DNA from: Pedobacter sp. HMWF019
GTDB taxonomy: Bacteria > Bacteroidota > Bacteroidia > Sphingobacteriales > Sphingobacteriaceae
DNA: 46,801 nt
Assembly: GCF_003061025.1 (NCBI RefSeq)
Contig: NZ_QAIL01000043.1
Location: 1-46,801 of the forward strand
Direction: 5' to 3'
Shown here piece after piece: positions 1 through 46,801 of the stretch. Position numbers and translations under genes: made by a program. The notes below the pieces were generated by a model that searched no databases, was not told the DNA's origin, and saw only the letters and a program-made list of their open reading frames with translations. Numbering within the stretch: the stretch's first letter is position 1; every line of letters starts with the position of its first letter.

Positions 1-85
1 CAAGTATTTAAAGGTGTTTTCTTGCTATAAATCTGTGTTTTAAGTAAAAAAACAGAAGTGTTATCTCAAAATTTATCCAGATTAA

Positions 86-93
86 TATCTTTG
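86..93 (+). promoter_or_regulatory. Bacteroidota -7 box (TATCTTTG) for the esterase gene
   Basis: TATCTTTG matches the Bacteroidota TAnnTTTG -7 consensus and lies 33 nt before the ATG at 127. I see no convincing TTG -33 element at the expected distance, so the call rests on the -7 box and its position. Confidence 0.55.
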
Positions 94-126
94 CGAAAAA
101 TTTTTGTGAAAGGGAATTGCTGAATT

Positions 127-960
127 ATGTATACAACCATGTTATCATCTGAAATTATCAAATCAACGCATCGAATTAAATCTCTTCATTTAAACAGAAC
201 AGTGGAACTGGAGATGTACAGTCCGGATGAGCTGATGGGAAACGAAGAGGTGAGTTTGTTGTTGTTGAATGATGGTCAGGAATCGGAGGCGATGCATATT
301 CAGGAAGTACTTTCTTTGTTGTATACTTCTGGTAAAATTGAACCACTGATTGTTGTTGCCATTAAGGCTTCCGAAGATCGTGTCCAGGAATATGGTGTTG
401 CCGGTGTTCCCGATTTCCTTGGAAGAGGGGCGAAAGCAGACAAGTATACAGCTTTTATTACCGGAGAATTGCTTCCCTTTGTGCAGGCTGAAGTGTCTGT
501 TCCTGTAAATGGTAAAAGAGCTTTTGCCGGATTCTCCCTGGGAGGTTTGTCTGCATTTGACATTGTTTGGAACAATGATAACTTATTTGATATAGCTGGC
601 GTGTTTTCTGGTTCTTTCTGGTGGCGGAAAAAAGACCTGAAGGATGGTTACCGGGATGAGCAGGATAGAATTTTGCATGAAATGATCAGAACAACAACAG
701 GAAAGCCTGAAGTTAAGTTCTGGTTGATGACTGGAACGGACGATGAAACAGCTGACCGGAACAGGAATTTTATTATAGATTCTATTGACGACACCGTTGA
801 TGTGATTAAAGAATTGATGGCCAAAGGCTATAAGCGGCCTGAAGATATCTTTTATTATGAGATGGTCGGCGGAAAACATGAAGTAGCCACCTGGGCAAAA
901 GCATTGCCTGCATTTCTGACTTGGGCATTTCCAAGGAAACCGAGGTTTACGAACCTATAG
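127..960 (+). CDS. Alpha/beta-hydrolase esterase (esterase D / Fes-like)
   Basis: 277-residue protein of the putative esterase family that includes S-formylglutathione hydrolase-like and enterochelin esterase-like enzymes. The nucleophile elbow GFSLGG gives Ser137. The likely other triad members are an Asp near 205-206 (TGTDDE) and His251 (GGKHE). No signal peptide is visible, so it is probably cytoplasmic. The ATG at 127 follows a clear -7 box; a second Met four codons later is an alternative. The gene is convergent with the oxidoreductase at 947-1606 and their 3' ends overlap by 14 bp. The fold and esterase class are well supported by the motifs; the substrate cannot be told from the sequence. 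Confidence 0.85.
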   Translation: MYTTMLSSEIIKSTHRIKSLHLNRTVELEMYSPDELMGNEEVSLLLLNDGQESEAMHIQEVLSLLYTSGKIEPLIVVAIKASEDRVQEYGVAGVPDFLGRGAKADKYTAFITGELLPFVQAEVSVPVNGKRAFAGFSLGGLSAFDIVWNNDNLFDIAGVFSGSFWWRKKDLKDGYRDEQDRILHEMIRTTTGKPEVKFWLMTGTDDETADRNRNFIIDSIDDTVDVIKELMAKGYKRPEDIFYYEMVGGKHEVATWAKALPAFLTWAFPRKPRFTNL

Positions 961-1606
961 CTTCAATCTGTTCAGAGGTATAGGTATAGATGCCTTTGTG
1001 TTCTTCTGTTGACTTTCGAAACATAGCCATGGCGACTTTCTTAACTTGAATGCTCCTGTATTTTTTTAGAGGACCAATAAGCAGGGGATTAAGGACACGC
1101 ATGATCCTGATCATGGAAAGTTCTCCAAAACGGCTTTCTTTTCTGTTTCCGTCCAATAAGGAGGGCTGATAGATGTGAATGGCTTTGAATGGAACGGCTT
1201 TGATTTCGTGCTCTGCTTCTCCTTTTAGTTTAGAATAGAAAATGGAAGAATTCCTGTTGGCACCCAGGGCTGATACCAGGTGATATTGTTCTGCGCCGTT
1301 GGATTGTGCTATCCAGGCTATGTCTAGCGGGTATTGAAGGTCGATCTTCCTGTATTGTGCGGGGTCTGGGGTTTTACTTTTGGTGGTACCTAAGCAGCAG
1401 AACACCGCATCGCCTTTAATTTCATGCGCATATTGATTTAAAAGTTCAAAGTCTACGGTTAACTGCCGGAGTTTTGGATGCTGTATATCCAATTCTTTAC
1501 GGACCAGGATCAATACCTGATCATATGTGCTGCTGTTGAGCAGCAGTGAAAGAAGATGTGTGCCAATTAGCCCGCTTGCGCCTAAGAGGATTGCTTTTTT
1601 GCCCAT
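947..1606 (-). CDS. NAD(P)-binding Rossmann oxidoreductase, TIP30/HTATIP2-like
   Basis: 219-residue NAD(P)H-binding protein of the atypical short-chain dehydrogenase type. The glycine-rich dinucleotide loop GASGLIG is at residues 9-15, directly after the first beta strand, and a YSKLKGEAE segment follows the middle strands, where the family carries its YxxxK-like motif. The length is normal for the TIP30-like group. It lies 52 bp downstream of the DUF1080 gene on the same strand, with a short hairpin between them, so the two may be cotranscribed. Its 3' end overlaps the convergent esterase. The substrate is unknown. Confidence 0.8.
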   Translation of the reverse strand: MGKKAILLGASGLIGTHLLSLLLNSSTYDQVLILVRKELDIQHPKLRQLTVDFELLNQYAHEIKGDAVFCCLGTTKSKTPDPAQYRKIDLQYPLDIAWIAQSNGAEQYHLVSALGANRNSSIFYSKLKGEAEHEIKAVPFKAIHIYQPSLLDGNRKESRFGELSMIRIMRVLNPLLIGPLKKYRSIQVKKVAMAMFRKSTEEHKGIYTYTSEQIEAIGS

Positions 1607-1627
1607 GTTTTGAATAACAATATAGAT

Positions 1628-1649
1628 CGGGAGAAGTTTCCTTCTCCCG
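1628..1649 (-). terminator. Short hairpin between DUF1080 gene and oxidoreductase
   Basis: A 9-bp perfect stem (CGGGAGAAG / CTTCTCCCG) with a 4-nt loop lies in the 52-bp gap. No T-run follows on the minus strand, so it is a weak terminator at best and may only attenuate readthrough into the downstream gene. Confidence 0.35.
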
Positions 1650-1658
1650 GGAAAACAA

Positions 1659-2438
1659 TTAAAGTTCCCTTACCCAGATGTTGCGGAAACTGATGGGTTC
1701 GCTTTTATCTCCATGTGCCTGTAATTTGATGGGAGATGGACCGTGTGCTTTTCGGTATGCAGGTAAGCCAACGTATTGGGTTGGACCTTTCAATTCGAAA
1801 TTATTTTGTACAATGATTCCGTTAAACAGTACGGTAACCTTTGCTGGTGATTTCAGTGAACTGTCTGCATTAAAAACAGGTGCTGTCCAGATTACATCAT
1901 AGGTCTGCCATTCACCAGGTTTCTTTGCTGCATTGAACATTGGCGTGTTTTGTTTGTAGATACTGCCCGCCATTCCATTGGTATAGGTTTTATTGTTGTA
2001 GGAATCCAGGATTTGCAGTTCGTAGCCTAAATCTCCTTTGCCTATCGAGGCGAGGAATAGTCCGCTATTGCCTCTTAACTGGCCTTCTCCTGTGATGTTC
2101 GCAGGAACTTTCCATTCCAGGTGTAGCTGGTAATTGCTAAAGGATTGTTTGGTTTCAATATTTCCTGTTTTCTTGTCTACTGTTAAAATACCTCCTGAAA
2201 CTTTCCATTTGGCTGGCTGGGACCGGTCGTCTGTCATCACCCATTGATCCAGGTTTTTACCATCAAAAAGAACAATCGCATCGGATGGTGCGTCTGAGTT
2301 GGTTTTTCCTGGTGTTACAACATTAGGTACCGGGGTGTAAAACTCTGTGTCTTCGTGTTTGGCTTCCTGTGCGGTTGCCATGGACACACAACCAGCAATA
2401 AGGAGCGCAGCACTGAAAAAGGATTTTTTTGCATTCAT
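1659..2438 (-). CDS. Secreted DUF1080 (3-keto-disaccharide hydrolase domain) protein
   Basis: 259-residue exported protein with one DUF1080 / 3-keto-disaccharide hydrolase domain from about residue 50 to the end. The opening IVLFDGKNLDQWV and the closing ISFRNIWVREL are characteristic, and the concanavalin-like core is seen around LHLEWKVP and GNSGLFLAS. The N-terminus is a signal peptide. ATAQ near residue 24 looks like a signal peptidase I site, but IAGC at 14-17 also fits a lipobox, so it may be a lipoprotein. Family members act on glucosides or keto-disaccharides in the periplasm or at the cell surface; the substrate here is unknown. Upstream lies a ~650-bp non-coding region with repeats. 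Confidence 0.88.
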   Translation of the reverse strand: MNAKKSFFSAALLIAGCVSMATAQEAKHEDTEFYTPVPNVVTPGKTNSDAPSDAIVLFDGKNLDQWVMTDDRSQPAKWKVSGGILTVDKKTGNIETKQSFSNYQLHLEWKVPANITGEGQLRGNSGLFLASIGKGDLGYELQILDSYNNKTYTNGMAGSIYKQNTPMFNAAKKPGEWQTYDVIWTAPVFNADSSLKSPAKVTVLFNGIIVQNNFELKGPTQYVGLPAYRKAHGPSPIKLQAHGDKSEPISFRNIWVREL

Positions 2439-2496
2439 AACTGTTAAATGTAATTAGCTAGACAATATAAGAGTTTTGAAGATAAAAGCTGGTTGA

Positions 2497-2618
2497 AAAA
2501 TCAATATTACTCTTCGGAGACTACGCTTTCTGCGCGTCGCTGCGCGACATGCTTCGAAAGCTGAGGTCTCCTCTGAGTAATATTGATTTTATATGGCGCT
2601 TAATTGGGGGGAGTCCGG
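2497..2618 (+). repeat. Palindromic intergenic repeat, copy A
   Basis: A ~122-bp element. Its first 94 bp fold into a long hairpin: perfect 16-bp outer arms (2497-2512 with 2575-2590), then GGAGAC/GTCTCC (2516-2521 with 2566-2571), GCTTTC/GAAAGC (2525-2530 with 2556-2561) and an apical GTCGC/GCGAC stem. A GC-rich tail ending GTCCGG at 2618 follows. Copy B is in opposite orientation and shares the outer-arm sequence, the CTGAGGTC segment and the tail. The shared ends and near-equal length argue for one repeat family, possibly a REP- or MITE-like element or a structured RNA. Confidence 0.7.
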
Positions 2619-2698
2619 GTATGGCGCAGAAAAGGTTATGCAATTTGTTCTTGTCTTTTGTTTATAGAACTCAGGATATGTAAAGTCATGTAAAATAA

Positions 2699-2870
2699 AA
2701 CACAGACAAATCCATTGTTAAGATATATCAGAACGAGATAAGATTGCCGTTCGATCTTTTGGCTGCTACGGATATATTAATTACAGAAGACGTAGGTGTT
2801 CTTAGAAAAAATTATGACTATAAATTGAAGCATTGTGCCGTCTCGTTTCCAATTTTGGCCTATGCTATGG
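2699..2870 (+). pseudogene. Possible decayed fragment resembling a CDP-glycerol glycerophosphotransferase
   Basis: An open frame without a good start begins after a stop at 2696-2698. Its translation contains LLAATDILIT followed about 22 residues later by PILAYAMD. That pattern recalls the SDILITDYSS ... PIIFYAYD region of CDP-glycerol glycerophosphotransferases from memory of the family. The frame then runs into repeat copy B and loses resemblance to a protein. No flanking domain is present. The match is short and could be chance, so this is a tentative call. Confidence 0.22.
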
Positions 2871-2879
2871 ACTCCCTTT

Positions 2880-3002
2880 CCGGACACCCCGCCCGGTTAT
2901 GCGCCCAAAAAAATAATATTACGCAGAGAGGACCTCAGGGCGCCTTGTCACAAGAGCGAAGCGGGGCAAGGAGTCCAGTCCTCGAAGAGTATATTATTTT
3001 TT
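2880..3002 (-). repeat. Palindromic intergenic repeat, copy B (inverted)
   Basis: A ~123-bp element, inverse of copy A. Outer arms pair 2908-2919 with 2991-3002, then GAGGAC/GTCCTC (2928-2933 with 2978-2983), with CCTTG/CAAGG (2943-2947 with 2967-2971) inside. The second stem differs from copy A (GGAGAC/GTCTCC) on both sides at once, so pairing is preserved. The GC-rich tail lies at 2880-2906, ending at CCGGAC (reverse of GTCCGG). Loop sequences are diverged. Confidence 0.7.
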
Positions 3003-3060
3003 ATCAGCAATTCCTTTATTATATACCTAGTTAATAGGCTGATATATCGATTAAAAATCA

Positions 3061-3085
3061 TATCTTTGCGCCAAATTTAGGGCGC
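3061..3085 (+). promoter_or_regulatory. typA promoter -7 box with a start-proximal hairpin
   Basis: TATCTTTG at 3061-3068 matches the TAnnTTTG -7 consensus, 22 nt before the typA ATG. A GCGCC/GGCGC inverted repeat (3068-3072 with 3081-3085) begins at the last base of the box and spans the expected transcription start, so it may fold at the very 5' end of the message. Confidence 0.55.
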
Positions 3086-3090
3086 ATTAT

Positions 3091-4899
3091 ATGCAAAAAA
3101 TAAGAAATATAGCTATCATAGCACACGTTGACCACGGTAAAACTACGCTGGTTGATAAGATTTTACACACTTGTTCTATTTTTCGTGACAACGAACAAAC
3201 AGGTGATTTAATACTTGATAACAACGATCTTGAACGTGAACGGGGAATTACTATTGTTTCCAAAAACGTTTCAGTAAGATACAAAGACTATAAAATCAAT
3301 ATTATTGATACTCCTGGTCACGCGGATTTTGGCGGTGAGGTAGAACGTGTATTGAAAATGGCTGATGGTGTTCTTTTATTATGCGATGCTTTTGAAGGTG
3401 CAATGCCTCAAACCCGTTTCGTTACTCAGAAAGCACTAGCATTGGGATTAAAACCAATTGTAGTTGTAAATAAAGTAGATAAAGAAAACTGTCGTCCGGA
3501 AGAGGTTTATGAGCAGATATTTGAATTGTTCTTTAACCTGGAGGCTACAGAAGAGCAGCTTGATTTCCCTGTGATCTATGGTTCATCTAAACAAGGATGG
3601 ATGAGCACAGACTATACCAAGCCAACTACTGATATTTTCCCTCTTTTAGACGCGGTAGTAGAACACATCCCTGCAGCACCGATCAATGAAGGTACTTTAC
3701 AAATGCAAATCACCTCTTTAGATTATTCTTCTTTCGTAGGTCGTATTGCAATTGGTCGTGTTCACCGCGGTATAATCAGAGAAAACCAGCCGGTTACTTT
3801 GATTAAACGTGATGGCAAGATGGTAAAATCAAGAGTAAAAGAATTATACGTTTTTGAAGGTCTTGGAAAAATCCGTGCACAGGAAGTGAGTTCAGGAGAT
3901 ATTTGTGCTGTTGTAGGTATTGATGGTTTCGAAATTGGTGATACTATTGCTGATTTTGATGCACCGGAACAATTACCTGTAATTAAAATTGATGAGCCAA
4001 CAATGAACATGTTGTTCACCATCAATAACTCTCCTTTCTTCGGTAAAGAAGGTAAATTTGTTACTTCTCAGCGTATTAAAGAACGTTTGTACAAAGAGAT
4101 GGAGAAAAACCTTGCCTTAAAGGTTGTAGAAACTGAGTCTCCTGATTCTTATCTGGTTTATGGAAGGGGTATTCTGCATTTATCTGTATTGATCGAGACC
4201 ATGCGTCGCGAAGGATATGAGATTCAGGTAGGTCAGCCACAAGTAATCGTTAAAGAAATTGACGGTAAAAAATGTGAGCCGGTTGAAACCCTGATTGTTG
4301 ATGTACCGGGTGAGGTTGCCGGAAAGGTAATTGAACTGGTTACACAACGTAAAGGTGAATTGTTGATCATGGAGCCAAAAGGTGATTTACAGCATTTGGA
4401 ATTCGAAATTCCTTCACGCGGAATCATTGGACTAAGAAATAATGTGTTGACTGCAACAGCAGGAGAAGCAATTATGGCGCACCGTTTTAAATCTTATGAG
4501 CCTTGGAAAGGTGTAATTCCCGGAAGGTTAAATGGTGTATTGGTTTCCATGGATAAAGGTACAACTACTGCTTATTCTATTGATAAATTGCAGGACCGTG
4601 GTCGTTTCTTCGTTGATCCGGGAGTAGACATTTACGAAGGTCAGATCCTGGGTGAGCACATCCGTGATAACGATTTAGTTGTAAATATTGTTAAAGGTAA
4701 AGCCCTAACCAATATGCGTGCTTCTGGTACTGATGATAACACACGTATTGCACCAGCAATTAAGTTTTCATTGGAAGAGGCTATGGAGTATATCCAGGCT
4801 GATGAGTATATCGAAATTACTCCAGTAAGTATGCGTTTACGTAAGATCTATCTGACAGAGAATGAGCGTAAGATCAATGCTAAAAAATTCCAGTCTTAA
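3091..4899 (+). CDS. typA: Translational GTPase TypA/BipA
   Basis: 602-residue ribosome-associated GTPase, full length for the family. The G1 loop AHVDHGKT is at residues 11-18, followed by the switch region ERERGITI, the G3 motif DTPGHADFGG and the G4 motif NKVD. The later elongation-factor-like domains and the BipA C-terminal domain (SRGIIGLRNNVLTATAGE, then MDKGTTTAYSI) are intact. TypA binds 70S ribosomes and supports ribosome assembly and stress or cold adaptation. It is monocistronic: a promoter lies just upstream and a strong terminator follows within 60 bp. Confidence 0.97.
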   Translation: MQKIRNIAIIAHVDHGKTTLVDKILHTCSIFRDNEQTGDLILDNNDLERERGITIVSKNVSVRYKDYKINIIDTPGHADFGGEVERVLKMADGVLLLCDAFEGAMPQTRFVTQKALALGLKPIVVVNKVDKENCRPEEVYEQIFELFFNLEATEEQLDFPVIYGSSKQGWMSTDYTKPTTDIFPLLDAVVEHIPAAPINEGTLQMQITSLDYSSFVGRIAIGRVHRGIIRENQPVTLIKRDGKMVKSRVKELYVFEGLGKIRAQEVSSGDICAVVGIDGFEIGDTIADFDAPEQLPVIKIDEPTMNMLFTINNSPFFGKEGKFVTSQRIKERLYKEMEKNLALKVVETESPDSYLVYGRGILHLSVLIETMRREGYEIQVGQPQVIVKEIDGKKCEPVETLIVDVPGEVAGKVIELVTQRKGELLIMEPKGDLQHLEFEIPSRGIIGLRNNVLTATAGEAIMAHRFKSYEPWKGVIPGRLNGVLVSMDKGTTTAYSIDKLQDRGRFFVDPGVDIYEGQILGEHIRDNDLVVNIVKGKALTNMRASGTDDNTRIAPAIKFSLEEAMEYIQADEYIEITPVSMRLRKIYLTENERKINAKKFQS

Positions 4900-4920
4900 T
4901 TTCTAAGACGGATTTAAATA

Positions 4921-4957
4921 AAAAAAACCTGATGGCATAGCCATCAGGTTTTTTTTT
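4921..4957. terminator. Bidirectional intrinsic terminator between typA and the PAP2 gene
   Basis: A perfect stem (ACCTGATGGC with GCCATCAGGT, loop ATA) is flanked by an A-run on the left and a T-run on the right. It can therefore terminate typA on the plus strand and the PAP2 gene, which ends at 4975, on the minus strand. Confidence 0.9.
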
Positions 4958-4974
4958 GCCTGATGATGCCGATT

Positions 4975-5670
4975 TTAGAAAATGCTGTTCTTTAAGGCGG
5001 AATGACTTGCTTTGGATTGGCTTTTGCGCCATTTTTTGACCGCTTTCAGGATCTTGAAATGATAAACGATATGGTAGCTCAGCATGCCAAAGAAGATCCC
5101 AATACACATACCTGCCAGTACGTCGAACGGAAAGTGTTGCGCCAGGTAAATCCTGGAATAACCGACCAGTATGGCGCCGAGCAGACAAGGGATGGAGATT
5201 CTGTTCTTTTTATAAATAAGCACAAGTACGGTGGCCAGGGCAAAGGCCGTTGTGGTATGGCCTGAGGGAAAAGAGTTGGAGCCATGCAGACTCATATTGT
5301 TCATAAAAGCTGGACTGCTCAGGGCTTCTGTTTGAAAATAAAGCTTCGGTCTGGGTTGATGAAAAATGATTTTCAGCAAAGAAGCCATCAATCCAGAACT
5401 CAGGAAAGCCATAAATAAGGTAATGGCCTTTTTTCTCTTGTTGCGGATCAGCAACAGTATAATAACCGCAAGGCAGGTAAGTCCATCTCCCAGATTGGTA
5501 TAGATCATAAAGAAAACGTCCAGCCAACTGGGATGGAATGGATTTAGAAGTGTAAAGCTCTCTTCTTTGGTGTGAAGGACGATGAAAAGGGAAGAGGCCA
5601 GTGCAAAGGCCAGTGCCAGTAGAAAATAATAAGGGAGGCTCCAGAGTTTTTTGAAAAGTGGGGGTGGCAT
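4975..5670 (-). CDS. PAP2-family membrane phosphatase
   Basis: 231-residue integral membrane phosphatase of the PAP2 / phosphatidic acid phosphatase family. All three active-site motifs are present: KIIFHQPRP at 100-108, PSGH at 135-138 and SRIYLAQHFPFD at 172-183, with His138, His179 and Asp183 as the expected catalytic residues. About six hydrophobic segments are visible, the first at residues 11-33. Family members dephosphorylate lipid phosphates such as undecaprenyl pyrophosphate, phosphatidylglycerophosphate or lipid A 1-phosphate; which one applies here is not decidable. It is divergent from the SDR gene and shares the typA terminator. Confidence 0.9.
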   Translation of the reverse strand: MPPPLFKKLWSLPYYFLLALAFALASSLFIVLHTKEESFTLLNPFHPSWLDVFFMIYTNLGDGLTCLAVIILLLIRNKRKKAITLFMAFLSSGLMASLLKIIFHQPRPKLYFQTEALSSPAFMNNMSLHGSNSFPSGHTTTAFALATVLVLIYKKNRISIPCLLGAILVGYSRIYLAQHFPFDVLAGMCIGIFFGMLSYHIVYHFKILKAVKKWRKSQSKASHSALKNSIF

Positions 5671-5769
5671 TAAAATATCTTTTCATGTAAAAGTATTGAG
5701 CCTATGTGAATAATGAGTTAAACAATTGTCAAGCTTAGCTTGTAATTTAGATATCAAATATTATCTTTT

Positions 5770-5777
5770 TAGCTTTG
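5770..5777 (+). promoter_or_regulatory. -7 box (TAGCTTTG) for the SDR gene
   Basis: TAGCTTTG fits TAnnTTTG and ends 19 nt before the ATG at 5797, a spacing that gives a short leader. No clear -33 TTG was found. Confidence 0.55.
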
Positions 5778-5796
5778 AGTTTAAATATTGAATGCT

Positions 5797-6513
5797 ATGG
5801 AATCATTACAAGGAAGAAATGCTCTGATTACTGGAGCGGGTAAAGGAATAGGTAGGTCTTTGGCTATTGAACTGGCTAAGGAAGGTGTAAATCTTGGTCT
5901 GGTGGGCCGTACAAAGGCAGATTTGGATAATGTGGCACAGGAGTTAAGCGCCTGGCCGGTGAAAGTAGTGACAGCGATAGCAGACGTTGCAGATATGGCC
6001 GGGGTTAATGCTGCGGTTACTGAAATAAAATCTGGATTAGGAACAATAGATATCTTAGTAAACAATGCAGGCATTAGTAGCTTTGGGTCTTTTATGGAAC
6101 TTGAGCCGGAACGCTGGGAGCAGATTGTAAAAGTGAACTTATTCGGTCCTTATTATGTAACACGTGCAGTATTGCCGGATATGATCGAAAGAAAAACAGG
6201 CGACATTGTAAATATATCATCTACAGCAGGTAAAAATGGTGCAGCAGTGACCAGTGCCTACAGCGCCTCTAAATTTGCATTGATTGGAATGTCTGAGTCT
6301 TTAATGCAGGAAGTAAGAAAACACAATATTCGGGTAACAACTTTAACACCAAGTACCATTGCTACAGATATGGCAAAGGACTTGAAACTGACGGATGGTA
6401 ATCCAGATCGTGTGATGCAGCCGGAAGATTTTGCCGAACTGATGGTTGCTCAATTGAAGCTGAACCGAAGGGTGTTTGTTAAAGAGGCAGGTCTCTGGTC
6501 TACAAATCCTTAG
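5797..6513 (+). CDS. Short-chain dehydrogenase/reductase (FabG-like)
   Basis: 238-residue classical SDR using NAD(P)H. The cofactor loop TGAGKGIG is at 12-19, NNAG at 89-92, the active-site Asn at 114, Ser141/142, and the catalytic YSASK at 155-159. It belongs to the 3-ketoacyl-ACP reductase-like group, but FabG proper usually sits in a fatty-acid cluster, so the substrate is open. A TTG three codons upstream keeps the frame open; the ATG at 5797 is preferred because it gives the usual short lead-in to the first beta strand. The gene is convergent with the GT2 gene, 19 bp away. Confidence 0.9.
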
Positions 6514-6532
6514 AATTTATATCGCCGCAGGA

Positions 6533-7291
6533 CTAGTCATTGGTTCTGCGGTGTTTGATAAAGTAACCTGTCAGGTTCAGTGCGATTAAAAAATGATGGA
6601 AAAGATTAGGGATCAGACCATAATATTTACTGAAGATCCTGAAACGTTCCTTCAGACTGTCCATGTGTTTTTTCTTGGAAACACCGCCAACCAGATATTT
6701 CGCTACATAGCGATGCGTATTTACCGTAAGCTTTGCTTTTTTCGCGGCTTTAAGGATCCAGTCTATATCGGAGCTGTATTTATATTGAAGGTCATAAGGT
6801 TCGGTTAGGCTCTTTTTAATATAAATGGCCTGGTGGCTGATGTTCATTCCGTATCTGAAACTTTTCCAGTTGAAATTTTCAGGAACCTGATGCCGTCTTC
6901 TTCCCAGACTTTCCCAATTTTCGTTATACATTTCTGTCTCACCATAATAGATATCAGCATGTTCTGCTGTGTTGAATACGGCAGCTACGGTATCTTTGTC
7001 GTAGATTTCATCGCCAGAATTCATGAATAGAACATAATCGCCGCTTGCGAGTGCCAGGCCTTTGTTCATGGCATCATAAATGCCTTTGTCTTTTTCTGAG
7101 ATGACTTTGGAAAGGCGGGGCCGGTATTTGTTGATCAGTTGTAAGGTGCCATCTGTAGATGCCCCGTCTATCACAATGTATTCCAGGTTGGGATAGGATT
7201 GACAGAGTACAGAAAGCATAGTGCGCTCAATGTCTTTTACATTATTATAAACTATTGTAATTATGGATAATGTCGGTTTGACTGCTGTCAT
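6533..7291 (-). CDS. Family 2 glycosyltransferase
   Basis: 252-residue GT-A fold transferase. It has the N-terminal nucleotide-binding segment SIITIVYNN, then DGASTDG at 42-48, EKDKGIYDAMNKG around 66-78, and the metal-binding GDE at 93-95 in FMNSGDE. The sequence resembles WcaA-type GT2 enzymes of exopolysaccharide clusters. There is no transmembrane segment apart from a mildly hydrophobic C-terminal stretch. Its start overlaps the stop of the upstream GT4 gene by 4 bp (ATGA), so the two are translationally coupled. Donor and acceptor sugars are unknown. Confidence 0.9.
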   Translation of the reverse strand: MTAVKPTLSIITIVYNNVKDIERTMLSVLCQSYPNLEYIVIDGASTDGTLQLINKYRPRLSKVISEKDKGIYDAMNKGLALASGDYVLFMNSGDEIYDKDTVAAVFNTAEHADIYYGETEMYNENWESLGRRRHQVPENFNWKSFRYGMNISHQAIYIKKSLTEPYDLQYKYSSDIDWILKAAKKAKLTVNTHRYVAKYLVGGVSKKKHMDSLKERFRIFSKYYGLIPNLFHHFLIALNLTGYFIKHRRTND

Positions 7292-8556
7292 TTGCTGAGT
7301 AAGGATTGGTAAACTTTAATATATTTCCGGGCGATGTTTTGGTGGGTGAAATTCTGCAGCACCTTGTTCCGGGCTTGTGTAGCGATCTCCATGGCATGAT
7401 CCGTAAATAGCATTTCGTGAATCCCTTTCGCAAGATCAGTGGCCGATTTGAACTCGGCGAGGTAGCCGTTTTGCTGATGCTCGATCATTTCGGGGAGGCC
7501 ACCTATGTTAAAGGCCACTACGGGAGTTCCGCAGGCCATGGATTCCATTACGGTATTGGGCAGGTTGTCTTCTATGGAAGGCATCACAAATACATCGGCC
7601 AGGCTGTACAATTCAGTCAGGTCCTGTTGTGAACGGATGGTGTTCAGCGCATGTACCGGAAAAGGCAGCTGGCTGACATCAAAGTGTTTGTTTTTACCGA
7701 AAATGAGTACCTCAACAGGGACAGGCTGTTCGTAATCTTGTTTCAGGTGTTTGAGGGCCTGTACCAGATAGGTAATTCCCTTACGCCTGTCGCCTATGTT
7801 GGCGGCGCCAAATAAAATAACCTTGCTGTTTGGGCTGATCTTCCATTTGGCACGTGCGGCCATCTTATCCTGAGGGGAATATACTTCTATATCAATTGGA
7901 TTTGGGATGGCCTGTATTGGGAATTTTTTTAACAGGGAGCTTTGACTGGCAACTGAAGCCAGCCAGTTGCTGCAGGTTACAAAACTGATGTTCTGTGCCT
8001 TGGCATACAGATTTTGCTTGCGGAGCCAGCCAGTATGGGAAATGTCATCCTGATTAGGGTTTCTTAAAAAATAGCAGTCCCCGCATTGCCCGGTAAAATG
8101 GTCGCATGTTCCGGCATAATGGCAGCCTCCGGTGAAGGTCCACATGTCGTGAAGGGTCCATACAATCGGTTTACCAAGCTGGATCAGTTCTTTTAAATCC
8201 TTGATGGAGAGGAAGCCGGAATTGGTCCAGTGCAGGTGTAAAATATCTGCGTCTTTAACCAGTGGCTGATTGGAGATGCTGGTGCCGGCACTGGCAGTTG
8301 AAAAAGCGAAGCGTACAGATTTATCCTTTTCCTGAAAAAAGATAAAGGGCAGGCGTTCGTACAGGAAGTTGAAGCGGGCTTTTAACCTGCTTAACCAATT
8401 GTTTTCAACACTTTGAACGCGGGTTTCACTTGTTTTTTTTTGTCCCGCCAGGAAATTTACCTCGATATTTTCTGATGCCAATGCTTTTAACAGGCGCATA
8501 CTGGCTACAGGTGCTCCTCCGCCTGCATCGGATGTATTGATTAAAGTTACTTTCAT
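7288..8556 (-). CDS. Family 4 (GT-B) glycosyltransferase
   Basis: 422-residue GT-B glycosyltransferase. The C-terminal donor-binding region shows EDNLPNTVMESMACGTP at 329-345, with Glu residues spaced as in the EX7E motif. The N-terminal half has the TLHDMW and TGGCHYAGTC segment and a cluster of Cys residues (CDHFTGQCGDC) seen in a subset of Bacteroidota polysaccharide GT4 enzymes; these Cys may bind a metal. It is first in a two-gene unit with the GT2 gene and has a -7 box on the minus strand 30 nt upstream of its ATG. A role in surface glycan assembly is inferred from the neighbours. Confidence 0.92.
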   Translation of the reverse strand: MKVTLINTSDAGGGAPVASMRLLKALASENIEVNFLAGQKKTSETRVQSVENNWLSRLKARFNFLYERLPFIFFQEKDKSVRFAFSTASAGTSISNQPLVKDADILHLHWTNSGFLSIKDLKELIQLGKPIVWTLHDMWTFTGGCHYAGTCDHFTGQCGDCYFLRNPNQDDISHTGWLRKQNLYAKAQNISFVTCSNWLASVASQSSLLKKFPIQAIPNPIDIEVYSPQDKMAARAKWKISPNSKVILFGAANIGDRRKGITYLVQALKHLKQDYEQPVPVEVLIFGKNKHFDVSQLPFPVHALNTIRSQQDLTELYSLADVFVMPSIEDNLPNTVMESMACGTPVVAFNIGGLPEMIEHQQNGYLAEFKSATDLAKGIHEMLFTDHAMEIATQARNKVLQNFTHQNIARKYIKVYQSLLSK

Positions 8557-8585
8557 GAATAGAATTCGTATTGGCGCGACAGGAA

Positions 8586-8593
8586 CAAAAATA
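8586..8593 (-). promoter_or_regulatory. -7 box (TATTTTTG on minus strand) for the GT4-GT2 unit
   Basis: The plus-strand CAAAAATA reads TATTTTTG on the minus strand, matching TAnnTTTG, about 30 nt upstream of the GT4 start at 8556. It lies in a 294-bp divergent intergenic region otherwise without evident features. Confidence 0.55.
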
Positions 8594-8850
8594 CTAAATT
8601 AATGCCCATAAATGGATTGCGAAATAGATATACTTAGGAAACGATTAGGAGTTTATATTCACAAACACAATGAACCGAGCCTGTGATCCCTTGAACACAA
8701 GAATCAATAGACATGTGTGAAAAATACAAACTCATGATCGCTTCATTACCGATAAACCGAGCTTTAGTAAGTTCTTGAGAACCGAAAAACAATAAACAAC
8801 TCGATAAAAAACAATTATATTCTAGTGAAAAATACTTTAATTTACGCCGG

Positions 8851-9372
8851 ATGAATTTATTTAGTTACTTATTCCAGGACTGGGCTGCGAACCCAAAGAA
8901 TTTTAAAGGGCGTTTTGTGCTGTTGCTGTTCAGGCTGGTGCAGGTGATCAGCCGCCATACTGCATTGAAGATCATTTTTATCTTATACCTGGCTTTTTAT
9001 CATTATTATGTAGAATGGGTTTTGGGCATTGAATTGCCTCGCAAACTGACTGTGGGTAAAGGTCTGATGCTGTATCACGGGCAGGCCCTGGTGGTGAATC
9101 AGGGGGTGGTAATTGGCGAAGGCTGTACATTGCGGAACTCAGTAACAATAGGACATAAAAAGCTGGCAGATGGTAGTTTCAGCAGATGCCCGCGTATAGG
9201 GAACCACGTAGATATCGGAGCGAATGTTTGCATTATTGGCGATGTGGAGATTGGTGATCACGTGGTCATTGGGGCAGGAGCTGTGGTGGTCAAGAGCATT
9301 CCTGCCAATTGTATTGTGGTGGGTAATCCAGCCAGAATACTGGAAAAGAAAAACGAAGCAGCCCAGATTTAA
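8851..9372 (+). CDS. Hexapeptide-repeat acyltransferase (WcaB/serine acetyltransferase-like)
   Basis: 173-residue left-handed beta-helix acyltransferase. An amphipathic N-terminal part (1-65) is followed by hexapeptide repeats from about residue 72 to 165, with IGEGCTLRNSVTIGHKK, IGNHVDIGANVCIIG and IGDHVVIGAGAVVV, and the closing VVGNPARI. The YHGQALVVN segment carries the likely catalytic His. It resembles colanic-acid acetyltransferase WcaB and serine acetyltransferases; the location between glycosyltransferases supports sugar O-acetylation rather than cysteine synthesis. The gene precedes the methyltransferase by 28 bp on the same strand. Confidence 0.88.
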   Translation: MNLFSYLFQDWAANPKNFKGRFVLLLFRLVQVISRHTALKIIFILYLAFYHYYVEWVLGIELPRKLTVGKGLMLYHGQALVVNQGVVIGEGCTLRNSVTIGHKKLADGSFSRCPRIGNHVDIGANVCIIGDVEIGDHVVIGAGAVVVKSIPANCIVVGNPARILEKKNEAAQI

Positions 9373-9400
9373 CAGATTTTTCTTTTCTTTGAAGCCAGAT

Positions 9401-10150
9401 ATGGAAAACCTTTTAACAGATAGAGCATTTTGGGTAAATTATTGGGAGCAGAAACCAGACTTGTCTGTTAACATCCCTGCAAATTACATGTTCCATGAGC
9501 AGCTGGCAAAGATCATCAAAACGCAGCGGGTGAAAACAGCGATTGAACTGGGGGGCTTTCCAGGTTATTACGCGGTCTTTTTAAAGAAGTACTTTGCCCT
9601 GGACGTCACCTTGCTTGATTATTTTGTACATCAGCCAATAACCAATAAGCTGCTGCAAACGAATGGGCTGGAAGAAAAGGATATCCGTATTATAGAAACG
9701 GACTTGTTCAATTATACGCCCGGGCAGCAGTATGACCTGGTGCTTTCTTTTGGTTTGATCGAACATTTTAACGATACGGCAGATATCATTAACCGGCACA
9801 TTAATTTTGTAAAACCAGGGGGTACCTTGTTTATTACCCTGCCTAATTTCAGGGCTTTGAATGGATGGTTCCAAAAACGGTTTGATCCTGACAATTACGA
9901 TAAGCACAATATTGATTGCATGGATCCGAAATTACTGGCGGGGATTTGTGAGCAGGCCGGCCTTCAGGTGGTTCAATCTCGTTTTTTTGGACATTTTAGT
10001 TTATGGCTGCATGAAGAGGAGCAGAAGCCCTTGATGTTAAGGCTGTTCAAAAAATCTTTATGGCTGAGCGGTAAAATACTAACCAAGGTATTCCCTTTCA
10101 ACTCCAGACAGCTTTCTCCTTATATTATTTTAGAAGCCAGAAAGCTTTAA
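9401..10150 (+). CDS. Class I SAM-dependent methyltransferase
   Basis: 249-residue methyltransferase. Motif I is AIELGGFPG (47-55), the post-I acidic residue is Asp73 (TLLDYF), and motif II/III is in LVLSFGLIEHF and PGGTLFITLPN, all typical of the Methyltransf_11/23 group. The frame is open upstream to 9224, within the acetyltransferase gene, but that segment would duplicate coding in another frame; the ATG at 9401 is the sensible start. It probably methylates a sugar or glycan intermediate, inferred only from context. The 3' end lies 2 bp from the convergent gene at 10153. Confidence 0.88.
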   Translation: MENLLTDRAFWVNYWEQKPDLSVNIPANYMFHEQLAKIIKTQRVKTAIELGGFPGYYAVFLKKYFALDVTLLDYFVHQPITNKLLQTNGLEEKDIRIIETDLFNYTPGQQYDLVLSFGLIEHFNDTADIINRHINFVKPGGTLFITLPNFRALNGWFQKRFDPDNYDKHNIDCMDPKLLAGICEQAGLQVVQSRFFGHFSLWLHEEEQKPLMLRLFKKSLWLSGKILTKVFPFNSRQLSPYIILEARKL

Positions 10151-10152
10151 GC

Positions 10153-11070
10153 TCAGGGTATTAGTGGAAGGCTGTTAAAACGCTGAATGATATAGCGTTT
10201 CAGCCGTGTCCACAACGATCCTTTTCGGGTGGTCAAAAAGCTTTTTATGGCAGTATAGGCTTCGGGGTTTTCCGCTATTTTTTCCGGGAAATAAGTGATG
10301 GGTTTGGGGTTGATGATGACATTGTAAATGTCGTTAATACCCGAATGCACCCCAGTACCATCGTGTCCAATGTTATTTACTAAAGACTGGGAGGGGTTAA
10401 GTGTTAACCCGCCTCTTAAAAATATAGAAGCATACCATCTGATTGCCCATGAGTTGTTTTTTCCTTTTTTGAAATCTTCCATCTGTTTCCAGAAATTCAT
10501 GGTCCGTTCAATAGAAAATGCATTTTTAGCCGCATGGTCAAACTTACTCATTAACGTGTCTATGTTTGGTTCAAAATGCTGCCATGCCCTTTCCCAGGTT
10601 GCCCAGCCCCAGCTTGTTGCCGCCCTGTAAAAAAAAGTCTGCGGTAAATCTTCTCCCTTTAGATGAAACATATAGGCGCCGATATGCATGATCTTGTTTT
10701 CAGTACGGTAACGGTTTAGGGCTTCATTAAAATAGGTAAGGGTATGGGGGGAGCTGATCAGGTCATCTTCAAAGACGATGATCTGGCCATAGTCTTTAAC
10801 CAGACGACTTACACCCGCAATAACTGAATTGGCCAGTCCCATGTTTTCTTTACGTTCAATGATCTCCACAGTGCGAAAACCATCAACTGTTTTGAGAAAA
10901 TCCCTTACTTCCTGAACTTTATCCTGATCAGCAGCAGTTTTGGGCCCGTCAGAGAAAATAAACAGACGGCTTTCTGAAGCAAGCTCATTCTGCTGTAAAA
11001 ACTTCAGTGTACGTTCTGTATGCTTTGGCCGGTTGTAAACAAACAGGGCTATGGGGGCGAGATGTTGCAT
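10153..11070 (-). CDS. Glycosyltransferase, GT2-like (GT-A fold)
   Basis: 305-residue protein with a GT-A-type N-terminus: PIALFVYNRPKHTERTL at the start, FIFSDGP at 38-43, and an acidic EDD motif at 101-103 (IIVFEDDL) in the place of the metal-binding DxD. ATSWGWATWERAW is a hallmark of this Bacteroidota and cyanobacterial glycosyltransferase group, often annotated as a sugar transferase. It is the last gene of the flippase unit, 3 bp after the methyltransferase. Substrates are unknown. Confidence 0.85.
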   Translation of the reverse strand: MQHLAPIALFVYNRPKHTERTLKFLQQNELASESRLFIFSDGPKTAADQDKVQEVRDFLKTVDGFRTVEIIERKENMGLANSVIAGVSRLVKDYGQIIVFEDDLISSPHTLTYFNEALNRYRTENKIMHIGAYMFHLKGEDLPQTFFYRAATSWGWATWERAWQHFEPNIDTLMSKFDHAAKNAFSIERTMNFWKQMEDFKKGKNNSWAIRWYASIFLRGGLTLNPSQSLVNNIGHDGTGVHSGINDIYNVIINPKPITYFPEKIAENPEAYTAIKSFLTTRKGSLWTRLKRYIIQRFNSLPLIP

Positions 11071-11073
11071 TTC

Positions 11074-11721
11074 CTAGATATCCAGACAGTTTTCGGTACG
11101 GTAAAAAACAGAGGTCGCTTTCAGGTAGAACAGTCCTGGCGAGATACCTGAAAAAGAAAGTTCTTTGAACTGATTCTCTTTCAGAAAGCTCCGGGCTTGT
11201 TCGTATTCCGGACGTTCAGAGTCGTCCAGGACAATTACTCCCGAAGGGCTAAGGGCTTGTATACTTTCTATGCAGCAGTTTACCCTGTCGCGTCCGTCTA
11301 CAATAATAATGTCGAACTTTGTGTCCAGGAGTCTGGCTTTTTTACTGTATTCTCCTCCTCTTTCCAGCTTGGTAAAGATCATTTCGGCATTTTGGGGTTT
11401 AGTGCCTGCAATTTTATGATACCAGCTCTCGTCATGCTCTACGGAAACGACCCGGCCTGTATGTTTTGCATAAAACAGCGTTGAACTTCCTGATCCATAT
11501 TCAAATACTTTTTGATCCTTATTCAGTCTCCCTTTTATAAAGTCTATAAAAGAATAAGTTACCCATGGAATGGCTTCTCCGCGGGCATCTATAGCCTGTT
11601 TCGAGTCAAATGCCTTAAACCATCCAATACTGGACAAGTAACCTTTATGACCATAGGATAAAAGTGCAGAGAGGCGTTTGGGTTTGGAAAGTAGGGTAGC
11701 TAGTGCTTTAAATTTGCTCAA
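11074..11721 (-). CDS. Class I SAM-dependent methyltransferase in the flippase unit
   Basis: 215-residue methyltransferase-fold protein. The SAM-binding loop is EYGSGSS at 74-80, the ribose-binding acid is Glu95 (VVSVEHDESW), and DIIIVDGRDR follows as motif II. The N-terminal 60 residues are family-specific. Its ATG overlaps the flippase stop by 4 bp, giving translational coupling. The family is common in polysaccharide loci and may modify a lipid-linked glycan, but the exact substrate is not known and some members have no proven activity. Confidence 0.8.
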   Translation of the reverse strand: MSKFKALATLLSKPKRLSALLSYGHKGYLSSIGWFKAFDSKQAIDARGEAIPWVTYSFIDFIKGRLNKDQKVFEYGSGSSTLFYAKHTGRVVSVEHDESWYHKIAGTKPQNAEMIFTKLERGGEYSKKARLLDTKFDIIIVDGRDRVNCCIESIQALSPSGVIVLDDSERPEYEQARSFLKENQFKELSFSGISPGLFYLKATSVFYRTENCLDI

Positions 11722-13037
11722 TGTTTTGTTATTTTTTGAATTGCAGAGATCAAAAATAATGATTTTAACATCATAATGCCCTGCTGTCGGGTTTTAGGGA
11801 TAAATAAAATATAAAAAGCAGAAAAGATACAGGCGATAAGTGTAGCGATGGAAGCGCCAATCCCCCCGTAACGTGGAATCAGCCAAAAGTTCAGCGCGAT
11901 ATTGATGATGGCGCCTGCGGCTGTTCTCTGAAAGGAGATGAGTGTAAACCCTTCATTGATGAGGTATTGGGAACTGGCAATCCCAAAAAACACGAATATG
12001 CCAGACCAGATATGTATGCTTAACATGGTGCCTGCTCCGGTGAAGCGGTTCCCGTAGAGCAGATGGATGATGTCTGTTCCAAGAAAACTGATTAGAATAG
12101 CCACCGGAAGGCTAATGAAGACCAGGAGGTCATACAGATTATTGAGGCGTTTATGGTATCTTTCCGGATCTGTTTTTCTGGCATTGATCAGGGCGGGAAA
12201 AACAGAGGTGACAATAGCCATAGGGATAAAATACCAGGCTTCACTTATTTTTGCAGCGGCGCTGTAAATCCCAACTTCGGCACTCCCTTCACTTTTGAGC
12301 ATGACCTGGTCAATCTTCATATAGATTGAAACCATAACCGCAGAGAGAATCAATGGAAAAGATTGTTTTAACAAAGATAATGCGCGCTCGGAACGGAAAT
12401 TCCATGTTGTTATTTTTAAACCCCGCTGGTGGTAGATCAGAACCAAACCGGCAGCCAGGATGAACCCGTCAAATGTCAGTGCAGCTGCAAACCAGATCAG
12501 AGGGGCGTTGATCCAAACCAACAGGATTTTGACCAGTGCAGAAAGGACCACGCAAATATTTTGGACATGCACCACATACTTGGACTGAACCTGGGATTGG
12601 AAGTAAGAATCTATGACATTAAACGATTTGAAAAAAGAGGCCAGTGATAGCAGGGCCACAATGGCGGTTAAGGGCTTGCCTGGTTGTGCGGAAAAATGAT
12701 GGAAAACCAGGTAAAGACCAATGCTGAGTGGAATAAGGACAACATTGACCCCTATACGTAACCCAAGGGAAGTACCCAGGATCTCATCTCTTTTTTCAGG
12801 TTCGTTCAGGATCTCCCTAATGATAAAGGAGTCAAGACCCAGGGTGCCCACAGCGGCTACAATTGCGGTTAAAGCATCAGCAAAACTCAGGTCTCCAAAG
12901 GATACGGGGCCTAAATAACGTACAATCAGAAAGCTGACCAGCATGCTGAGTATTTTGCCAAACATCAGCCAGCTGGTGTTTTTAAAATATTTGCTAAATG
13001 CGGCTTCATCAAAACCTTTAAGTCCGGGAATCTTCAT
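11718..13037 (-). CDS. Wzx-type oligosaccharide flippase
   Basis: 439-residue polytopic membrane protein of the MATE/PST (RfbX/Wzx) superfamily. The N-terminus (NTSWLMFGKILSMLVSFLIVRYLG, split around residues 20-45) and the motif FGDLSFADAL are typical, and about 12 hydrophobic helices are spread over the length. It is expected to flip undecaprenyl-linked oligosaccharide units across the inner membrane. It heads a three-gene unit with a methyltransferase and a GT. No matching Wzy polymerase or initiating phosphoglycosyltransferase is seen in the window. Confidence 0.93.
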   Translation of the reverse strand: MKIPGLKGFDEAAFSKYFKNTSWLMFGKILSMLVSFLIVRYLGPVSFGDLSFADALTAIVAAVGTLGLDSFIIREILNEPEKRDEILGTSLGLRIGVNVVLIPLSIGLYLVFHHFSAQPGKPLTAIVALLSLASFFKSFNVIDSYFQSQVQSKYVVHVQNICVVLSALVKILLVWINAPLIWFAAALTFDGFILAAGLVLIYHQRGLKITTWNFRSERALSLLKQSFPLILSAVMVSIYMKIDQVMLKSEGSAEVGIYSAAAKISEAWYFIPMAIVTSVFPALINARKTDPERYHKRLNNLYDLLVFISLPVAILISFLGTDIIHLLYGNRFTGAGTMLSIHIWSGIFVFFGIASSQYLINEGFTLISFQRTAAGAIINIALNFWLIPRYGGIGASIATLIACIFSAFYILFIPKTRQQGIMMLKSLFLISAIQKITKH

Positions 13038-13042
13038 TCTTG

Positions 13043-13050
13043 CAAAGATG
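13043..13050 (-). promoter_or_regulatory. Near-consensus -7 box (CATCTTTG) for the flippase unit
   Basis: On the minus strand CATCTTTG differs from TAnnTTTG only at the first base, and lies 5 nt upstream of the flippase ATG in the 25-bp gap after the DinB gene. It would give an almost leaderless message; readthrough from the upstream unit is the alternative. Confidence 0.3.
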
Positions 13051-13062
13051 TGAAAATTGCAG

Positions 13063-13578
13063 TTATTGGGCGAAGCTTTTCTCGATCCTGTGCAATTGTT
13101 TCAAATGGTGCTTCAAATGGATCTCTGTAAACCGGAGCCATTGCTTTGCATTCAGGTAACCTAGTCTGGGATGTTTGGACTTAACATTGTCCCTGGCCCT
13201 TGGGATTTGTTTGTAATCTGCTTCCAGTTGTTTTCCAAATTGACTGACCAGGTCTTGTGCTTCTTCTTTGGTGATGACTTTTACCCGGCCTTCCAGTTGT
13301 TTAGGGATTTTAAACCGTCCCGGAGGCAAAGCGCCAAAGAAAAGAATAAGCTTTACGGTAAATGCAGTAGGCTTATCCTTTCCTTTTCCATTCAGACAAT
13401 CTTCCATGGCCTGCAGTGACAAGCAGCTTGCATCAAAAATGTGCGCGTATACTTCACTGTAAGACCAGCCACCGATGGGAGGCGTGGTCCGGAACTGGGC
13501 ATCACTGAGGCTTTGCAGTTTGTCGCTGTAAGCATCTGAAATCCTTTGCAGGGAAGAGAAAATGGTGTCTGTATTCAT
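13063..13578 (-). CDS. DinB-family protein
   Basis: 171-residue four-helix-bundle protein of the DinB/YfiT superfamily. The putative metal ligands are His residues in VYAHIFD and in HLKHHLKQLHRI near the C-terminus; the family usually binds a divalent metal with three His. GGWSYSEVYAHI is the characteristic motif. The frame extends seven codons upstream to 13599, but the ATG at 13578 sits one base after the stop of the DUF4476 gene and begins the conserved region, so I prefer it. Members act as thiol transferases or have unknown functions. It is the last gene of a five-gene minus-strand run. Confidence 0.8.
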   Translation of the reverse strand: MNTDTIFSSLQRISDAYSDKLQSLSDAQFRTTPPIGGWSYSEVYAHIFDASCLSLQAMEDCLNGKGKDKPTAFTVKLILFFGALPPGRFKIPKQLEGRVKVITKEEAQDLVSQFGKQLEADYKQIPRARDNVKSKHPRLGYLNAKQWLRFTEIHLKHHLKQLHRIEKSFAQ

Positions 13579-13579
13579 G

Positions 13580-14272
13580 TTAACGGGTTGAGGGTGCATT
13601 CTTTAAAAAGTCCATCAAGCCATCCTGTCCATGGAGGAATTTAAAGCTGTTTTTTAAAGTATAATAGTTGTTCTTATCTACAGTGACATGGTAGGCTCTT
13701 TTTGCGACGTCCAGCCCCTGATCTTCAAAGTCCAGTGAACGAATGATCTCTCCAACTTGTTTGGTGCTGAAATAATTGTTCTTCAGGGCCAGGTCTATGA
13801 CCCTGATCCTGTCTTTGTCAAAGTGTTCTGCCCGCACAGCATTCATAAATTGTTTAAAATCTTCGGGGTTCATGGCATAGCCCCCGTCTGGGTAGCCCGG
13901 GGTTCCATTCAGATTGCCGTCCCAGTCGTCAAGAAGATATTGGCCACGGTTAAGTACTGCAAGTGCTGAGCTGATCTGAAATCCGCGTCTTTGAGAATAA
14001 GACGCTATGATTCTTTTATTGGTTTGCAAACGGATGCGTTGTTTAAAGATGGGCCGGTTTTCCTGGAGGATAGTGAGTACAGGGTTTGGGTCTGAGACTT
14101 CAAAGAAGCGGAACCTGCCTTGGGAAGAGCCGGCATATTCTTCGTTGAGGTAAACGGTAAATTTTCCCCTGTCAGAGATTTCAAGAAACAGTTCTGCGGT
14201 CTGGGCCCTTTGCTGGGCAAAAATTGCGGTGGTTTGCAGCAATACAGCAAACAATAAGATGATCTTTTTCAT
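13580..14272 (-). CDS. Secreted DUF4476 protein
   Basis: 230-residue exported protein with a clear signal peptide (MKKIILLFAVLLQTTAIFAQ, cleavage near residue 19-20). The N-terminal half is beta-rich (FTVYLNEEYAG, FRFFEVSDPNPVLTI). The C-terminal ~95 residues match DUF4476: MNPEDFKQFMNAVRAEHFDKDR, ending at YYTLKNSF. The family is restricted largely to Bacteroidota and its function is unknown. It lies 58 bp after the HAD phosphatase and abuts the DinB gene. Confidence 0.82.
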   Translation of the reverse strand: MKKIILLFAVLLQTTAIFAQQRAQTAELFLEISDRGKFTVYLNEEYAGSSQGRFRFFEVSDPNPVLTILQENRPIFKQRIRLQTNKRIIASYSQRRGFQISSALAVLNRGQYLLDDWDGNLNGTPGYPDGGYAMNPEDFKQFMNAVRAEHFDKDRIRVIDLALKNNYFSTKQVGEIIRSLDFEDQGLDVAKRAYHVTVDKNNYYTLKNSFKFLHGQDGLMDFLKNAPSTR

Positions 14273-14330
14273 TTGGTTTCATTTGTGTGTAGAAACCATA
14301 TTACGAATCTCATACCACGATAACAAAATT

Positions 14331-15020
14331 TTAGAAGTGCAGGAGTAATTCTTCCAGGTGATGGATTTGCCAGTCCACGTACTCTGGTGCTTCTTTCTTC
14401 TGTGGGTTAAAGAAAATGGCCTTCATTCCAAAGTTTTGGGCGCCGGTAATGTCGGCTTCGAGACTGTCGCCAATCATAATACTCTCTTCTTTTAGCGCTT
14501 CTGCTCTTTGTAAAGCATGTTCAAAAATCGCCTTGTCTGGCTTGTTAACGCCTACATCCTCAGAAATAATCACATTTTTGAAATAAGGATTTAGAGCTGA
14601 AACTTCCATTTTGGTTAAAGTACTTTCTTTGAAACCATTGGAAATGATATGAAGACTGTATTTTTTCTGCAGATAGGAGAGCACTTTTTCTGAGCCCTCA
14701 AATAAATTTGTTTTTGTTGGAGTGATCCGGACATAATCGTCCTCAAATTGCTGCGGTATATGGTCAGGGTGTATACCCAACTGGATAAAGGTAGTGCTAA
14801 ATCTTTCGGACCTAAGGGTTTCCTTGCTGATTTTACCCACATGATAAGCCGCCCAGAGCCGGTGGTTATTTTCCGTGTAGGTCTGGATGAATTCTTCTGT
14901 AGAATTTAAACCGAGTGTCTGAAGCTGGTAAGTCTGGTATAGTTCCTTCAGTGTTTCTTCTGCATTTTTATCGAAATCCCAGATGGTATGATCCAGGTCA
15001 AAAAAGATATGTTTGATCAT
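14331..15020 (-). CDS. yjjG: HAD phosphatase, YjjG-type pyrimidine 5'-nucleotidase
   Basis: 229-residue HAD hydrolase. Motif I is FFDLDHTIWDF with Asp8 as nucleophile and Asp10 as acid/base; motif II is the Ser in ISNG; motif III is the Lys in NKPDKAIF; motif IV is GDSLEADITGA. The helical cap between motifs I and II and the overall length fit YjjG, which removes phosphate from noncanonical pyrimidine nucleotides (house-cleaning). It lies 2 bp after upp, so it is almost certainly cotranscribed with a pyrimidine salvage gene, which supports the assignment. Confidence 0.85.
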   Translation of the reverse strand: MIKHIFFDLDHTIWDFDKNAEETLKELYQTYQLQTLGLNSTEEFIQTYTENNHRLWAAYHVGKISKETLRSERFSTTFIQLGIHPDHIPQQFEDDYVRITPTKTNLFEGSEKVLSYLQKKYSLHIISNGFKESTLTKMEVSALNPYFKNVIISEDVGVNKPDKAIFEHALQRAEALKEESIMIGDSLEADITGAQNFGMKAIFFNPQKKEAPEYVDWQIHHLEELLLHF

Positions 15021-15022
15021 GA

Positions 15023-15667
15023 TTAAAGTTTTGGGCCATAGGCCAGGTCACCGGCATCTCCAAGTCCGGGAACGATATATGCTTTTGTAGTCATCTCTTC
15101 GTCTATTGCGCCTACCCATAATTTGGCATGGGGAAGATTGGCTCTGACATGGCGAATGCCTTCAGCACTGGCAATGGCAGTTACGATGTGAAGTTCTTTG
15201 ATACTGAATCGGTTGAGCAGTTCTTTGCAGCAGATAACCATACTTAAACCGGTGGCAAGCATTGGGTCTGCAACGATTACGGTTCTGTCTGTGAGGTCTG
15301 GTGAAGAAATATATTCCATCTGGATCTCAAAATCACCACTTTTATGGGTTTTCCTGAATGCGGTAATAAAGGCCGAGTCAGCCATATCGAAGATATTCAG
15401 TAATCCCTTATGCATGGGTAGCCCTGCGCGAAGGATGGTGGCCAGCACTGGTTGCTGCACAAGCTGCTTGCTTTCTGCAATTCCAAGCGGGGTTTGTGTC
15501 TTTGTTTCCTCGTAGCTAAGGGTCTTGCTGATTTCAAAAGCAAAGAATTCCCCCAGTCTCTCCAGGTTCTTTCTAAAGCGCATTGCATCTTTCTGTATGT
15601 TTTCATCCCGAAGTTGAGCAATAAAAACATTTGCTATAGAATTGGTTTTACTGAGGTCGAATATCAT
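15023..15667 (-). CDS. upp: Uracil phosphoribosyltransferase
   Basis: 214-residue enzyme converting uracil and PRPP to UMP. The PRPP-binding loop is VADPMLATGLS at 132-142, the flexible-loop region starts at LRAGLPMHKG (79-88), and the uracil-binding C-terminus reads PGLGDAGDLAYG. Length and motifs are normal. It overlaps the end of the upstream deacetylase-like gene by 20 bp and precedes the YjjG-like gene by 2 bp. UPRT and YjjG in one unit make a coherent pyrimidine salvage and sanitation pair. Confidence 0.95.
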   Translation of the reverse strand: MIFDLSKTNSIANVFIAQLRDENIQKDAMRFRKNLERLGEFFAFEISKTLSYEETKTQTPLGIAESKQLVQQPVLATILRAGLPMHKGLLNIFDMADSAFITAFRKTHKSGDFEIQMEYISSPDLTDRTVIVADPMLATGLSMVICCKELLNRFSIKELHIVTAIASAEGIRHVRANLPHAKLWVGAIDEEMTTKAYIVPGLGDAGDLAYGPKL

Positions 15668-16775
15668 TAGGCAAAGATAAAAAATTGCTTAACATTTCTA
15701 TGTAAAGCTTTCTTGCCGTTCTGCCTTTTCCACTATTAACCAGGGTATCCTGGTGCCAGGTCATGTACAATTTACCTTCCAGTAATTTAACGGTATCTAC
15801 AATGTTTTTCCATTGAGCGAGGGTAGGGGCAATTCTGATGTGTTTGTCGTTAGACAGGCTTCCGTCATTAATAGCGACCGGATGTACAATGAGGTGCGTG
15901 GTTTTTTCCAGCTGAAGATCATACCATGGAAAAGGTGTACAGGTCCCTGCTCTAAAGCCGGTTGTATGTTTATAGCCCATGCGATAATCATTCACTGTTC
16001 CTGCTTTCAGGAGCTGGAGGTAGCTTTGCGGGAGATTGATCTGTCCGTCGCATTCATGATCTTCATCCTGGCTGGGTTTGAAAAAGAAGCGTGCCTTAAT
16101 TCTGTATGGTTCGTGTACGGTGTTTACAAAGGCCTGGATGTCTTTGGCCTTTCTGTCTTCAGTTTTGTCTTTTCTTAAAACTGCAGTCACCTTTCGAAAT
16201 AGGTTAATCGTGGTTTTAAACAATCCGTCTGAGCCGGATGTACCAGGATACATGCAAATTAAAGGTATAAAGTCGTAGGTCTTTTTTTCGAAAAACAGAT
16301 TAGGGTACTTTTTCAGCAAGATATTCTTCAGGATCAGCGCCCAGGCATCTATCACCGGGATCTGCAGTAGTTTTAACTTACTTTGAAGACTGTATTCCGG
16401 TGGATAATGCCCTTCTGTGTCCGGGTGAAAAGGTAAATATTCTTCATAACGGCTGATAAAATAAAATGAGGCAGCAAACACATCAAAGGGCAGTGTACTG
16501 CCGGTTACTGCAAAGGGAACGATTGTGTCTCCAAATGCAGTGGTTTTAAAACTGGTTTTTATAATGGCATGGGCAAGCAGCAGGTCTGTGTTTTTAAAAA
16601 ACAGTTCGTTACCTACCGGCTGATCGGCATAACTGATCTTTGGGAGTGTGGATGCTTTGAACTCTGCCAGATTTGAGCTGAAGCCAACCTGGGTTTTCAG
16701 GACATCGTTAAAGATAAAATTAAAAATATATCTTATCCGGGGCGTTAGTATCGGTACATAGGCCAGTAGCTTCAT
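15648..16775 (-). CDS. DUF7033 / polysaccharide deacetylase-like protein, catalytically degenerate
   Basis: 375-residue protein. The N-terminal half (RYIFNFIFNDVL, LPFDVFAASFYFISRYEEYL) matches the DUF7033 domain that precedes a polysaccharide deacetylase fold, and the C-terminus retains YRMGYKHTTGFRAGTCTPF and the WHQDTL segment. The Asp motif normally following FIP (TxDID-like) here reads FIPLICMYPG, and the middle block carrying the metal-binding HxS is missing, judged from memory of the family. It is therefore probably inactive as a deacetylase. The frame opens at 16811, but MKLLAYVPIL from 16775 is the family-like start. It heads the upp unit and is divergent from uvrB. Confidence 0.7.
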   Translation of the reverse strand: MKLLAYVPILTPRIRYIFNFIFNDVLKTQVGFSSNLAEFKASTLPKISYADQPVGNELFFKNTDLLLAHAIIKTSFKTTAFGDTIVPFAVTGSTLPFDVFAASFYFISRYEEYLPFHPDTEGHYPPEYSLQSKLKLLQIPVIDAWALILKNILLKKYPNLFFEKKTYDFIPLICMYPGTSGSDGLFKTTINLFRKVTAVLRKDKTEDRKAKDIQAFVNTVHEPYRIKARFFFKPSQDEDHECDGQINLPQSYLQLLKAGTVNDYRMGYKHTTGFRAGTCTPFPWYDLQLEKTTHLIVHPVAINDGSLSNDKHIRIAPTLAQWKNIVDTVKLLEGKLYMTWHQDTLVNSGKGRTARKLYIEMLSNFLSLPNDIRPQ

Positions 16776-16848
16776 GATGACCATAAAAATAAGATTTTTA
16801 TTTAAAAGCAAGCAAGCCCCCCGGATATTTCCTTCGTAAATAATTTCT

Positions 16849-16856
16849 TATCTTTG
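16849..16856 (+). promoter_or_regulatory. uvrB -7 box (TATCTTTG), start-proximal
   Basis: A perfect TAnnTTTG match ends only 5 nt before the uvrB ATG at 16862. Transcription would start at or within a few bases of the ATG, implying a leaderless or nearly leaderless mRNA. Confidence 0.6.
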
Positions 16857-16861
16857 ATTTG

Positions 16862-18898
16862 ATGAAATTCAAACTCGTATCAGATTATAAACCTACAGGA
16901 GATCAGCCCAATGCCATCAGGCAATTGGTAGAAGGGGTAAACAATCAGGAGCACTATCAGACGCTGCTTGGTGTAACAGGTTCTGGGAAAACCTTTACTG
17001 TTGCGAACCTTATTGAGCAGACGCAGAAACCAACCTTGATCCTGAGTCATAACAAGACACTGGCCGCACAGTTGTATGGAGAGTTTAAGCAATTCTTTCC
17101 AGAGAATGCGGTGAATTATTTTGTTTCTTATTATGATTACTATCAACCTGAGGCGTATATGCCCAGTAGCAATACTTATATAGAGAAAGATCTGAGTATC
17201 AACGAAGAGATTGAAAAGCTCAGGTTAAGGACGACCTCTGCCTTAATGTCGGGGAGAAGGGATGTGATTGTCGTTTCCTCTATTTCCTGTATTTATGGTA
17301 TGGGAAATCCCGAAGATTTCTCCAGGTCTGTATTTCGTTTCTCCGTGGGAACAAGGATTTCCCGTAATTCTTTTCTGCACAGCCTGGTCGAGATTTTGTA
17401 CGCCAGGACGATTAATGATTTTAAACGAGGTACTTTTCGGGTAAAGGGTGATACCGTGGATATTTTTCCTGCCTATCTGGATAATGCCTACCGGATTTCT
17501 TTTTTCGGGGATGATATTGAAGAGCTGAGTGTGATCGATCCGGTTACGGGCAAGACCCTGGAAAAACTGGAAGATATGGCCATATATCCAGCCAATTTAT
17601 TTGTGACGCCTAAAGACAGGTTTAATTCATCTATATGGGGCATTCAGGAAGAACTGGAGATCCGCAAGAACCAGCTGATCGAAGACCGGCAGCTTTTGGA
17701 AGCAAAAAGACTGGAAGAAAGGGTGAATTTTGATATAGAGATGATGAAAGAGCTGGGCTATTGTTCTGGTATTGAAAATTATTCACGTTTCTTTGATGGT
17801 CGTTCACCAGGGATGCGCCCTTTCTGTTTGCTGGATTACTTTCCTGATGATTATTTAATGGTGATTGATGAAAGTCATGTCACTGTACCTCAGATCAGGG
17901 CGATGTATGGCGGTGACAGATCAAGGAAAATGTCGCTGGTGGAATATGGTTTTCGTTTACCCTCCGCTTTGGACAACCGGCCTTTGAATTTTGAGGAATT
18001 TGAGCGTCTGGCACCGCAAACGGTTTACGTGAGTGCCACACCTGCAGATTATGAACTGCAGAAGTCAGATGGTATATATGTGGAGCAGGTGATCCGGCCT
18101 ACGGGTTTGCTCGATCCTCTGATTGAAGTTCGGCCGGCAGTAAATCAGGTGGATGATCTGCTGGAAGAAATAGAGAAAACCATTAAGATGGGTGATCGGA
18201 TTTTGGTGACTACTTTAACCAAACGTATGGCAGAAGAGCTGACCAAATACATGGATCGGCTGAACATTAAGGTTCGCTATATTCACTCTGAGGTGAAAAC
18301 ACTTGAGCGGGTAGAGATCCTTAGAGGTTTACGCTTAGGGGAATTCGATGTGCTGATCGGGATCAACCTGCTGAGGGAAGGACTTGATCTTCCTGAGGTG
18401 TCTTTTGTAGCCATATTGGATGCGGATAAAGAAGGTTTTTTACGTTCTGACCGGGCCTTGATACAGACCATTGGACGGGCAGCGCGGAATGATAGAGGAA
18501 GGGTAATTATGTATGCGGACAATATGACCGAATCCATGGAAAGGACGATTGACGAAACCAACCGGAGAAGGGAAAAGCAAATCGCCTACAACCTGGAACA
18601 TGGAATTACGCCTAAAACCGTTGGCAAGAGTAGAGAAGCCATTATGGAACAAACTTCAATGCTTGATTTTTCTGAGAATGCCACAAGAGCTAAGGCCTAT
18701 GTGGAGGTAGATGAAGTGAGTATTGCGGCAGATCCGGTGGTTCAGTATATGACCAAAGCAGAAATGCAGAAGTCAATAGATAAAACGCGTAAAGAGATGA
18801 GTAAGGCAGCTAAAGATATGGACTTCCTGCTGGCCGCCCGATTAAGGGATGAGATGTTTGCCATGGAAAAAGTATTTGAGGAACGTTTTGGCAAGTAA
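16862..18898 (+). CDS. uvrB: UvrABC excinuclease subunit B
   Basis: 678-residue DNA-damage recognition helicase of nucleotide excision repair. Walker A is GVTGSGKT at 37-44. The beta-hairpin that wedges DNA follows, with YYDYYQPEAYMP near 92-103, then the DEAD-like VIDESHVT and the helicase C-terminal motifs RALIQTIGRAARN. The C-terminal UVR domain that binds UvrC (DMDFLLAARLRDEMFAMEK) is intact. The frame opens with a TTG one codon earlier; the ATG at 16862 gives the usual N-terminus. It is followed by ywbE after 24 bp. No uvrA or uvrC in the window. Confidence 0.97.
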   Translation: MKFKLVSDYKPTGDQPNAIRQLVEGVNNQEHYQTLLGVTGSGKTFTVANLIEQTQKPTLILSHNKTLAAQLYGEFKQFFPENAVNYFVSYYDYYQPEAYMPSSNTYIEKDLSINEEIEKLRLRTTSALMSGRRDVIVVSSISCIYGMGNPEDFSRSVFRFSVGTRISRNSFLHSLVEILYARTINDFKRGTFRVKGDTVDIFPAYLDNAYRISFFGDDIEELSVIDPVTGKTLEKLEDMAIYPANLFVTPKDRFNSSIWGIQEELEIRKNQLIEDRQLLEAKRLEERVNFDIEMMKELGYCSGIENYSRFFDGRSPGMRPFCLLDYFPDDYLMVIDESHVTVPQIRAMYGGDRSRKMSLVEYGFRLPSALDNRPLNFEEFERLAPQTVYVSATPADYELQKSDGIYVEQVIRPTGLLDPLIEVRPAVNQVDDLLEEIEKTIKMGDRILVTTLTKRMAEELTKYMDRLNIKVRYIHSEVKTLERVEILRGLRLGEFDVLIGINLLREGLDLPEVSFVAILDADKEGFLRSDRALIQTIGRAARNDRGRVIMYADNMTESMERTIDETNRRREKQIAYNLEHGITPKTVGKSREAIMEQTSMLDFSENATRAKAYVEVDEVSIAADPVVQYMTKAEMQKSIDKTRKEMSKAAKDMDFLLAARLRDEMFAMEKVFEERFGK

Positions 18899-18922
18899 AT
18901 TGAGTATAGTAAAGATTAAGTA

Positions 18923-19123
18923 ATGGACGGAAAGAACAGAAAAGACATTTACCCGGGTTTAGAGGTGGATATTATTTTAAAGAAAGATCAGAGAAGTGGT
19001 GCCTTGACCAGGGGGATTGTTGCAAATTTATTAACTTCTTCCCCTTTTCATTCCAGGGGCATTAAAGTGAGGCTGGAGGACGGACAGGTAGGTCGGGTGG
19101 CACATATTGTGGAGGAAGATTAA
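18923..19123 (+). CDS. ywbE: YwbE-family small protein
   Basis: 66-residue protein matching YwbE: RKDIYPGLEVDIILKKDQRSG, GIVANLLTSSPFHSRGIKVRLEDGQVGRV. The fold is expected to be a small KOW/SH3-like beta barrel, which suggests nucleic-acid or ribosome contact, but the function is uncharacterised. It lies 24 bp after uvrB and is probably cotranscribed. Full length for the family. Confidence 0.88.
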   Translation: MDGKNRKDIYPGLEVDIILKKDQRSGALTRGIVANLLTSSPFHSRGIKVRLEDGQVGRVAHIVEED

Positions 19124-19180
19124 TTGTAATGTAAGTGCAATAATCTGGCTGAAACTGTAATAATCAACAATGAATTCCGT

Positions 19181-19188
19181 CATATTTG
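19181..19188 (+). promoter_or_regulatory. Near-consensus -7 box (CATATTTG) for DUF4834 gene
   Basis: CATATTTG differs from TAnnTTTG only at the first position and lies 21 nt before the ATG at 19210. The same octamer recurs before the small ORF at 22140. Weak support. Confidence 0.3.
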
Positions 19189-19209
19189 TAAACATTAAGA
19201 CGAATTAAC

Positions 19210-19455
19210 ATGGGAATAGTGAAATTTCTTTTTATAACGATATTGGTGATGTGGGTAATCAGAATGCTTTTGAAGCTGGTTTTCCCACTGGTGCTTAGAA
19301 ATATTTTTAACAATATGCAACAACAGGCTAATGGTGCACAACAAGCCCCAAGAAGACCTGAGGGCTCTATATCCATAGATTATATGCCGCCGAAGCCTAA
19401 GCCTGGAAATGTAGATAAGCTGGGTGATTTTGTAGACTACGAAGAGGTTAAATAA
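19210..19455 (+). CDS. DUF4834 small membrane protein
   Basis: 81-residue protein with one N-terminal transmembrane helix (about residues 4-31) followed by a Gln/Ala/Pro-rich linker and a short conserved tail, SISIDYMPPKPK and DKLGDFVDYEEVK, characteristic of the Bacteroidota DUF4834 family. The tail is acidic and likely cytoplasmic. Function unknown. It lies between ywbE and the YfhO gene, which has its own -7 box. Confidence 0.82.
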   Translation: MGIVKFLFITILVMWVIRMLLKLVFPLVLRNIFNNMQQQANGAQQAPRRPEGSISIDYMPPKPKPGNVDKLGDFVDYEEVK

Positions 19456-19494
19456 TTATAATATTAATTTAAGCGCTTATTTCCTTCATTTTTA

Positions 19495-19502
19495 TATTTT
19501 TG
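19495..19502 (+). promoter_or_regulatory. -7 box (TATTTTTG) for the YfhO gene
   Basis: TATTTTTG matches TAnnTTTG, 28 nt before the ATG at 19531. A 10-bp palindrome TAAGCGCTTA at 19470-19479, just upstream, could be an operator, though no regulator can be named. Confidence 0.5.
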
Positions 19503-19530
19503 GGGTTAGTTTAAATATTAAATAGCCCTA

Positions 19531-22011
19531 ATGAATACTTGGTTTAAAAGAAATGGCATCCACGTTGCCATCGCTGCATTTTTCGTAATTATCTGTTTCG
19601 CCTATTTCAGCCCTGTTTTGCAAGGCAAGGGACCGGCTCAAAGTGATGTCCTGCAGGCAAAAGCGATGCAGAAAGAAATTATGGACTACAAGGCTAAAGA
19701 TGGTAAAGGACCTCTTTGGACCAACCAGATGTTTGGTGGTATGCCAGCTTATCAGATTTGGGTTCAATACCCAATGAATGGTGCAACTTATGTCATTTCT
19801 GCGATTAAAACCATATTGCCAGATCCCGTGGATGTGGTTTTATTGTATCTGTTGGGGGCGTATTTGCTGTTTTGTGTATTAAAGATCAACCCGTATCTTG
19901 CGGCACTAGGGGCAATAGCTTTCGCTTTTACCTCTTATAATTTTATCATTATCGCTGCAGGGCATAGTAACAAGGCCCTGGCCATTGCTTTCTTTGCACC
20001 GATTCTGGCTTCGGTGCTCTTAACCCTCCGTGGAAAGCATTGGGTGGGTGGAAGCTTGTTTGCGCTGTTCCTCGCTTTGGAGATCAGGGCCAATCACATC
20101 CAAATGACCTATTATATCTCGCTTGCATTGGTGATTTACCTGGCTATTGAATTGTATCATGCCTGGAAAGAAAAGAAGCTATCTGCATTTGGACGGGGCT
20201 TAAGCTTTTTGGCTATTGGTGCTGTATTGGCGCTGATGGTGAATACAAGTGTCTTATGGACGACCTATGAATATGGAAAAGAATCCAACAGGGGGAAATC
20301 TAATTTAACCACAGATAAGGCAGAGGAAAAGAGTGGCCTTTCTAAAGAATATGCCTACGGCTGGAGCCAGGGTGTTGGGGAGAGTTTTACATTTTTGATT
20401 CCAAATCTTTACGGTGGTGCTACCAGTATTGATGCCTTGGTAAAACCGGAAAGCAATGCTTATAAATCTTTACAGTCATTGACTGGAGGCGATCCAACGC
20501 AGGCCATTCAACAGCTGGCCGGACAGATTGGTTATCAGCAGTATTGGGGCGGTAAGCCAGGTACTTCAGGTCCGTATTATTTCGGGGCAATTATCTGCTT
20601 CCTGTTTGTTTTTGGACTGCTTGTTGTAAGAAGTCGCTTTAAATGGTGGGCCCTGGGTACAACGATTTTGTTTATGCTGCTTTCTTTTGGAAGTAATTTT
20701 CCATTGATATCCGATTTATTCTTTGACTATTTTCCTTTATACAATAAATTCAGAGCTGTAGAATCTATTTTGGCTGTGGTAGGCCTGATGGTTCCGATTT
20801 TGGCCGTTCTTGCTGTTAAAGAGGCTACAGAAAGTAAGCTGGAACAAAAAACACTGCTTAAAAAATTAACGATTGCTGCGGCAATTACCGGGGGATTTTC
20901 TTTGTTGGTTGCCATTATGCCAACCGTATTTTTCAGTTTCACCAGTGAGAATCATCAACGTATGCTGGAAGCCCTTACGCAGATTCTGCAGAACAACAGG
21001 GGAGAAGCACTAAAAGTTGCTAATGCTCTGGTGGCGGATCGTGTTGGTATTGCCCGTGCGGATGCTTTGAGATCGGTGCTTTTTATAGCGATTGCTTATG
21101 CATTGATCTGGGCCTTCATCACTAAAAAGATGAACCTTCAGCTGGCATTGATCCTGCTTGGTTTTGCCGTTTTGATCGATATGTGGCAGGTAGACCGTCG
21201 TTATTTAAACAACAATAATTTCGCTAGTAAATCAGACCTGGCCAATCATTTTCAACCAAGAGACGTGGATACGTTTATTATGGCGGATAAAGATCCGGAT
21301 TTCAGGGTAATGGATCTGACAACCTCCACTTTTTCAGATGCGAGTGCCTCTCAGTTTCATAAGACCGTTGGTGGTTACCATGCAGCTAAATTGAAGCGTT
21401 TCCAGGAGTTGATTGACAATCAGTTTTCAAAAAGTGTAAACCAGGATGTGCTGGACATGTTGAATACTAAATATATTATTACACAGGATCAGCAAAATGG
21501 TTCTTATAAAATGCAAAGAAATCAAACTGCTGCGGGAAATGCATGGATTGTACAAAATGTACAATTTGCCAAAGATGCGGATGAAGAAATGAAGGCCATT
21601 GGTAGCTTTGATCCAAAAAAGGAAGCGATTGTAGACATCAGATATAAAGGCCTTATCGATGAGAAAAAGGTAACAGGTGGTGGTGCAACAGCTATGATTA
21701 CATTAGATAGTTATCATCCGGACCATTTGGTTTATTCCTACAGTGCGCCTTCAGATGTGATTGCCGTTTTTTCTGAAATTTACTATGACAAAGGCTGGAA
21801 TATGTACATAGATAATGAGAAAAAGCCTTATTTCAGGGCTGATTACGTATTACGTGCAGCACAACTTCCTGCGGGTAATCATAAAGTAGAGTTTAAATTT
21901 GAGCCTGTTTCTTATTATGCAGGGGAAAAGATTTCTCTGGCAGGATCTGTTTTATTGCTGGCCGCACTGGGGTTTGCATTTTACGGAGACAGAAAAAAGA
22001 AAGCCGCTTAA
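19531..22011 (+). CDS. YfhO-family membrane protein (GT-C-like)
   Basis: 826-residue polytopic membrane protein of the YfhO family. The first helix lies at residues 10-30, followed by QSDVLQAKAMQKEI and WTNQMFGGMPAYQI in the large periplasmic loop, a segment conserved in this family. About a dozen helices follow, then a soluble domain from about 580 with FRVMDLTTSTFSDAS, and a closing helix at 800-820 before a KKKAA tail. YfhO proteins are predicted lipid-phosphate-sugar-dependent glycosyltransferases; in Firmicutes they glycosylate lipoteichoic acid. The target in Bacteroidota is unknown. It is followed by a clear terminator. Confidence 0.9.
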   Translation: MNTWFKRNGIHVAIAAFFVIICFAYFSPVLQGKGPAQSDVLQAKAMQKEIMDYKAKDGKGPLWTNQMFGGMPAYQIWVQYPMNGATYVISAIKTILPDPVDVVLLYLLGAYLLFCVLKINPYLAALGAIAFAFTSYNFIIIAAGHSNKALAIAFFAPILASVLLTLRGKHWVGGSLFALFLALEIRANHIQMTYYISLALVIYLAIELYHAWKEKKLSAFGRGLSFLAIGAVLALMVNTSVLWTTYEYGKESNRGKSNLTTDKAEEKSGLSKEYAYGWSQGVGESFTFLIPNLYGGATSIDALVKPESNAYKSLQSLTGGDPTQAIQQLAGQIGYQQYWGGKPGTSGPYYFGAIICFLFVFGLLVVRSRFKWWALGTTILFMLLSFGSNFPLISDLFFDYFPLYNKFRAVESILAVVGLMVPILAVLAVKEATESKLEQKTLLKKLTIAAAITGGFSLLVAIMPTVFFSFTSENHQRMLEALTQILQNNRGEALKVANALVADRVGIARADALRSVLFIAIAYALIWAFITKKMNLQLALILLGFAVLIDMWQVDRRYLNNNNFASKSDLANHFQPRDVDTFIMADKDPDFRVMDLTTSTFSDASASQFHKTVGGYHAAKLKRFQELIDNQFSKSVNQDVLDMLNTKYIITQDQQNGSYKMQRNQTAAGNAWIVQNVQFAKDADEEMKAIGSFDPKKEAIVDIRYKGLIDEKKVTGGGATAMITLDSYHPDHLVYSYSAPSDVIAVFSEIYYDKGWNMYIDNEKKPYFRADYVLRAAQLPAGNHKVEFKFEPVSYYAGEKISLAGSVLLLAALGFAFYGDRKKKAA

Positions 22012-22035
22012 ACGCTTTTTTAGATATTTGTATTC

Positions 22036-22073
22036 AAGGTTATTGTCGTAAGGCAATAACCTTTTGTTTTTTT
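22036..22073 (+). terminator. Intrinsic terminator after the YfhO gene
   Basis: AAGGTTATTG (22036-22045) pairs with CAATAACCTT (22054-22063) and is followed by TTGTTTTTTT. A classical rho-independent structure 25 bp after the stop codon. Confidence 0.85.
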
Positions 22074-22093
22074 AATAATATTCTGTTAATGAC

Positions 22094-22119
22094 TTGTTAA
22101 CCTGCGTATTGCATATTTG
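22094..22119 (+). promoter_or_regulatory. Possible promoter for the LpxH-like unit
   Basis: A TTG at 22094-22096 lies 15 nt before CATATTTG (22112-22119), a one-mismatch version of the -7 box. It follows a terminator and precedes the small ORF at 22140 by 20 nt, so a promoter is expected here. Confidence 0.4.
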
Positions 22120-22139
22120 TGTTCATAAACTAAAGATCT

Positions 22140-22232
22140 ATGGAGGAAATGATCGTGATAGGATGTGTTATTGCTCTGGTTGCCTTCTTTTTTAGTCCTT
22201 ATGATCTGAAAATGGATGACGATGACGTCTAA
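22140..22232 (+). CDS. Possible 30-residue single-span membrane peptide
   Basis: An ATG at 22140 opens a 30-codon frame ending at TAA 22230-22232. The product has an acidic start (MEEM), a hydrophobic span of about 16 residues (IVIGCVIALVAFFFSP) and a strongly acidic tail (KMDDDDV). It lies directly after a candidate promoter and overlaps the start of the metallophosphoesterase by 17 nt, an arrangement that suggests translational coupling. I do not recognise a family. It could also be a chance frame; composition and placement are the only support. Confidence 0.4.
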   Translation: MEEMIVIGCVIALVAFFFSPYDLKMDDDDV

Positions 22233-23076
22233 AAGAGAAGTAGAAATTGCAGTCATTTCGGACGTACACCTGGGTACCTACGGCTGCCACGCCAAAGAGC
22301 TTTTAAAATATCTGAAAAGCATTAAACCTAAAATGTTGATTCTTAATGGCGACATTATTGATATCTGGCAATTTAGCAAAAGGTACTGGCCGGAAACACA
22401 TATGAAGGTGGTTCGTAAACTGATGAAATTTGTGGTGGAAGGGGTGCCAGTATATTACCTGACGGGTAACCATGATGAACTCTTACGTAAATTTGCAGAT
22501 ATGCACTTAGGAGCTTTCCATTTGCAAAATAAACTGGTTTTGGAAATAGATGGTAAAAAAGCCTGGTTCTTTCATGGAGATATTTTTGATGTGACCATGC
22601 AGCATTCCAAATGGCTGGCGAAACTTGGTGCCGTAGGATATGACACCCTGATTCTGATCAATAGTTTTGTAAACTGGGGCCTGAAGATTTTCGGGCGAGA
22701 GAAAATGAGTTTCTCAAAAAAGGTTAAAGAAAGCTTTAAAGATGCTGTAAAGTTTATCAATAGTTTTGAACAGACAGCAGCGGAGCTGGCTGTTGAAAAA
22801 GGCTATGAATATGTGGTTTGTGGTCATATTCATCAGCCGGAAATGCGTGGTATTGAAACTGAAAATGGTAGCGTAACTTATTTGAACAGCGGAGACTGGA
22901 TTGAAAACCTGACTGCTCTGGAATACAACAATAAGGCCTGGAAAATATTTAAATATGAGGCCAAAGATTATGAAACAGATATAGAGGAAGAAGGAATTCT
23001 TTCTGACAGCGAAGATTTACATAGTAAACTGGATATCAATGTATTATTGCAAAAGATCAAATTAGAAATTGTCTAA
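22216..23076 (+). CDS. LpxH-like UDP-2,3-diacylglucosamine diphosphatase / metallophosphoesterase
   Basis: 286-residue calcineurin-like phosphoesterase. The metal-binding motifs run in order: SDVHLG with Asp16 and His18, NGDIID with Asp46, TGNHDE (83-88), FFHGDIFD, and CGHIHQP. The helical insert between motifs resembles the LpxH type (UDP-2,3-diacylglucosamine to lipid X plus UMP in lipid A synthesis), and the protein is likely inner-membrane associated. The exact substrate is inferred. Start could be 22216 or the ATG at 22222; both lie within the preceding small ORF. A glycosyltransferase follows after 29 bp. Confidence 0.82.
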   Translation: MTMTSKREVEIAVISDVHLGTYGCHAKELLKYLKSIKPKMLILNGDIIDIWQFSKRYWPETHMKVVRKLMKFVVEGVPVYYLTGNHDELLRKFADMHLGAFHLQNKLVLEIDGKKAWFFHGDIFDVTMQHSKWLAKLGAVGYDTLILINSFVNWGLKIFGREKMSFSKKVKESFKDAVKFINSFEQTAAELAVEKGYEYVVCGHIHQPEMRGIETENGSVTYLNSGDWIENLTALEYNNKAWKIFKYEAKDYETDIEEEGILSDSEDLHSKLDINVLLQKIKLEIV

Positions 23077-23105
23077 AGCCTAAAATTTACAGATATTCGG
23101 TGCGG

Positions 23106-24092
23106 ATGAAGATATTATATGCGATTCAGGGAACGGGAAACGGGCACATCAGCCGTGCCAGAGAGATTGTTCCATTGTTACAACAGCATGGCGATGTGGA
23201 GCTTCTGATCAGCGGAACGCAGGCAGATGTCAGGTTGAGCCAGCCTGTTAAATATCAGCTCCATGGTTTTAGCTTTATTTTTGGTAAAAAGGGTGGTGTT
23301 GACCACTTTGAGACCTGGAAGACCATGAACCTTCCGCGCTTTGTAAAAGACATGAGGTCTCTTCCTTTGAAGGATTATAGCTTAATTATTAATGACTTTG
23401 AACCGGTAACCGCATGGGCATGCAGGCTTAAGGGAATAGAAAGCGTTGGTTTAAGCCACCAGGCTTCTTTTCAGTCTCCCAGGGTGCCTAAGCCAAAGAG
23501 TATTGACTGGGCCCAGCTGGTCATGAAATATTATGCGCCGGCCACACATTATGTGGGTTTTCATTTTGACCGCTATGATGATTTTATATATACACCGGTG
23601 ATCCGTTCGGAGATCAGGAATTTAGTGGTCAGGGATCTTGGGCATTATACGGTGTATCTTCCGGCGATAGACGATAAATTTCTTGTACCGCTGCTGAAAC
23701 AGATTCCAGGCGTATGCTGGCAGGTTTTTTCCAAGCACTCAAAAGTTAAATACACAGACGGAAATGTTCAGGTTGCACCGGTCAACAACGAGGAATTCAA
23801 TACAAGTCTGGCAGGTAGTTCCGGATTATTTACCGGAGGTGGATTTGAGGGGCCGGCAGAAGCGTTGTTTTTGGGTAAAAAATTGTTGGTTGTACCTATG
23901 AAATTTCAATATGAACAACAATGCAATGCATTTGCCTTAAAGCAATTTGGTTTGCCAGTGATCTGGGGAAGTAATAAAAACTGGTTACCAGTGATCAGGG
24001 ACTGGGTAGAACAACCTCAAAAGCATAAATTTTATTTCCCGGATGAAACGGCTGCAGTAATTGATAAAGTTGTAAAGGAGTTTGCCAGATAA
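23106..24092 (+). CDS. GT-B glycosyltransferase, MJ1255/MurG-like
   Basis: 328-residue GT-B-type protein. The N-terminal GTGNGHISRARE (9-20) is the glycine-rich GxGHxxR motif of MJ1255-like and MurG-related transferases. The C-terminal donor site reads TGGGFEGPAEALFLGKKLLVVP with the family Glu residues. A GTG two codons upstream keeps the frame, but the ATG at 23106 is preferred. It lies between an LpxH-like phosphatase and a DUF6427 membrane protein in one unit, which suggests a lipid or envelope glycan acceptor; this is inference only. Confidence 0.85.
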   Translation: MKILYAIQGTGNGHISRAREIVPLLQQHGDVELLISGTQADVRLSQPVKYQLHGFSFIFGKKGGVDHFETWKTMNLPRFVKDMRSLPLKDYSLIINDFEPVTAWACRLKGIESVGLSHQASFQSPRVPKPKSIDWAQLVMKYYAPATHYVGFHFDRYDDFIYTPVIRSEIRNLVVRDLGHYTVYLPAIDDKFLVPLLKQIPGVCWQVFSKHSKVKYTDGNVQVAPVNNEEFNTSLAGSSGLFTGGGFEGPAEALFLGKKLLVVPMKFQYEQQCNAFALKQFGLPVIWGSNKNWLPVIRDWVEQPQKHKFYFPDETAAVIDKVVKEFAR

Positions 24093-24122
24093 TTTCCTTT
24101 ACTTTGCCCTTAGTATACAGGC

Positions 24123-25103
24123 ATGATTAATCAGTTCAGAACACTAAACCCTATAAACCTGCTTATCTTATTCGCATATACCTTTTTTATGCGGATGGCG
24201 ATATTCATAGATTTGCCTCCAAGGCTTAACTTTGAATTTCTGGAGCCTTTTGCCAAATTTTTCATCCAGATTCCGATCGAAAACAGCTTCTCACCCGGAG
24301 CAAATATTTTCTTTGCAGCCATTCTGATTTTTGTACAGGCCATTCTGTTTAACCGGATTGTCAATAATCATGGATTGCTTAATAAACCAGGATATCTGCC
24401 TGCTTTGTTGTACATCACCAGCGCGAGTTTGTTTATGCCCTTTCTGGTCCTGAGCCCAACTTTGATCTGTAATTTTTTGCTGATCTGGATCATGGATAAA
24501 TTCCTCAAGATTGGAAAAACGCCTAATGCAATTATGATCATGTTTGATATCGGGATGATCATTGCGGTGGGTGCGTTGATCTATTTTCCGTTTATTGTAA
24601 TGTTGCTGATGCTGTGGCTGAGCCTGTTGTTGTACAGATCTTTCAACTGGAGAGAATGGGTTTCTGGTCTGGTGGGTTTTTTGACCATATTCTTTTTTGT
24701 CGGGGTCTTTTATTACTGGCATGACGATATTGCGTTATTCTATAAAATATGGCTTCCGTTAACCAATAAATTTCCATCTGTTTTTAAAATTCATTATAAC
24801 GATTATCTGGTCCTGGTTCCTGTTGTGATCATGATGATCCTGGCTATGATCCAGTTGAGAGAGAACTTTTTTAGGAGTTTTATCAGTACAAGAAAGGCTT
24901 TTCAGATGTTATTTTTTATGTTTATCCTGGCTGCGCTGAGTTTTTACATTAAACCGGACTTCAGGTTATATCATTTTTTATTGTGCGTGCCCCCGGGAGC
25001 AGTCTTACTGGCTTATTATTTCTCAAATGCCACTAAGCGTTGGTTTTATGAAAGTCTGTTCCTGGTTTTTGTGCTTACAATTCAGTACTTTTTGTTCGTT
25101 TAA
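24123..25103 (+). CDS. DUF6427 polytopic membrane protein
   Basis: 326-residue protein with about ten hydrophobic helices spread from residue 12 to the end and short loops. The sequence matches the Bacteroidota DUF6427 family (N-terminal NPINLLILFAYTFFMR). The architecture resembles polytopic envelope proteins, but no catalytic motif is obvious. It lies 30 bp after the GT gene, so a shared role in envelope assembly is possible. Function unknown. Confidence 0.8.
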   Translation: MINQFRTLNPINLLILFAYTFFMRMAIFIDLPPRLNFEFLEPFAKFFIQIPIENSFSPGANIFFAAILIFVQAILFNRIVNNHGLLNKPGYLPALLYITSASLFMPFLVLSPTLICNFLLIWIMDKFLKIGKTPNAIMIMFDIGMIIAVGALIYFPFIVMLLMLWLSLLLYRSFNWREWVSGLVGFLTIFFFVGVFYYWHDDIALFYKIWLPLTNKFPSVFKIHYNDYLVLVPVVIMMILAMIQLRENFFRSFISTRKAFQMLFFMFILAALSFYIKPDFRLYHFLLCVPPGAVLLAYYFSNATKRWFYESLFLVFVLTIQYFLFV

Positions 25104-25125
25104 CTTTTTTTAACAAATTGATCCC

Positions 25126-25154
25126 TTGAAACTTGGTAAAGATTAATAGCTTTG
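25126..25154 (+). promoter_or_regulatory. coaX promoter (TTG-N18-TAGCTTTG)
   Basis: The best-formed promoter in the window: a TTG -33 element at 25126-25128 and TAGCTTTG at 25147-25154 separated by 18 nt. Transcription should start close to 25159, the ATG of a 13-codon mini-ORF that abuts coaX. Confidence 0.65.
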
Positions 25155-25158
25155 TGCC

Positions 25159-25200
25159 ATGAAGTTTGGAGGGTATGACCGGGAACTCCTGGAATTATAA
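25159..25200 (+). CDS. Possible 13-residue leader ORF abutting coaX
   Basis: ATG at 25159 reads MKFGGYDRELLEL and stops at TAA 25198-25200, immediately before the coaX ATG at 25201. With the promoter predicted to start transcription near 25159, this mini-ORF would be leaderless and would hand ribosomes to coaX. It has no run of regulatory codons like a classic attenuator. It may be chance. Confidence 0.3.
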   Translation: MKFGGYDRELLEL

Positions 25201-25956
25201 ATGCATAATCTGGTAATAGATATTGGCAACACCAACAGTAAAATAGCTGTCTTTAAACAAAGAGAGCTGATCCACTTTGAATCAGTTCAGCAGCTTGATC
25301 GGCGCAGGATAGCGGAGATTACAGAAGAATTTGAAATTAGTCATTCGGCCATGTCCAGTGTTGGTGAAGCGCATGCTGAAGTCGTTGCATTTCTGAAAGA
25401 GAATACGAATTATACCGCGTTTTCTACCCGCATCAATACAGGGGTAAATAACCATTATAAGAGCATTTCTACTTTAGGTCTGGACAGATGGGCAAAGGTT
25501 ATTGCTGCACATCGGTTCTATCCGGGAGAGGATTGCTTTATGATAGACGCAGGGACTTGTATCACTTATGATCTGCTGAACAGCCAGTCGGAATATTTTG
25601 GCGGCAGTATTAGTTTGGGTTTTAAAATGAGGTTCCAGGCGTTACACCATTATACCGGCAGGTTGCCGCTGGTGAAATGGGAAAAAGAGCAGAAGGAGAT
25701 CCCTTTGGGATCAGATACCAATAATGCTATATTGAACGGTGTATTGCAGGGGGTGGTCAATGAAGTGAGGGGTTTTATAAGCGATCAGTATAACAAGAAC
25801 AATAGTGTAAGGATAGTGATAACGGGAGGGGATGCATCATTTTTGATGGAACAGTTGAAAAATTGTGATTTTGCCTCCAGGATAATACACGAGCCTTATT
25901 TAGTATTAAAAGGATTAAATGAAGTCATTGCATTTGAATATGTACAAAAAAATTAG
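25201..25956 (+). CDS. coaX: Type III pantothenate kinase
   Basis: 251-residue ASKHA-fold kinase that phosphorylates pantothenate in the first step of coenzyme A synthesis. The phosphate loop is DIGNTN with Asp7. TLGLDRWAKV (91-100) carries the pantothenate-binding GxDR. The second nucleotide motif is DAGTC (116-120), where many members have DAGTA, and GGSISLG follows. Length is normal. The downstream outer-membrane gene overlaps it by 17 bp. This order (coaX, barrel, lptC, ppiD) is seen in Bacteroidota from memory. Confidence 0.95.
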   Translation: MHNLVIDIGNTNSKIAVFKQRELIHFESVQQLDRRRIAEITEEFEISHSAMSSVGEAHAEVVAFLKENTNYTAFSTRINTGVNNHYKSISTLGLDRWAKVIAAHRFYPGEDCFMIDAGTCITYDLLNSQSEYFGGSISLGFKMRFQALHHYTGRLPLVKWEKEQKEIPLGSDTNNAILNGVLQGVVNEVRGFISDQYNKNNSVRIVITGGDASFLMEQLKNCDFASRIIHEPYLVLKGLNEVIAFEYVQKN

Positions 25957-27268
25957 TTATATCGCCGCGGTTATGGTTGTGCTGACCGGCATGACAGTTA
26001 AAGCGCAGGTTACCACGCAATCACCCTATTCAAAGTTTGGTGTTGGAAATATTAAGGGAATGTTGCTGCCGCAGTTCAGGGCAATGGGTGGAATCTCAAC
26101 CGGTGTATATAAACCAAGCGATTACTACAGCAATGTCAATATGCAGAATCCTGCATCTTATCCAGGTATTGATCTCACAACTGTAGATGTGGGTATGAGC
26201 TTTGGCCTGACGAATTTAAAAAGCGGAAGCACTTCTGAAAGCAGTTTCAACTCTACTTTAAGCCACTTGGTTCTTGGTATACCGGTTAATAAACACTCTG
26301 CGATGAGTTTTGGTGTGGTGCCTTATTCAGAATTGGGCTATCAGTTTACCAATACAGCTACGCTGACAGGAACTGGGGCAAATCCTTCGAGCCAGAATGT
26401 GAATTATATCTATTCCGGAGAAGGTGGATTAACGAAAGCCTATATCGGTTATGGTTACAGATTTGGGCATTTGAACCTTGGTGTTAATGCGGAATATCTG
26501 TTTGGAAACTTACTGCAGTCCAGATCAACAGAATTGGTTACGCCTACAGATGAGGTAGACAATTCTATTAATTCACGTATGCAGAATAAAAATAGTGTGG
26601 GCGGAATTAGTTTCTCTTATGGTATGCAGTACGATATTCCTTTAAATAGCAAAACCTCTATTATTTTAGGTTATTCAGGCTCATCGGCCTCTACAGTTAA
26701 TTCTACGAAATCTTACATTGTTACCCAATATACAAAAACTTCCACCGGAGATGAGAATACTGCAATCGACTCATTGATCTCTACTGAAAATGGTAAAACC
26801 AATCTTAAAATGCCTTTAATCCATAATTTTGGCTTTTCTATCCAAAAAAAGAACAAATGGATGGTTGGGGCAGATTACCGTATGGGAAAATGGTCTAAGT
26901 TCAGTATAGATGGTGTAAATCAGGGCTTACAGGATACCTACGGATTCTCTGTAGGTTCGCAGATTACCCCGGACATCAACTCTATCGGAAGTTATTTCAA
27001 CCGGGTGGATTACCGGGTAGGTTTTCAGTATGATAAAACGTATATTCAGCTGAACAATCAGGATATCAAACAAATGGCTGTTACTTTTGGCTTTGGATTT
27101 CCAATGGCCCGTGCAGCAACTACGCTGGCGATCTACAAGATCAATTTTACCACAGAACTGGGTAGAAGAGGAACAACCAGCAATGGCTTGCTTCAGGAGA
27201 ATTACGTTAATTTCCACTTAGGCTTTACCCTGAACGAAAAATGGTTCAGGAAGTTTAAATTTGATTAA
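25940..27268 (+). CDS. Outer-membrane beta-barrel protein
   Basis: 442-residue exported barrel. The signal peptide is MYKKISYIAAVMVVLTGMTVKA with cleavage before QVTTQSPYS. The remainder shows alternating hydrophobic beta strands, GxG turns and Tyr/Phe-rich strand ends, with SPYSKFGVGN and AMGG near the start as in FadL-like Bacteroidota proteins. The frame extends 21 bp further upstream, but 25940 gives a normal signal peptide. It overlaps coaX by 17 bp and lptC by 1 bp. Ligand or transported substrate unknown. Confidence 0.83.
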   Translation: MYKKISYIAAVMVVLTGMTVKAQVTTQSPYSKFGVGNIKGMLLPQFRAMGGISTGVYKPSDYYSNVNMQNPASYPGIDLTTVDVGMSFGLTNLKSGSTSESSFNSTLSHLVLGIPVNKHSAMSFGVVPYSELGYQFTNTATLTGTGANPSSQNVNYIYSGEGGLTKAYIGYGYRFGHLNLGVNAEYLFGNLLQSRSTELVTPTDEVDNSINSRMQNKNSVGGISFSYGMQYDIPLNSKTSIILGYSGSSASTVNSTKSYIVTQYTKTSTGDENTAIDSLISTENGKTNLKMPLIHNFGFSIQKKNKWMVGADYRMGKWSKFSIDGVNQGLQDTYGFSVGSQITPDINSIGSYFNRVDYRVGFQYDKTYIQLNNQDIKQMAVTFGFGFPMARAATTLAIYKINFTTELGRRGTTSNGLLQENYVNFHLGFTLNEKWFRKFKFD

Positions 27269-27840
27269 TGAATTGCTCTGGTATTCGATACGGACTGCTT
27301 GTACTTGGCTTAATTCAGGTCTTACTGCTATCGTGTACAGATGACGATTTGAAAAAGGCAGCGTCGATTTCAGCCGGAAAAGTGGCGCTGACGAAAGACC
27401 GCTCTTTAAAGGTGGAGGTTATATACAGTGATTCAGCAAAGGTAAAGGCTAAGGGTTTTGCCCCCATTTTGGATAAGGTAAGTCCTAAAACCGGAAACCA
27501 GTACCAGGAAATGCCTAAAGGGGTAAAAATTGATTTTTATGGCGATTTGCAGACCAAAACCGGAAGTATCACTTCGGATTATGCCATTATGAAGGAGACA
27601 GAACAACTGACTATTTTCAAAAAAAATGTGGTGGTGGTCACAGACAACATGACTTTTAAGACCGAAGAACTGACCTGGGACCAGAATAAGAAGATGTTCT
27701 ATTCACCAAAAGGAATAGTCCTGAAACCGGATGGTTCATTTGTAGATGCACAAAACTTTACCGCTACACAGGATTTCAGTCAAACCACCTTCGAACAGGG
27801 TTCTGGTGTTACTTATTTTAAAGGGGATCTGAGCCAGTAA
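27268..27840 (+). CDS. lptC: LPS export periplasmic protein LptC (lipoprotein form)
   Basis: 190-residue protein of the LptC family, which links the LptBFG transporter to the LptA bridge for LPS transport. Residues 20-23 (LLSC) form a lipobox, so it is anchored through Cys23 rather than by a TM helix. The core PKGVKIDFYGD, TSDYAIMKE and NMTFKTEELTWDQNKKMF is the LptA/LptC beta-jellyroll pattern. The ATG overlaps the stop of the preceding gene by 1 bp (TAATG). The gene order with the barrel and PpiD suggests joint outer-membrane biogenesis. Confidence 0.88.
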   Translation: MNCSGIRYGLLVLGLIQVLLLSCTDDDLKKAASISAGKVALTKDRSLKVEVIYSDSAKVKAKGFAPILDKVSPKTGNQYQEMPKGVKIDFYGDLQTKTGSITSDYAIMKETEQLTIFKKNVVVVTDNMTFKTEELTWDQNKKMFYSPKGIVLKPDGSFVDAQNFTATQDFSQTTFEQGSGVTYFKGDLSQ

Positions 27841-27969
27841 GGAACCAAATTTGCAGGCCCTTATTTCCTTAATTTTTAAATACTTATTCAAATACATTTT
27901 AATATTTTCTTTTTTTGGCAAAAGTTGTATCTTGCGCCCTCTTAAAAAAAATTATAAATAAGAATTATT

Positions 27970-30066
27970 ATGGGTTTAATGACATTTTTGCGTAATCGTG
28001 CAGGCTTTATACTTATTGGCTTCATCGGTTTTGCAATTGTTGCATTTTTATTGGGCGATGCAATAAAGGTAGGCAAGCCTTTCTGGGCTGATTCGCAAAG
28101 AGTAGTGGGATCAGTTGACGGAGAAGAAATCAGCATCGAAGAGTTTGGTAAAAAAGTAGAACAGAGCGAAGCACAGTTCAAACAGCAATATGGAGGAAGT
28201 TCCAATCCCCAGATGCAGGCTATGGCTGTTGAAAACGTTTGGAATGGCGAAGTGGCTAATATCCTGCTGTCAAAAGAGTATAGCCGTTTGGGCTTGAATG
28301 TTTCAGGCGATGAACTTTTTGATCTTTTGCAGGGCAAAAACCCAAGTCCTTTAATCGTACAATATTTTGGTAATCCTAAAACTGGCCAGGTAGACCGAGC
28401 TGCGGTTTTGAACAGCTTGAAGCAACAGTCTAAGAATCCTCAGCTTAAAGAGCAATGGGATCTTTTACAAGCTGAAGTTGAAAAACAGGCTTTACAGCAG
28501 AAATACGGAAACCTGATTAAAAATTCAGTGTACGTAACTTCACTGGAAGCAAATGATGAGTACATCAACAGAAATAAACTGGCTAAATTTAACTATGTAA
28601 GCTTAGATTATGCTTCTATTGCTGATGCCTCTTTAAAATTGTCTGAGTCTGATTATTCAGATTTCTACAATGAGAATAAAGCGCGTTTCGATAACCCTGC
28701 TGAAACAAGGTCATTCGAATATGTATCATTTAGCGTGAATCCCACTAAAGAAGATTCTGCTGCAGTTAGAACTCAGATCGAGAAATTAGCCGGCGACTTT
28801 AAAACCGCTAAAAATGATTCTCTTTTTTCTGCAATTAACTCTGATGTGAAAGTTCCATATACATACATCACTAAAGGTAAATTGGATCCTGCTGTAGATT
28901 CAGCAGTATTTGCATTACCTGCTGGAAGCTTCTACGGACCAAAACTTTCAGGTAACTCCTATAAGTTGGTTAAGGTAATTGATACCCGTTTTTCACCAGA
29001 TTCAGTTAAAGCAAGCCACATCTTAATCGATGCTGCTAAAGCTGGTGGGGTAGATAAAGCGATCAAATTGGCCGACTCTTTAAAAGCAGTAGTTGAAAAA
29101 GGTGGTAATTTTGCCGCATTAGCTGCGCAGTACAGCATAGATGGTTCTAAAGATAAAGGTGGAGAGCTGGGTACATTTGCCCGCGGACAAATGGTTCCTG
29201 AATTTGAGAACGCAGCTTTCAATGGTAAACCGGGCGATCTTAAAGTAGTTCGTTCACAGTTTGGTGTTCACCTGATCAGAATAGAGAAACAAGTTGGTTC
29301 TTCTAAAGTGGCTAAACTGGCTTATATTGAGAAAAATCTAACTTCAAGCAGTAAAACTAAAGATGCGGCTTATAAAAAAGCAACAGGCTTCCTGAATGAA
29401 GTGAAAGGTGATGACTTTGCATCCCTTGCTCAGAAAAAAGGTTATACTGTTGGTGTTGCAGACAAAGTAACGGCTAGCCAGGGATATGCTCCGGGTTTAG
29501 ATAACCCACGTCCTTTAATTAAAGATGCATATGCAGCTAAAAAAGGAGACGTTCTTGGACAGGTTTACCAAATGGAGAATGCATTTGTTGTAGCCCGTTT
29601 AACAGCTATCAAACCTAAAGGTCAGTTGTCTTTGGAAGATGTTAAAAAAGATATCGAGCCTCTGGTACGTACCGCTGTAAAAGGTAAAATGTTAACTGAA
29701 AAATTGAACAATGCATTGAAAGGTGCGGGCAGTTTAGATCAGGTTGCACAAAAGGTGGCTAAACCAGTGGTACCGGTTGAGAATATTGTTTTCGGTAATC
29801 CAGTACTTCCGGGCGTAGGCCAGGAAAATAAACTGATTGGTACTGTATTCGGTTCTGCTGTAAATAAAATTTCCAGCCCTGTTGCAGGAGATCATGGTGT
29901 TTATGCCTTTACAGTAAGTGCATTTAGTAATCCTGCCCCATTGGCTAATACGTATAAACAAAAAGAAACTATGTTACTGGGTGTTGGACAGCGTGCATTA
30001 GGTGCAGCATTCCAGGCACTACAGGATAAAAGCAAGATAAAAGACAATAGGGTGAAATTCTATTAA
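27970..30066 (+). CDS. ppiD: PpiD-type peptidylprolyl isomerase / periplasmic foldase
   Basis: 698-residue inner-membrane-anchored chaperone. A single TM helix lies at about 10-29, followed by a SurA_N-like segment (VGSVDGEEISIEEFGKKVEQ). The PpiC rotamase domain is at about 345-440 (VKASHILIDA to FGVHLIRIEKQ). A long helical C-terminal part follows. It handles outer-membrane proteins emerging from the Sec channel. A single PpiC domain and one N-terminal SurA-like region match PpiD. It lies 129 bp after lptC with no clear promoter consensus, so it may share the operon. A terminator follows. Confidence 0.9.
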   Translation: MGLMTFLRNRAGFILIGFIGFAIVAFLLGDAIKVGKPFWADSQRVVGSVDGEEISIEEFGKKVEQSEAQFKQQYGGSSNPQMQAMAVENVWNGEVANILLSKEYSRLGLNVSGDELFDLLQGKNPSPLIVQYFGNPKTGQVDRAAVLNSLKQQSKNPQLKEQWDLLQAEVEKQALQQKYGNLIKNSVYVTSLEANDEYINRNKLAKFNYVSLDYASIADASLKLSESDYSDFYNENKARFDNPAETRSFEYVSFSVNPTKEDSAAVRTQIEKLAGDFKTAKNDSLFSAINSDVKVPYTYITKGKLDPAVDSAVFALPAGSFYGPKLSGNSYKLVKVIDTRFSPDSVKASHILIDAAKAGGVDKAIKLADSLKAVVEKGGNFAALAAQYSIDGSKDKGGELGTFARGQMVPEFENAAFNGKPGDLKVVRSQFGVHLIRIEKQVGSSKVAKLAYIEKNLTSSSKTKDAAYKKATGFLNEVKGDDFASLAQKKGYTVGVADKVTASQGYAPGLDNPRPLIKDAYAAKKGDVLGQVYQMENAFVVARLTAIKPKGQLSLEDVKKDIEPLVRTAVKGKMLTEKLNNALKGAGSLDQVAQKVAKPVVPVENIVFGNPVLPGVGQENKLIGTVFGSAVNKISSPVAGDHGVYAFTVSAFSNPAPLANTYKQKETMLLGVGQRALGAAFQALQDKSKIKDNRVKFY

Positions 30067-30087
30067 TCTTATTTTACGTAATTTTGT

Positions 30088-30116
30088 AACCGGAAGTATA
30101 TCGCTTCCGGTTTTTT
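30088..30116 (+). terminator. Intrinsic terminator after ppiD
   Basis: AACCGGAAG (30088-30096) pairs with CTTCCGGTT (30104-30112), loop of 7 nt, followed by TTTT. It lies 21 bp after the ppiD stop and separates it from the next unit. Confidence 0.85.
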
Positions 30117-30130
30117 CATTTTTAGATACC

Positions 30131-30646
30131 ATGGATATTCAGGAGAATTTTGTTAATAAAGTTAGTGCCAGTGGGTTAATTACGATCAACCTGGAAGAAT
30201 ATTACAATAAGGCTGAGCGTGTAGTCTATGATATTAAAGAGAATCTCTTTCATGGATTGATGCTGCGGGAAAAGGATTTTCGCGAGTTCATAAAGAATCA
30301 TGACTGGTCTCAATATCAGGATAAAAATATAGCGGTTATTTGCTCGGCTGATGCTATTGTGCCTACATGGGCGTACATGCTGCTGGCCAGTAAAATGAGG
30401 CCTTACGCTAATGAAGTGGTATTTGGGAGCTTAGATGTCCTGGAATCGGTGTTGTTTGCGAAATCACTGGCCAATATAGATCTGAATTCTTTAGCCGGAG
30501 AGCGGGTTGTTGTTAAAGGTTGTGCGGATATTGAAGTTCCGGTTTCAGCATATGTAGAGCTGACCAATCTACTGCTTCCCGTTGTGAAAAGCATTATGTA
30601 TGGAGAGCCGTGTTCCACTGTTCCGATCTATAAGCGTAAGGATTAA
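30131..30646 (+). CDS. DUF2480 protein
   Basis: 171-residue cytoplasmic protein matching DUF2480, a family found mainly in Bacteroidota (VVYDIKENLFHGLMLREKDFRE; DAIVPTWAYMLLASKM; VVKGCADIEVPVSAYVELTN). No signal peptide or TM segment, no recognised catalytic motif. It contains conserved Cys and several Trp/Tyr. First gene of the run to 36910, after the ppiD terminator. Function unknown. Confidence 0.85.
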   Translation: MDIQENFVNKVSASGLITINLEEYYNKAERVVYDIKENLFHGLMLREKDFREFIKNHDWSQYQDKNIAVICSADAIVPTWAYMLLASKMRPYANEVVFGSLDVLESVLFAKSLANIDLNSLAGERVVVKGCADIEVPVSAYVELTNLLLPVVKSIMYGEPCSTVPIYKRKD

Positions 30647-30678
30647 GGATTTTGGAAGGATTCTTGCATAAATTCTGT

Positions 30679-31461
30679 ATGAGATTTGCCTTTTTATTCC
30701 TTATAGGAAGTTTATTGGTCAGAGTACAAGTGTATGCACAGGAATTGCCTTTAAAAAAAGAGCCGGTTTTCCAAGCTGGAGAGGTACTTCAGTACAAATT
30801 GAGATATGGCTTTATTACAGCGGCCGAGGGGACGCTTAAAGTTTTGAATACGGACATGAAGTTTGACAACAAGTCTGTTTATAAATTATCGGTGGACGGG
30901 GAAACTTCAGGAACCTTTGATATCTTTTATAAGATCAGGGATCATTATGATTCCTATATTGATAAGGAAACTTTAACCCCTTATTTTTATCAGGAAAATA
31001 TCCGGGAAGGCGGTTATAAAAGAGCAGATAAAGCAAGGTTTACGCAGCAAAACAGGCAGGTAGTCTCTAACCGGGGTACATTTACCGGGCCTACAAATCA
31101 GACTTTCGATCTGGTCTCTGCGTACTATTTTGCGAGAAGTCTGGATATTGCTAATATAAAATCGGGTGACCAGTTTGCGTTGAACTATTTTCTGCAGGAT
31201 GGGATTAGCCAGTTGAAAATTGAATATATAGGAAAGGAAGTGATAAAGACGAAACTGGGTAAGATCAGATGTCTTAAATTCAGCCCTTCTATACAACCTG
31301 GGAGGATTTTCAGGAAAGACAGCAGGCTTTACCTCTGGATTACTGATGACGGGAACCGTGTCCCGGTAAAAGCTCAGGTGGAGATACTTGTTGGTGCGGT
31401 GACTATGGAATTAAAATCAGCTACCGGTCTAAAATACCCGTTGGCTAAAATTGATGAATAA
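30679..31461 (+). CDS. Secreted DUF3108 protein
   Basis: 260-residue exported protein with signal peptide MRFAFLFLIGSLLVRVQVYAQ. The body matches DUF3108: FQAGEVLQYKLRYGFITAAEGTLKV, FDIFYKIRDHYDSYID, then a beta-rich repeat structure to LRYLWI-like and VKAQVEILVGAVTMEL. The frame extends to a TTG at 30652, but the ATG at 30679 starts a proper signal peptide. A family found near outer-membrane proteins; role unknown. The next gene starts 1 nt after its stop. Confidence 0.82.
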   Translation: MRFAFLFLIGSLLVRVQVYAQELPLKKEPVFQAGEVLQYKLRYGFITAAEGTLKVLNTDMKFDNKSVYKLSVDGETSGTFDIFYKIRDHYDSYIDKETLTPYFYQENIREGGYKRADKARFTQQNRQVVSNRGTFTGPTNQTFDLVSAYYFARSLDIANIKSGDQFALNYFLQDGISQLKIEYIGKEVIKTKLGKIRCLKFSPSIQPGRIFRKDSRLYLWITDDGNRVPVKAQVEILVGAVTMELKSATGLKYPLAKIDE

Positions 31462-31462
31462 G

Positions 31463-32017
31463 ATGATAGAAGTTCAAAATACGCTTATCCATGAGGATGT
31501 GATCAGCGAAAACTTTGTGTGTAACCTGAATAAATGTAAGGGGATTTGTTGCGTGGAAGGAGATTCAGGGGCACCACTTGAACAAGCGGAAAAAGCAGTC
31601 CTGGAAGAAATTTATCCGAAGATCAAACATTTGCTGGCACCCAAAGGAATTGCTGCAATAGAGGAATATGGTACCTCTGTGGTAGATCAGGATGGAGACC
31701 TGACTACACCATGTGTGGATGGTAACAAGGAATGTGCTTACGTTACTTTTGAAAATGGCATTACCAAATGTGCTATAGAGAAGGGCTATGAACAAGGGAT
31801 TGTAGATTGGCAAAAGCCTATTTCGTGTCATTTGTACCCTATTCGAATTACTCATTATCCAGAGTTCGACGTACTGAATTATGATAGGTGGAGTATTTGT
31901 AAAGATGCCTGTACCTTCGGCCGTGAATTGAAAGTTCCGGTTTACCAGTTTTTAAAAGGGCCGCTGATCCGTAAATATGGTGAGGAGTGGTATGCGGAAT
32001 TGGAAAATAGCTTATAA
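31463..32017 (+). CDS. DUF3109 cysteine-rich protein
   Basis: 184-residue DUF3109 protein with conserved Cys: CNLNKCKGICC (20-30) at the N-terminus, then TPCVDGNKEC, TKCAIE, ISCHLYPIR and SICKDAC. The pattern suggests metal or iron-sulfur binding, as in the YkgJ-type Cys cluster families. The start at 31463 (MIEVQNTL) follows the DUF3108 stop by 1 nt; a TTG and an ATG lie in frame just before it. No signal peptide. Substrate and partner unknown. Confidence 0.82.
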   Translation: MIEVQNTLIHEDVISENFVCNLNKCKGICCVEGDSGAPLEQAEKAVLEEIYPKIKHLLAPKGIAAIEEYGTSVVDQDGDLTTPCVDGNKECAYVTFENGITKCAIEKGYEQGIVDWQKPISCHLYPIRITHYPEFDVLNYDRWSICKDACTFGRELKVPVYQFLKGPLIRKYGEEWYAELENSL

Positions 32018-32063
32018 TTGCAGATAAATAATTAAATCAGATAAAACTAACGGACTCCGAATT

Positions 32064-32924
32064 TTGAAAGGAATAATTTTAGCAGGTGGAAGTGGCACAA
32101 GGTTGCACCCTTTAACCTTAGTAATGAGTAAACAAATGATGCCGGTTTATGATAAGCCAATGATCTATTATCCTTTGTCTACTTTAATGCTGGCCGGGAT
32201 CAGAGAGATCCTGATCATTTCTACCCCACATGACCTTCCAAATTTCGAAAAACTATTGGGGGATGGCAGTCGTTTAGGCTGTAAGTTTTCTTACGCAGTT
32301 CAGGCCGAACCAAATGGCCTTGCCCAGGCATTTGTCATTGGTGCAGATTTTATCGGACAGGATAAAGTAGCCCTGGTTCTTGGCGACAATATCTTTTATG
32401 GTGACGGAATGGCTAAACTGCTTCAGGGAAGTGCAAATCCGGATGGAGGGGTGGTGTTTGCCTATAGGGTAGCCGATCCGGAACGCTATGGGGTAGTAGA
32501 ATTTGACGAGCAAAACAATGCAGTTTCCATTGAAGAGAAACCTGTTGCTCCTAAATCTGACTATGCTGTTCCGGGATTGTATTTCTACGACAACAGCGTG
32601 GTTGAAATTGCCAGAAACATTAAACCTTCTCCCCGTGGCGAGTACGAGATTACAGACGTTAATAAGGTTTACCTGGAACAAGGTAAATTGAAAGTAGGTG
32701 TACTGAGCAGGGGAACAGCCTGGTTGGATACAGGAACCTTTGCTTCCTTAATGCAGGCCGGACAATTTGTACAGGTGATAGAAGAACGCCAAGGCTTGAA
32801 GATTGGTTGTATTGAAGAAGTAGCCTACCGTATGGGCTTTATCGATAAAGAGCAGTTGAACAAAGTAGCAGAACCATTAGTGAAGAGTGGTTATGGTGCT
32901 TATTTATTAAAAGTGGTCAAATAA
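32064..32924 (+). CDS. rfbA: Glucose-1-phosphate thymidylyltransferase (TTG start)
   Basis: 286-residue nucleotidyltransferase making dTDP-glucose for the dTDP-rhamnose pathway. The N-terminal [11 protein letters not shown] (8-18) is the nucleotide-binding signature. VLGDNIFYG and the ERYGVVEFD segments follow, with DTGTFASL near the end. The true first codon is TTG at 32064: an in-frame stop lies upstream at 32025 with no ATG between, and the first ATG inside the frame falls after the signature. The gene is alone, with no rfbB, rfbC or rfbD nearby. Residues and length fit RfbA well. Confidence 0.93.
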
Positions 32925-32931
32925 CTGATAA

Positions 32932-33603
32932 ATGAAGGGGTATCTGTACCTGTTTCTGATCCTTGTGGCCTGCTGTTGCAGTTCTTGCTTCCAGATTGTA
33001 GAAGAAATTAATCTGTCTGATAATGGGACGGGTACAGTTAACCTTACTGTAAACCTCAGCCAGAGTAAAACCAAGGTCGCTTCGATCCTGCTTTTGGATA
33101 GTGTGAATGGCTACAAAGTTCCTTCCAAACAAAAGATCCAAAAAGAAATGGATGAAGTGGTTGCTTATCTGAAAAATTCAAAAGGAATTACTAATGTAAG
33201 CCGGAAACTGGACCTGGAGAATTTCGTTGCGAGCGTGAGTTTCTCTTTTAACAATATATCCAATATCAATAACATCAGCCAGAATGTACTCAAAAAACTA
33301 AAAGTAAACGCCATAAGCAGTTCTTCTTATAGTTTTAGCCCGGTAACTCACGTTTTTGAACGAAATTATGCTCACAATAAAGAAGCACTTATTCAATATA
33401 ATAAGCTAAAACCTCAAGTGAAAAATGTATTTAAAGAGGCCACCTACACGAGTATCTATCGTTTTGAGTTGCCGGTTTCTGTTTGTACAAACCCCCTGGC
33501 AAAAGTCTCCGCAAGTAAAAAGGCGGTGATGGTTCGAACGGGAATGCTTGGGCTGATCAATGGTAAAACCAATATCTCCAATAAAATTACGCTGTCAAAA
33601 TAA
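32932..33603 (+). CDS. Lipoprotein of unknown function
   Basis: 223-residue lipoprotein. LVAC at 11-14 forms a lipobox with Cys14, and three more Cys follow (15, 16, 19). The mature part begins FQIVEEINLSDNGTGTVNLTVNLSQ and is rich in beta strands. I do not recognise a named family. It lies 7 bp after rfbA and 31 bp before the DUF4836 gene, so it is in the same run. The body is hydrophilic and likely in the periplasm or at the outer membrane. Confidence 0.7.
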   Translation: MKGYLYLFLILVACCCSSCFQIVEEINLSDNGTGTVNLTVNLSQSKTKVASILLLDSVNGYKVPSKQKIQKEMDEVVAYLKNSKGITNVSRKLDLENFVASVSFSFNNISNINNISQNVLKKLKVNAISSSSYSFSPVTHVFERNYAHNKEALIQYNKLKPQVKNVFKEATYTSIYRFELPVSVCTNPLAKVSASKKAVMVRTGMLGLINGKTNISNKITLSK

Positions 33604-33634
33604 ATCTCACCTACCTATTTAAAACTTTATTATC

Positions 33635-35605
33635 ATGAATTTTCTTACTAAATTAACGTTGACGCTCAGCGTTATTTTTCTTGTAACCGGACTCAAAGCA
33701 CAAGATCTGCAACGTAAAATACCTTCAGATGCGCTCGTGGTAGCTACCCTTAAAGGGAAGAATATGCTGGAGTTAATGTCTACGAATGAATTTAATCAGA
33801 CCTTTCTTGGCAAAAAGATCCTGGACAAAGTTTCGAGATCTGCAAAAAATAAAGTGAACCAGGTAGAAGAGCTTGGTTTTAATTTATCGGCCGATTTTTA
33901 CTATTACAATCAGGGCAATGACAGTGTAAGTTACCACTGCTTGCTGGCCCCGGTAAAGAATGCCGGGAAGCTGGATGAACTTTATACCAGTTCGGGATTA
34001 AAATTCAATACTGCGGGAAGCTGGAGAACCTATTATAACCAGGATTCTACAGAGCTAACGCGCTGGAATGAAAACATCCTCTATTTTGTCAAAGGAGAGG
34101 GAAAGACAACTTATCTTTACCCTGCCGCACAAACTTCCATAGGGATTACTGATACAGCTATGGTGGCAGCTGACAGCACTATTGTTGATACGGTTGCGGT
34201 TGCAGCAGCTTATGACACCAGGGAAATACAGGAACCTGCAGTGAGGAAAACCAAAGCAACCAAAACAAAAACATCTGGAGCAAAGAAAAAAGGTAAAGTA
34301 CATTCGAAAAAGCATAAAGCCAGACCAGCAAGGAAAAAACCGGTTCAGATAAAAGAGGAGGAAACAGACCCTACTGAAGCTGTAGCAATGGCCGATAGCG
34401 TGGCTGCAGCTCCGGCCTATGAAATAGACAATAGTTATTCCGAGCAGTTAGCGAAAAAAAAAGCAGTCATTGCTAGATGTGTGCAGCAAAAAGCAGATGA
34501 TTTTATAACTAAAGGAGAGTCAGGCTCTATTCTGGACAATAAGGACTATGTAAACAGCACAGACCAGCATGCCGAAATCTCTGTATGGATTGCCGGATTA
34601 GATAGATTAATTGGAGGGTATATGCCCTCTAACCGTTACTTTGATGGTAAAAGTATGTTTAAGGGATACGGAAGTGTTGTGGCAAAACTTTATCTGGAAG
34701 AAAAAAATATAAAGATCGGCACTGCAATGCATTTTGATCAGGACATGGCTGATGTCTTTAAAAAGGTGAATAAGAGAAAACTGAACAAAAAGTTTCTCCA
34801 ATATGTAAACGAAGATAAACTTATTGGATATATGGCCTATGCAGCCGATACTAAAGCTTATCTGGAGGCTTATCCAAAGATCATTTCTAGGTTTTATGGC
34901 TCGACCTATGGAGATGAGATCGAAATGGCCAGCGATCTTTTTTCTCTTTTGCTGGATGAAGAAGCGGTGAGTAAGGTGGTTAAGGGGGACGGACTGTTTA
35001 TTTTTAACGGTCTTAGTCAAAAAGAAGTTTCCTATAAGTCTTATGAGTATAACGAGGAGAATTTTGAAACTAAAGAGGTGACAAAAACCAAGAAAGAGAC
35101 TTTGCCCGATTTCTTGCTGATGTTCTCTTCGGAGGACCATAGGCTGATCAATAAACTGATCGCTTATGGTGTAAAAAAGAATTTTGTAAAAAATGATCAG
35201 GGCTATTATGAAATGTCTATCCCTAAGAGTCCGTTGGCACTTTTTTTTACGCTTAAAAATGACATGATCTTTTTGGGAACCAATGCAAATGAAATGGCAC
35301 AGATCGCAGGAGATCATTATGTCGGTAAAATATCCTCCCGACATAAAAAGATGCTAAACAATGCGAATTATGCTGCCTATTTCAGTTCAAAGAAACTTGC
35401 GGGGAAGATTCCTGCGGAAGAATTCGGTAATACAGCGAAAGTAGAAAAGGCCAATAAAATCTTAACTTCAATTGGAGATATTTATATGAAATCTGACCCT
35501 ATTGAAGGAAATGCAATTTCAGGAGAGATCAGTATGGATATCCCGTCCAGTCAGCAGAATGCTTTGAAATATCTTTTCTCTTTAATAGAGGAAGCAAAAA
35601 AATAG
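33635..35605 (+). CDS. Secreted DUF4836-like protein with a lysine-rich linker
   Basis: 656-residue exported protein; signal peptide MNFLTKLTLTLSVIFLVTGLKA. The N-terminal third (24-165: IPSDALVVATLKGKNMLELMS) and the part after about 290 (SVWIAGLDRLIGGYMP, to the end) match the Bacteroidota DUF4836 type. Between them lies a low-complexity insert; residues 204-240 are strongly Lys/Arg/Ala-rich (KTKATKTKTSG, KKKGKVHSKKHKARPARKKP), like a histone H1 tail. The rest of the insert is acidic. A membrane-anchored partner is encoded 3 bp downstream. Function unknown. Confidence 0.72.
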   Translation: MNFLTKLTLTLSVIFLVTGLKAQDLQRKIPSDALVVATLKGKNMLELMSTNEFNQTFLGKKILDKVSRSAKNKVNQVEELGFNLSADFYYYNQGNDSVSYHCLLAPVKNAGKLDELYTSSGLKFNTAGSWRTYYNQDSTELTRWNENILYFVKGEGKTTYLYPAAQTSIGITDTAMVAADSTIVDTVAVAAAYDTREIQEPAVRKTKATKTKTSGAKKKGKVHSKKHKARPARKKPVQIKEEETDPTEAVAMADSVAAAPAYEIDNSYSEQLAKKKAVIARCVQQKADDFITKGESGSILDNKDYVNSTDQHAEISVWIAGLDRLIGGYMPSNRYFDGKSMFKGYGSVVAKLYLEEKNIKIGTAMHFDQDMADVFKKVNKRKLNKKFLQYVNEDKLIGYMAYAADTKAYLEAYPKIISRFYGSTYGDEIEMASDLFSLLLDEEAVSKVVKGDGLFIFNGLSQKEVSYKSYEYNEENFETKEVTKTKKETLPDFLLMFSSEDHRLINKLIAYGVKKNFVKNDQGYYEMSIPKSPLALFFTLKNDMIFLGTNANEMAQIAGDHYVGKISSRHKKMLNNANYAAYFSSKKLAGKIPAEEFGNTAKVEKANKILTSIGDIYMKSDPIEGNAISGEISMDIPSSQQNALKYLFSLIEEAKK

Positions 35606-35608
35606 TTC

Positions 35609-36910
35609 ATGAAAAAAATATGGACCAGATTAGCAGCAGTTGTTTTGCTGCTGCTGATCATCATATTTGGCTTCTTGCAATATAGAAAGTACCAGTCCTC
35701 TAAGAATCGTATTCATAATCAGGCGGCGCTCATCTTAAAGATTGATCTGGACGGTATATTGGAGAGTAATGCCTTAAATTTTTGGAGAAACCCACCAAAA
35801 GTGCTTACCTGGGACAAGGAAGAGGCAACCCTGCCGAAGGGATTTTCCATTCCTTCTCGTCTTTTTATCTATAATGTACATTCTAAGGCTCCAGGAACTT
35901 TTTTTTGTTCATTACAGCTCTCAGATACTGTAGCACTTAAATTATACCTTAAAAAGGCGCTAAAGATCCATGCTTTCGAAAATATAACAGGTGGACAGGT
36001 CTTCGGTACGAGTGAAGATGGAAAATTAGCTGTGGCTTATAATGAACAGGAAATGACTCTTTCCTATTCTTTAAAAGCGGAACAGACAAAATCTATTCTT
36101 CTGGATGTATTAAATAAGAAAAATCTATTGGATGAAAGAGATCAGAGGTTGGTTAGCCTACTGAAGATAAAAGCTCACCTTGCTTATATTTTTGATGCAT
36201 TTTCCGGATCCGGAAAAGTGAAGGATAATGCCATTTCATTAGAAGGTTCTGTTCCTTTAGGGGGGCTTGATGTTTCCGGACAACCTTATGTGAGTACCGC
36301 CCTGGATACTGATTCTGATGCACTGGTGAAAATATGGTTGAATGCCAAACCAGGGGATTTTCATCTGGATAAATTGTGGACGATTGGTGGGATTGAACTT
36401 TCGGCAGACAGTTTAAAGAAGTATTATAAGGGATATGCAGATCTGGTGCTGCATAAGTCTATAAAACAGACAGATACGCTGATTACCTATGCCTATAACG
36501 ACGATTTTGAAAAGACGGAGCAAAAAGAACTTAAGGAGATCAGGGTCCCGGATATGCGGATGACGTTTAGTGCAAAAACAGATGGTTTGTTGAATTACTT
36601 AAAAAAGCAAAAGGCTATTGAAGGGGAGAGGCTCAATAAATCATTGTTCCCTTTGTATCAGGTATTCGATAAAAGCAACGATCAGATAGTGCAATTAAGC
36701 ACTAATAAAGACAGCAAATTAAAGGAAGGGATAAGAAATACACCTTATTTCTTTTCTGCGGAGGCGAATATAAACCAATTGCATAAAGATAATGTTTTTC
36801 CTTTGCTGAATTCTTATCTGGAGTTCTTTACCCATTTGACGGTGAAGATGAAGAGAGAGGATACTAAAAAGGCTCATCTCGAAATGGAGATGAGCCTGAG
36901 TAGAAACTAG
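35609..36910 (+). CDS. Membrane-anchored periplasmic protein, partner of DUF4836
   Basis: 433-residue protein with an N-terminal signal anchor (residues 8-24, AVVLLLLIIIFGFLQY) and a large periplasmic part. Internal segments (AALILKIDLDGILES, LFIYNVHSKAPGTFFCSLQLSD) resemble the start of the DUF4836 gene product, so the two may be distant relatives. No catalytic motif is evident. The stop is followed by the convergent M1 peptidase. A perfect hairpin sits inside its last codons. Function unknown. Confidence 0.68.
   Translation: MKKIWTRLAAVVLLLLIIIFGFLQYRKYQSSKNRIHNQAALILKIDLDGILESNALNFWRNPPKVLTWDKEEATLPKGFSIPSRLFIYNVHSKAPGTFFCSLQLSDTVALKLYLKKALKIHAFENITGGQVFGTSEDGKLAVAYNEQEMTLSYSLKAEQTKSILLDVLNKKNLLDERDQRLVSLLKIKAHLAYIFDAFSGSGKVKDNAISLEGSVPLGGLDVSGQPYVSTALDTDSDALVKIWLNAKPGDFHLDKLWTIGGIELSADSLKKYYKGYADLVLHKSIKQTDTLITYAYNDDFEKTEQKELKEIRVPDMRMTFSAKTDGLLNYLKKQKAIEGERLNKSLFPLYQVFDKSNDQIVQLSTNKDSKLKEGIRNTPYFFSAEANINQLHKDNVFPLLNSYLEFFTHLTVKMKREDTKKAHLEMEMSLSRN
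36871..36896 (+). terminator. Perfect 10-bp hairpin embedded in the last codons
   Basis: GGCTCATCTC (36871-36880) pairs with GAGATGAGCC (36887-36896) around a 6-nt loop. It lies within the coding region, 14 bp before the stop end at 36910, and is followed by a T-rich stretch after the stop. It may terminate the long plus-strand run into the convergent M1 gene. Confidence 0.45.
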
Positions 36911-36917
36911 GGTCGCC

Positions 36918-39293
36918 TTATTTTTTTTCTGCGGCCTGCATCGGGTTCAACCCAGTAGATTGCCCACGGGCCGCCGCTGCATTCGCTTTTTGTTTGAACA
37001 GTTGAAATTTAGTGGCTTGCGTCTGGCCGCCCCAGGTATTGTTACTTTCGTCAATGTCTGCTGTCTCCCGCATAGGATCGAGCTTTATGGCCTTAACCTC
37101 TTTATCTTCCGCATAGAATTTGGAGGCATTGTTTTCGTTCAAGCGCCAAATCTGTGCAGGAATTCTGTCTATTCTTTTTGTGCCATCGGTGTAGGTGAAT
37201 TCAACAATAACGGGCATCACCAAACCTCCTTTATTACTAAAGGATAATTCATAGAAGAATTTTCCTGCATATTTAGACTTGTCTGTATTGTTTAATTGTT
37301 CCAGGGCTGGTGTGTTGACCTGTTTCCGTTCCGTATCGTCATATTTCTCCAATCCTCTGTCATATTTCCAGTAAAAGTCCCTTGTTTTGAGATCCCTGTC
37401 TGTAGAGAAGCTGATGGATTTATCTTCCTTGTTCCTGATTTTAGAAATATCTTCAAATGCATTGACAAGTGGCCGTTCTAATTTGATCATAGAAGAGGTT
37501 GGCGGGGGAATGGTGGCATTGACGTCTGCTTTTGCAAATTTCACGGAATCTAAGGAGATGTCGCAAGCATCCGTGCCATAGAACCAGCCTCTCCAGAACC
37601 AATCCAGGTCCTCGCCGCTGGCATCTTCCATCGTTCTGAAAAAGTCTGCGGGTGTTGGGTGTTTAAAGGCCCATCGTCTGGCGTATTCTTTGAAAGCGTA
37701 GTCAAATAGTTCTCTGCCCATGATCGTTTCTCTTAGAATATTTAGTGCCGTTGCTGGTTTTGAATAAGCATTGGGACCGAAGCGAACAATATTCTCGGAA
37801 TTGGTCATTACCGGCTCCAGTTCGTTCTTTGGTAATTTCATGTAGTCTACAATCGTGTAAGCAGGTCCTTTCTTGGTTGGAAACTTATTGTCCCAAAGTT
37901 CTTCTGTAAGGTACTCCACGAAGGAGTTTAAACCCTCGTCCATCCAGGTCCATTGACGTTCATCGCTATTCACAATCATTGGAAAGAAATTATGGCCAAC
38001 CTCATGTATGATAACGCCCAGCATTCCATTTTTGGACGTTTCTGTATAGGTACCGTCCTTCTCAGTACGACCATAATTGAAACAGATCATTGGGTACTCC
38101 ATACCATTGGCTGCCTCTATGCTTTGAGCAACCGGATATGGGTACGGGATGGTAAAATGGGAATAAGTTTTTATGGTATGGGCTACTGCTTTTGTAGAAA
38201 ACTTGCGGTACAGACCATAAGCTTCTTTGCCATAAAAACTCATACACATCACAGATTTTCCCTCTATAGGCTGTGCCATGGCATCCCAGATGAATTTTCT
38301 GGAAGAAGTCCAGGCAAAATCCCGCACATCTTTTGCCTCAAAAACCCAGGTCTTGGTTTGGGTACTTTTATTTTTTTCAGCTTGTTTTGCTTCTTCAAGG
38401 GTAACGATCTCAATAGGTTCAGTAGCTGTTTTAGATTGTTTATAGCGAGACAACTGGGCCGGTGATAATACCTTTTCGTAGTTTACGCATTCTCCGGTAC
38501 CACCAAGGATATGATCTGCAGGAGCCGTAATTTGTACTTTAAAATTCCCAAAGGTTAGTGCAAATTCGCCTCGCCCGGTAAACTGGTGATTTTGCCAGCC
38601 CTGAAAATCGCTGTATACGCATAAACGGGGATACCATTGGGTCATGGTAAACAAATGATTTCCATCTTCAGGAAAGTACTCATAGCCACCACGGCCACCC
38701 ATGGCTATCCGGTTACCGATTTTATAACTCCAGTCTACATTGAATACAAATTTTTGACCTGAAGCAAGAGGAGCTGGCATTTCTACACGCATCATGGTCT
38801 TATTGATGGTGTATTTTAAAGCCTTTCCTTGTGCATCCGTAATCTTACTGATCTTGACTCCATAACCATTGTCGCTCCCATCGTATTGAAATTTATCCAA
38901 TGCCTGCGTGGTGGTACTTTGCGGCATCATGCTGCTGTTTTGATATCCTGAGTTATTGAGGTTGTTGTGCTCATTCTCATCTAATTGCAGCCAGATATAG
39001 GTCAATACATCGGGCGAATTGTTGGAATAGGTGATGGTTTCACTGCCGTTTAACTTAAGTTCTTTCTCATCAAGATTGCATTTGATGTCATAATCTGCTT
39101 TTTGCTGCCAGTATTTTACGCCAGGGGCACCGCTAGCCGTTCTTTGTTCATTCGGTGTGGTCAAAATGGTGCCTAATTGTTCAAATTTATTGCCATGGTT
39201 GCTTTCTGGATTATTCCTGATGTTCTGTGCGAACACGGCGGAAGAACAAACCAGTGCCATGGAGATGGAGAATAAAGCTTTTGTAGATTTCAT
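36918..39293 (-). CDS. Secreted M1-family metallopeptidase
   Basis: 791-residue exported zinc peptidase. The signal peptide MKSTKALFSISMALVCSSAVFA ends near 22. The active site is HEVGH at 430-434 with the third ligand Glu453 (WMDEGLN), the HExxH-18-E spacing of gluzincins. GMEYP at 397-401 stands where M1 enzymes usually show GxMEN. The C-terminal part is beta-rich. The enzyme likely acts on peptides in the periplasm. It is convergent with the DUF4836 partner gene and divergent from the DUF6702 gene. Confidence 0.9.
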   Translation of the reverse strand: MKSTKALFSISMALVCSSAVFAQNIRNNPESNHGNKFEQLGTILTTPNEQRTASGAPGVKYWQQKADYDIKCNLDEKELKLNGSETITYSNNSPDVLTYIWLQLDENEHNNLNNSGYQNSSMMPQSTTTQALDKFQYDGSDNGYGVKISKITDAQGKALKYTINKTMMRVEMPAPLASGQKFVFNVDWSYKIGNRIAMGGRGGYEYFPEDGNHLFTMTQWYPRLCVYSDFQGWQNHQFTGRGEFALTFGNFKVQITAPADHILGGTGECVNYEKVLSPAQLSRYKQSKTATEPIEIVTLEEAKQAEKNKSTQTKTWVFEAKDVRDFAWTSSRKFIWDAMAQPIEGKSVMCMSFYGKEAYGLYRKFSTKAVAHTIKTYSHFTIPYPYPVAQSIEAANGMEYPMICFNYGRTEKDGTYTETSKNGMLGVIIHEVGHNFFPMIVNSDERQWTWMDEGLNSFVEYLTEELWDNKFPTKKGPAYTIVDYMKLPKNELEPVMTNSENIVRFGPNAYSKPATALNILRETIMGRELFDYAFKEYARRWAFKHPTPADFFRTMEDASGEDLDWFWRGWFYGTDACDISLDSVKFAKADVNATIPPPTSSMIKLERPLVNAFEDISKIRNKEDKSISFSTDRDLKTRDFYWKYDRGLEKYDDTERKQVNTPALEQLNNTDKSKYAGKFFYELSFSNKGGLVMPVIVEFTYTDGTKRIDRIPAQIWRLNENNASKFYAEDKEVKAIKLDPMRETADIDESNNTWGGQTQATKFQLFKQKANAAAARGQSTGLNPMQAAEKK

Positions 39294-39358
39294 TTGTAAA
39301 ACTTATGCGAATTTAAATTTAAACTGTTTTTTTGTATTCTGAAAACAGGATAAGCCCT

Positions 39359-39877
39359 ATGACTATAATATTGAACCAAACGCTATTAATTTGTTACCTA
39401 ATCCTGGGATTTTTGCCTTTAAAGCCACTGGAAAAAAAACATCCTTTGCATTTAAGTAGTATGGAGTTGAATTATACCACTAAAGGAGCAACCGTCGAAA
39501 TTAGCTGCAGATTGTTTACAGATGATTTGGAAAGTGCTTTAAACAAGGTGTTTAAGGTTCATACAGATCTTTCTTCTGTGGCTAAACACGTGGAAATGGA
39601 TGGTTTGGTTAAAAAGTATGCTACCCAGCACCTGCAGTTGAAAACCGGTAGCAAGCTGATCGGGTTGAATTATCTTGGATTTGAAAAAGATAATGAAGCA
39701 ATTGTTCTATATATTGAATCTGTTCCTGTTAAAGGGTTAAAAGATCTGGAGATCCTGAATACATTTATGTATGATCTTTTTGATGATCAGAGTAATATTA
39801 TGCATATTACGTACAACGGAAATAGAAAAAGTACCAAACTTGACTATCCGGATAAGCTGTATAAAGCTGTATTTTGA
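39359..39877 (+). CDS. DUF6702-family protein
   Basis: 172-residue protein with an N-terminal hydrophobic segment (ILNQTLLICYLILGFLP) that acts as signal or anchor. The body KKHPLHLSSMELNYTTKGATVEISCRLFTDDLESAL matches the Bacteroidota DUF6702 pattern from memory. The frame reaches back to a TTG at 39332; the ATG at 39359 gives a clean signal. It lies 21 bp upstream of anmK on the same strand. Function unknown. Confidence 0.7.
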   Translation: MTIILNQTLLICYLILGFLPLKPLEKKHPLHLSSMELNYTTKGATVEISCRLFTDDLESALNKVFKVHTDLSSVAKHVEMDGLVKKYATQHLQLKTGSKLIGLNYLGFEKDNEAIVLYIESVPVKGLKDLEILNTFMYDLFDDQSNIMHITYNGNRKSTKLDYPDKLYKAVF

Positions 39878-39898
39878 GTTGAATAACCTATTATTCTT

Positions 39899-41095
39899 AT
39901 GAACAAAGACCTACAAAAATTGGCAGAACTTTCTGCTGCACCATCCAGAATAATCATTGGATTAATGTCGGGGACTTCTCTCGACGGATTGGATGTTGCT
40001 TTATGTCGTTTTACAGGATCAGGCATTTCGACCAAAACAGAACTTCTGTATTTTAAAACCATTAGTTATCTTCCTGATTTTAAGGAGGAACTGAAATCAA
40101 TTTCTTTTAAGGCGCTGGTAGATCTGGAAAAAGTGACCTTGTTAAATGCCTATATCGGCACCTTTCATGCTCAGTTGATTTTAGACTGTCTCAGAGACTG
40201 GAATTTTCCGGCTGCAGAAGTAGATCTGATTGCCAGCCATGGACAAACCATTTATCATGCCCCTTTTTCTAAGCATCAGCAAGAAAATTATCCGAATGCA
40301 ACACTACAAATTGGCGACGGAGATCATATTGCTGTGAAAACAGGAATCATTACCTTGAGTGACTTCAGGCAAAAACATATCGCCGCCGGGGGAGAAGGTG
40401 CTCCGCTGGCTGTTTATGGAGATTATCTGATCTTTTCAAGTGTAGACGAGAATCGGATCCTGCTCAATATAGGAGGCATTGCCAACTTTACTTATCTGCC
40501 TTCAGGCCGTCGGCCTGATCTTGTTTTTTCTACAGATGTGGGCCCGGGAAATACCCTGATGGACCAGTTCGTACAAGTGCATTATCCGGGTAAGCAATAT
40601 GATGAAGATGCAGCTCTGGCTTCTGCAGGGAGATTGAATGAGGCTTTATTAAAGGAGTTGCTGAACAATGATTTCTTTGGATTGGCTTTTCCAAAAACAA
40701 CCGGTCCGGAACTGTTCAATCTGGATTATCTAAAAAATGCGATCCATCAATCCGGGCAGGAAGGCATTTCCAATACAGATGTTCTCGCAACACTTTGCGA
40801 ATTTACAGCTATAGGAATTGTGGACGCAATAGAGCATTCCATGGCAGGGAGAAAAGATTTCGAAATTTACCTGAGTGGGGGTGGAATGCACAATCCTTTG
40901 CTGGCAGAGAAACTGAGTCTGAAATTGAATAAAAAATTGAAGGACACCAAAGCGCTGGAAGTAGACCCGGACGCAAAAGAGGCTGTTTTATTTGGTCTTT
41001 TGGCCAACGAGTGTGTAACAGGAGGGCGGCTTGATTTTGGAAACCGCCCTGGACTGCCTTCAGTGGTAATGGGTAAGATCAGCTTACCTGCTTAG
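39899..41095 (+). CDS. anmK: Anhydro-N-acetylmuramic acid kinase
   Basis: 398-residue ASKHA kinase of peptidoglycan recycling. GLMSGTSLDGLDVAL (21-35) is the family signature and ATP-binding segment. ASHGQTIYHAP, SDFRQKHIAAGGEGAPL, LLNIGGIANFTYLP and the C-terminal YLSGGGMHNPLL are also intact. It phosphorylates and opens 1,6-anhydro-MurNAc to MurNAc-6-P. No murQ is seen nearby. The 3' end overlaps the convergent aminopeptidase P gene by 4 bp. The ATG lies 21 bp after the DUF6702 stop. Confidence 0.95.
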   Translation: MNKDLQKLAELSAAPSRIIIGLMSGTSLDGLDVALCRFTGSGISTKTELLYFKTISYLPDFKEELKSISFKALVDLEKVTLLNAYIGTFHAQLILDCLRDWNFPAAEVDLIASHGQTIYHAPFSKHQQENYPNATLQIGDGDHIAVKTGIITLSDFRQKHIAAGGEGAPLAVYGDYLIFSSVDENRILLNIGGIANFTYLPSGRRPDLVFSTDVGPGNTLMDQFVQVHYPGKQYDEDAALASAGRLNEALLKELLNNDFFGLAFPKTTGPELFNLDYLKNAIHQSGQEGISNTDVLATLCEFTAIGIVDAIEHSMAGRKDFEIYLSGGGMHNPLLAEKLSLKLNKKLKDTKALEVDPDAKEAVLFGLLANECVTGGRLDFGNRPGLPSVVMGKISLPA

Positions 41096-42867
41096 ATCTT
41101 CCGGGTTTCTTTTTCAAGCCAGCTTTTTTCTTCTTCGTTTAAGAAAGGGCTTATTTTCTCGAATACTAATGCATTGTATTCATTCAGCCAGTTGATCTGG
41201 GTTTGCTCCAGTAAATCTTTTTGAACAATAGCTGTGCTGATTGGGGCAATAGTTAAGGCTTCAAAAGCGTAAAACTCATTAAATTCATTGCTTATATCAG
41301 TAATGGTGTTCACCAGATTTTCTATCCGAATGCCATGTTTTCCAGGGCGGTATATACCTGGTTCAATAGACGTAATCATGCCTGGCGCGATGGCTACTGG
41401 GTTATTCGTTGGGTTAAAGACTTGAGGCCCTTCATGTACATTTAAGAAATAGCCCACACCATGACCAGTTCCATGGCCGTAATTGATCCCATGTTCCCAA
41501 ATAGGTTTACGGGTAATTGCATCGATCTGGTAGCCACAGGTTCCCTTAGGAAAGCGCGATTTGCAGCCGTCGATCATTCCCTTAAGGACCAGTGTATAGT
41601 CCTTTTTCTCTTCTTCGGTGCTTTCTCCCAAAGAAATGGTACGGGTAATGTCGGTCGTTCCATAAAAGTACTGGCCACCTGAATCTACCAGATATAAACT
41701 TTCGGGTTTAAGTTCTGCATCGCTTTCGGGAGTTGCAGAATAGTGAGGCAAAGCACCGTGCGCTCTGTAAGCACTGATGGTGGTAAAACTATCGCCAACA
41801 AAACCTTCCTGTTCTTCCCGGAAGTCACGTAGTTTTGCTGCTGCCGAAAGTTCAGTGATTTTTGTTTTTCCGATATTCTCTGTCAGCCACTTCAGAAAAC
41901 GGGTAATGGCTACGCCATCTTTAACCATAGCGGTCCTGGTATTGGCCAGTTCTGTTTCGTTCTTAATGGCTTTAAGAAGAGTGGAAGGATTGGTCTCTTT
42001 AATGATCTTTACACTTGAAGGGATAACCTTAGTAAAGGCGTAACAATTTCTTTTTGGATCAATAAAGATACTGCTGTTTTCAGGTAAATCGGATAAGTGC
42101 TTTTCAATGTCTGTATAGGCCAGCAATTGAACGCCACTTCTCTGTAATTGTTCTTTTTCTGCAGTACTGAGTTTATGCTGATCTATAAACAAGAAAGCTT
42201 CTTTTTCACTGATGAGCGCAAAGCTCAGCACAACTGGGTTATAGCTTACATCTTTTCCCCGGATATTGAATAACCAGGCCAGATCATCCAAAGAAGAAAT
42301 CAGGTGGAAATCGGCTTGCTGCTTTTGTAGTGCAGATCTAACCTCTGTCAGTTTTGAAGCTACGGATTGGCCGATGTGTTGCTCTTCGATTAAAAAAGCA
42401 GGTTCTGCCGGAAGGTCAGGGCGACCTTCCCAGATGGGATTCAGGTAATCTTTATGAACAATGGATATGCCTTTTATAGCAAGTGTTTGGTTTAAAAGAT
42501 CCCCTAACAAGATAGAGAGTAGCCTTTCATCTGATGCGACAGTGGCACCTTTTGGTAAAGTTTCGCCAAGCCATTGAATATATTCTGGTGCGTGTTGTAC
42601 TTTTTGTTTCACCAGTTCAAAACCGCTGCCTTCCAATTGCTCAGCAGCTTGTTCGAAATATCGCCCGTCTGTCCACAAACCGGCAAAATCAGCGGTGATC
42701 ACTAATGTGCCGGCAGAGCCTAGAAAGCCAGAGGTAAAAGGAATACATTTATAGTGTTTTGGCAAGTATTCGCTCATATGAGGGTCTGCCGAAGGAATAA
42801 TATAGGCCTGAACATCATCGGCCTTCATCTGTTGACGTATTGCAGTTAGTTTTTCTTGATAAGTCAT
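41092..42867 (-). CDS. Aminopeptidase P family protein (M24B, long form)
   Basis: 591-residue peptidase of the M24B family, the long two-N-domain form similar to eukaryotic XPNPEP1. The N-terminal creatinase-like part contains IPSADPHMSEYLP and TDGRYF. The catalytic pita-bread domain carries the metal ligands: the Asp residues in LVDSGGQYFYGTTDITRTI, the His in GHGTGHGVGYFLNVHEGP, and Glu residues in SIEPGIY and IRIENLV. Substrates have a penultimate proline. The frame begins with a TTG at 42873; the ATG at 42867 is preferred. A -7 box lies 30 nt upstream on the minus strand. Confidence 0.93.
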   Translation of the reverse strand: MTYQEKLTAIRQQMKADDVQAYIIPSADPHMSEYLPKHYKCIPFTSGFLGSAGTLVITADFAGLWTDGRYFEQAAEQLEGSGFELVKQKVQHAPEYIQWLGETLPKGATVASDERLLSILLGDLLNQTLAIKGISIVHKDYLNPIWEGRPDLPAEPAFLIEEQHIGQSVASKLTEVRSALQKQQADFHLISSLDDLAWLFNIRGKDVSYNPVVLSFALISEKEAFLFIDQHKLSTAEKEQLQRSGVQLLAYTDIEKHLSDLPENSSIFIDPKRNCYAFTKVIPSSVKIIKETNPSTLLKAIKNETELANTRTAMVKDGVAITRFLKWLTENIGKTKITELSAAAKLRDFREEQEGFVGDSFTTISAYRAHGALPHYSATPESDAELKPESLYLVDSGGQYFYGTTDITRTISLGESTEEEKKDYTLVLKGMIDGCKSRFPKGTCGYQIDAITRKPIWEHGINYGHGTGHGVGYFLNVHEGPQVFNPTNNPVAIAPGMITSIEPGIYRPGKHGIRIENLVNTITDISNEFNEFYAFEALTIAPISTAIVQKDLLEQTQINWLNEYNALVFEKISPFLNEEEKSWLEKETRKI

Positions 42868-42896
42868 TGTCAAATGTTCTATGGATTAGAATTAGG

Positions 42897-42904
42897 CAAA
42901 CTTA
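42897..42904 (-). promoter_or_regulatory. -7 box (TAAGTTTG on minus strand) for aminopeptidase P gene
   Basis: CAAACTTA on the plus strand is TAAGTTTG on the minus strand, matching TAnnTTTG 30 nt upstream of the ATG. Confidence 0.5.
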
Positions 42905-42930
42905 AGGAATATATTTACAAGGGGGGTACA

Positions 42931-42958
42931 AAAAAAAGGCCTCCTTTTCGGGGAGGCC
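42931..42958 (-). terminator. Intrinsic terminator of the endonuclease gene
   Basis: On the minus strand GGCCTCC ... GGAGGCC (42938-42944 with 42952-42958) is followed by seven T residues (plus-strand A-run 42931-42937). It lies 37 bp downstream of the endonuclease stop at 42995. Confidence 0.88.
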
Positions 42959-42994
42959 AGTACAAAAAAATTACCTTAAAAGAGACGTATTCTA

Positions 42995-44410
42995 TTAATT
43001 GCCGGAGTCCTTTTTGGTCTCTATGGCATCTTGTATGTTTTGTGGAAGATTGTTTAACAGATTGTAGCCCGTTGCTTTTTCGATATCTCTAACTGTCACA
43101 ATATATTTTTTCCAATCGCTATCAATAGCGTTGATATTTGGTGTGTTTACGGCGATAACTCTTGTACTGCCAGAAACACGGTTTAAATCTCCATTTCCTG
43201 CTGGAATAATTACAGCCACTTTCCACACATTTGAAGGGACAGTAACTTTTCCATTGTTGATGGTACTTGCGCTTCCATTGCTGCCAGCCCCACCTGTACC
43301 ATAACTTCCCATGATGATGTATACCTCGTTTCCACTCACTACCTGTGTGCGTAAATAATTTTCGAGGTTAGCCCAGGTTTGCTGATTGTTTTGCGGAGCC
43401 TGTGGAATCATATTGGTCATCAAGAAGGTCGCACTGTTGGCATCTGTAGAACTTGTCCTGTCTGCTGAAGGGCAGTTGTGTCCACGATCAAACCCAGAGC
43501 CAGAATAGCTATTGCTTTGGACAACATACATATCCGCAGTAAGGCCATTAAAGCCAGCAAAGTTATCTTGTCTTTTGGCTACGCCTGTGATGCTGCTTGC
43601 ATCAATATGCCAGCTTACCCAATTTGGTGTTGAACGGGTACTGCTGTAAGATTCCGTATAATATTTTTGGTCAAGGAGGAAATTATCAGGAGTAGTTGCT
43701 GATGCATTGGAAGGGTTTCCGAACAAGATATTACTATCGTCACCTGTTGAAGGTTGAGCGTCAGCACCAGCAGTTACACCCCTTGTTGCGGATGGGTTTC
43801 CAGGAGTTGATGGCTCTGTAGGATCTGTATCTGATCCACCGGCAACAATTCCAGGATCTCCTGTGCCTTTGAAAGTGATGTCGTCCAGGTTAATACGTGC
43901 CGCATCTGTGGAACCTGTATTTCTGATCTCGAAACGTACTTTTCCGGTCAGGGTTACCTTAAAGGAATCGACAACTAATTTCGTGTTGTTTTCCACCATA
44001 TCGTTTCCTAACTGAGTAAAAGTAGTCCCCCCATCAGCAGAAATAAAAAGCTTCCAGGTAGAAACGGGATCGTTACCATATTTCCCATGGCTGATATAAA
44101 GCATTTTTAGTCCGCTGATATCACCTTTCATAGTAATCTTACCTGTTTTCATACGGATACTCTTTTTGCCATTTTTTAGGTCTGCATCCAGTGTTCCAAT
44201 AAGGGCATTATCTAAGTTCCAGGTTCCTGTAGGCATGCTTACATCGGCGGCGGCATAAGCTGTTTTGGAGGCATTTTCAAAATCCTCTGAGATAGAATAA
44301 GGTTTGGGGGCTTCAACAACCGGGTCGGTTGGTGCCACGTCAATTGCTTTTTTAGAACAGGCAGAAAATAGAATTGCTGCTGTACTTAGTAGTAGAAGTT
44401 TTTTAATCAT
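42995..44410 (-). CDS. DNA/RNA non-specific endonuclease, lipoprotein
   Basis: 471-residue lipoprotein nuclease. LFSAC at 14-18 forms a lipobox with Cys18, so it is membrane-anchored. Residues 40-185 form a beta-rich domain ending INLDDITFKGTG, resembling a Bacteroidota jelly-roll. A Ser/Thr/Pro-rich linker follows (190-240). The C-terminal beta-beta-alpha nuclease domain carries DRGH at 308-311 (GFDRGHNCPSADR), the catalytic His-311 motif, and QNNQQTWANLE (340-350) with the metal-binding Asn. NucA-type enzymes degrade both DNA and RNA. A terminator follows the gene. It lies next to, and on the same strand as, the T6SS genes, but the lipobox does not suit a T6SS effector. Confidence 0.9.
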   Translation of the reverse strand: MIKKLLLLSTAAILFSACSKKAIDVAPTDPVVEAPKPYSISEDFENASKTAYAAADVSMPTGTWNLDNALIGTLDADLKNGKKSIRMKTGKITMKGDISGLKMLYISHGKYGNDPVSTWKLFISADGGTTFTQLGNDMVENNTKLVVDSFKVTLTGKVRFEIRNTGSTDAARINLDDITFKGTGDPGIVAGGSDTDPTEPSTPGNPSATRGVTAGADAQPSTGDDSNILFGNPSNASATTPDNFLLDQKYYTESYSSTRSTPNWVSWHIDASSITGVAKRQDNFAGFNGLTADMYVVQSNSYSGSGFDRGHNCPSADRTSSTDANSATFLMTNMIPQAPQNNQQTWANLENYLRTQVVSGNEVYIIMGSYGTGGAGSNGSASTINNGKVTVPSNVWKVAVIIPAGNGDLNRVSGSTRVIAVNTPNINAIDSDWKKYIVTVRDIEKATGYNLLNNLPQNIQDAIETKKDSGN

Positions 44411-44554
44411 CGTCTTTTCCGTTTTATCGTAAGTAATCGGGGAGACGAAAGTGCAGCTTTTGGTGTTAATAAATTATTAATTTTTTAGTGTTATTTCAAA
44501 AAAGTGCAATTAAACTTAATAATGTGTGGAAGGTATCAAAAATTTTGCATACAA

Positions 44555-44621
44555 AAATGTATTGCCGCGTGCTGAACTGAATGTGATATCCACATTAAGC
44601 TCAGCACGCGGCAATACATTT
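44555..44621 (-). terminator. 67-nt perfect-arm hairpin downstream of tssK
   Basis: Two perfect 21-bp arms (44555-44575 with 44601-44621) flank a smaller ATGTG/CACAT stem (44581-44585 with 44591-44595). On the minus strand the last arm runs into a short T-stretch. It lies 22 bp after the tssK stop, so the likely job is terminating the T6SS message or stabilising its 3' end. It could also serve as a regulatory palindrome for the endonuclease gene, whose start is at 44410. Confidence 0.6.
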
Positions 44622-44642
44622 GGCTTGGGAAGGAAGCGGAAT

Positions 44643-45800
44643 TTAATCTAGTAAGGTCCAGCTTCTCTTGGTTTGCACCTGCTGCACTACTTGTTGCTCG
44701 GCAACAACGATATTTTCTTTGCGCTGTCCAATGTATTCCAGCATGCTCAGTTTATTCCATAAAGCTACCATAACTTTTAAAAACTCTTCAATCATAGACA
44801 TAGAGGAGTAGATGTTCTGATGATCATACACTAATTCAATCGTGCGCGCCAGTAATTCTTCAAAGTTTCCTGGGGTAACATCTCTCCATTCATAGAAATA
44901 CTTCAGCATTTCTTCCCTTTCCTTAGATTCAATCAATTTGATCCCGGTAAAGAAAGCATGAGCAAGATTGGAGAAATAGCCGGCAATATAGATTGGAGAT
45001 TGCTGATAACCAAGATTTCTGTAGCTGAAGAAAATCTGGGCAATATAATCCAGGAGCTTTTCAGACAACAGACGGATGTTTTTACCGAGTGGGGTAATGG
45101 CCTCCTTTCCTGTTGTTTTATCTACAATTTTAAAAGCAGACAATTGCAATTCATTAATCAGACTGCTGAACAGTTCATAATAGCGAATCAGAGTAGGGTG
45201 ACTGACCATACTGCTGCTTGGGGGAATATAATTGGTGTTAATAGATACCCGTCCATTTTCGAGTGTAAGTTGTCCAATGGTCAGATGGTAGCTGTCCAGG
45301 TTTTTAGGCGCCATTTCTGATGCCGGCAAAATAACAATACTGTATCCTTTTGCGATATCCGGGTACCTTGGAGGGGCGTCCTGAGGATCTGGATTGCCTG
45401 AAGGAACCCTCTCAAATGGGTTGACAAGCAATAAAACATTGTACTGTACTGTTTTTGAATAATCTGAATTTTCTGCACTAAAATAATGACTATAGGAGAG
45501 CTGTTTTTCCAGTTCTGGCTGGTTAAAGATGTCTATCCTGCAGCCTTCGGCCGTAATGGCATTGCAATGCCGTACTTTCACCTCAATATGATTGGTAGCA
45601 CGTTCCAGAATTTCAATGTTATGTGAACTCTGCTGTCCTACAAATGGTGCAAGCAGCCCAAAATTAAAACCTGTTAAAAATACAGAGTTAGCATCCCTTA
45701 CAAAATCCTGGTTGAACTGGTCTGTTGCTACAAAATGACTGCTGGACAGTTTCATGCCGTCTACCCAATTGACCGGTTTATATTTTAATGGTGAAATCAT
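44643..45800 (-). CDS. tssK: Type VI secretion baseplate subunit TssK
   Basis: 385-residue TssK-type protein. The N-terminal PVNWVDGMKLSSSHFVATDQF is characteristic, since TssK proteins open with a W-x-GM-L-xxHF pattern near residue 12-22. The middle is a beta-sandwich with long helices (residues ~200-345). TssK links the baseplate wedge to the membrane complex. The divergent sequence compared with Proteobacterial TssK is expected for Bacteroidota T6SS subtype iii. It lies 24 bp downstream of tssN. Confidence 0.88.
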   Translation of the reverse strand: MISPLKYKPVNWVDGMKLSSSHFVATDQFNQDFVRDANSVFLTGFNFGLLAPFVGQQSSHNIEILERATNHIEVKVRHCNAITAEGCRIDIFNQPELEKQLSYSHYFSAENSDYSKTVQYNVLLLVNPFERVPSGNPDPQDAPPRYPDIAKGYSIVILPASEMAPKNLDSYHLTIGQLTLENGRVSINTNYIPPSSSMVSHPTLIRYYELFSSLINELQLSAFKIVDKTTGKEAITPLGKNIRLLSEKLLDYIAQIFFSYRNLGYQQSPIYIAGYFSNLAHAFFTGIKLIESKEREEMLKYFYEWRDVTPGNFEELLARTIELVYDHQNIYSSMSMIEEFLKVMVALWNKLSMLEYIGQRKENIVVAEQQVVQQVQTKRSWTLLD

Positions 45801-45824
45801 AGTAGTAGATATATAGATTCTTAA

Positions 45825-46718
45825 TTATATAAAAATGGCTTCGTCTCCAATTTTTTCGGGTCTGGAGGCATTTTCTGATACCCTTTTAGCATAGATGGTC
45901 ATTTTCTCTGAAATACCATTCTTAATAATGTCGAGATCAGGGTCTATGAATATGTTCTTTTTGAAGAATGAAGTTTTAATAAAGAAAATCCAGGTATAGG
46001 CCTCATGGTCTTCACTGATATATCTCACCGGATTTTTCGGGAATTTAATATTATAATCTTCAATGAATTTATAAAACCAGGCACCAAAAACCATATTCTC
46101 CGGTGCTTTGGCCTTAACTTTAAGGGGTTCCGGGTCATTACTGTTTTTGTAGAGTTCAAGTTCAAGCACCAGCATGCGGTCAAAGTCCAGGTGGTCCATG
46201 TCAATATTCATTGGACTGGACGGATACTTCCAAACCTTGTAAATTTCTGTTGGAATACTGATGAGCGCTACATATGCCCACCAAAATAACAAAGGAACAA
46301 TAAATGTAGCAATGCTTGTGGCGGCCCACACACCAAAATTAATATCACTCAGCCAGTTGAAGGCAAGCTGGAACAAGTAAAAACTGAGTAAGCTGCTGAC
46401 CAGAATGGATATCACAATGAACAATTTTCTGCTCAGTAATTCTTCAGGATAATATTTAGTTAGCAGATACACCGCTAAAGACCCTATACCTACATAATAG
46501 ATTTGACATATAATATAGCCCCATGGCATAAAGTCGAAACTTAGAAAGCCGAGCAGGCCGGGTAAGGCTAGTATAATGCCTGTGAGCAGGACAATAACAA
46601 TTAATTTTTTGTTGTTTAAAAACTGATTCTTCTTATTGACAATAGAGAGCAGCGCAGTCGATACAATAAAAATAATTGGAAAAAGTAAGTACCTGATGAA
46701 GAATGATTGAACGTCCAT
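45825..46718 (-). CDS. tssN: Type VI secretion protein TssN (T6SSiii-specific)
   Basis: 297-residue membrane protein. About five to six TM helices lie in residues 5-160, followed by a soluble domain (165-297) that opens KVWKYPSSPMNIDMDHLDFDRMLVLELEL. The helices-then-soluble-tail pattern and the tight link to tssK match TssN, a component found only in the Bacteroidota T6SS subtype iii, where it is thought to help form the membrane complex. The ATG is 34 nt downstream of a -7 box on the minus strand, so tssN appears to lead this transcription unit. Further tss genes probably lie beyond 46801. Confidence 0.87.
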   Translation of the reverse strand: MDVQSFFIRYLLFPIIFIVSTALLSIVNKKNQFLNNKKLIVIVLLTGIILALPGLLGFLSFDFMPWGYIICQIYYVGIGSLAVYLLTKYYPEELLSRKLFIVISILVSSLLSFYLFQLAFNWLSDINFGVWAATSIATFIVPLLFWWAYVALISIPTEIYKVWKYPSSPMNIDMDHLDFDRMLVLELELYKNSNDPEPLKVKAKAPENMVFGAWFYKFIEDYNIKFPKNPVRYISEDHEAYTWIFFIKTSFFKKNIFIDPDLDIIKNGISEKMTIYAKRVSENASRPEKIGDEAIFI

Positions 46719-46751
46719 TAAATTAAACTTGATATTTTATCTGTAGCTTAA

Positions 46752-46759
46752 CAAATATA
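46752..46759 (-). promoter_or_regulatory. -7 box (TATATTTG on minus strand) upstream of tssN
   Basis: CAAATATA on the plus strand is TATATTTG on the minus strand, a perfect TAnnTTTG, 34 nt upstream of the tssN ATG. A T-rich tract follows at 46769-46776. Confidence 0.5.
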
Positions 46760-46801
46760 ATACCTTAATTTTTTTTCATAAACTGGTACAATTATTAATA
46801 C

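Follow-up and report, generated by a model that had tools for sequence, protein, structure and literature searches.

The window, by which we mean the whole analysed stretch of 46,801 nucleotides of Pedobacter sp. HMWF019 DNA (contig NZ_QAIL01000043.1), contains two members of a family of tailed, two-stem hairpins that is dispersed through the genome of this bacterium and of related bacteria and is built on a common plan. On balance, we regard these elements as probably a clade-specific set of dispersed DNA hairpins that have the habit of REP and BIME repeats, are RAYT-less, and would be mobile by way of an enzyme outside the Y1 group. The initial annotation had proposed a MITE or REP-like mobile element or a family of structured RNAs, and this was right in kind, as judged from the further copies, the relatives in other genomes, the covariation and the inverted pairs described below; the link to a RAYT transposase that it also suggested did not hold up.

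The two hairpins of the window, copies A and B, are real and related. In a global alignment of A (2497-2618) with the reverse complement of B (2880-3002), 89 of 129 columns are the same and the score of 114 lies 10 standard deviations above that of dinucleotide shuffles of B (n = 500; mean 27.5, s.d. 8.5, maximum 51). Both also fit the covariance model of the family, at 126 bits for A and 125 bits for B, although the alignment behind that model includes A and B themselves. Free folding gives z scores of -6.7 and -6.6 against shuffles for copy A and is weak for copy B (-1.2 and -1.8). The blocks first noticed in the two copies (the outer arm, CTGAGGTC and the tail with GTCCGG) are present in both, as is the inner stem altered on both strands (GGAGAC/GTCTCC in A, GAGGAC/GTCCTC in B); the reported extents captured two inverted copies, with ends that the model places slightly further out (Table 1). 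The tails of A and B face each other inward and their hairpins outward, and the pair sits between two divergent genes, one for a hydrolase (-) and the other typA/bipA (+). A search of 29 related typA loci gave no element match at E<=1, and no covariance model of Rfam 15 matched the window at the curated cut-off. Elsewhere in the window, the model matches positions 13311-13389 (-) weakly (20.6 bits, E 0.0064), which may reflect a degraded element or chance.

Table 1. Features of the hairpin pair and its surroundings in the window
Feature	Positions	Strand	Evidence
Copy A, subtype A, complete element, hairpin followed by tail	2489..2628	+	R2 126.3 bits, E 1.2e-27; R1 131 bits
Copy A, outer stem 5' arm, A-tract base	2497..2512	+	fold; inverted repeat I1
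Copy A, outer stem 3' arm, T-tract base	2575..2590	+	fold; inverted repeat
Copy A, second stem, CTGAGG side and variable tip	2516..2571	+	fold; conserved columns
Copy A, G-rich tail	2593..2628	+	model alignment; common to other copies
Copy B, subtype B, full element, inverted; hairpin towards typA, tail towards A	2870..3010	-	R2 125.0 bits, E 2.4e-27
Copy B, G-rich tail	2870..2906	-	model alignment
Unshared DNA between both tails	2629..2869		no match in 133 other host loci; 2744-2879 without Pfam match
Flanking 3-keto-disaccharide hydrolase family gene, reads away from A	1659..2438	-	PF06439, E 1.2e-43
Flanking typA/bipA gene, reads away from B	3091..4899	+	PF21018 BipA_C, E 2.3e-44; PF00009, E 1.7e-57

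When the host genome (6.9 Mb in 624 contigs) was queried with A and B, many further copies were recovered, belonging to subtypes A and B, which have the outer stem and tail in common and differ in the tip. Subtype C, which adjoins several A and B copies, gave 42 matches, fragments included, and a covariance model made from 20 A and B copies also recovers the C copies along with subtypes D and E and a number of singletons. The list that we kept holds 91 places and at least five subtypes; it was compiled manually, leaving out echoes of the palindrome on the reverse strand, matches to the tail alone, short fragments of element ends and weak matches, and a few of its starts are misplaced by as much as about 7 bases. 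A family of about 90 copies in the host genome thus stands behind the original pair, and the many dispersed copies, together with the score of A against B relative to shuffles, rule out a local chance duplication. This dispersal suggests that the elements are mobile. The exact motif of subtype C found no match in two public collections, outside of which the host genome possibly lies.

All of these elements follow a plan in which a base of five A opposite five T leads into an outer stem with some 15 base pairs. A small internal loop, in which UUC often faces UCU, separates this from a second stem with some 6 base pairs, above which are an asymmetric loop (CUGAGG in subtypes A, B and C) and a variable tip hairpin. 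A tail rich in G, some 40 nt long, lies 3' of the hairpin and the 5' end is AT-rich, so that by eye the two ends of the element look unlike. The general model, R2, has 143 positions with 23 pairs and the tip. Covariation, which had been noticed from two copies, proved to be strong at the stem pairs in both genome sets: among 53 matches in the host genome, including a few to the tail alone, 21 of the 23 pairs change on both sides and the covariation is 0.62 as compared to 0.17 when shuffled, and among 106 matches in other genomes all 23 pairs do so, with covariation of 0.54 as compared to 0.15. These values are far above shuffles and slid controls alike, in alignments that were fitted to the model and hence favour its structure. 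The innermost pair is a conserved U-G (78/106 copies elsewhere and 45/53 in the host genome), and the five basal pairs, A on the 5' side and U on the 3' side, are all present in 79 of the 106 copies from other genomes, with at least four of them in 102.

Strong covariation alone is no proof of an RNA. The paired change in the inner stem of A and B, from which maintenance by selection or recent common origin had been supposed, is genuine and is by itself not evidence for RNA, since arm-to-arm copying or recognition of folded DNA may also account for it. Under selection for RNA folding, G-U pairs would be expected as common intermediates. Over 22 of the 23 pairs (the innermost U-G excluded), the 106 copies from other genomes hold 2127 Watson-Crick, 13 G-U and 42 A-C or C-A cells, which puts G-U at 13 of 2140 standard cells (0.6%), and the frequency is no higher where the next gene is co-directional (2 in 568). 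For comparison, PMC5381666 reports for the terminators of Bacillus cereus that GU makes up 4.02% of the ancestral stem pairs and AU-GC 79% of the switches; the AU-GC class makes up 274 of 526 departures in the hairpin stems studied here. The scarcity of G-U may in part be a product of the search, which used a model derived from Watson-Crick-rich copies and retained best matches only. In the host genome the counts are 1035 Watson-Crick, 28 G-U (28/1063) and 15 A-C or C-A, and because G-U there exceeds A-C and C-A the argument for DNA-level upkeep fails in that genome. Taking both sets of genomes together with the prevalence of double stem changes and the complement-closed internal loops described further below, we lean towards upkeep of the arms at the level of DNA, by recognition of a folded strand, by copying from arm to arm, or by both.

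The siting of the elements was judged against genes that were defined by a mechanical rule as long open frames. For 105 copies from other genomes an upstream gene could be called, and 96 of these copies sit 3' of that gene in the sense orientation; 77 of the 96 begin no more than 36 nt past the stop codon, and some contain that codon within their outer stem. The median upstream distance over all copies is 12 nt, and 67 of 104 copies face a convergent gene. The p value for the sense bias overstates its certainty, as the 106 copies were taken from the top-scoring matches of related genomes and lack independence. Along 400 kb of one relative, taken without selection, 5 of 8 copies (matches at E<=0.05) are in sense, or 4 of 5 among the strongest (E<=0.001), and extrapolation from these counts gives roughly 80-120 copies for that 6.2-Mb genome. 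By eye, the upstream genes appear to be unrelated apart from a few orthologs, one of which, apparently the same gene in each case, bears a copy in four genomes and so points to retention. The host genome differs, in that copies occur at both gene ends and gene starts and sense counts are 5/13 for subtype A, 8/17 for B and 15/29 for C (plus one C copy with no callable gene), or 28 of 59 for the three together, as compared to 15/20 for the other subtypes. A sense-only RNA element can therefore be rejected for the host genome, given the lack of bias in A, B and C. The hairpin end is the one closer to a gene in 51 of 67 host copies.

Neighbouring copies have a preferred arrangement. Among 19 host pairs no more than 700 bp apart, 16 are convergent (tail to tail), 3 are tandem and none is divergent, and elsewhere the corresponding numbers are 10, 2 and 0. 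The partners mix subtypes (A with B in the window, C with B in C77, C with A in C284, and C with E in C549 and C63), for which reason the A and B pair does not resemble one mobile unit. What had been described as a 261-bp core between them is merely the DNA that separates two independent copies: when positions 2629-2869 were compared with 133 other loci of the same genome, some of which overlap, nothing matched at E<=1e-3, and the one 45-aa frame tried (2744-2879) has no Pfam match. The mixed partners and the unmatched interior dispose of a composite transposon with a 261-bp cargo.

Our preferred reading, that of a mobile DNA hairpin, would accommodate these features in the following way. The folded single strand would be recognised and copied by an enzyme outside the Y1/RAYT family, and the arms would stay complementary partly through arm-to-arm copying. 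The A/T-tract base may in addition stop transcription, which would favour the retention of copies at gene ends. In the host genome, copies of subtypes A, B and C have proliferated and lack a sense bias, and the position of the window pair between divergent genes is in keeping with this. The sense bias in other genomes and the strand-specific conservation of the loop letters could equally reflect a role as RNA.

An RNA or terminator role is indeed possible, and its stronger version, that the elements are in essence elaborate intrinsic terminators or structured RNAs of the 3'-UTR whose dispersal is secondary, is an alternative that we consider doubtful yet worth serious attention. According to it, the A5/T5 stem would halt transcription, from either side where genes converge, or shield the 3' end of the mRNA, and the conserved loops would bind an RNA-binding protein. 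The layout in other genomes, a stem and then a U-tract downstream of genes, is that of a terminator, and this reading draws further support from the sense orientation and the start close to the stop codon, the basal A/U pairs, the frequent location between convergent genes, the conserved U-G at the innermost pair and the excess of G-U over A-C and C-A in the host genome. The A-tract, stem and T-tract are those of bidirectional intrinsic terminators, which likewise often lie between convergent genes, but the elements are far longer than these, have a conserved apical domain, and are followed by terminators in their own right at about the usual rate. A canonical terminator still occurs within 150 nt after 31 of the 106 copies, as compared to 29 of 97 gene ends taken regardless of elements from 400 kb of one relative (16/34 convergent and 13/63 co-directional), and these numbers give no clear signal that the elements substitute for normal terminators. 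The low G-U content in other genomes relative to the B. cereus terminators also argues against this alternative, as do the absence of a sense bias in host subtypes A, B and C and the host copies that lie between divergent genes, those of the window included.

An improbable alternative is that the elements are passive repeats, spread by ordinary recombination and slippage with template switching to keep the arms paired, and that they have neither a dedicated enzyme nor a function. In favour of this are the tandem modules of the tail and the duplication seen in contigs 513 and 56, where L004 1655-2053 and L008 1781-2178 share a 400-bp segment, made up of interior and the adjacent C copy, at 95.5% identity, the similarity stopping near the 5' end of the C element; here a larger unit has been copied. 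Also in its favour are internal loops that have been closed by a stretch almost exactly complementary to the opposite arm (L044, L045, L188 and L189, by eye) and the manner in which copies with tips at least 85% identical differ in their stems, which is mostly by double changes (in the host, 595 double paired and 252 single changes, 94 of the latter via G-U; elsewhere, 896 and 382, of which 53 via G-U). The conserved letters of the loops (CTGAGG and others), the A5/T5 base, the siting at stop codons and the orientation with the head to the gene are, on the other hand, hard to explain without recognition or selection.

Evidence for a resident mobilizer was sought between convergent copies and among the loci at large. 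We looked at 16 intervals between convergent copies, 8 of them longer than 500 bp. Five open frames from such intervals, four of them elsewhere and one in the host, matched BON, DUF6266 or nothing significant in Pfam, so that none of these five is a transposase carried by a pair. In a search for a full-length relative with matching ends, the longest segment common among 33 loci was 400 bp. At L182, L289 and L300, convergent elements bracket similar open frames of 111 aa, one of which was compared with Pfam and had no significant match.

The distribution of the elements is narrow. At E<=0.001, R2 matches 47 of 145 genomes of the genus, the host included (46 of 144 others), 30 of 399 genomes in a sample of the family, all of them from this genus (1 of 25 genera), and the host alone in a sample of the phylum (1 of 395 genomes; 1 of 170 genera). 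Depending on the scan, the models were applied to 8, 22 or 150 candidates per genome (22, 8 and 8, respectively, in these three surveys), and with so few candidates scored the absences outside the element-bearing genomes are soft. DNA queries with subtypes A and C found nothing in 98 other genomes of the genus, with at most 8 candidates scored in each. A search of an open-access library with a limited set of terms returned no account of such a hairpin family in this genus.

Several known repeat families invite comparison. BOX-type modular repeats of streptococci are of similar length, intergenic, compared with MITEs and devoid of a transposase of their own. The ERIC and RU repeats (RU-1 has 127 bp), compared here by description, share this length, intergenic location, likeness to MITEs and lack of their own transposase, but their hosts are enterobacteria, unlike Pedobacter. 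The closest resemblance in habit is to REP, BIME and REPIN repeats, which are likewise high-copy, intergenic, hairpin-forming, located beside 3' ends (a siting seen here in other genomes) and found as inverted dimers; PMC3733652 describes REPs as high-copy and intergenic, often within 20 bp of 3' ends, paired in inverted orientation and able to supply a stop codon. They differ in being palindromes of 20-40 bp, as compared to the 143-position model given above with its two stems, conserved internal loops, A/T-tract base and G-rich tail.

That the elements are REPs proper, moved by a RAYT (TnpA-REP) transposase, is nevertheless very improbable. Their REP-like siting and inverted dimers would suit such an origin, as would a Bacteroidetes group of Y1 transposases, subclass 2.6, that is flanked according to PMC6006769 by "atypical secondary structures" with copies elsewhere; these structures, compared with ours by description, flank a Y1 gene, whereas no Y1 gene was found here. 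PF01797 (Y1) has no match in the host genome at E<=1 and is present in just one of the 47 element-bearing genomes, where there is a stop inside the gene, as compared to 82 of the 98 others, so the search for the suggested transposase came back empty from the host and from 46 of these 47 genomes. In a typA phylogeny of 30 genomes, those with Y1 and those with the element form two separate clades, and the contrast therefore represents one or a few evolutionary events; five members of the element clade (G097, G017, G023, G022 and G013) have neither element nor Y1. The tags of REPs are also not consistently present. On the hairpin side, GTAG and CGTC are not enriched (GTAG in 7/106 and 3/53 copies, against a background of 0.05-0.06 per window), and on the tail side GTAG occurs in 16 of 53 host copies with 6.7 expected, which favours a REP origin, but is absent from the other 37 and in other genomes occurs in 13 of 106 with 16.2 expected. 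The absence of Y1, the separate clades and the lack of a consistent GTAG largely refute RAYT-driven REPs.

REP repeats are explained by RAYT, and here a family of similar habit is detected only in a RAYT-poor branch, with one exception that is a broken match, while the other branch of the genus has the enzyme and no detected copies of the element. A speculative elaboration of the mobile-hairpin reading, which we offer tentatively, is that one clade swapped RAYT and REP for an independent mobile hairpin, whose enzyme would read the two-stem folded strand and deliver it head first to gene ends, with the base serving as a portable terminator. The pattern raises the question of which agents besides RAYT are able to disperse hairpin repeats, and of whether the REP habit may be created by selection that favours hairpins at the ends of genes and not by a transposase.

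Other observations concern the surroundings of the copies. With Rfam at a relaxed E-value, the sole match above cut-off in sets of 7 and 18 further loci was a TPP riboswitch close to a B element (L011 1674-1762 (+), 72.8 bits), and no known Rfam family covers the elements in these loci or in the window. The tail also occurs apart from the hairpin in short tandem arrays beside elements, with units of about 80-130 bp made up of a unique part and a tail (L006 1640-1890, L007 1640-2240, L013 1640-2215, L002 1640-1877 and L011 1380-1550), and several contigs of the host assembly terminate within such arrays. The end of C319 (L016) and the start of C295 (L045) share identical sequence, and these two contigs are probably neighbours joined through a convergent pair of B elements.
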